Virus record (IMG/VR): IMGVR_UViG_3300048925_000226
Location: 1 to 28,733 of that record
From: a virus
Reading direction: 5' to 3' (one strand)
DNA length: 28,733 nucleotides
The position numbers and the translations under genes were made by a program. The notes under the pieces were generated by a model. It was given only the letters and a program-made list of their open reading frames with translations. It was not told the origin of the DNA and did not search any database. The stretch's first letter is position 1; each line of letters opens with the position of its first letter. Shown piece after piece: positions 1-28,733 of this stretch.

Positions 1-18
1 TAATCCTGTGATGCACAA

Positions 19-109
19 GGGAAATTGGCAGAGTGGTTGAATGCACCGGTCTTGAAAACCGGCGAACGTTAATAGCGTTCCCAGGGTTCGAATCCCTGGT
101 TTCCCGCCA
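19..109 (+). tRNA. tRNA-Ser (anticodon UGA)
   Basis: The sequence folds as a class II tRNA. The acceptor strand GGGAAAT pairs with GTTTCCC, followed by discriminator G and an encoded CCA. The anticodon loop CTTGAAA carries anticodon TGA at 53-55, closed by an ACCGG/CCGGC-type stem. The long variable arm (GAACG...CGTTC) is typical of tRNA-Ser, and the T loop GGTTCGAATCC is intact. The prophage integrase lies about 130 bp downstream pointing towards it, so the 3' part of this gene is the probable attachment site. Confidence 0.97.
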
Positions 110-120
110 AGATTCAAACG

Positions 121-144
121 AAAGCCCCGCAATGCGGGGCTTTT
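121..144 (+). terminator. Intrinsic terminator after tRNA-Ser
   Basis: A perfect GCCCCGC/GCGGGGC stem with an AAT loop is followed by TTTT and preceded by AAA, so it could also act on the opposite strand. It lies 11 bp after the tRNA CCA end and probably ends the tRNA transcript. On the minus strand it could also stop transcription leaving the integrase gene. Confidence 0.85.
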
Positions 145-187
145 GCGATTCTGGCCCTCAGGAATGCTGATAGTGAAACAACTAATC

Positions 188-225
188 GTTTCCGCATCAT
201 TTCAGGCAGTTTCCGCAACTCCGCA
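188..225. repeat. Direct repeats, possible integrase or excisionase arm sites
   Basis: GTTTCCGCA occurs at 188-196 and again at 209-217, exactly 21 bp (two helical turns) apart, with a partial copy ACTCCGCA at 218-225. They lie between the tRNA and the 3' end of the integrase gene, where arm-type recombinase sites are usually found. The function is inferred from position and phasing only; the core att sequence cannot be fixed because the right end of the prophage is outside the window. Confidence 0.45.
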
Positions 226-236
226 AAATTTGGGAG

Positions 237-1301
237 TCAGCGGGTCGGCTTAACGATCTCACCCACACGCCTATAAACCGTCTCGGTTATCCGCTTGTCG
301 GTGTGCCCCAGCAGGCGACTAGCATCGCCCAGGTCGAGGATCTCGCTTGCGGCTTTCGGGCGGATGTCGCGGAACTGGAACTGTCGGATGTTTGCAGCAA
401 GCGACCCGTCTCCCTGTTCTTTGGCTATAGCGATAGCCCGGTCCCTGGCGTCATCAAAGCGCAGACGTAGCATCGGCTTGGTCACCTGTCTGCCGTCTTT
501 AGTGATGATCAGGTATGGGGTTCGCACCCCGCGGGAACGCCTCTGCGCTATCAACCGTTCCACCAGCGCGCCCAAGTTATTCAGGACACCGGCCGCAGTC
601 AGGCGGATTCGTAGCTTTTTGGACGTCTTGCCCTGGGACACCTGCAGGAACTCGTTAACCGCGTCCGCTTCCCGCATCGACAGCACGTCTGCTGGGCGCT
701 GCCCGGTTAAATAAGCCAGGTCCATGGCGTCGCGCAGCTCCGAGGCGGCGACCGCATACACGGCGCCCCAGATTTCCTCGGTTGCGTAAAAGTCCCGGGG
801 CACTTCCTTGTTCTTCCGGACGCCGGCGGCCGGGTTGCTCTCGGTGATGCCCCACTCCCGCGCGATGTTGTAGATGTGCGACAGCAGTGAGATCTCCCGG
901 TTGGCTCGTACCTTCGCTGTTCGGCCATCTCGATACTGCGCGATGATCTGCGGTGTTACTGCATCAATTGGCGCATCGCTGAATGCTTTGCGCAGTTGCT
1001 TCAGGCTCAGCCGGTTGTCGCTCTGCGTCTTGGGTGCCTTGCCCGGGATGATCTCCCGCTCGTACCGATCAAACACCTGAGCCAGAAGTGCGTTCTTTTT
1101 CGGAACTTGCTTGCAGTCAAGCTTTGCCCATTCAGCCTTGGCGATATCCAAGTCACCTCCGAGCGGGATCTCCACCCGCTTCCCGTCTTCATTTCTCCCG
1201 TCGTAGTAGTACCCAACCCACTCTTTACCGCCTTTCAGCGTGCGCACACGCCTAATCATTCGCGGCGGCAGGTCCCTGTTTGCCGCCTTTTTCGCTCGCA
1301 T
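237..1301 (-). CDS. int: Prophage tyrosine integrase
   Basis: A 354-residue tyrosine recombinase that should join phage and host DNA at the tRNA-Ser site and, with an excisionase, reverse this. An N-terminal arm-binding region and a SAM-like core-binding domain (about 70-160) precede the catalytic domain. Visible catalytic residues are R202 (TGQRP), K225 (QGKTSKK), R314 in the box RDIR, H333 (LLGHTDK) and nucleophile Y343 (TVYRR). The usual first His of the HxxR box is Arg311, a variant I know from phage integrases of the QxRDIRxKAA type. The gene ends next to the attachment tRNA and starts 4 bp after the DUF4224 gene, so the two are probably co-transcribed leftward. All catalytic positions are present, so it should be active. 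Confidence 0.95.
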   Translation of the reverse strand: MRAKKAANRDLPPRMIRRVRTLKGGKEWVGYYYDGRNEDGKRVEIPLGGDLDIAKAEWAKLDCKQVPKKNALLAQVFDRYEREIIPGKAPKTQSDNRLSLKQLRKAFSDAPIDAVTPQIIAQYRDGRTAKVRANREISLLSHIYNIAREWGITESNPAAGVRKNKEVPRDFYATEEIWGAVYAVAASELRDAMDLAYLTGQRPADVLSMREADAVNEFLQVSQGKTSKKLRIRLTAAGVLNNLGALVERLIAQRRSRGVRTPYLIITKDGRQVTKPMLRLRFDDARDRAIAIAKEQGDGSLAANIRQFQFRDIRPKAASEILDLGDASRLLGHTDKRITETVYRRVGEIVKPTR

Positions 1302-1305
1302 TTCT

Positions 1306-1542
1306 TCATCCTATCCGTGACAAGTCCAGCGACCAGGCTTCGATCGCAACGTTTTCTGCTGATGGTTTCACACCTGCCAGTTTCATTCGGGCATAGACCC
1401 GGCCAACAACTGGCCGGCGCGCTCTGGTCAGCACGTACTTCCACCCGTTTCGGTTGAGCCAAGCAATTTGGCCGGATGGGATGATGTAGCCGGTGATTGC
1501 CGCCAGTTCTTCCTCGGCGAGTGTTTCACTTTGCTTTTCCAT
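1306..1542 (-). CDS. DUF4224 protein, candidate excisionase
   Basis: A 78-residue protein with the DUF4224 pattern: LAEEELAAITGY, then a conserved IAWLNRNGWKY segment and RRPVVGRVYAR. The last two resemble a small winged-helix fold, the usual shape of phage excisionases. An AAGGA ribosome site lies 6 bases before the ATG. It sits directly upstream of the integrase with a 4-bp gap, the expected place for a recombination directionality factor. The family assignment is good; excisionase function is inferred from fold and position. Confidence 0.8.
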   Translation of the reverse strand: MEKQSETLAEEELAAITGYIIPSGQIAWLNRNGWKYVLTRARRPVVGRVYARMKLAGVKPSAENVAIEAWSLDLSRIG

Positions 1543-1580
1543 GGAGTGTCCTTGCAGCGCTGGGCGGCAGAAGGTGAGGG

Positions 1581-1625
1581 TTATAGATAGATGAATACGT
1601 AGGCGAGCCAGAGGGTGGCGATCAT
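1581..1625 (-). CDS. Possible 14-residue hydrophobic peptide
   Basis: The stop of the ASCH-like gene overlaps an ATG in the arrangement ATGA. This ATG opens a 14-codon frame reading MIATLWLAYVFIYL before TAA. The peptide is almost wholly hydrophobic. The overlap would allow translational coupling, but the frame is too short to judge coding potential and could be chance. Confidence 0.22.
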   Translation of the reverse strand: MIATLWLAYVFIYL

Positions 1626-2314
1626 GGCGTCACCCGCTTGAACTCAACCACCCAGACCCATGGGTTGGAGTCCCAGTTGCCGCCGGTGGACTCCCACATC
1701 TCCCTCCAAGCCGCCGGGTACCAGTCTCGGTAATTCGGTGAAACGTCATCGCTTGCCAGCTCCGGCGGACACTGCAGGCCTTCCGCCCGGATATCTGCGC
1801 GGCTGATGTCTTGCAACCGCTCGACGCGGACGTTGGTGATCTCCAGTAGGATGCGGCAGGCTGCCCGTGGCATGTGGATGCTGGGTTTGTACTTCAAACC
1901 GAAGTCCTTCCTTGCCTCGTCACTGTGTGATCCAGGACGGCAGTCGGCAGCGTAGGCGTAGCGCTGGAGCGGCCCGTCTGGGTCTGGGCGATGCTCGACG
2001 CCGGTGCCGCGCAGATCAATGAATGTCTCGCGCACCCACAGCCGATCGCCGCGTCGCCCATATGGGCAAGGTGCGTACTCTTCCAGTTCCTTTGCGCACT
2101 CTGCTTCGGTCGATCCAAATACGCAGAAGCCATAGCGCGGGTCTCGCTGGCCTATTGCGCTCCAGCGCTGACGATCGCCAATTGGAATGGCGGTGTCCTC
2201 GGTAGGGATGTGGAGACCTTTCAATGCCCGGCGTGTGACCGTTTTCCGGCCTTCCAGGATGGCGCGCACCATCGGCGCCGAGAATAGGATGGGGCGTTCC
2301 TTTATTTCACGCAT
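1622..2314 (-). CDS. ASCH/PUA-like phage protein of unknown function
   Basis: A 230-residue protein. The N-terminus (ERPILFSAPMVRAILEGRKT, then VTRR) matches the start of ASCH-like proteins common in phages, where a GRKTxTRR motif forms part of the RNA/nucleotide-binding groove. A mid-region motif GDRLWVRETF is also typical. The C-terminus has WYPAAWREMWES and ends in a WVWVVEFKR strand. Molecular function is unknown; RNA or modified-base binding is only suggested by the fold. AAGGA lies 7 bases before the ATG, directly after a perfect GC-rich palindrome. It is the first gene of the leftward integrase group. Confidence 0.75.
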   Translation of the reverse strand: MREIKERPILFSAPMVRAILEGRKTVTRRALKGLHIPTEDTAIPIGDRQRWSAIGQRDPRYGFCVFGSTEAECAKELEEYAPCPYGRRGDRLWVRETFIDLRGTGVEHRPDPDGPLQRYAYAADCRPGSHSDEARKDFGLKYKPSIHMPRAACRILLEITNVRVERLQDISRADIRAEGLQCPPELASDDVSPNYRDWYPAAWREMWESTGGNWDSNPWVWVVEFKRVTP

Positions 2315-2326
2315 GACTTCGTCCTT

Positions 2327-2340
2327 GCCGCTATAGCGGC
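2327..2340 (-). promoter_or_regulatory. Perfect 14-bp palindrome abutting a ribosome site
   Basis: GCCGCTATAGCGGC is a perfect palindrome between two divergent genes. In leftward mRNA it would form a five-base-pair stem with a TATA loop, directly touching the AAGGA ribosome site of the ASCH-like gene. It may be a DNA operator or an mRNA hairpin; the sequence does not decide. Confidence 0.45.
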
Positions 2341-2410
2341 AGTCTTGATTAAATGGGTTAATAAGTAGCGATTTTGTATGAATGGATAATCGGTTTAAAA
2401 TGGAGGGGCG

Positions 2411-2932
2411 ATGATTTTTGGAGAAGATCGAAGAAAGATAACTAGTTTTATTGATGAGTTTAAGGGTGAGTCAGATCGTGGTTGTGCGGTGCTTGTCCTT
2501 TGTGTGTTGGAAGATTTATTGATTGAAACGGTAAAGCATCGCCTGCCTGTGTGTAGCAATGAAGAGCTACGATCCATTGCGCCGCTTGGCAGGCTTTCAA
2601 CCACTGTGAGCAATGCTTTCCTAATAGGCGCTATCTCTAGAAGAGAGCGTGATGAATTTTCTCGTCTGATAAAAATCAGAAACAAATTTGCTCATAAGGC
2701 GCTGGAAGGGCTTAGCTTCTCTAATCCTGACATAATTGATATGTGTAAAAAGCTTGAGCTTGCAGATGTATTTGATGAGTTTAGGTCTAATGTTCCCCGT
2801 GTTAGATTTAATATTTCCGCTTTGATAGTTTACTTCTCTCTACACACATCTCTTGGTGCTTTAGATAAGTTAGGTGAGTTAGAAGCCAGAAAGCATGTGC
2901 TTCAATCCTATTCTGATTTTGAAGAGCAATAG
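2411..2932 (+). CDS. MtlR-like protein (AT-rich accessory gene)
   Basis: A 173-residue, mostly helical protein resembling the MtlR (mannitol repressor) family. It has an N-terminal helix LVLCVLEDLLIETVKHRL, the central pattern APLGRLSTTVSNAFLIGAI, and then RRERDEFSRLIKIRNKFAH, where RNKFAH is the family signature. No helix-turn-helix is visible, so DNA binding should not be assumed. GGAGGGG lies just before the ATG. Codon use is AT-rich compared with its neighbours, the gene runs against the integrase transcript, and it has its own terminator, which together suggest a recently acquired accessory gene (moron). Its role in the prophage is unknown. Confidence 0.65.
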   Translation: MIFGEDRRKITSFIDEFKGESDRGCAVLVLCVLEDLLIETVKHRLPVCSNEELRSIAPLGRLSTTVSNAFLIGAISRRERDEFSRLIKIRNKFAHKALEGLSFSNPDIIDMCKKLELADVFDEFRSNVPRVRFNISALIVYFSLHTSLGALDKLGELEARKHVLQSYSDFEEQ

Positions 2933-2965
2933 TCAACCTCTAATATTTTATAGAAGTCTGCTAGA

Positions 2966-2989
2966 CCGGATTTGGTCCGGGCATTTTTT
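2966..2989 (+). terminator. Intrinsic terminator after the MtlR-like gene
   Basis: A CCGGAT/GTCCGG stem (one G-T pair) with a three-base loop is followed by GCATTTTTT. It lies about 35 bp after the stop codon of the MtlR-like gene. Confidence 0.75.
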
Positions 2990-2994
2990 ATGGC

Positions 2995-3257
2995 TTATGC
3001 CGCGCGCGCCTGGCGTTCTTCGGCGCGCCAAGGGCCGTTGGCCCTGGCCAGGGCCGCCATCGGCGGCGGGCTGACGCTGCACCGGCACCGCCACGACCAC
3101 AGAATAAGTCGACAACGATCTCATCGTCCTGAGGGTTGAAGCCGAGTCCGTATTGGGTTTTGAAATCGAAGGGGGGTTCTTCTGTTGTGCGGACATAAGG
3201 GATCCTCGCCGACTGGCGTGATTGCTCAATTTGGTTTATTTGTGTTCTGCCCGGCAT
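2995..3257 (-). pseudogene. Remnant of a cytosine-C5 DNA methyltransferase (internal deletion)
   Basis: The 5' part encodes RIPYVRTTEEPPFDFKTQYG and then DDEIVVDLFCGRGGAG. DLFCGxGG is the SAM-binding motif I of C5 methyltransferases. After about residue 58 the frame loses all similarity. In another frame on the same strand, from 3078 down to the stop at 2995-2997, the DNA encodes SVSPPPMAALARAN and then GPWRAEERQARAA. This resembles the conserved GNSVxPPxAxALxxAN end of the same enzyme family. The simplest reading is a deletion that removed the catalytic PCQ/ENV motifs and most of the recognition region, joining both ends out of frame near 3079-3090. No good ribosome site precedes the ATG, whose position lies inside the leader hairpin of the neighbouring plus-strand gene, so expression may also be lost. 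Confidence 0.75.
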
Positions 3258-3272
3258 ATCGCCGGAAAGGAG
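3213..3272 (+). promoter_or_regulatory. Leader cassette A upstream of a small gene
   Basis: CTGGCGTGATT begins exactly 66 bp before the ATG of the next gene. A hairpin CCGGC-ATATC-GCCGG at 3251-3265 follows, then AAGGAG at 3267-3272. The same order, sequence blocks and 66-bp distance recur before the gene starting at 3653. The stretch between 11-mer and hairpin is AT-rich and may hold a promoter, but no clear sigma-70 pair was found. Confidence 0.55.
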
Positions 3273-3278
3273 ATGGTG

Positions 3279-3512
3279 ATGGCGACAAATCGGGAAGGTG
3301 CGCTGGAGATTGCGCTTATTGGTGTTCTTGCGGCTGCCGATCAGCAGGGACTTGAACTGAAAGGTCTTGCGGTGCGTGCGAAAGATTTGATCTCGCTATA
3401 TCCGAGTGAGTCCTTAAATGGCGACGAACGCGCGGCCGGTGCTGTTCATGAGATCGACAAGGCACATACCAAGGTTGCCGAGGGGAAACGGTTGTCTGGT
3501 ATCTCCGAGTAA
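3279..3512 (+). CDS. Small conserved-looking protein, function unknown
   Basis: A 77-residue soluble protein starting MATNREGALEIALIGVLAA. I chose the ATG six bases after AAGGAG; another ATG two codons earlier touches that ribosome site. The N-terminal half looks helical and moderately hydrophobic; the C-terminal half is polar (GDERAAGAVHEIDKAHTKVA). No family was recognised. It points opposite to the leftward early transcript and is preceded by leader cassette A, so it probably has its own control, shared with the next small gene. Confidence 0.65.
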   Translation: MATNREGALEIALIGVLAAADQQGLELKGLAVRAKDLISLYPSESLNGDERAAGAVHEIDKAHTKVAEGKRLSGISE

Positions 3513-3586
3513 ACAGATCAAGCTGCCTGACTTTACTGCTTGGGCAGCCACTCCGAAAAACCAACCTTTGGCGCCTACCTCACAGG

Positions 3587-3646
3587 CTGGCGTGATTCGT
3601 TGATATGGGGTACTACGGGTGACCGGCATGGAGCCGGATAAAGGAG
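3587..3646 (+). promoter_or_regulatory. Leader cassette B upstream of a small gene
   Basis: This is the second copy of the leader layout: CTGGCGTGATT at 3587-3597, hairpin CCGGC-ATGGA-GCCGG at 3623-3637, then AAGGAG at 3641-3646. The 11-mer again starts 66 bp before the ATG. The DNA between the blocks differs from copy A, so the shared parts are probably under selection and not just a recent duplication. Confidence 0.55.
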
Positions 3647-3652
3647 CTGAAA

Positions 3653-3868
3653 ATGGCACACATGGTTGATTCGTTACTGAAAGTAGCCGCAGCAGGAGGC
3701 AGCTTGGTAATCGGTGAGGGCTACATGGTCGACAGCGTGGTCAAGATCGCACAAGCCATGAAGGGGAATGGCGGTCATTTGACCATCAAAAGTCAAAAGT
3801 ACATGGTGGACAGCATGATCAAAATTTGCCGATCAGCCCCAGGTCAGGTGACATTCGATCTTTCTTGA
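3653..3868 (+). CDS. Small protein of three MVDS repeats
   Basis: A 71-residue protein built from three imperfect repeats at about residues 4-23, 25-49 and 51-71. Each starts MVDS, continues as a short helix (LLKVAAA, VVKIAQAM, MIKICRSA) and ends in Gly plus a strand (GGSLVI, GGHLTI, GQVTF). This helix-strand periodicity suggests a tiny solenoid, similar to repeat proteins I recall from phages and plasmids with a DxLxxIAxxGxGxxxF pattern. No catalytic residues are apparent, so a binding role is more likely than enzymatic activity. AAGGAG lies six bases before the ATG, after leader cassette B. Function unknown. Confidence 0.7.
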   Translation: MAHMVDSLLKVAAAGGSLVIGEGYMVDSVVKIAQAMKGNGGHLTIKSQKYMVDSMIKICRSAPGQVTFDLS

Positions 3869-3884
3869 ATCGAAAGTCGGTTAG

Positions 3885-4193
3885 CTAAGGCTCTATACCT
3901 GTCTTAGCAAACTTTTCAAGTTGTCGCGACTGCTTTTCGGTTACTTCGAAAACCGGTCGCGACATGCTGACAAAGCGGGCGGATTCTTCGGCTGGTGCTG
4001 TTGCCAGGTTGATCAGGAGCGTCGAGAGTGTTTCCTGCCACTCCTCAAAGTCGTGGCGTTCGCCCAGAACTTGAAGGGCATCATCGAGCGCTTTCGAGAC
4101 ACTCAGCGTTCGCTTCTCGGCGCCGATCCGTTCGAGCAGCGCCTTCTCTTTCGCGCGCTTGTCCCGCTGGATCTGCGCGTTGTCCTTGGCCAT
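3885..4193 (-). CDS. Charged helical phage protein, function unknown
   Basis: A 102-residue protein beginning MAKDNAQIQRDKRAKEKALL, with a basic, coiled-coil-like N-terminus, followed by KRTLSVSKALDDALQVLG and a helical C-terminal half. The LSVSKALDDAL segment resembles the first helix region of small DNA-binding proteins, but no known family can be assigned. AGAGG lies six bases before the ATG. It is the second gene of the leftward early transcript. Confidence 0.7.
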   Translation of the reverse strand: MAKDNAQIQRDKRAKEKALLERIGAEKRTLSVSKALDDALQVLGERHDFEEWQETLSTLLINLATAPAEESARFVSMSRPVFEVTEKQSRQLEKFAKTGIEP

Positions 4194-4328
4194 GGCCTAC
4201 CTCTTCGATTCCACTTGCCTGGATAGCCAACCATGTCGGCCGGCGCCGCGCGGCGGTGATCTTGCTGATGCGACTCATGGAGTGTCAGCGAACTTGAGGT
4301 CGTTCTCTTGTGCGATCAATGGTGCACA

Positions 4329-4577
4329 CTAGGATGCTGCTTCGAACTGCATTGCGAGGTCGTGAGCAGCCTTATAGGCCTGGCGGAAGGCGCGAGTCTT
4401 GCCAGTGGTGAGGTCAACGATCTGGAACATGCCGACGCTTTCGCCTGTTACCTGGTAGCGCACCGGTTTTTTCGGCATGGGTCGATCAGTGCGACTGAAG
4501 AACGCGGCTCGCGCGGCGTTGGTTTGTTGCAGCAGCACACCGAGTTCGTCGATGCGTTCTTGAAATGATGGATGCAT
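4329..4577 (-). CDS. First gene of the leftward early transcript, function unknown
   Basis: An 82-residue protein with an N-terminal helix (FQERIDELGVLLQQTNAARA), a basic middle (RPMPKKPVRYQVTG) and a C-terminal part YKAAHDLAMQFEAAS. I do not recognise a family. GAGGG is placed seven bases before the ATG. The gene follows a leader of roughly 600 bases containing boxA-type and terminator elements, so its expression probably depends on antitermination. Confidence 0.7.
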   Translation of the reverse strand: MHPSFQERIDELGVLLQQTNAARAAFFSRTDRPMPKKPVRYQVTGESVGMFQIVDLTTGKTRAFRQAYKAAHDLAMQFEAAS

Positions 4578-4608
4578 GGCTGATCCCTCGGAGCGGTTTG
4601 TGTTTATT

Positions 4609-4664
4609 CGTCAGCAACCTGACCGCCTGGTCTGTGCCGGTGGGCCCAGGGGCGGGTGCTGACG
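4609..4664 (-). repeat. Large inverted repeat in the early leader
   Basis: CGTCAGCA at 4609-4616 pairs perfectly with TGCTGACG at 4657-4664. Between them CCGCCTGG and CCCAGGGGCGG can pair with bulges. In leftward RNA this gives a stem of about 56 bases ending roughly 30 bases before the first early gene. There is no T run, so it is not a simple terminator; it may protect the mRNA or control translation. Confidence 0.45.
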
Positions 4665-4679
4665 GATAAAGGCAGGCGT

Positions 4680-4715
4680 AAAAAAGCCCGGTCACGCTAC
4701 TGGCGTCAGACCGGG
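4680..4715 (-). terminator. Strong leftward terminator in the early leader
   Basis: Read leftward, CCCGGTC and GACCGGG close a long hairpin. An inner ACGC/GCGT stem lengthens it, and the descending arm GACCGGGC is followed by TTTTTT. It lies between the pL region and the first leftward gene, as tL1 does in lambdoid phages. Unmodified polymerase should stop here. Confidence 0.85.
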
Positions 4716-5136
4716 GTATTGCGTCAGCGGTGTGGCCCGTTGCCCGCTGCTGATTGCAGGGCTGGCCGGTCGTCTTCGTGGGTGGGCGGCGAGCTTCCTC
4801 CTCAAAGTGTCAAACAGCGTCTGTTCACCATGGATCACAGGTCCTTACAACATGCACGCTACAGCTCTGAACGCCCGATTGAGTGGGGTAGGGTGCATGA
4901 GGTCCGGCGTTCCCAGCCGAGGCTATCGGGACCGCTAATTCGATTCGTTGTCTCTCCCTTCTGCCGCTGGGATTCGCGGGGCGCATTGCTTGCCGGGTCG
5001 CTCACTCAGTTATGGCGTTTCACCATCGATCAGCCGTACAGGGTTTTCCCTGTCGTTGGCAGGCTTTCGGGCCTGTCTGCTCGCCGGTCGCCGGTAGAGG
5101 CAATGCGGTCTGTTGGTATTTCTGTATTGCGCTGGC

Positions 5137-5176
5137 TGTTAAAGAGCGTCGGGCTGTGAGGCCACTTCGCAGTGGC
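5137..5176 (-). promoter_or_regulatory. boxB-like hairpin and boxA antitermination element
   Basis: Read leftward, a hairpin GCCACT-GCGA-AGTGGC (5176-5161), with a GNRA-type tetraloop, is followed after 12 bases by CGCTCTTTAACA (5148-5137). The latter matches the boxA consensus (TGCTCTTTAACA) at all but one base. The element lies about 20 bases after the predicted pL start and before a strong terminator. The order hairpin then boxA is that of ribosomal RNA leaders; lambda nut sites have boxA first. Confidence 0.65.
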
Positions 5177-5198
5177 TGTGCGATGCTGCGACGGACGT

Positions 5199-5258
5199 AA
5201 TTTAGCAAATGCTAATCTTTGAATCAATAGCAAATGCTAAATATCTGTAATTTGCTAA
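5199..5258 (-). promoter_or_regulatory. Leftward early promoter pL with repressor operators
   Basis: On the minus strand, TTGATT (5227-5222), a 17-bp spacer and TAAATT (5204-5199) form a sigma-70-type promoter. The near-palindromes TTAGCAAATGCTAA (5202-5215) and ATAGCAAATGCTAA (5227-5240) cover its -10 and -35 sides, and a half site TTGCTAA lies at 5252-5258. Closely related sites occur at the cI-cro junction, so this is the expected target of the CI-like repressor. Confidence 0.72.
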
Positions 5259-5333
5259 ATCTGCTTGGCTCGGCGCGAGTAGCTCCAAATGCTGATTACA
5301 TTTCTGTAACGCTGGGGTATGCTCGACAAAAAC

Positions 5334-5349
5334 CTGTACGTATATACAG
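5334..5349 (+). promoter_or_regulatory. LexA box (SOS operator)
   Basis: CTGTACGTATATACAG fits the gamma-proteobacterial LexA consensus CTGT-N8-ACAG exactly, with the usual alternating TA core. It ends 17 bp before the start of the DUF1654 gene, where bound LexA would block that gene. Confidence 0.85.
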
Positions 5350-5366
5350 TTATTTGGAGTTGGAGA

Positions 5367-5681
5367 ATGGGTGGGACGAAGAAAGGAGCGCGCGCCGAGC
5401 GCCAGGAGATGTCCGGTGTTGAGCGCTTAGGGATCAGGGTGTCATCCATGATCAATCATCCGGTCGCGCAGATTCAGCGGTGGGTGATGATCCATCGCTT
5501 GGACACGGACGGGGATAGGGAGTGGGAGGAGGTGCTTGAAGTGCTGGCTGAGACGGAGGGTATCGACATGACTTTCAATGATGACGGAACCGTCACGCTC
5601 AAATGGGATGCCCTGTCGGATGAAGATCGAGTGATTGAGTCGGAGTTCTTGGAGGTCATCTCCGAGCCCGCACCCTTTTAA
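5367..5681 (+). CDS. DUF1654 protein, likely SOS-induced
   Basis: A 104-residue protein of the DUF1654 family common in Pseudomonas genomes and prophages. Characteristic stretches are SGVERLGIRVSSMINHP, then VMIHRLDTDGDREWEEVLE and TFNDDGTVTLKWD. The start chosen is the ATG seven bases after GGAG; an upstream TTG would overlap the promoter. The molecular function of the family is not known. Some chromosomal members are, to my knowledge, in the Pseudomonas LexA regulon, which agrees with the LexA box here. It is placed between pL and the accessory operon, facing away from pL, so it is controlled separately from CI-repressed genes. A role in the SOS response of the prophage is an inference. Confidence 0.85.
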   Translation: MGGTKKGARAERQEMSGVERLGIRVSSMINHPVAQIQRWVMIHRLDTDGDREWEEVLEVLAETEGIDMTFNDDGTVTLKWDALSDEDRVIESEFLEVISEPAPF

Positions 5682-5691
5682 TACGCAGTAA

Positions 5692-5710
5692 AGCCCGCTA
5701 TTGGCGGGCT
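5692..5710. terminator. Hairpin between convergent genes
   Basis: AGCCCGC and GCGGGCT form a perfect seven-pair stem with a TATTG loop, ten bases after the DUF1654 stop and before the convergent accessory operon. The T tracts are poor on both sides (CTTTA read leftward), so it is only a probable bidirectional terminator. Confidence 0.6.
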
Positions 5711-5748
5711 AATGATAATAAAGGATCAAAGCTGCGGGTGCTAATCGG

Positions 5749-6279
5749 CTAATAGGTGGACTTTGTAAAGGTGTCTCCCGACATGTAGCGGGTTCTTAAA
5801 AAGTCGTAAATATTAGTGTACAGCATCATGCTCAAATAGTTGATTTCCAATACCCGAGCTACTTTGTCTTCCACCTCTTTTGCCATTTCAGAATTGAAAG
5901 TAGACCGGTCTCGGATTTGCGCAATAAGGTCAATTATGCAATCTTCGAACTTGTTATGGTCGATGTCTAAAAAATGCGACTCACATTTCTTATTCAGGAA
6001 TTGGATTTTTTCTTCGATGAAGTCGCATCTGAAATTAATAAATGCATTGAATAGTCGAGGTTTTGCATTGTCGTCAAATGAGAGCGCAGTATCTCTCCAG
6101 AATTTATTGTTCTCGTCAGCTACTTCTTGAAGCATTTTCTCAATGGATGCGCTTATAGTGTTTACTTCACTTTGCTTTGCTAGCGATCGAGAATTCAAGT
6201 AAACGAAAACCCAGCCGATTAATGCAAATGCGGCCGTGAACAATCCCGCTTGTGAAAGCTCCGATAAGGTTTTTAGCAT
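5749..6279 (-). CDS. Membrane-anchored protein, third gene of the GHKL/STAS operon
   Basis: A 176-residue protein with one clear membrane segment near the N-terminus (about 11-29, core AGLFTAAFALIGWVFVYL). A basic turn (SRSLAK) and a helical, charged, probably cytoplasmic domain follow. I recognise no family. The ATG overlaps the stop of the STAS-like gene (ATGCTAA) and GGAGG is eight bases upstream, so it is translated with its neighbours. By its place and architecture it could be the output component, for example a membrane effector, of the ATPase/STAS pair; this is inference. Base composition is AT-rich like the rest of the operon and unlike the phage genes. Confidence 0.7.
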   Translation of the reverse strand: MLKTLSELSQAGLFTAAFALIGWVFVYLNSRSLAKQSEVNTISASIEKMLQEVADENNKFWRDTALSFDDNAKPRLFNAFINFRCDFIEEKIQFLNKKCESHFLDIDHNKFEDCIIDLIAQIRDRSTFNSEMAKEVEDKVARVLEINYLSMMLYTNIYDFLRTRYMSGDTFTKSTY

Positions 6280-6611
6280 TTTTTGAGCCTCCGTTCCTCT
6301 GCTTCATCTATATATCGGTATATATTTTTTATTACGCTCTTGAATCTGAATTTGTAGGTTATGCGATTAATTACATCCTCTTTCTTCCAACCTTCGTGAT
6401 CTATAAGGCCAGCAAAAGATTCATCAGCAAATGAAGACCCGCATCCCTTGGCTCCGTCGAAATCGACTAGTACGGTGTCGTATTTATCGAGCGCAGGCAA
6501 AAGATATTCTTTACGGAACTTTTCGCCGTTAAGCTGGCCATCTTTACCGTTTCGCCCGTGAGGCATATCGCCAAATTCGGTAGCGACAAAAATGGTGTGG
6601 GACCCGCTCAT
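6273..6611 (-). CDS. STAS-like protein (DUF4325 family)
   Basis: A 112-residue protein with the DUF4325 signature KYDTVLVDFDGAKGCGSSFA followed by DESFAGL (about 44-68). This family is related to STAS domains of anti-anti-sigma factors such as SpoIIAA, where a Ser in this loop is phosphorylated by a GHKL kinase; here S59 or S60 would be the candidate. The ATG overlaps the ATPase stop as ATGA and has GGAG eight bases upstream. I therefore prefer it to an ATG nine codons earlier inside the ATPase gene. Pairing with a GHKL ATPase in one operon points to a partner-switching or chaperone-like signalling pair. Confidence 0.8.
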   Translation of the reverse strand: MSGSHTIFVATEFGDMPHGRNGKDGQLNGEKFRKEYLLPALDKYDTVLVDFDGAKGCGSSFADESFAGLIDHEGWKKEDVINRITYKFRFKSVIKNIYRYIDEAEERRLKKC

Positions 6612-7648
6612 TTTTTCGTCTCCAGTTTTAGATTCCACTGTATCAATGTTCCTGGAAACCGCGTCGGCAGTTCCCGAAGCTGCGTGGTATCAGTTTCGCT
6701 GTGAAAGGCGAAATCTCCATAGCCGCTGTAGATTAGCATGGTTCCCATTGGGTTGGATTGCACGAACTCTTTAGCTTCGGATAATCCCTTACCTCGATTA
6801 TCATTTTTAAATCTTGATTTACCATACTCCACAGCAAGCTTTATGCTCAACGCGTCAGCGGGTACCTCATGGATCTTTCCTTGAGCATCTACAAGCGCGA
6901 TCTTGTACCAGGATTTTTTCTGTAGCGTGTAAGGAATCCCTGCGCCTCTATCATAAACGACGATAAAAAACTGGTCTTCAATGCGTTCAACATTGATCCA
7001 CCAATGCGCTAACTCACTGTTGATTCCATTTTCAAAAAAAACTTCATCGTAAGCGTGTTGCCACACATTACTTACTGACTCGGTGATTGCGTTGTACGCG
7101 AGCAAATCTGACTCATCATCTAATCCAGCCTCAAGAACAGTAGATTGCGCGTATTCCACAACTTTACGTAGTTCTGTTTCGTCACCAGCCTTCGTCGCTG
7201 CTAGTGATGCAGTGCATATCTCGAGTTCTTTTTTAAGGCTTCTGTATTTAGGCATTAGATTGCTTTGGTTTGTCATTTCCCAGAAGCCAGCCTGCCACAA
7301 TGAAACAGATACGCGCTTGTCCTTGCAGCACGTAAACTTAATTATGTCCTTGTCACCGGTCCTAAGCTGTATTACTTCAATTGTTGAATACAGCACCAGT
7401 AGCGCGGCAGTTTTAACTTCATAAACATTATTCATGTCTATTAGGATTCTGGAGGTTTTAGATATGTCTTCCAGTTTAGCGATGAAGCTAAAAAAATTAG
7501 TATATTCTTTTTCAAAAAAACTGAGGGAGGCTGGTGATGTTAAAAGTGTTCTACCAAGCAATACGATATTCGAACCATAGAGATATTTTTCTATTAGAAA
7601 GACATCGCGCCCCCAGGGGCCTAGCTTTCTATGCCAATTTATTTTCAA
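6608..7648 (-). CDS. GHKL (Bergerat-fold) ATPase with N-terminal STAS-like region
   Basis: A 346-residue protein. The C-terminal half has the GHKL ATP-binding motifs: N box E190-SVS-N194-VWQ-H198, G1 box D233-RGAG, and G2 box NRGKGLSEAKEF (285-296). The N-terminal half contains SRILIDMNNVYEVKTAALLV (66-85), resembling the core of a STAS domain. No phospho-acceptor His box of a sensor kinase is seen, so it looks more like an anti-sigma-type Ser kinase or a conformational switch ATPase. The start is TTG with AAGGA eight bases upstream. It is the first gene of a tightly overlapping three-gene operon, placed between cI and DUF1654, with an AT-rich composition that suggests acquisition by transfer. 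Its biological role is not known; defence or superinfection control is a hypothesis. Confidence 0.82.
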   Translation of the reverse strand: MKINWHRKLGPWGRDVFLIEKYLYGSNIVLLGRTLLTSPASLSFFEKEYTNFFSFIAKLEDISKTSRILIDMNNVYEVKTAALLVLYSTIEVIQLRTGDKDIIKFTCCKDKRVSVSLWQAGFWEMTNQSNLMPKYRSLKKELEICTASLAATKAGDETELRKVVEYAQSTVLEAGLDDESDLLAYNAITESVSNVWQHAYDEVFFENGINSELAHWWINVERIEDQFFIVVYDRGAGIPYTLQKKSWYKIALVDAQGKIHEVPADALSIKLAVEYGKSRFKNDNRGKGLSEAKEFVQSNPMGTMLIYSGYGDFAFHSETDTTQLRELPTRFPGTLIQWNLKLETKK

Positions 7649-7668
7649 TTTCGAATCCTTTCAAAAAA

Positions 7669-7692
7669 ATTATACTTTAGCTGCATAAGCTA
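7669..7692 (-). promoter_or_regulatory. Probable promoter and inverted repeat of the GHKL operon
   Basis: Read leftward, a perfect -10 box TATAAT lies at 7674-7669, about 20 bp before the TTG start of the ATPase gene. Just upstream is an inverted repeat TAGCT-GCATA-AGCTA (7678-7692) in the spacer position, where a bound repressor would block the promoter. No good -35 box is seen. Confidence 0.45.
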
Positions 7693-7806
7693 GGCTTAAA
7701 GAATGATATGTTTTTTATTTCTCCTGAGGCTAGATATATGGTCTCGATGTATCGACCCTGCGACCTAGCTAACCAGTAGACGAATCCCATTCTATTAAAT
7801 GGCATG

Positions 7807-8622
7807 TCAAAGTTTTCGAGCATTCCAGACCAACAAAACCTTGGCATGGATAGTTACGTCGTCGACGTGAGCCTCCAAATCTTTGTTGCTCTTGTTGTCT
7901 GAAATCAGCCAGAAGTGCTCTGCGTCCTTCATCTGCAATCTCTTGATGTAAAGCAATTCATGCCAGGTGACGACGTACACACCTTCTCCTACAAACTCGG
8001 TAACGCCCCGATCAACGATCACAGGATCCTTGTCGTTGATTGTGCCTTCCATGCTTTGACCCCAGCCGGTGATCATCGCCAAAGCAGAAGAAGAGGTGTA
8101 GGTGACGCCTTTCTCGCGCAGCACTTCCTCGCGAACTACCAAGTTGCGGATCGCCTCGTTGTAGTCATCGGGTAGCTGGCCGTGACCCATGGCGCCGCGA
8201 ACGTCGTACTGAGGAATCAGGATTTCGTCGGGTTTGGCGCGCAGACCTGAAAAGTCGACTGAAACGACGTTACTGGCCCCCGCGTCAGTGGCTTCGGCAA
8301 CGGCGAGAAGCTCACTCCGCGCGCTTTCTGGAAGGCGGTTGCCGAGCTTGGAGAGCATCAGGCGCGCAGCATCTGCGGCTGTGCTAACTCGCAACGCAGC
8401 ATTTTTGCCATCGGCCGGCAGGGAGGGGGTGATCAGAGAGCCAGACGGCAGGCCTATTTTCTCCTCTAGGTTTTTCGCCGCCTTGTCACCCAGCCCTCTA
8501 TGCCCATTCAAAATCTGGGAAAGGTAAGAAGCGTCAAGGTTGTGACGGTCTGCGAATTCTTTTTGCGAGGCGCCGGCCATGATCGCCCGCAAAGCCTCGA
8601 CTCTGAGTTTGTTGATATCCAT
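7807..8622 (-). CDS. CI-like prophage repressor (HTH plus S24 peptidase domain)
   Basis: A 271-residue lysogeny repressor. The N-terminus has a helix-turn-helix (ASQKEFADRHNLDASYLSQI, about 18-37, then LNGHRGLG). The C-terminal half is a LexA/S24 domain with Ser190 in GWGQSMEGTIND and Lys227 in LLYIKRLQ, the catalytic pair at the same 37-residue spacing as in LexA. No Ala-Gly or Cys-Gly pair lies near residue 155 where LexA-type cleavage would be expected; A114-G115 is in the linker. I chose the inner ATG because the longer frame begins with TTG inside the operator. It should bind the TTAGCAAA-type operators at both cI-cro and pL. Confidence 0.9.
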   Translation of the reverse strand: MDINKLRVEALRAIMAGASQKEFADRHNLDASYLSQILNGHRGLGDKAAKNLEEKIGLPSGSLITPSLPADGKNAALRVSTAADAARLMLSKLGNRLPESARSELLAVAEATDAGASNVVSVDFSGLRAKPDEILIPQYDVRGAMGHGQLPDDYNEAIRNLVVREEVLREKGVTYTSSSALAMITGWGQSMEGTINDKDPVIVDRGVTEFVGEGVYVVTWHELLYIKRLQMKDAEHFWLISDNKSNKDLEAHVDDVTIHAKVLLVWNARKL

Positions 8623-8642
8623 TTCTGAATCATCGCTTCCAG

Positions 8643-8699
8643 TTAGCAAACAGTAAATTACGGATTGCTATTGCCTGTAGCATTAGCAAACGCTAATCT
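8643..8699 (+). promoter_or_regulatory. cI-cro operator region and rightward promoter pR
   Basis: Operators TTAGCAAACAGTAA (8643-8656) and TTAGCAAACGCTAA (8683-8696) lie between the divergent repressor and Cro-like genes, centres 40 bp apart. TTGCCT (8671-8676), 17 bp and TAATCT (8694-8699) form a weak sigma-70-like pR. The last TAA of the right operator is the start of its -10 box, exactly as at pL. The left operator lies 20 bp before the cI ATG and could control cI itself. Confidence 0.75.
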
Positions 8700-8722
8700 T
8701 GTGATTGTTAAAGGAGGTGCAT

Positions 8723-8965
8723 ATGAACCTGCACGAATTTCTGAAGCCGTTCGAAAACGAGGCCTTGCTGGCATTCGCAACGGCTTGCGATACCAGCCCA
8801 GGCCAACTCAAGCAGGTTGCATACGGCAATCGCCGGCCAAGCGCATCCCTCGCAATCAACATTGAGCGGGAGAGTCAGGGCCAGGTCACCTGCGAACAAC
8901 TGCGCCCAGACATTGATTGGGCTTATGTGCGTGGCACTAAGCAGCAGGCCGTAGAAGCAGCCTGA
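8723..8965 (+). CDS. Cro-like regulator (YdaS/Cro type)
   Basis: An 80-residue protein with one helix-turn-helix, beginning MNLHEFLKPFENEALLAFA. The recognition part SPGQLKQVAYGNRRPSASLA is followed by the closing region ITCEQLRPD-like sequence VTCEQLRPDIDW. This layout is typical of YdaS/Cro-type phage regulators that compete with CI. AAGGAGGT precedes the ATG with optimal spacing. It is the first gene of the rightward early operon, behind pR. Confidence 0.85.
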   Translation: MNLHEFLKPFENEALLAFATACDTSPGQLKQVAYGNRRPSASLAINIERESQGQVTCEQLRPDIDWAYVRGTKQQAVEAA

Positions 8966-9047
8966 CATCCCTGTCCCCCCGTTCCATGAACAAAGTTTCG
9001 CCCACGCACTGGCAGGGCGCCACGGAAACAAATTTGAGGTTTTACGA

Positions 9048-9470
9048 ATGGAAGATTTCTTGAGGGCTTGCCACACCACCATCAAGGAAAGTGGGGCAGA
9101 GCAACTGGCCGCGAAAATGTGCTTGGCACACGTCAGCCTGCTGCAGCGCTCGAACCCGGATAACGCAGCTCATCACCTGACTATCGAGCATCTGTTCGGC
9201 GTTCTGCTGCATACAGCCGACATGCGCCCGCTGATTTCGCTTGCTGATCGGTTTGGCTTCGAGCTGGTGGCTCGTGAAAAGCCGGCAGCCAAACCGCTGA
9301 TGGCTGCGCTGGGACTTCTGTCCGCCGAGTGCGGTGATGTTGGTCGATTGATTTTCGATGCAGCGGCTGACAACCACATCAGCCAGCACGAAAAAGCCCA
9401 GGGCGAGAAAGCAATCCTTGAGGCAATCGAAGCGCTGCATGTTCTGCGTGAATCGCTGAAAGCTGCTTGA
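9048..9470 (+). CDS. CII-like regulator (Phage_CP76 family)
   Basis: A 140-residue protein matching the CP76/CII family of Pseudomonas phages: MEDFLRACHTTIKESGAEQL, then AAKMCLAHVSLLQRSNPDN and HLTIEHLFGVLLHT, with a helical C-terminus. The helix-turn-helix falls at about 19-55, and a second helical region (PLMAALGLLSAECGDVGRLI) probably serves multimerisation. Family members are thought to influence the lysis-lysogeny decision. GAGGT is seven bases before the ATG. It follows the Cro-like gene, the normal place for CII. Confidence 0.85.
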   Translation: MEDFLRACHTTIKESGAEQLAAKMCLAHVSLLQRSNPDNAAHHLTIEHLFGVLLHTADMRPLISLADRFGFELVAREKPAAKPLMAALGLLSAECGDVGRLIFDAAADNHISQHEKAQGEKAILEAIEALHVLRESLKAA

Positions 9471-9495
9471 ACAACAAATACGAGTGAGCTGAACG

Positions 9496-9906
9496 ATGAA
9501 CTATCAAAACGAGGGCGAGGTAATGGTCGGTGCGATTGACGTCCAGGCGGATGGTTACGTGATGGCTATCTACGAGGCTGAGCGATTGGAGGCGCAAGCA
9601 AAGACGTTGTACGCAAAGGCCGAAGCCTTGCGCGGACAACGCCGTATCACCGTATTGATCACTTCAGGCCTGGGCGGGCAAGACGGATTCGGTGTGCTTA
9701 CTCGAGTTGGAGGCAGAGTTGTTTCGACAGGGCCAGCTCGCTCCGCAGATGAGGCATGCCAAATCGCGTATCACCTCATTCAGGGTTATCAACCACCACT
9801 TCGCCTGCCGCCGTTCGGTACACCTGTGGATCAAACACGATCTGAAATCTTGGAGGGCTTTGTTGGGACTGCCGGAACTGAACAAAGCGTAGCCCCGAAA
9901 AGCTGA
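9496..9906 (+). CDS. Early phage protein, function unknown
   Basis: A 136-residue protein with an N-terminal part VGAIDVQADGYVMAIYEAER, a helix LEAQAKTLYAKAEALRGQRR, then strands ITVLITSGLGGQDGFGVLTR and a helix SADEACQIAYHLIQGY. The helix-strand pattern looks like a small folded domain, but no family was recognised. The ribosome site is weak. The last 131 bp overlap the convergent gene on the other strand, and the C-terminal residues past GYQPP look low in structure, so either the overlap is real or the 3' end has drifted. Confidence 0.6.
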   Translation: MNYQNEGEVMVGAIDVQADGYVMAIYEAERLEAQAKTLYAKAEALRGQRRITVLITSGLGGQDGFGVLTRVGGRVVSTGPARSADEACQIAYHLIQGYQPPLRLPPFGTPVDQTRSEILEGFVGTAGTEQSVAPKS

Positions 9907-9985
9907 TCTCGGCGCCCTCGGGCAGTTCACTCAATTCCCTCAGCAGCTTCTCTCGGCTAATCGTTGGAATTCTTTCGTTTGTCAT
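9776..9985 (-). CDS. Small convergent gene, function unknown
   Basis: A 69-residue protein MTNERIPTISREKLLRELSE, continuing LPEGAEISFSGLRFVQ and ending in FDPQVYRTAAGEVVVDNPE. GGAGG lies six bases before the ATG, better than the ribosome site of the overlapping plus-strand gene. A strong leftward terminator lies upstream, so it seems insulated and must have its own promoter in the 80 bp between. No family was recognised. Confidence 0.6.
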   Translation of the reverse strand: MTNERIPTISREKLLRELSELPEGAEISFSGLRFVQFRQSQQSPPRFQIVFDPQVYRTAAGEVVVDNPE

Positions 9986-10068
9986 GTCCGGCCTCCAAGG
10001 CCTTTTCGTTGGGAAGCAAAAAGCTACCACGGATGCGCCGGACACCTATAACGCCTGAATTACAGGCA

Positions 10069-10094
10069 TAAAAAAACCGCCTGGCAGGGCGGTT
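10069..10094 (-). terminator. Leftward intrinsic terminator
   Basis: Read leftward, AACCGCC and GGCGGTT form a stem with a small CTGCCA-type loop, followed by seven T. It stops transcription coming from the right before it enters the small minus-strand gene. Confidence 0.8.
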
Positions 10095-10121
10095 CGGTAC
10101 AGCTTTAGAACGAGGTGAATA

Positions 10122-10346
10122 ATGACCAACAACGCCCCCGCAGTCAATAGTTATGGGGATGTCGCGACACTTATCGGCCAGCCTGAAAAGGTGTCTCGAC
10201 ACCTCACCATTAATCAATCCGCCGCGATGAATGCTGCCCTCATGATTGGCGGTCAGTACTCGCTCGCGTCAAAAATCAAATACCGCCGGGAATGCCTCAA
10301 TGAATTGAAGGCGTCCCTGGCTCCTGCCCAGGATGTTTCCGCATGA
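10122..10346 (+). CDS. Small early phage protein, function unknown
   Basis: A 74-residue protein beginning MTNNAPAVNSYGDVATLIGQ, with helices around TINQSAAMNAALMIGGQY and YRRECLNELKASLAP. GAGGTG precedes the ATG. Its stop overlaps the start of the O-like initiator gene (ATGA), so the two are probably coupled. No family was recognised. Confidence 0.65.
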   Translation: MTNNAPAVNSYGDVATLIGQPEKVSRHLTINQSAAMNAALMIGGQYSLASKIKYRRECLNELKASLAPAQDVSA

Positions 10347-11050
10347 GCACCATCATCATGAGCCTGTGCTGGCCTTTGCAAGGTATGAGTGGCCCGCAGA
10401 AAGCTGTCCTGATATCGCTGGCTGATAATGCAAATGACGAGGGTGTTTGCTGGCCCTCGGTCGCTCGTATCTCTGAGCGGACTTGCCTCGCTGAAAGGAC
10501 TGTTCAGGCGGCCATAAAGTGGCTTGGACAAGTGGGCATCTTGTCTGTAAGGGAGCGGATGGGACGCTCGACGATCTACACCCTAACCCCCGCATCTTAT
10601 GCACCCCCGCAACTGGCGCACCCCGCAGCAGATGCACCACCACCCCCGCAGCTCACGACACAAACCCCCGCAGCAGCCGCACCCAGAACCGTAATAGAAC
10701 CATCAAGTGAACCGTCACCTCTTGTTGGCGCCGAGCAACCAACGAAAATTTCGAAGCCGAAATGCCCAACCCAGGCAATCGTCGATTTGTTCAACGCAGC
10801 GATCCCGGAGTTTCCCCGGGTCATGTTGTTGACGAAGGATCGGATTGCCAAGGTCAGCGCACGTTGGAACGAAAGCGATGTTCATCAGGATCTCAGTTTC
10901 TGGGCCGAGTACTTCGCCTTAGTGCGCTCCAGCGACTTTTTGATGGGTAAGGTTTCGACCGCTGGCGGCAATCCCTTCCGCTGCAACTTCGATTGGCTGA
11001 TTGCCCCGAGCAACTTCGTGAAGGTCGTTGAGGGTAATTACAATGCGTGA
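10343..11050 (+). CDS. Phage replication initiator, O-like (HTH_36 domain)
   Basis: A 235-residue protein. The N-terminal 90 residues form a winged helix of the HTH_36 type: SGPQKAVLISLADNANDEGV, then WPSVARISERTCLAERTVQA and a wing VRERMGRSTIYTL. A Pro/Ala-rich linker (about 92-140) is followed by a C-terminal domain (PTQAIVDLFNAAIPEFPRV...GNPFRCNFDWLI) of the kind found in helicase-loading phage replisome organisers and DnaT-like proteins. It overlaps the DnaB gene by 8 bp. Expected job: bind the phage origin and recruit the phage helicase. An origin with iterons inside the gene was not identified. Confidence 0.85.
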   Translation: MSTIIMSLCWPLQGMSGPQKAVLISLADNANDEGVCWPSVARISERTCLAERTVQAAIKWLGQVGILSVRERMGRSTIYTLTPASYAPPQLAHPAADAPPPPQLTTQTPAAAAPRTVIEPSSEPSPLVGAEQPTKISKPKCPTQAIVDLFNAAIPEFPRVMLLTKDRIAKVSARWNESDVHQDLSFWAEYFALVRSSDFLMGKVSTAGGNPFRCNFDWLIAPSNFVKVVEGNYNA

Positions 11051-12410
11051 TCCCTACAGCCTGGAAGCCGAACACGGTGTGCTGGGGGCGATGTTCCTGC
11101 GCCCTGAGCTGATCGACATACTGGCCGCCGATCTGGTGCCCGAGGACTTTTACTACGAGGACAACGCCGAGCTGTATCGCGGGATTTTGGCCTTGCACGG
11201 CGATGGTCATCCCGTCGATATCGTGACCGTCGGGGTTTATGTGGGGGATCTGCCTGGTGGTGCGAGTTCGTTTGCCTACGCCGCAGAAATTGCCCGCAAT
11301 ACGCCCAGTGTTGCAAACGCCGCTTCCTACGCCGCAACTGTTCGTGAGCGAAGCCTGGATAGGTCGATCATCGAACTGAGCGTGCGGATCAATGACATCG
11401 CCTACGGGGACCAGCCAGCGGCTGACAAGGTTGCAGCGGTACAGGCTGAGTCCCACGCCATCGACAGCCAGTCGGCAACATCCGAGGTGGTCAAGGCTGA
11501 GGACTTCCTCAACGACTACATCGAGGTGCTACAAGCTCGGGCGGATCGAGGCGATGAAATTGACGGCTTGTCCACGGGCATTCCTGATTTGGACGAGAAG
11601 CTGCAAGGCCTCAAGCCTGGCCAACTGATCATCATTGCTGGCCGCCCGGCCATGGGCAAAACCACGCTCGCCATGAATATCGCGTCTCACGCGGCTATCC
11701 GTGATGGCAAAAGCGTGATGGCGTTCAGCCTGGAAATGGATAACACGGGCCTGATGGATCGCTTCATGGCGTCCGAAGGGCGTGTGCCTTTGCAGTTGAT
11801 CAAAAATGGCAAGGCCCCAAACACCCACGGCGCCGAGCTGATGAGTGCCGCCAGCAAGCTCAAAAAGTCGAACCTGTTCCTGTCGGATCGGGCGTCGATG
11901 TCGATGAATCGACTGCGCTCGGCCGCTCGCCGCCATAAGCGTCGGTATGGCTTGGACCTCATTGTCATCGACTATCTGCAATTGGTGGAGTCCGACTCGC
12001 GCACGTCCAGCCGTGAGCAGGAAGTCAGCCACATGACGCGCACCGCGAAGCTTATGGCTCGCGAGCTGGGCGTCCCGGTGATTCTGCTCAGCCAGCTCTC
12101 CCGCAAATGCGAAGAGCGTCCGAACAAACGCCCGCTTTGTTCTGACCTGCGCGAATCCGGCGCCATTGAGCAAGACGCCGACATCATCCTGTTCGTGTAT
12201 CGCGACGAGGTCTACCACGAACACTCCGAAGCGAAGGGCATTGCCGAAATCATCATTGGCAAAGGCCGAGATATCGCCGGTGGCACGGTCCGCGCCGCCT
12301 TCCTGGGTCAGTACAGCCGATTCGAACAGCTCGCGGCTGGCTGGGTTGAGCCTTTCAAACCAACAAAAGTCACCAGCATGGCTGATCGCTACAACAAGGA
12401 AAAATTCTGA
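11043..12410 (+). CDS. Replicative DNA helicase (DnaB family)
   Basis: A 455-residue hexameric DnaB-type 5'-3' helicase. The N-terminal domain begins RDPYSLEAEHGVLGAMFLRP. The RecA-like C-terminal domain carries Walker A GRPAMGKTT (200-208), Walker B LIVIDYLQL (306-314), and downstream the SQLSRKCEER and SDLRESGAIEQDAD motifs conserved in DnaB. I chose the ATG with GAGGGT seven bases upstream over a TTG five codons earlier. It forms a replication operon with the O-like initiator and probably replaces the host helicase during phage replication. Confidence 0.95.
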   Translation: MRDPYSLEAEHGVLGAMFLRPELIDILAADLVPEDFYYEDNAELYRGILALHGDGHPVDIVTVGVYVGDLPGGASSFAYAAEIARNTPSVANAASYAATVRERSLDRSIIELSVRINDIAYGDQPAADKVAAVQAESHAIDSQSATSEVVKAEDFLNDYIEVLQARADRGDEIDGLSTGIPDLDEKLQGLKPGQLIIIAGRPAMGKTTLAMNIASHAAIRDGKSVMAFSLEMDNTGLMDRFMASEGRVPLQLIKNGKAPNTHGAELMSAASKLKKSNLFLSDRASMSMNRLRSAARRHKRRYGLDLIVIDYLQLVESDSRTSSREQEVSHMTRTAKLMARELGVPVILLSQLSRKCEERPNKRPLCSDLRESGAIEQDADIILFVYRDEVYHEHSEAKGIAEIIIGKGRDIAGGTVRAAFLGQYSRFEQLAAGWVEPFKPTKVTSMADRYNKEKF

Positions 12411-12619
12411 TGGCTGAATCACGCCTTGCCGTTCCCGCTCCTGAGTTATACCGCTACGCGGTGTTTTGCTGCTCCTCCAAGATAGAACTGGGGAGCACGC
12501 CAGACCATGCACTGGCGCTGTTTTTCGATAAGGCCATGGCCATTCGATACGGTGGTTCGATGTGGCCGTCTACGTATGAGGTTGTCGACCTTCTTGATCC
12601 AGAGGAGGGCACGTTTTGA
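12410..12619 (+). CDS. Small protein between helicase and recombinase, unknown
   Basis: A 69-residue protein: MAESRLAVPAPELYRYAVFC, then CSSKIELGSTPDHALALFFD and a C-terminal WPSTYEVVDLLDPEEGTF. It reads like a small alpha/beta fold and has no recognised family. The ATG overlaps the helicase stop (TGATG) and its own stop overlaps the next start, so it is embedded in a translationally coupled operon. Confidence 0.65.
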   Translation: MAESRLAVPAPELYRYAVFCCSSKIELGSTPDHALALFFDKAMAIRYGGSMWPSTYEVVDLLDPEEGTF

Positions 12620-13911
12620 ATACGCAAATCCAAACCCTCACGGTGAAGCTGTCGGATGCCGAGATCGCGCGCAATGCCAAGCTTGAACATGTGCGCGACC
12701 TTCGGGACGCCAGTCACCCGGCGCTGCATTTTCGATTTGCGAAGAACCGCACGCGTGGCTCTTGGTACTTGCTCCACAAGCGCCAATGGCACCTTATCGG
12801 GCACTTCCCCGACCTGAGCAGCAAGCAGGTGGTCGCGGCGCTGCCGGCGGTGCGCCTGCGTGTGGCGGCTGACGGCGCGGCCAGTGTCTCGGGCTGGCTG
12901 ACCGTGGGTGAGCTGCTCGACTGGTTCGGTGAGCGCATGGCCAAGTCGAGGGCACTGTCCGAGAAGCGCCGTGCTGCTATCAAGTCTGCGATCAGTTGCC
13001 AGCTCAAGCCGCGACTGAATGACCTGCTGCTCAACGACGTCAACGCCCAGACCTTGGACAAGCTGTTGATGTGGCCGGCCCAGGCCGAACTGTCGCTGTC
13101 GTATGTGCAGCAGCTGTTTCGCCTCGTCGCCATGGCCTTCCGCCAGGCGCGCAAACTGGACCTGATCTCCTTAAATCCGATGGCCGAGCTCAAGTTCAGC
13201 AACTTCACCACGGCGCGCATCCAGCCTAAGGCCGCACGCCTGCGTGATGTTCAGTTGCCTGAGTTGGTGGCACTGCTGGCTGAGCGCTTCGACAGTGCAC
13301 CGGGTGACGCCGTGCTGGCCTTGATGATGCTGTGCCACGGCACCCGGATCGGCGAGACCCGTCAGGCCCGTTGGGCCGACATTGCGCTGACAGAGCGCGA
13401 GTGGTTCCTGCCGGCCGAGCACACCAAGACGAAAACTGAGCTGCGCGTGCCGCTGACCGATCAGGTGTACGGGCTGCTGCGTCGTTACCGTGACCGCCAG
13501 GCCGCCCAGGGATATGAGGGGGCTTTCCTGTTCCCGTCGCGCCGTGGCAAGCCGCTGAGTGATAACCAAGCCAGTGCCGTGTTCACCCGGTTAGGGCAGG
13601 GCGCCTGGACCAGTCACGACTTGCGCAAGGTGGCCCGCACCGCCTGGACTGACCTCGGCGTCGACGGACATATCGGCGAGATGCTGCTCAACCACTCGCT
13701 GGGCAAAATCGCCTCCACCTACATCAACACCCAGGCCAAAGAGCAGCGCCGCCTGGCATTGGTGAAGTGGCATGACTGGTTAGATGAACGTGGCTTCAAG
13801 GCGATTCACGAGCAGACAGGCGTTAGATATGAAGATTCGCAAAACCTCGTAGGCGCCTTGAACGGCGGGGCCTGCGAGCCAGAACCACAATTTGTTAAGG
13901 GCGAGGTTTGA
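12616..13911 (+). CDS. Second tyrosine recombinase, in the replication operon
   Basis: A 431-residue recombinase with a full active site: R244 (LCHGTRIGE), K271 or K273 (EHTKTKTELRVPL), H334-DL-R337, H360 (LLNHSLGK) and nucleophile Y369 (ASTYINTQ). The N-terminal arm and core-binding regions (VGELLDWFGERM onward) resemble phage integrases with a DUF4102-type arm. It starts at TTG with GAGGAGGG upstream and overlaps the preceding gene. Since it is transcribed with the early replication genes, far from the attachment site, it is unlikely to be the lysogeny integrase. A role in genome dimer resolution or in regulating replication is possible but only inferred. Confidence 0.9.
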   Translation: MNTQIQTLTVKLSDAEIARNAKLEHVRDLRDASHPALHFRFAKNRTRGSWYLLHKRQWHLIGHFPDLSSKQVVAALPAVRLRVAADGAASVSGWLTVGELLDWFGERMAKSRALSEKRRAAIKSAISCQLKPRLNDLLLNDVNAQTLDKLLMWPAQAELSLSYVQQLFRLVAMAFRQARKLDLISLNPMAELKFSNFTTARIQPKAARLRDVQLPELVALLAERFDSAPGDAVLALMMLCHGTRIGETRQARWADIALTEREWFLPAEHTKTKTELRVPLTDQVYGLLRRYRDRQAAQGYEGAFLFPSRRGKPLSDNQASAVFTRLGQGAWTSHDLRKVARTAWTDLGVDGHIGEMLLNHSLGKIASTYINTQAKEQRRLALVKWHDWLDERGFKAIHEQTGVRYEDSQNLVGALNGGACEPEPQFVKGEV

Positions 13912-13913
13912 AA

Positions 13914-14081
13914 ATGGGTAAAAGGATCTTTTTCCCCCGGCTCAAGCGCTGGTTGGTAGCGCCGGTTCCTCCGGCATTTTGGGTTGGATTCTGGATGACG
14001 GTGGGCGGGCTTATGGCTTATGGCCTTTTCCAGCTGTCGACGGCAGCCGCCAGCCTTTTTGCCCTCTGGGCTTTTCTTTGA
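13914..14081 (+). CDS. Small membrane protein of 55 residues
   Basis: The frame starts MGKRIFFPRLKRWLVAPVPP, a basic N-terminus. It continues with hydrophobic stretches FWVGFWMTVGGLMAYGLF and AAASLFALWAFL, which could span the membrane once or twice. GAGG lies eight bases before the ATG, and the gene starts two bases after the recombinase stop. No family was recognised. A lysis-related or antiholin-like role is possible but unsupported. Confidence 0.65.
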   Translation: MGKRIFFPRLKRWLVAPVPPAFWVGFWMTVGGLMAYGLFQLSTAAASLFALWAFL

Positions 14082-14104
14082 GCAACTTCAAGGGGGATTG
14101 AATA

Positions 14105-14458
14105 ATGGCCTTCACGCCGAGCTTTAAAGAACGTACCGCCGAGGATCTGCTAGAGCATTGGGGCCGCTGGGTCGTGCTGGGTTCTGGCGTGTCGTGCTGC
14201 GCATCTCGAGAGAACACTGTTCTGTCACCAATGATCACCGATGACGACGCGCTGATGATCGATGGGCTGATGGGACGGCTACTGAAGCGGTACCCCGAAT
14301 GCGGAAAGGTCCTGATGAAGTACTACACCAGTAGGGATACTTCGCTGGTGGAGGTGGGCAAAAAAATGAAGTTCGGCGAAGAGAAGACGCGTGGGCTCTG
14401 GAAGGCCGGTATTGCCTGGATTGATGGGGCTTTAGATATTCGTCGTCAGGCTGCTTGA
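14105..14458 (+). CDS. Late antiterminator, Q-like
   Basis: A 117-residue protein with the pattern of lambdoid antiterminator Q relatives: EDLLEHWGRWVV near the N-terminus, then DDDALMIDGLMGRLLKRYPE, VLMKYYTSRDTSLVEVGKKM and a C-terminal helix GLWKAGIAWIDGAL. The last two parts resemble a sigma-region-4-like helix-turn-helix. AGGGGG lies upstream of the ATG. A promoter and terminator pair immediately downstream supports the call: Q would load at that promoter and let polymerase read through into the late genes. Confidence 0.85.
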   Translation: MAFTPSFKERTAEDLLEHWGRWVVLGSGVSCCASRENTVLSPMITDDDALMIDGLMGRLLKRYPECGKVLMKYYTSRDTSLVEVGKKMKFGEEKTRGLWKAGIAWIDGALDIRRQAA

Positions 14459-14483
14459 CAGGACCGGGGATGATATATAAATT
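14455..14483 (+). promoter_or_regulatory. Late promoter candidate (pR'-like)
   Basis: A perfect -35 box TTGACA overlaps the Q stop codon region. It is followed by TATATAA: the -10 is TATAAA with a 15-bp spacer, or TAAATT with 17 bp. A terminator follows within about 30 bases of the expected start, as at lambda pR'. Confidence 0.65.
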
Positions 14484-14511
14484 TCAGTTACTTTGCGGTT
14501 TTTCCGCGAGC

Positions 14512-14539
14512 AAAGCCCAACCTTAGAGTTGGGCTTTTT
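14512..14539 (+). terminator. Early late-operon terminator (tR'-like)
   Basis: AGCCCAAC and GTTGGGCT form a perfect stem with a CTTAGA loop, followed by TTTTT. A smaller GCGG-TTTTT-CCGC hairpin lies just before it. Its place right after the late promoter fits a Q-controlled stop. Confidence 0.85.
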
Positions 14540-14606
14540 GCTATCTGTTTTATGGAAAAAAAATGATCACTATGAGATGTTTCCGACTCACACAAAGGAG
14601 TTGGTG

Positions 14607-15086
14607 ATGTCCATTTATAGCGAGCTATCGCAGCAGTACAAAACATCATTTGCTAAACAGCAGGCCAGACTGCATCTCATGGCCAACGCAGCAAATGCTT
14701 TTACTGTGGGTTTTGAACGTTATCTAGGTGTTCCGGACCACACTTGGACTGACTCGAAAGGGGAGCAGCAGCGATATGTTCGCCTTGGGGTTGGTGATGA
14801 AAATGCATTTCAGGAGATTAGTTATTTAGAACTCAGCTCAATCGGTGGTGTTATAGATTTTTCTATAGCATTGACGGTCGAGCAGGATGCACATTTCGGG
14901 CTGAGGCAGGTGGTGGTTTTTGAGTTCTCTGTGTCGGTGAGCGAAGAAAATTTTGAGTTTGTAGTCAAAAAAATGCCGATAAATTTGTCAGTCAAAATGC
15001 TGGACAAAGACGCTCACCGTTTTGACCCCGTCTACGCTGCTTTGGTAGATCGCTTGATGTATCTATTTGATCCCGAGAGAGTCTGA
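14607..15086 (+). CDS. AT-rich accessory gene, function unknown
   Basis: A 159-residue protein. The helical N-terminus (SIYSELSQQYKTSFAKQQAR, LHLMANAANAF) is followed by a strand-rich region (VIDFSIALTVEQ, QVVVFEFSVSVSEENFEFVV) and an acidic end. No signal peptide or membrane segment is visible, and I recognise no family. AAAGGAG is six bases before the chosen ATG; a longer frame would start inside the terminator. It is framed by terminators on both sides between Q and holin, with AT-rich codon use unlike its neighbours, so it looks like a moron that would be made strongly only under Q antitermination unless it has its own promoter. Confidence 0.7.
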   Translation: MSIYSELSQQYKTSFAKQQARLHLMANAANAFTVGFERYLGVPDHTWTDSKGEQQRYVRLGVGDENAFQEISYLELSSIGGVIDFSIALTVEQDAHFGLRQVVVFEFSVSVSEENFEFVVKKMPINLSVKMLDKDAHRFDPVYAALVDRLMYLFDPERV

Positions 15087-15133
15087 TTCAGCTATGTCAG
15101 TTAGTCGTTTCTGACGGTCATGGTTGATACGTA

Positions 15134-15162
15134 AGCCCAGCCAACTACTGCTGGGCTTTTTG
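15134..15162 (+). terminator. Intrinsic terminator (first of two)
   Basis: AGCCCAGC pairs perfectly with GCTGGGCT around an eight-base loop, followed by TTTTTGTTTT. It ends the transcript of the AT-rich accessory gene. Confidence 0.85.
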
Positions 15163-15178
15163 TTTTCTACGTTTATCG

Positions 15179-15204
15179 AGCCTCGGCATCTGCCGGGGCT
15201 TTTC
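15179..15204 (+). terminator. Intrinsic terminator (second of two)
   Basis: AGCCTCGGC pairs with GCCGGGGCT (one T-G pair) around an ATCT loop, followed by TTTCCGTTTT. It lies 17 bases after the first, giving a tandem stop before the holin gene that Q-modified polymerase would have to pass. Confidence 0.75.
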
Positions 15205-15292
15205 CGTTTTCGGCGCCACCACATCCGTCGCTCCGAGCTGGGAGTGCTGCTGGTGCCGAATCTACTTACTCCCCAAGAGGGAGGAACCTGAG

Positions 15293-15625
15293 ATGCCGAA
15301 TATGCCAGACAAACCAGACACATGGGCGATAGCGCTTGCGTGGTTGAGCCAGCACTCGCCAATCCTCTATGCGGCTGCGCTGTCCTGCGCTATGGCCGTC
15401 CTGCGTATCACCTACGGTGGCGGCACGCGGCGCCAGATGCTGGTGGAGGGCGCGATCTGTGGCGGCCTTACCGTGACAATTATCAGCGGCCTAGATTTTT
15501 TCGGCCTACCACAGAGCATGGCCACCTTCGCGGGTGGCTGGGTTGGCTTTTTGGGTGTGGAGAAGATCCGGTCGATTGCTGACAGGGTCACCGATTTCAA
15601 ACTACCAAGTCGCGATGTCGATTAA
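15293..15625 (+). CDS. Holin, lambda family
   Basis: A 110-residue inner-membrane protein resembling the lambda-type holin family (PF05106). It has three hydrophobic segments at roughly 21-38 (SPILYAAALSCAMAVLRI), 51-68 (VEGAICGGLTVTIISGL) and 72-90 (LPQSMATFAGGWVGFLGVE), with the family-typical YGGGTRRQMLVE link. It would make the pores that release the endolysin. GGGAGG is eight bases before the ATG. No endolysin or spanin gene lies next to it in this window. Confidence 0.85.
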   Translation: MPNMPDKPDTWAIALAWLSQHSPILYAAALSCAMAVLRITYGGGTRRQMLVEGAICGGLTVTIISGLDFFGLPQSMATFAGGWVGFLGVEKIRSIADRVTDFKLPSRDVD

Positions 15626-15688
15626 TCAGCATCAAGTTCCCGAATGTGCCCAGTCGTGCAGTGCATCAGAAATAAGGAGCGGCCACCA

Positions 15689-16081
15689 ATGCCACCAAAG
15701 GCCAAACGTCCTTGCCGTTCGCCAATGTGCCCGGCCAAGACCCAGGCCCCTAGCGGCTACTGCGAACAGCATGCGCACCTAGCCAGTGGCTGGGCCAAGC
15801 CTGGCCGGGGAACGGCTGAGCAGCGCGGGTATGACTGGGAGTGGCGCAAGAAACGTGCGGCCGCCCTCAAGCGTGACCGTTACTTGTGTCAGTGCGAAGA
15901 CTGCAAGGGTTGCACCCTTCCAGCATCAGAAGTTGACCACATAACACCTAAATCCATGGGCGGAAGTGACGATTTTTGCAATTTGCAGTCGCTAAACGAG
16001 AACTGTCACAAGGCCAAAACGCAAAGGGAGGCGTCCGCCGCCCGCCTAGGTCGCGTCGGCGAACGCGCAGAGATCAAGTAG
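15689..16081 (+). CDS. HNH endonuclease beside the terminase
   Basis: A 130-residue HNH nuclease. It has a Cys-rich N-terminal part (CRSPMCPAKT, GYCEQH), a second Cys pair (CQCEDCKGC), then EVDHITPKSMGGSDDFCNLQ and SLNENCHKAKT, giving the H-N-H metal site. The preferred ATG follows AAGGAG by nine bases; the longer frame has no such site. HNH proteins next to P27-type terminases of HK97-like phages assist cleavage at cos ends, which is the likely job here. Confidence 0.88.
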   Translation: MPPKAKRPCRSPMCPAKTQAPSGYCEQHAHLASGWAKPGRGTAEQRGYDWEWRKKRAAALKRDRYLCQCEDCKGCTLPASEVDHITPKSMGGSDDFCNLQSLNENCHKAKTQREASAARLGRVGERAEIK

Positions 16082-16105
16082 CGAAAATGCACCGAAAAAA
16101 CGCGA

Positions 16106-16135
16106 CGGAGGGGGGGCGGGCAAAATCTCTGCAGC
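16106..16135. other. Candidate cos packaging site
   Basis: The gap between HNH nuclease and small terminase holds a G-rich run (GGAGGGGGGGCGGGC) followed by AAAATCTCTGCAGC. A G-tract followed by CAAA at this gene junction is a pattern I associate with cos ends in HNH/P27-terminase phages. The exact cut cannot be read from sequence alone. Confidence 0.4.
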
Positions 16136-16223
16136 TTTTTGCCTTCTCCACCGTTCGCCCAGTCTTTTACGCGCGACCGCGAAATTAAAAAATTCGTACT
16201 TTTGGAAAATTTGGGGGGTTCCT

Positions 16224-16691
16224 GTGGGCCGTCACGCCAAACCGACCGCCTTGAAAGTGATCCAGGGCAACCCTGGCAAGCGGAAACTGAACAAGAACGC
16301 ACCGTCACCCGACGCCTTAACCCACGTCCCCGACCCGCCAGATTGGTTCGGTGAAATCGCGAAGAACATCTGGCGTCAGGTCGCGCCCTGGCTGATCGAG
16401 GCCAGGATTTTGACCGGGACGGACATGCACAACCTTGAGGCGTTCTGCATGGCCTACCAGCGCTGGCGAGAGGCCCAGGACGACATCACTAAAAACGGGA
16501 TCATCGTTATGGGCGCCAAGCAGGAAATCAAAAACCCTGCCTGCACCGTCTCCAACGAAACGCTACGCCAGATGGCCGCCTATGGCGGGGCGCTCGGACT
16601 TGATCCTGCAGCCCGGGCGCGCCTTAAGCCTGGTGGCGAACAGAAACCAGATAACCCCTTTACCGCACTGCGGGGAGGCAAAGCCGGATAA
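16224..16691 (+). CDS. Terminase small subunit, P27 family
   Basis: A 155-residue DNA-recognition subunit of the packaging motor. It has the P27 family start GRHAKPTALKVIQGNPGKRK, a helical middle (WLIEARILTGTDMHNLEAFC) and the conserved NPACTVSNETLRQMAAYGGA, then LGLDPAARARLKP. It starts at GTG after GGGGGG. It should bind cos and guide the large subunit encoded 9 bp downstream. Confidence 0.93.
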   Translation: MGRHAKPTALKVIQGNPGKRKLNKNAPSPDALTHVPDPPDWFGEIAKNIWRQVAPWLIEARILTGTDMHNLEAFCMAYQRWREAQDDITKNGIIVMGAKQEIKNPACTVSNETLRQMAAYGGALGLDPAARARLKPGGEQKPDNPFTALRGGKAG

Positions 16692-16700
16692 CTACCCTCT

Positions 16701-18434
16701 ATGGCCAGCTCACCAAACGTCAACGCGGCGAACAAATACGCCCGCGACGTGGTGGCGGGCAAAATTGAGGCGTGTAAGTGGGTGCGCGCTGCCTGCCGGC
16801 GTCACCTGGGCGACCTGGCGAAGTCGACAAAGAAGGGCTACCGCTGGAAGTTCGACAAGGCCGAAGCTGAGAGGGTCTGCGTCTTCATCCAGTTGCTGCC
16901 GCACACCAAAGGCAAGTGGGCCGGTAAGCGACTGCTGATCACCCTGGAGCCGTGGCAGAAATTTATCTTCTGCTGCATTTTCGGGTGGCGATCCAAGCGC
17001 AATGGCCTGCGCCGCTTCCGTGAAGTGTATTGCGAGATTCCGCGCAAAAACGGCAAGAGCGTTATTGCGGCTGGCCTCGGGCTATTCATGTTCATTATGG
17101 ATGGCGAGTTTGGCGCCGAGGTGTACTGCGGTGCGACCACCGAATACCAAGCGCTAGAGGTATTCCGACCGGCTAGCCGGATGCTCAAGAACACGCCGCA
17201 ACTGATTGAGGAATGCGGCGCCGAGATAATGGTGATGAACCTTTCTCTGCCTGATGATGGCAGCCGGTTCGAACCATTGGTTGGCGATCCCGGCGACGGT
17301 AGTTCGCCCAGCTGCGCCATTGTCGACGAGTATCACGAGCACGTTTCGTCGGCGCTTTACGACACCATGATCACCGGCATGGGTGCCCGGGAGCATCCGC
17401 TGATGTTTGTGATCACTACGGCCGGGTACAACTTGGCCGGGCCTTGTTATGTCCAGCGGGGTCAGGTCAAGGACATGCTGCTGCACGCCCTGGGCGAAGG
17501 CGGCATAGAAAACGACGAGCTTTTCGGGATCATCTACACCATTGACGAGGGGGACGACTGGCAAGACCCGAAAGTGTTGCGCAAGGCGAACCCGAACTTT
17601 GGCGTGTCGGTCGATGATGAATACCTGTTGCGCATGCAGGCGAACGCCAAGCGTTACCCGTCACAGCTGAACAAATATCTAACCAAACATTTAAACGTGT
17701 GGGTTAGCTCCCGGTCGGCCTGGTTGAACATGTCGGACTGGGCGGCGTGCGGAAATCCTGAACTGACCCTGGAGCAATTCCGGGGCCGTAAATGCTGGAT
17801 CGGGGTCGACCTGGCGAGTAAGTCAGACATTACCGCTGTGGCCCTGGTGTTCAAGGACAAGGACGAGCGCGGCCGCGATGTGTGGACGGTGTTCTGCAGG
17901 TCGTACCTTCCCGAAGGTGCGATAGAACGCGCGACCACGTTTAAGGATGCCTACGAAGGGTGGGTGGTGTCTGGCGATCTGCTGACCACGGACGGTGAGG
18001 AAACCGACTTTGATGTGGTGCGCGATGACATCAAAGACCTGGCCGAGATGTTCGACATTCAGGAAATCGCCTACGACAAGTGGCGCGCCACGCAACTGGC
18101 GCACCAGCTGCAGGCGGACGGCGCCGAGGTGGTCGAGGTCGGCGGCGGCATTCAGACCATGAATATGCCCATGCGGGAGGTTGAAGCGGCGCTGGTTTCG
18201 CGGCGCTTCAATCACCCTGAAAACGGTGTGCTGTCGTGGATGGCGGGGAACGTGACAACCAAGGAATACCGAGGCTGTTTGACCCCCATGAAGGAAGACG
18301 AAGGCAAGGGCAACTTGCGCAAGATCGACGGCATGGTCGCCATTCTGATGGGGATGAGCCGCGCAATGCTGGCCGATCAGGCGCCCGGCAGTCTTCTGGA
18401 CAGCATGACTGACGATGACCTTTTAACCATGTGA
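16701..18434 (+). CDS. Terminase large subunit (ATPase and nuclease)
   Basis: A 577-residue packaging motor. Walker A is PRKNGKS (114-120) in the context VYCEIPRKNGKSVIAAGLGL. Walker B is CAIVDEYHEH with D209 and E210. The C-terminal RNase H-like nuclease begins CWIGVDLASKSDITAV (D370) and includes DIQEIAYDKWRATQLAHQL. This is the Terminase_1 (HK97-type) family that pairs with P27 small subunits. The start ATG has no good ribosome site, so translation is probably coupled to the small subunit. Confidence 0.95.
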   Translation: MASSPNVNAANKYARDVVAGKIEACKWVRAACRRHLGDLAKSTKKGYRWKFDKAEAERVCVFIQLLPHTKGKWAGKRLLITLEPWQKFIFCCIFGWRSKRNGLRRFREVYCEIPRKNGKSVIAAGLGLFMFIMDGEFGAEVYCGATTEYQALEVFRPASRMLKNTPQLIEECGAEIMVMNLSLPDDGSRFEPLVGDPGDGSSPSCAIVDEYHEHVSSALYDTMITGMGAREHPLMFVITTAGYNLAGPCYVQRGQVKDMLLHALGEGGIENDELFGIIYTIDEGDDWQDPKVLRKANPNFGVSVDDEYLLRMQANAKRYPSQLNKYLTKHLNVWVSSRSAWLNMSDWAACGNPELTLEQFRGRKCWIGVDLASKSDITAVALVFKDKDERGRDVWTVFCRSYLPEGAIERATTFKDAYEGWVVSGDLLTTDGEETDFDVVRDDIKDLAEMFDIQEIAYDKWRATQLAHQLQADGAEVVEVGGGIQTMNMPMREVEAALVSRRFNHPENGVLSWMAGNVTTKEYRGCLTPMKEDEGKGNLRKIDGMVAILMGMSRAMLADQAPGSLLDSMTDDDLLTM

Positions 18435-18441
18435 GCCCCCT

Positions 18442-18588
18442 ATGAAAAATTGGCTTCCTGAACTGATCGGGACGGTAGGCTTTGGCCTGTTTGTTTCGGG
18501 GCTGTACGTCCAGTTCGGCCCGGGTTGGGCGCTGATGGCCGGCGGCGTCCTGCTGCTGGTCGCCGCGATCAAGGCGGTTCGGAAATGA
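18442..18588 (+). CDS. Small membrane protein between terminase and portal
   Basis: A 48-residue protein MKNWLPELIGTVGFGLFVSG, then LYVQFGPGWALMAGGVLLLV and a basic end AIKAVRK. Two hydrophobic segments could form a membrane hairpin. Its stop overlaps the portal start (ATGA), so it is co-translated. Similar tiny hydrophobic genes occur between terminase and portal in related phages; the function is unknown. Confidence 0.7.
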   Translation: MKNWLPELIGTVGFGLFVSGLYVQFGPGWALMAGGVLLLVAAIKAVRK

Positions 18589-19811
18589 TCCTGGGCGCGA
18601 TGTATGAGAACCGTAGCAGCCTGGAGAACCCCGCGACCAAGATGAACAGCCAGGAACTGGGCGAGCTGCTGTGTGCGGGTAATGGTATTGCTGTAAGCCC
18701 CGCAACGGCGCAAAGGCTGACGGCGGTGTATGCCTGTATCTACGTGCTGTCCAGCACCATGGCGCAGCTGCCCTTAAGCGTGTTGCGCAAGGTTGACGGG
18801 AAGATTGTGCCGGCCACGGATCACCCTGCGCACTATCTTCTGCACGATGAGCCCAACCAGTGGCAGACCTCCTACAAGTGGCGCGAAACCAAGCAGGCGC
18901 ACACCCTGGGCTGGGGCAACGGCTTTACGCGCCTAGTGCGCAACCGCCGGGGTGAGCTGCAGGCGCTGGAAATGTGCGAGCCCCAGGTAACCGACCTGGT
19001 GAAGAACGGCAACCGCTGGATCTACGCCACGCAGGATGACGATGGCATGCCGTTGGCCGTGGCGCCTGAGGACATGGTGCATCTGCGCGCGATTGGTTCC
19101 GGGCGGCGGATGGGCACCAGTCCTATTAGGCAGAACGCCGAAACAGTGGGCCTCGGCCTGGCTGCTGTGCGTTACGGAAAGGAGTTTTTCGAGGGCGGCG
19201 GCCGCCCTACAGGGCTTGTCACGCTCAAGTCGGAAAAGCTCACTTCAGACGGTTGGGAGCGCCTTAAAAGCGTCTGGAACAGCGCGGTAATCAAGCTCAA
19301 GCAGTCGGAAAACAAGACGCTGCTGTTGCCTGCGGATCTGGACTACAAGGCGCTGACTATCGCGCCTGAGGATGCGCAGTTTCTGGAGACGCGCAAGCTG
19401 ACCCGTAGCGAGATTGCCAGCATGTTCAACGTGCCTTCTCACATGATCAACGATCTGGAGAAAGCCACGTTTTCCAACATCAGCGAACAAGCTATCCAGT
19501 TCGTCCGGCACTCGGTAATGCCCTGGGTCAAGAACTGGGAAGAAGAGCTGAACCGCCGGGTGTTTACCCGGGCTGAGCGCCTGGCCGGCTACTACATCAA
19601 GTTCAACTTGGCCGGCCTGTTGCGCGGCACTCCGAAAGAGCGCGCCGAGTTCTACCGGATCGCAATCCAAGACGGCTGGATGTCTCGCAATGAGGTCCGC
19701 GTGCTGGAAGACCTGAACCCGATGGCCGGCCTCGATTCGATGTTGCTCAACGTCAACACCACGTTGCTGGGCGCTGACGGCAAGCCGTTACCCGTAACGC
19801 CAAAGGAATAA
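18585..19811 (+). CDS. Portal protein, HK97 family
   Basis: A 408-residue portal forming the dodecameric DNA gate of the head. Family features are AVYACIYVLSSTMAQLPLSV near the N-terminus, DHPAHYLLHDEPNQWQTSYK, the central GTSPIRQNAETVGLGLAAVR and the wing region SEIASMFNVPSHMINDLEKA. The start is the ATG overlapping the stop of the small membrane protein gene. Confidence 0.95.
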   Translation: MILGAMYENRSSLENPATKMNSQELGELLCAGNGIAVSPATAQRLTAVYACIYVLSSTMAQLPLSVLRKVDGKIVPATDHPAHYLLHDEPNQWQTSYKWRETKQAHTLGWGNGFTRLVRNRRGELQALEMCEPQVTDLVKNGNRWIYATQDDDGMPLAVAPEDMVHLRAIGSGRRMGTSPIRQNAETVGLGLAAVRYGKEFFEGGGRPTGLVTLKSEKLTSDGWERLKSVWNSAVIKLKQSENKTLLLPADLDYKALTIAPEDAQFLETRKLTRSEIASMFNVPSHMINDLEKATFSNISEQAIQFVRHSVMPWVKNWEEELNRRVFTRAERLAGYYIKFNLAGLLRGTPKERAEFYRIAIQDGWMSRNEVRVLEDLNPMAGLDSMLLNVNTTLLGADGKPLPVTPKE

Positions 19812-19815
19812 CCCC

Positions 19816-20439
19816 ATGAGTGAGTTTGAGAAACGCATGCTGCCCGCGCAGCACTGCGAGCTTCGCGCTGTGCCGGCGGAAGAGGGCGGCGATCAAAATG
19901 CGTCACCGCGCATTGCCGGCTACGGCGCTGTGTTTAATCAGCGTAGCGACCTGCTGGGCGGTTTCTTTGTTGAGCTGATCGCCCCTGGTGCATTCGATGA
20001 CGTGCTGGGCCAGGACGTACGCGGGCTGTTCAACCATGACCCCAACTACCTGTTGGGCCGCACGGTCAGTGGCACGCTGCGCCTCTCGGTAGACCAGCGT
20101 GGCCTGGCCTACGAAATCGACACGCCCAACACGCAGACCATTCGTGACCTTGTTGTCGAGCCGTTGAAGCGCGGCGACATGAGCGGTAGCAGCTTCGCCA
20201 TGCGTGTCGCCCCTGGCGGCGACACCTGGCACGAAGAAGACGGCGTGGTGGTGCGGACGATCTACAAGATCGCTGAACTGCGCGACGTGGGCCCGGTGTC
20301 ATTCCCGGCCTATCCCGATTCAAGCGCTGCACAGCGCTCCCTGGACGCCTGGAAACAGGCGAAAAACGAAGGCCTTGAGGGTCGCGCTCAATTTGAGCGT
20401 GACGCCCGAGAGCGCCTGCTTGATTTGAACGACCTTTAA
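19816..20439 (+). CDS. Prohead protease (HK97 gp4/S78 type)
   Basis: A 207-residue serine protease that cleaves the delta region of the capsid protein during maturation. The N-terminus has RIAGYGAVFNQRSD. Active-site candidates are H74 in GLFNHDPNYLLGR and S126 in DMSGSSFAMR, and VGPVSFPAYPDSSA is the conserved C-terminal motif. It lies 4 bp after the portal and 15 bp before the capsid gene, the canonical order. Confidence 0.95.
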   Translation: MSEFEKRMLPAQHCELRAVPAEEGGDQNASPRIAGYGAVFNQRSDLLGGFFVELIAPGAFDDVLGQDVRGLFNHDPNYLLGRTVSGTLRLSVDQRGLAYEIDTPNTQTIRDLVVEPLKRGDMSGSSFAMRVAPGGDTWHEEDGVVVRTIYKIAELRDVGPVSFPAYPDSSAAQRSLDAWKQAKNEGLEGRAQFERDARERLLDLNDL

Positions 20440-20454
20440 GCCCTTGGGGGATTT

Positions 20455-21696
20455 ATGACACTGCAACAACTGAAAGAACTGTACGCCCAAAAATCCGGCG
20501 AAATGCGCAGCCTGCACGAAAGTACCGGGGATGAGGCTTGGAATGGCGAGGTCCGTGCCAAGTGGGAGGCCATGAAGGTCGACCTCAAAGCCTTGAAAGA
20601 GAAGATCGAACGCGAAGAAGAGCTTCGCGAAAACGATCAGTCCTTTATCGAAGAGCGCGCCCGCAATGCCAACCAAGGCACCCAGCATCAGCAGCTGCTG
20701 ACGGGTGAACAGGCTGAACTGCGCAGCGCCTTCGATGCGTTCTTGCGCGGCGGCGCTGAGCATCTGACTGCAGAACAGCGCTCGGCAGTATTGGCCATGC
20801 GCGCCCAAGGCGTACAAGGCCCCGAAGCCGGCGGCTATACGGTGCCTACCACGCTGCAGGCGAAAGTGATCGAGGCCCTGAGCACCTACGGCGGTATCGC
20901 GTCCGTATGTCAGTTGCTCAACACCGACAATGGCGCGCCTATCGCCTGGGCTGTGAGCAACGGCGGCGAGGAAGAGGGCGAGCTGATCGGCGAGAACAAG
21001 CAGGCCACCGAAAAGGATGTTGAGTTTGGTATGGGCACGCTGGGCTCCCACACCATCAGTTCGAAAATCATCCGCGTATCCGAGCAGCTGCTGCAGGACT
21101 CCGGTATCGACATGGAAGCCTTCCTGGCCGGCCGCATCAGCAAGCGCTGTGGTCGCACCCGTAACCGCCTGATCGTGCAAGGCACTGGCGCAGCGGAGAC
21201 GGATAATGCGCCGGCCCAGCCTAAAGGCCTGGAGGCGGCCGTAAGCGTGGGTAGCGTGACGGCCAGTGCAGCCAAGTTCACCTGGCAGGAAGTCAACGGC
21301 CTGATTCACTCGGTCGATCCGGCCTATCGTGCGGCCCCTAAATTCCGCCTGGCCTTCAACGACAAGACTTGTCAGGCCATGGAAGAAATGGTCGACGGCA
21401 ATAACCGTCCTCTGTGGCTGCCAGGTATCGACAGCGACCGCCCGGCGACCATCCTGAAACAGCAATACGTGATCGATCAGGCGATTGCCGACATCGCCGC
21501 CGGCAAGAAATTTATGTTTGCCGGCGACTTCAACGAGCTGATCTTGCGCGCCGTGCGCAGCCTGACCCTGAAACGCCTGGTTGAGCGTTACGCTGAGTTC
21601 GGCCAGGTCGGCTTCCTGGCCTTCCTGCGCTTTGGCATCGTCCTGCAGGACACTGCAGCCATCAAAGCGCTGCAGGGCAAAGGCGCTGCCGCCTAA
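20455..21696 (+). CDS. Major capsid protein, HK97 family
   Basis: A 413-residue HK97-fold capsid protein. The first 85 or so residues are charged and coiled-coil-like (LKEKIEREEELRENDQSFIE), as expected for the scaffolding delta domain removed by the protease. The mature part begins around GPEAGGYTVPTTLQAKVIEA. It includes SSKIIRVSEQLLQDSGIDME, LIVQGTGAAETDN and a C-terminal DFNELILRAVRSLTLKRLVE. The exact cleavage site cannot be read. Confidence 0.95.
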   Translation: MTLQQLKELYAQKSGEMRSLHESTGDEAWNGEVRAKWEAMKVDLKALKEKIEREEELRENDQSFIEERARNANQGTQHQQLLTGEQAELRSAFDAFLRGGAEHLTAEQRSAVLAMRAQGVQGPEAGGYTVPTTLQAKVIEALSTYGGIASVCQLLNTDNGAPIAWAVSNGGEEEGELIGENKQATEKDVEFGMGTLGSHTISSKIIRVSEQLLQDSGIDMEAFLAGRISKRCGRTRNRLIVQGTGAAETDNAPAQPKGLEAAVSVGSVTASAAKFTWQEVNGLIHSVDPAYRAAPKFRLAFNDKTCQAMEEMVDGNNRPLWLPGIDSDRPATILKQQYVIDQAIADIAAGKKFMFAGDFNELILRAVRSLTLKRLVERYAEFGQVGFLAFLRFGIVLQDTAAIKALQGKGAAA

Positions 21697-21734
21697 GCCT
21701 GGAGCGGAGCCGTGCAAGCGGCCCCTGTGTGCGC

Positions 21735-22118
21735 ATGTTGACGCTTGAGCAACTTAAGCAGCATTGCCGGCTTGAGCTGGACGACACCGAGGAAGACGAG
21801 CTGCTGCAGGGATACGGCCGTGCAGCGCGGCGCCTGGTTGAGACTCGCACCGGCCGCAAGCTGGTGCAGGTCGAGCTGCCCGCCGATGCGCCGCCGGATG
21901 CTGCCGGCGATTACGACTACCTGCGCAGCCTGTTGCCGGCAACGGCGCCGGGAAACGCGTTACCCGTAACGGATGACGTAACCCTGGCGATGAAAATGCT
22001 GGTCGCTCACTGGTACCGCAATCGCGAAGCCGTCACCGAAGCCACGGCAACGGGTTCACGCGCGTTGCCGCTGGCCTTTGAGGCGTTGGTAGGCCCTTAC
22101 AACTGGATATCGCTATGA
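21735..22118 (+). CDS. Head-tail connector, HK97 gp6-like
   Basis: A 127-residue mainly helical protein. It has MLTLEQLKQHCRLELDDTEE at the N-terminus, DELLQGYGRAARRLVETRTG, and late DDVTLAMKMLVAHWYRNREA, the typical layout of the gp6/QLRG adaptor ring under the portal. A GTG two codons earlier is an alternative start; neither has a strong ribosome site. Confidence 0.88.
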   Translation: MLTLEQLKQHCRLELDDTEEDELLQGYGRAARRLVETRTGRKLVQVELPADAPPDAAGDYDYLRSLLPATAPGNALPVTDDVTLAMKMLVAHWYRNREAVTEATATGSRALPLAFEALVGPYNWISL

Positions 22119-22492
22119 AGCACCCAGCCGCTGGCGAGCGGGATAAACGCATTGAAATCCGGGTGCGCAGTGACAAACCCGAAAATGACGCTGATTTGGT
22201 GTCGGGTTACATCAGCGTCGGACGGCGCTGGGCGCTGCTGGAACCGCTTGGCACGCTGTTGGTGCATAGCGGTATTCAGGTCAACAAGAAGATCACCCAC
22301 CGCCTGACCTTCAAGCGCCTGCCGGGGATTGATGACCGGCATGAGGTTGTCCTGGGCAAACGCCTGTTCCGGGTGGTGGGGGTGGGTGACGTGAACGAAT
22401 CGGGCATTGATACGGTGCTTGAAGTCGAGGAAATCACCGGTAACCCGGCCAGCGCGTCGTCCATGCCAAAGCGGGATATTTACGATGAGTAA
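22115..22492 (+). CDS. Head closure protein (SPP1 gp16/head-tail joining type)
   Basis: A 125-residue beta-rich protein of the phage head-tail joining family. It has RDKRIEIRVRSDKPENDADL, then WALLEPLGTLLVHSGIQVNK, HRLTFKRLPGIDDRHEVVLG and a C-terminal strand FRVVGVGDVNESG. It overlaps the connector gene by 4 bp (ATGA). Confidence 0.88.
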   Translation: MKHPAAGERDKRIEIRVRSDKPENDADLVSGYISVGRRWALLEPLGTLLVHSGIQVNKKITHRLTFKRLPGIDDRHEVVLGKRLFRVVGVGDVNESGIDTVLEVEEITGNPASASSMPKRDIYDE

Positions 22493-22985
22493 TTCTGTCG
22501 GCGTTGATGGCTACTTGCACATTGAGGGTTTCGAGAAGTTCGACCGCGAAGCCTTCGACAAGAAGAAAGTACGTGCAGGGATGCGCAAGGTCGGCCGCCT
22601 GGTAACGGGCAAAGCGCAGATGAACCTGGCGCTTGCCAGGGGTAATGCGGGTTATCCGCATGTGCGCACGGGGCGCCTTCGGGATTCGGTCACGTTCAGG
22701 GTGTCGCGGTCTGGTTTCATGGTTAAGGTGGCGCCGAAAAAGACCGGTGACATGCAGGCGTTTTACCCGGCCTACCTGCACTACGGGGTCAAGCAAGGCG
22801 GCCGCGTCAAGGGCCAGTCCGGTGGCCGTCGCGCACGCGGTGGCCGGGCGGATCTGGTGGCGGCCCGCCGTGCTGGAGGTTGGCGGATTGATCCGCGTGA
22901 CAACTACATGGCCGACGCTCTGCAGGATTCTGCATCAGACGTGCAGAAGATCCTGGGCGCCGCTTTTGCGGACGGCCTTCGATAG
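22485..22985 (+). CDS. HK97 gp10-like tail/neck protein
   Basis: A 166-residue protein resembling the HK97 gp10 family. Typical parts are EAFDKKKVRAGMRKVGRLVT, NAGYPHVRTGRLRDSVTFRV and FYPAYLHYGVKQGGR, followed by a basic Gly/Arg-rich loop (GGRRARGGRADLV) and WRIDPRDNYMADAL. The ATG overlaps the end of the preceding gene by 8 bp. It probably acts at the neck or in tail completion. Confidence 0.82.
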   Translation: MSNSVGVDGYLHIEGFEKFDREAFDKKKVRAGMRKVGRLVTGKAQMNLALARGNAGYPHVRTGRLRDSVTFRVSRSGFMVKVAPKKTGDMQAFYPAYLHYGVKQGGRVKGQSGGRRARGGRADLVAARRAGGWRIDPRDNYMADALQDSASDVQKILGAAFADGLR

Positions 22986-23001
22986 CCGCAACCCTTCAAA
23001 T

Positions 23002-23025
23002 AGCCCCGTAATCCGGGGCTTTTTT
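23002..23025 (+). terminator. Terminator-like hairpin inside the late operon
   Basis: AGCCCCG pairs with CGGGGCT around a small loop and is followed by TTTTT. It lies between the gp10-like and tail terminator-like genes, 15 bp before the next start. Late transcription must pass it, presumably through Q antitermination. Confidence 0.75.
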
Positions 23026-23039
23026 ATGCCTGGAGTTCA

Positions 23040-23609
23040 ATGGTGAAGCTGATCCCAATCATCAAACACTTGCGCAATACCTGCCCGACTTTCATGCGCC
23101 GCGTGTACGGCGGCCTTGATTGGGACCCGGTTGCGAAGAGCGTGAAAACCGACATGCCGGCCGCGTATGTGATCTGCATTGGTGACTCTGCTGACCCTTC
23201 GGATACGCAAGGCATGATTCGTCAGCGTGTACGTGACTCCATCGACGTGAACGTGGAGGTGTGGTGTGAGGACGAGCGCGGTCAAGGCGCTGCTGACCTG
23301 ATTCACGACCTGCGCGCCGAGCTTTGGCGCGCCCTGGTGGGATTCAAGCCTGGTGGCGACGGTGCGCCGCTGCAGTACGACGACAGCGAATTGCTGCTGA
23401 TTGATCGATCAAAGGCCGTCTACCGCTTCCGCTTCTTCACCGAGTTCGTGATAGGCCGCGATGAGGTGAGGCCCGGCCAGCCACTTGGCCCGCCGGAAAC
23501 CTGGCAAGAGGTCGAGCACGATGCTTTGCATCCGTTTGATGGTGTGAACATCGTCAGGGATGACAGAAAACCTTCTCCACCCGGCCCAACTGGCCGGATC
23601 GATGTTTAA
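23040..23609 (+). CDS. Tail terminator-like protein
   Basis: A 189-residue protein: PIIKHLRNTCPTFMRRVYGG, then DMPAAYVICIGDSADPS, RQRVRDSIDVNVEVWCEDER, GAADLIHDLRAELWRALVGF and a strand YRFRFFTEFVI. This alpha/beta layout, a strand giving values followed by a helix LxxxLxxAL, is that of minor tail/tail terminator proteins encoded just before the sheath in Mu-like contractile phages. The C-terminal 40 residues are polar and Pro-rich. GGAG precedes the ATG. Confidence 0.72.
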   Translation: MVKLIPIIKHLRNTCPTFMRRVYGGLDWDPVAKSVKTDMPAAYVICIGDSADPSDTQGMIRQRVRDSIDVNVEVWCEDERGQGAADLIHDLRAELWRALVGFKPGGDGAPLQYDDSELLLIDRSKAVYRFRFFTEFVIGRDEVRPGQPLGPPETWQEVEHDALHPFDGVNIVRDDRKPSPPGPTGRIDV

Positions 23610-23629
23610 GCCCGCGAGGATCTGAAATC

Positions 23630-23848
23630 GTGACGCAAATCTATGTGAAACCAATGCCCGGCCGGGATAGCCCCGACCCGGCCAAGGGTGGCTCCCTGCT
23701 GCCTGAAAAGGGCGATAGCGTGCCCCTGAACGCTTATTGGCAGCGCCGTATCAATGACGGCGATGTGGTGAAGGCCGAGCCCGAAACGGCTCCTAAAGCG
23801 ACCACAAAGGCAACCAAACCAGCGGACAACGGGAGTGCTGAGGCATGA
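23630..23848 (+). CDS. DUF2635 protein (Mu gp38-like)
   Basis: A 72-residue protein starting at GTG: TQIYVKPMPGRDSPDPAKGG, then SLLPEKGDSVPLNAYWQRRI and NDGDV. This is the DUF2635 pattern (KPxPGxxVxDPxxGxxLPxxG...YWxRRxxDGDV) of small proteins encoded before the sheath in Mu-like phages. A Thr/Lys/Ala-rich tail follows. It overlaps the sheath start by 4 bp. Confidence 0.88.
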   Translation: MTQIYVKPMPGRDSPDPAKGGSLLPEKGDSVPLNAYWQRRINDGDVVKAEPETAPKATTKATKPADNGSAEA

Positions 23849-25344
23849 GCGGCGTAAGCTTTAATCAAATCCCCGGCGATATCCGGGTGCCTCTGTTTTA
23901 TGCCGAGGTCGATAACTCCCAAGCCAACACCGCCCAGGAAAGCCTGCGCCGGCTGATCATCGCCCAGGTGAACGATGATGCAGATAGCGAAGACATCGGC
24001 CGCCTGGTGCTGGTGTCGCGTACCACCCAGGCCACGCTGATTGGCGGGCAAGGCTCGATGCTGGCCGCGATGCATAAGCGACTGCGCGCTATCGACGTGA
24101 TGGGCGAGGTTTGGTGCCTGCCGCTGAAAGTCGAAACGGGCACCGCCGCGAAAGCCACCGTTACCGTAACGGGCGTCGCGACGGAATCCGGCTTGCTCTA
24201 TCTGTACGTGGGCGGTAAGCGGGTGCGCTCGATTGTCACCGCCCAGGCCAGCGCGGCGTCCGTTGCGGCGGCGCTCGCCAAGGCGATCAACGACGACATT
24301 GATTTGCCCGTGACGGCTGCTGCAGCCGAGGCGGTGGTTACGCTGACCTGCAAGTTCAAGGGTGAGCTTGGCAATGACCTGGTTGTCTTGATGAACCGCC
24401 TGGGCCGTGCAAATGGCGAGTTCACCCCGTCCGGGCTGACGGTGACGGCCACCGCTATGGCCGGCGGCGCAGGAACGCCGGAAATGTCGGTTGCCCTTGC
24501 CGCCCTGGGTGATGAGCCTTTCGAGTTCATTGCACAGCCCTGGACGGACCCCGCCACGCTGGATGCGTGGAAGGCGACCATGGATGAGAGTTCCGGCCGC
24601 TGGTCGTGGTCCAAGCAACTCTATGGGCACGTGTACACCGCAAAGCGCGGCACGCTGGGCCAGCTGGTGGCCGCAGGGCGCGTGCGCAACGATCCGCATA
24701 TCAGCATCGGCGGCTTTGAGAAAAGCCTGCCTCAGCCGGTGTGGGAGGTTGCGGCGCAGTTCATGGCCCGTACGGCCGTGTTTATCAGTGCAGACCCTGC
24801 ACGGCCTACGCAAAGCGGGGAGCTGGGCGCAATCCAGTCGGCGTCAGCGAGTGATCGCTTTCTGATTGACGAGTCGCAATCCCTGTTGACCAACGGGATT
24901 GCCACATTCAGTTCCACGGGCGGTTCTGTGCGAATTCAACGCGCCATTACGACTTACCAGCGTAACGCTTACGGCCAGGTTGATGACTCGTATCTGGATA
25001 GCGAGCCGCTGCACCAGTCGGCGCATGTGATCCGCTTTCTGCGCACGCGCATTACCAGCAAGTACGGCCGGCATAAGCTTGCCAATGACGGCACGAACTT
25101 TGGCCCAGGCCAGGCCATCGTCACGCCGAGCGTGATCCGTGGCGAGCTGATCGCGGCTTATGGCGAACTGGAACGTGCCGGTCTGGTGGAGAACGCCGAA
25201 ATGTTCAAGGCCAATCTGATCGTAGAGCGAGACCCGAACAACCCGAGCCGTTTGAACATCCTGTTCCCGCCGGATCTGGTGAATCAGCTGCGCGTGTTTG
25301 CGCTGCTGTATCAATTCCGCTCGCAGTACCCCGAAGCGGCGTAA
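23845..25344 (+). CDS. Contractile tail sheath protein (Mu gpL-like)
   Basis: A 499-residue sheath protein. Its N-terminus, SGVSFNQIPGDIRVPLFYAE followed by VDNSQA, matches Mu gpL relatives. A variable outer domain (about 90-200, VTVTGVATESGLLYLYVGGK) and the conserved C-terminal domain (QSLLTNGIATFSSTGGSVRI, then DSYLDSEPLHQSAHVIRFLR) follow. It defines the phage as a myovirus with a contractile tail. A hairpin terminator lies just after it. Confidence 0.95.
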   Translation: MSGVSFNQIPGDIRVPLFYAEVDNSQANTAQESLRRLIIAQVNDDADSEDIGRLVLVSRTTQATLIGGQGSMLAAMHKRLRAIDVMGEVWCLPLKVETGTAAKATVTVTGVATESGLLYLYVGGKRVRSIVTAQASAASVAAALAKAINDDIDLPVTAAAAEAVVTLTCKFKGELGNDLVVLMNRLGRANGEFTPSGLTVTATAMAGGAGTPEMSVALAALGDEPFEFIAQPWTDPATLDAWKATMDESSGRWSWSKQLYGHVYTAKRGTLGQLVAAGRVRNDPHISIGGFEKSLPQPVWEVAAQFMARTAVFISADPARPTQSGELGAIQSASASDRFLIDESQSLLTNGIATFSSTGGSVRIQRAITTYQRNAYGQVDDSYLDSEPLHQSAHVIRFLRTRITSKYGRHKLANDGTNFGPGQAIVTPSVIRGELIAAYGELERAGLVENAEMFKANLIVERDPNNPSRLNILFPPDLVNQLRVFALLYQFRSQYPEAA

Positions 25345-25362
25345 GCCGAAATCTGAACACCC

Positions 25363-25385
25363 AGCCCGCCACGTGCGGGCTTTTT
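25363..25385 (+). terminator. Terminator-like hairpin between sheath and tube genes
   Basis: AGCCCGC pairs perfectly with GCGGGCT around a CACGT loop, followed by TTTTC. It ends about 14 bp before the tube start and could partly reduce transcription between sheath and tube. Confidence 0.75.
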
Positions 25386-25398
25386 CATGGGAGGCCGT

Positions 25399-25746
25399 AT
25401 GGGCCAAGCAGTCGCAGGAACCTGTTACATCAAGGTCGACGGTAGCCAGCTGGTGGTCACGGGTGGCGTAGAAGCGCCCGTCTCCAAGGTCAAGCGCGAA
25501 ACTATCCGCCCGGGTTACTTCAAGGAAGAGGACGTAACCCCTTTCGTAAAAGTCGACGCGGTGAAAACGCCGGGCCTGGACCTGGCGAAGATCACCACCA
25601 ACACCAACATGACCGTTACCGCCGAATTCAAGGATGGCGGCGTGTACGTGTTGAGCGGCGCGTACCTAGTGGATGACGCCACGGTCAATGGCGACGACGG
25701 GAAACTCACCCTTAAATTCGAAGGCATCAACGGAGATTGGCAGTAA
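25399..25746 (+). CDS. Tail tube protein (Mu gpM-like)
   Basis: A 115-residue, strand-rich tube protein. It begins MGQAVAGTCYIKVDGSQLVV, continues RETIRPGYFKEEDVTPFVKV, and ends GDDGKLTLKFEGINGDWQ, the typical end of Mu-like tubes. I chose the ATG five bases after GGGAGG over one four codons earlier. The stop overlaps the chaperone start by one base. Confidence 0.9.
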   Translation: MGQAVAGTCYIKVDGSQLVVTGGVEAPVSKVKRETIRPGYFKEEDVTPFVKVDAVKTPGLDLAKITTNTNMTVTAEFKDGGVYVLSGAYLVDDATVNGDDGKLTLKFEGINGDWQ

Positions 25747-26045
25747 TGACCACGACAGTACACAAGCTGAAAGTACCTATCACCGCGCACGGTGATCAGC
25801 TGGCAGAGCTGGAAATCCGCCGTCCAACCACCAAGGAAGTACGGACCATCAAGGCGCTGCCGTACACCCTGAGCGAGAACAGCATGCCCGTGGTGGAGCC
25901 TGATGTGGTGTGCAAATACATCGCAGTTTGTGCCGCGATCCCTCAAAGCTCGGTTGAGCAGCTGGACCTGGCCGACCTGAATTCGCTGGCGTGGATTCTG
26001 ATCGGTTTTTTCATGACTCCGGCGTCGACTCCGCAGACCGCCTAA
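25746..26045 (+). CDS. Tail assembly chaperone (Mu gp41-like), 0-frame product
   Basis: A 99-residue protein: HKLKVPITAHGDQLAELEIR, then RPTTKEVRTIKALPYTLSEN and DLADLNSLAWILIGFFM. This is the Phage_TAC_7/gp41 pattern. Together with its frameshifted longer form it coats the tape measure protein during tail assembly. The -1 slippery sequence T-TTT-TTC lies 11 codons before its stop. Confidence 0.88.
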   Translation: MTTTVHKLKVPITAHGDQLAELEIRRPTTKEVRTIKALPYTLSENSMPVVEPDVVCKYIAVCAAIPQSSVEQLDLADLNSLAWILIGFFMTPASTPQTA

Positions 26046-26179
26046 TCAGCCTGGTCTATGACCTGGCGTATTTCTGGAAGGTCGACCCCGACAACATGAT
26101 GGGCCGGCCGATGGATGTGCTGCTTGAAAGTTTTGAGCAAGCGCACCGGATCTTGAAAGAACAGCAGCAGGTGGATTAA
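25991..26179 (+). CDS. C-terminal part of the chaperone, made by -1 frameshift
   Basis: This open frame is -1 relative to the chaperone gene. It encodes SLVYDLAYFWKVDPDNMMGR, then PMDVLLESFEQAHRILKEQQ, a helical GpE-like domain. An in-frame GTG has no ribosome site. Slippage at the TTTTTTC heptamer would instead add about 55 residues, giving a fusion of about 144. The genuine coding part in this frame is therefore from about 26012. Its stop overlaps the tape measure start. Confidence 0.82.
   Translation: MDSDRFFHDSGVDSADRLISLVYDLAYFWKVDPDNMMGRPMDVLLESFEQAHRILKEQQQVD
26006..26012 (+). other. -1 programmed frameshift site
   Basis: The heptamer T-TTT-TTC is in the correct phase of the 0 frame (codons GGT TTT TTC). 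After slippage it places the ribosome in the open -1 frame, which runs exactly to the tape measure start. Such sites are conserved in tail chaperone genes of long-tailed phages. Confidence 0.85.
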
Positions 26180-28212
26180 TGGCCGATAAGTTTCAGCTAA
26201 AGGCGCTGATTACCGGCGTCGACAAGCTGTCGCCGATGCTTGGCACCATTCGTAAAAACGCCATGGGACTGCGCAAGCAGTTGAATAGCACCGGCCTCGG
26301 CAAGATCACGTTTATGGAAGCCCTGCAGGGCGGCGCTATCGCAGCGCCGTTCGTGATGGGGGTCAAGGCCGCGATTGGCTTTGAAAGCGCCATGGCGGAC
26401 GTTAAGAAGGTGGTTAACTTCGATACGCCGCAGCAGTTTAAGGACATGAGCCAGGACGTTCGGAACCTGTCCAAAGAGCTGCCAATGTCGGCCGAAGGGA
26501 TTGCGGCCATCGTTGCGGCAGGTGGTCAATCTGGCATTGCCCGGGAAGAACTGAATGCGTTCGTCCAGGACGCGGTAAAGATGGGCATTGCCTTCGACAC
26601 CACGGCCGAAGAATCCGGCTCGATGATGGCGAAGTGGCGCACCGCGTTTAAGTTGAGCCAGACAGATGTTGTGGGGCTGGCCGACAAGATCAACGAGTTA
26701 GGCAATACCGGCGCCGCCAGTGTTGGGCAAATCTCCAAGATCGTGACGGCCATCGGCCCGCTGGGCGAAATTGCCGGCCTCAATGCCGGCCAGATTGCCG
26801 CCATGGCGTCGTCTCTGGCTGGGGTGGGTATCGCCGAAGACGTCGCTGCGACGGGCATGAAAAACTTCGCGCTTACGCTGACCGCCGGCACTGCGGCTAC
26901 CAAGTCGCAAAAGGATGCGTTTAAGGCGCTACGCCTGGACTCCGCGGCTATCGCCAAAGGGATGTCGGTGGACTCCGAAGGCACCATTAACAAGGTGCTT
27001 AAGTCGATTGGAAAGGTCGAGAAAAGCAAGCAGGCGGCCGTCCTGACGCAGTTGTTCGGCAAGGAGTCGGTGGGGGCTATTGCGCCGCTGTTGACGAACT
27101 TGGACACGCTGCAAAAGAACTTCGCGCTTGTGAACAACGAGCAGAAGTATGGCGGCTCGATGCAGCGGGAATATGCATCCAGGGCGGCCACCACTGCGAA
27201 CGCCCTGCAGCTGATGCAAAACCGCGTCACCGACTTGGGTATCTCTGTCGGTACCGCATTGCTGCCGCCGCTGAATGACTTCCTTGAGGCGGTCGGGCCA
27301 ATCGTCTCGCAAATCTCTGCGGTAGTTTCGGCCAACCCGGCGTTGATCAAGGCGATTGTAGGAGCTGCCGCAGGCTTTGCCGTGCTGCGCCTGGCTGTGA
27401 TCACGGCGACCTTTGCCATGACCATGTTCGACAACGTGACGAAAAAAAGCATTGTCGGGATTGTGGTGCGTGGCCTGGCGATGGCCGCCGGTATGTTGAT
27501 TGCCAACTGGTCGTCAGTGGCGCCGTTTTTCCAGGCGGTTTGGGAAAAAATCCAGGGCCCGGCAATGGCGCTGTGGGCCTGGCTGAAAAATGCCTTTACC
27601 TACACGCCGCTTGCCCAGGTGATCGAAAACTGGGGGCCGCTGACGGAGTTCTTCGCGGCGACGTGGGAGCTGGTCCAGGCGCTGTCTGTGCCGTTCTTTG
27701 ACTTCATGAAGACGGCTTTTGACTTCTCCCCGCTGGGTCTGATTGTCAAGCACTGGGCGCCAATCACTGCGTGGTTTCAGGGCCTGTGGGAAACCATCAA
27801 GCCGATCATTGAGCCGATTCTGAAGTTCATGGGCGGTGGTGAAGGTGGGCCCGGGATCATCAAGACCGCGACCGATAAGGCCAAGACCTGGGCGGAAGAA
27901 CAGCGTGAGAGAAACGCGGGGGCCGGCGGCGGTACCGGGGCCTTTGTCCAGGCGAACGCAGTGGATCAGGCAATCAACACCCAGGCGGCGCGCAACGCGT
28001 CCATGGGGGGGCTGGATGCGAAATCCCTGCTACGTGCCCCAGGGGCGCCGTCGATCAATCAGCAGGCTGCAGCCAACCAGCGCAACAATTTGGAAGGTTC
28101 GCTGCTGATCAAGATGGAAGGCGCGCCGCCAGGTACGCGAGTGGAAGGTTCAACCAATCAGCCAGGCCTCAAGGTCGATTCGCAATTGGGCACCCGTACC
28201 CTTTCGAGGTAA
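26179..28212 (+). CDS. Tail tape measure protein (TP901 type)
   Basis: A 677-residue protein setting tail length. The conserved N-terminal domain runs from about 60 to 260 (VVNFDTPQQFKDMSQDVRNL; GIAAIVAAGGQSGIAREEL; KIVTAIGPLGEIAGLNAGQI). Two hydrophobic stretches (about 390-415 and 420-440) follow, then a repeat region at 443-555 and a Gly/Ala/Gln-rich tail. Known proportions of about 0.15 nm per residue would give a tail near 100 nm. Start overlaps the chaperone stop by one base. Confidence 0.93.
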   Translation: MADKFQLKALITGVDKLSPMLGTIRKNAMGLRKQLNSTGLGKITFMEALQGGAIAAPFVMGVKAAIGFESAMADVKKVVNFDTPQQFKDMSQDVRNLSKELPMSAEGIAAIVAAGGQSGIAREELNAFVQDAVKMGIAFDTTAEESGSMMAKWRTAFKLSQTDVVGLADKINELGNTGAASVGQISKIVTAIGPLGEIAGLNAGQIAAMASSLAGVGIAEDVAATGMKNFALTLTAGTAATKSQKDAFKALRLDSAAIAKGMSVDSEGTINKVLKSIGKVEKSKQAAVLTQLFGKESVGAIAPLLTNLDTLQKNFALVNNEQKYGGSMQREYASRAATTANALQLMQNRVTDLGISVGTALLPPLNDFLEAVGPIVSQISAVVSANPALIKAIVGAAAGFAVLRLAVITATFAMTMFDNVTKKSIVGIVVRGLAMAAGMLIANWSSVAPFFQAVWEKIQGPAMALWAWLKNAFTYTPLAQVIENWGPLTEFFAATWELVQALSVPFFDFMKTAFDFSPLGLIVKHWAPITAWFQGLWETIKPIIEPILKFMGGGEGGPGIIKTATDKAKTWAEEQRERNAGAGGGTGAFVQANAVDQAINTQAARNASMGGLDAKSLLRAPGAPSINQQAAANQRNNLEGSLLIKMEGAPPGTRVEGSTNQPGLKVDSQLGTRTLSR

Positions 28213-28215
28213 GCA

Positions 28216-28733
28216 ATGGCTACTTGGCGCGAGCAGTTACAACCGGCGTCGTTTCGCGGGGTGCCGTTTCACGTTGAATCGGAAAGCACCCCCGTAGGCC
28301 GCCGGACACAGGTGCATGAATTCCCCCAGCGCAACCGCCCTGAGGTTGAAGACCTGGGCGAACAAACCCGGGTAATCAAGTTCACGGCGTTTGTGGTGGG
28401 GGAGGATTGTTTTTTTCAGCGGGACAACTTACTGCGGGCGCTCAATCAGCCCGGCCCAGGAACGCTGATTCATCCGTGGTACGGGCAGATGTATGGCACC
28501 GCCACGGATTGTTCGGCGGGCCATGCCTGGAATGAAGGCGGCGTCACTCGCTTTGAGTTGATGTTTGTCGAAGGGGGTGAAAAGGGCTACCCGGCCGGCG
28601 TGCCGAACACGGCGCGTCAGCTGGAGGCCGAGAATGAAAGCCTGCTGGATTCCGCGATTGCGCGGTACAAGGCGGCGATGGCCCTGGTCAATAAAGCCCG
28701 CCTGAGCGTCAAGGCGCTGCAGAACGGCCTGGC
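28216..28733 (+). CDS. DNA circularisation/tail protein N-terminal part (Mu gpN-like), cut by window end
   Basis: The first 172 residues are visible: WREQLQPASFRGVPFHVESE, RRTQVHEFPQRNRPEVEDLG, a strand IKFTAFVVGEDC and the motif LNQPGPGTLIHPWYGQMYGT. This is the DNA_circ_N domain of Mu gpN-type proteins, baseplate or tail components encoded after the tape measure. GAGG lies six bases before the ATG. The 3' end is outside the window. Confidence 0.9.
   Translation, partial: MATWREQLQPASFRGVPFHVESESTPVGRRTQVHEFPQRNRPEVEDLGEQTRVIKFTAFVVGEDCFFQRDNLLRALNQPGPGTLIHPWYGQMYGTATDCSAGHAWNEGGVTRFELMFVEGGEKGYPAGVPNTARQLEAENESLLDSAIARYKAAMALVNKARLSVKALQNGL

Follow-up and report, generated by a model that had tools for sequence, protein, structure and literature searches.

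Short sequences repeated directly upstream of genes have been described in cluster K mycobacteriophages, whose SAS and ESAS leaders are the closest known kind to the cassette analyzed in this study. SAS are 13-bp sequences (GGGATAGGAGCCC) located within 3–9 bp of start codons, and ESAS consist of inverted repeats, imperfect and 17 bp long, that flank a variable spacer, with putative promoter boxes 17–18 bp apart (PMC3203893, PMC11373665). Pairing of the ESAS inverted repeats as RNA is unsupported (PMC3203893), and the role of SAS and ESAS has been described as unclear (PMC3203893, PMC11373665). Phage morons are recognized as non-core, GC-deviant genes that possess their own sigma-70 promoter and rho-independent terminator and provide a fitness advantage to the host (PMC5567305).

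We analyzed a window of 28,733 nt, which is the whole stretch of DNA shown (virus record IMGVR_UViG_3300048925_000226, positions 1 to 28,733, one strand). An earlier note on this DNA had reported an 11-mer at the same distance of 66 bp before the start codons of two small genes, followed in both cases by a hairpin and AAGGAG. A search of the whole window bore this out exactly. The 11-mer CTGGCGTGATT occurs only twice, each time 66 bp upstream of an ATG (3279 and 3653), and CCGGC-N5-GCCGG also has exactly two occurrences, one after each 11-mer (Table 1). AAGGAG begins 1 bp past the hairpin in copy 1 and 3 bp past it in copy 2, and the distance from the 11-mer to the hairpin end is 53 bp and 51 bp, respectively. 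These are two subtypes of one family: the DNA between the shared blocks, which the note had called unrelated, is so only within the window, as 53-type and 51-type copies are joined by many intermediate copies found elsewhere; among relatives, this intervening part is conserved. The region around copy 2 (3571–3639) shares 91–93% identity with phages UFJF_PfDIW6 and phiAH14a.

Table 1 Features of the two cassette copies and their neighbors in the window.
Feature	Position	Strand	Basis
C5-methyltransferase remnant, leftward neighbor of copy 1	2998..3203	-	tblastn against 682-aa relative
Cassette copy 1 (53-type)	3202..3275	+	R1 match, E 3.3e-19; copy in training set
11-mer CTGGCGTGATT, copy 1	3213..3223	+	sequence
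Putative -35 element TGGCGT, copy 1	3214..3219	+	17-bp spacing to TATT among relatives
Putative -10 element TATTTG, copy 1	3237..3242	+	sequence; TATT conserved among relatives
Hairpin CCGGC-ATATC-GCCGG, predicted mRNA 5' end	3251..3265	+	covariation and G-U asymmetry in relatives
Shine-Dalgarno AAGGAG, gene 1	3267..3272	+	sequence
Gene 1, 77 aa, phrog_31739-like	3279..3512	+	family of 15 cassette-led genes
Cassette copy 2 (51-type)	3576..3647	+	R1 match, E 5.7e-24; copy in training set
11-mer CTGGCGTGATT, copy 2	3587..3597	+	sequence
Putative -35 element TGGCGT, copy 2	3588..3593	+	same spacing basis as copy 1
Putative -10 element TACTAC, copy 2	3611..3616	+	sequence; TATTAC in relatives
Hairpin CCGGC-ATGGA-GCCGG	3623..3637	+	sequence; stem changes among relatives
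Shine-Dalgarno AAGGAG, gene 2	3641..3646	+	sequence
Gene 2, 71 aa, phrog_27431-like, three internal repeats	3653..3868	+	family of 8 cassette-led genes

The window gene products had no Pfam match. The repeats in the product of gene 2 are about 22 residues long and contain MVDS (MVDSLLKVA, YMVDSVVKIA and YMVDSMIKI), each with a strand-like segment after it. In the leftward neighbor of copy 1, residues 9–33 of the 682-aa relative (96% identity) directly adjoin residues 653–682 (83% identity). Judged by this alignment, it is a C5-methyltransferase gene after a large internal deletion, with its middle missing and its start out of frame; the start itself was retained 16 bp left of the 11-mer of copy 1. 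The statement in the earlier note that the two small genes oppose a leftward transcript applies to the neighbors at 237–2314 and 3885–4577, but not to a 173-aa gene of the same region (2411–2932, + strand), which runs rightward. No cassette was seen upstream of the latter, which may be another cargo gene; its product shows weak, below-cutoff similarity to the Pfam models MtlR, HEPN_RiboL-PSP, and AbiU2. Elsewhere in the window, TTAGCAAAC occurs twice in 8640–8700, between a repressor-like gene (7807–8622) and a divergent gene at 8723, and these are probably repressor operators. A tRNA gene at 19–106, at the left window end beside the integrase, is a likely attachment site.

Cassette copies were gathered by pattern searches. 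All counts refer to the matches listed, and because these copies are related to each other, the counts overstate their independence. A search for the 11-mer followed by the hairpin with an open gap of 20–50 bp yielded at least 119 virus stretches, and nearly all of those listed had a distance of 51 or 53 bp. This excludes chance and refutes the possibility that the arrangement exists nowhere else. Most of the 118 stretches listed by a scan without the 11-mer requirement came from Pseudomonas, and a second large subtype, TGGTGGCAATTTGGTTTGGGTTGGGGTATTACGGGTGACCGGCATGGAGCCGGATCAAGGAG, became apparent among them. A covariance model of the cassette (R1), whose training set included both window copies, matched 51 of 119 Pseudomonas genomes (E 1e-4), many of them several times, and none of 184 genomes of other members of the class (E 1e-5); the sole matching genome in the class sample was the Pseudomonas genome used as its center. 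The cassette is also present in many Pseudomonas chromosomes, and in one prophage region seven matches lie inside 6 kb, all in the same direction. More distant copies were found in the P. aeruginosa phages H66, PP9W, Atpa001, and D14H. In the F116-like phages H66 (L245:2455-2528), PP9W (L248) and Atpa001 (L250), the divergent copy has a methyltransferase-type gene on one side and, on the other, a rightward open frame, which is unannotated in H66 and Atpa001. Altogether, the cassette of approximately 70 bp is common to hundreds of Pseudomonas prophages and stands before more than 100 unrelated genes, in agreement with the earlier proposal of a device under selection, in which a promoter or activator site is combined with a hairpin of the mRNA at its ribosome site. 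In the openly readable part of the literature on phage regulatory sequences, promoters, morons, and SAS/ESAS, we found no earlier description of this cassette.

On the + strand, the cassette has a constant order of elements: TGGCNN, a 17-bp spacer, TATTNN, 12–14 bp, CCGGC-N5-GCCGG, a Shine-Dalgarno sequence and a start codon. Its anatomy was assessed in 121 copies selected by GGGGTATT and the hairpin, which left the upstream part unconstrained. In 98 of these copies, TGGC preceded TATT by exactly 17 bp, and in none by 15, 16 or 18 bp, whereas the distance from TATT to the hairpin varied from 12 to 18 bp. Such a strict 17-bp spacing of the two conserved boxes, combined with a variable distance downstream of them, is as expected of the -35 and -10 elements of a promoter. 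We infer that the cassette is a rightward promoter (-35 TGGCNN, -10 TATTNN). The 11-mer probably overlaps the -35 position, with the TATT box 23 bp downstream as the -10 element, so that of the two roles offered for it in the earlier note the promoter is retained and a separate activator site is probably not. The hexamers are far from consensus, TGGCGT and TGGCAA being poor sigma-70 -35 elements, and a sigma-70 consensus scan gave no promoter match; hence, transcription may require an activator or a different sigma factor. A sigma-54 promoter was rejected because the required GG-N10-GC is absent from the sequence. Four half-cassettes (L238:3797+, L206:3011+, L128:1511+, and L039:2055+) have kept the promoter part, but from TATT to the start codon their leader is unrelated.

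The hairpin was analyzed in a second set of 249 copies, which were picked by the promoter half alone and thus left the hairpin unconstrained. It was present in 193 copies and missing from 56. After re-registering, and read on the rightward RNA, 37 single stem changes produced G-U pairs and 11 produced A-C (p = 2e-4), and compensatory changes on both sides were seen in five pairs. This bias and the compensatory changes support a hairpin formed in the rightward RNA, although part of the G-U excess could be due to mutation bias. Strictly non-homologous leaders that lack the standard hairpin showed no significant structure (mean z = −0.27, p = 0.08), which, together with its absence from 56 of 249 copies, indicates that the hairpin is usual yet dispensable. 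An intrinsic terminator was dismissed, as the stem is followed by ATCAAGGAG or similar instead of a T run. A known RNA family was likewise ruled out: apart from tRNAs, no Rfam family reached the gathering score in the window and eight relatives.

Genes were called with a simple home-made caller combined with start-codon searches. A start codon with a Shine-Dalgarno sequence and an open frame was located within 45 nt downstream of 438 of the 522 copies (84%), compared to 43 of 522 random positions. In about 10% of copies, the stop codon of a leftward gene lies after the hairpin and there is no rightward start. Among the copies gathered, the downstream proteins formed 138 unrelated clusters with a median length of 89 aa. 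The GC content of these cargo genes was 7.4 points below that of the locus, whereas other genes deviated by +1.8 points (p = 1e-32). Terminators followed 25% of the cargo genes and 16% of the controls, which is no significant enrichment (p = 0.08). Most cargo families have no known function, and one matches a head-morphogenesis PHROG; PHROG and PADLOC names are used here as similarity labels rather than as functional tests. Two cassette-led genes matched phage-defence models, namely PD-T7-5 (L082:6414-7475, - strand; E 2e-116) and TIR-TM (L497:6887-7693, + strand; E 3e-58), and further matches were to PDC-S31 (L062, L117), AbiP/putAbiC (L484), NYN, PD-T7-4, and HEPN families. Thus, by sequence similarity, a few cargo families are known or candidate phage-defence genes. 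When 132 downstream representatives were compared with 124 length-matched other phage genes, the controls also matched PADLOC (10 families, mostly weakly), and about 7 proteins versus 3 controls had matches at E below 1e-6, so an enrichment of defence genes was not demonstrated.

The left side of the cassette is diverse as well. The leftward gene starts 17 nt from TGGC in 121 of 251 copies and at 32–36 nt in most others, and the left neighbors belong to 42–47 unrelated leftward families, including methyltransferases and phosphoadenylylsulfate-reductase-like proteins (names from sequence motifs only). The 255 copies with both neighbors combine 47 left and 109 right families into 226 distinct pairings; the largest right family, with 19 members, has 16 different left partners. 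The two flanks thus appear to be swapped almost freely, and the cassette looks like a gene-swapping hub.

We propose, with a probability of roughly 0.7, that in temperate phages of Pseudomonas the cassette serves as a portable unit of promoter and leader, which drives cargo genes and also acts as a gene-swapping hub. TGGCNN, the 17-bp spacer and TATTNN would direct rightward transcription with a predicted start at the foot of the hairpin (near 3249–3251 and 3621–3623 in the window). From this start, the mRNA would open with the hairpin and continue through the Shine-Dalgarno sequence to the start codon, and the hairpin would most likely protect the 5' end and keep the ribosome site accessible. 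The genes driven in this manner would be small GC-poor morons, antisense within a leftward operon between the integrase and recombination genes. As the same ~70 bp separate divergent genes in many phages, homologous recombination there could exchange either flank.

Other readings of the conserved hairpin were considered. The palindrome CCGGC-N5-GCCGG might be a DNA operator, to which a dimeric repressor binds and thereby controls all cassette genes together. It is conserved and directly beside the putative promoter, and for the inverted repeats of the similar cluster K ESAS a role as DNA sites was judged more likely (PMC3203893). However, a G-U bias of the stem on one strand only (37:11) is unexpected for a DNA palindrome, the stem sits between the predicted start site and the ribosome site, and AT at the beginning of the loop is conserved despite lying outside the palindrome; we therefore regard an operator as unlikely. 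Translational control by host Rsm proteins (CsrA family) would instead use a double site formed by a loop CAUGGA and a CAAGGA at the Shine-Dalgarno sequence, and is slightly less probable still. Typical Rsm targets carry GGA in the loops of short hairpins (PMC7937890), and CANGGA does occur in the commonest loop (ATGGA) and in the leader ATCAAGGAG. Yet just 92 of the 193 hairpins in the unbiased set have GGA in the loop, ATGGG being nearly as frequent as ATGGA, and with the loop motif in only half of the copies this candidate was set aside.

The cassette could also act on the leftward transcript, either as a leader of the leftward genes or as an antitermination element of the nut or put kind, with the rightward genes being incidental. 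The fixed positions of leftward starts (16–17 or 31–36 nt left of the cassette) across 42 unrelated families would fit this, as would the boxB-like size of the hairpin with its 5-bp stem and 5-nt loop, but the G-U asymmetry favors the rightward strand, a rightward start follows 84% of copies, regions contain several copies, and no leftward -10/-35 elements were found by eye, which makes this reading quite improbable. Least probable by far is a short non-autonomous mobile element inserting upstream of genes: it would explain many copies with unrelated neighbors on both sides, but hardly their fixed register between divergent start codons or their restriction to Pseudomonas, and an unsystematic look revealed neither terminal repeats nor target duplications.

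A wider picture is conceivable, which we put forward tentatively and consider somewhat more likely to be wrong than right. Pseudomonas temperate phages may share one co-regulated cargo pool of interchangeable accessory genes, which are marked by the cassette, comprise many uncharacterized superinfection or defence factors and are exchanged through homologous recombination within the cassette; such a pool might resemble a gene-cassette system without an integrase. Regardless of this suggestion, a single signature of ~70 bp marks more than 100 families of mostly uncharacterized prophage cargo genes in a well-studied genus, and searching sequences for it could suffice to find such genes, candidate phage-defence genes among them. 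Published genomes, for example of F116-like P. aeruginosa phages, carry several copies without annotation of the leader. The cassette also offers a testable account of shared control over unrelated genes and of phage mosaicism at a defined point.

Among known elements, the boxB of the lambda nut site is a 15-nt hairpin with a 5-bp stem and a 5-nt loop in an early phage region. The cassette hairpin has the same stem and loop size, but it occurs in many copies, lies directly at ribosome sites and on the strand opposite to the leftward operon, and no boxA-like partner was noticed beside it. The cargo genes resemble morons in being non-core (138 unrelated, mostly uncharacterized families), in deviating in GC content (−7.4 points versus +1.8) and in lying within a phage operon behind a putative promoter of their own, here a fixed 17-bp -35/-10-like pair with no match to the sigma-70 consensus (criteria as in PMC5567305). 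They differ in that a terminator is usually not evident after them, and morons are defined singly, whereas here one putative promoter-leader serves more than 100 unrelated families. Like SAS and ESAS, the cassette is a short sequence found many times per phage directly before the starts of unrelated non-structural genes, of which it precedes 138 families, and it likewise combines a ribosome site with an inverted repeat; the -35/-10-like boxes of ESAS have a counterpart in its 17-bp-spaced pair. However, the sequences are unrelated and the hosts distant. The SAS 13-mer GGGATAGGAGCCC is absent from the aligned cassette copies, where the leader reads GCCGGATCAAGGAG, and in place of a 17-bp inverted repeat of the ESAS type there is a 5-bp stem with a 5-nt loop. 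This stem, unlike the ESAS repeats, shows RNA-type changes, and the cassette separates divergent genes with shuffled flanks. By sequence and repeat architecture, the cassette is therefore not a member of SAS/ESAS, but it would be their functional parallel if our reading of it as a promoter is right.
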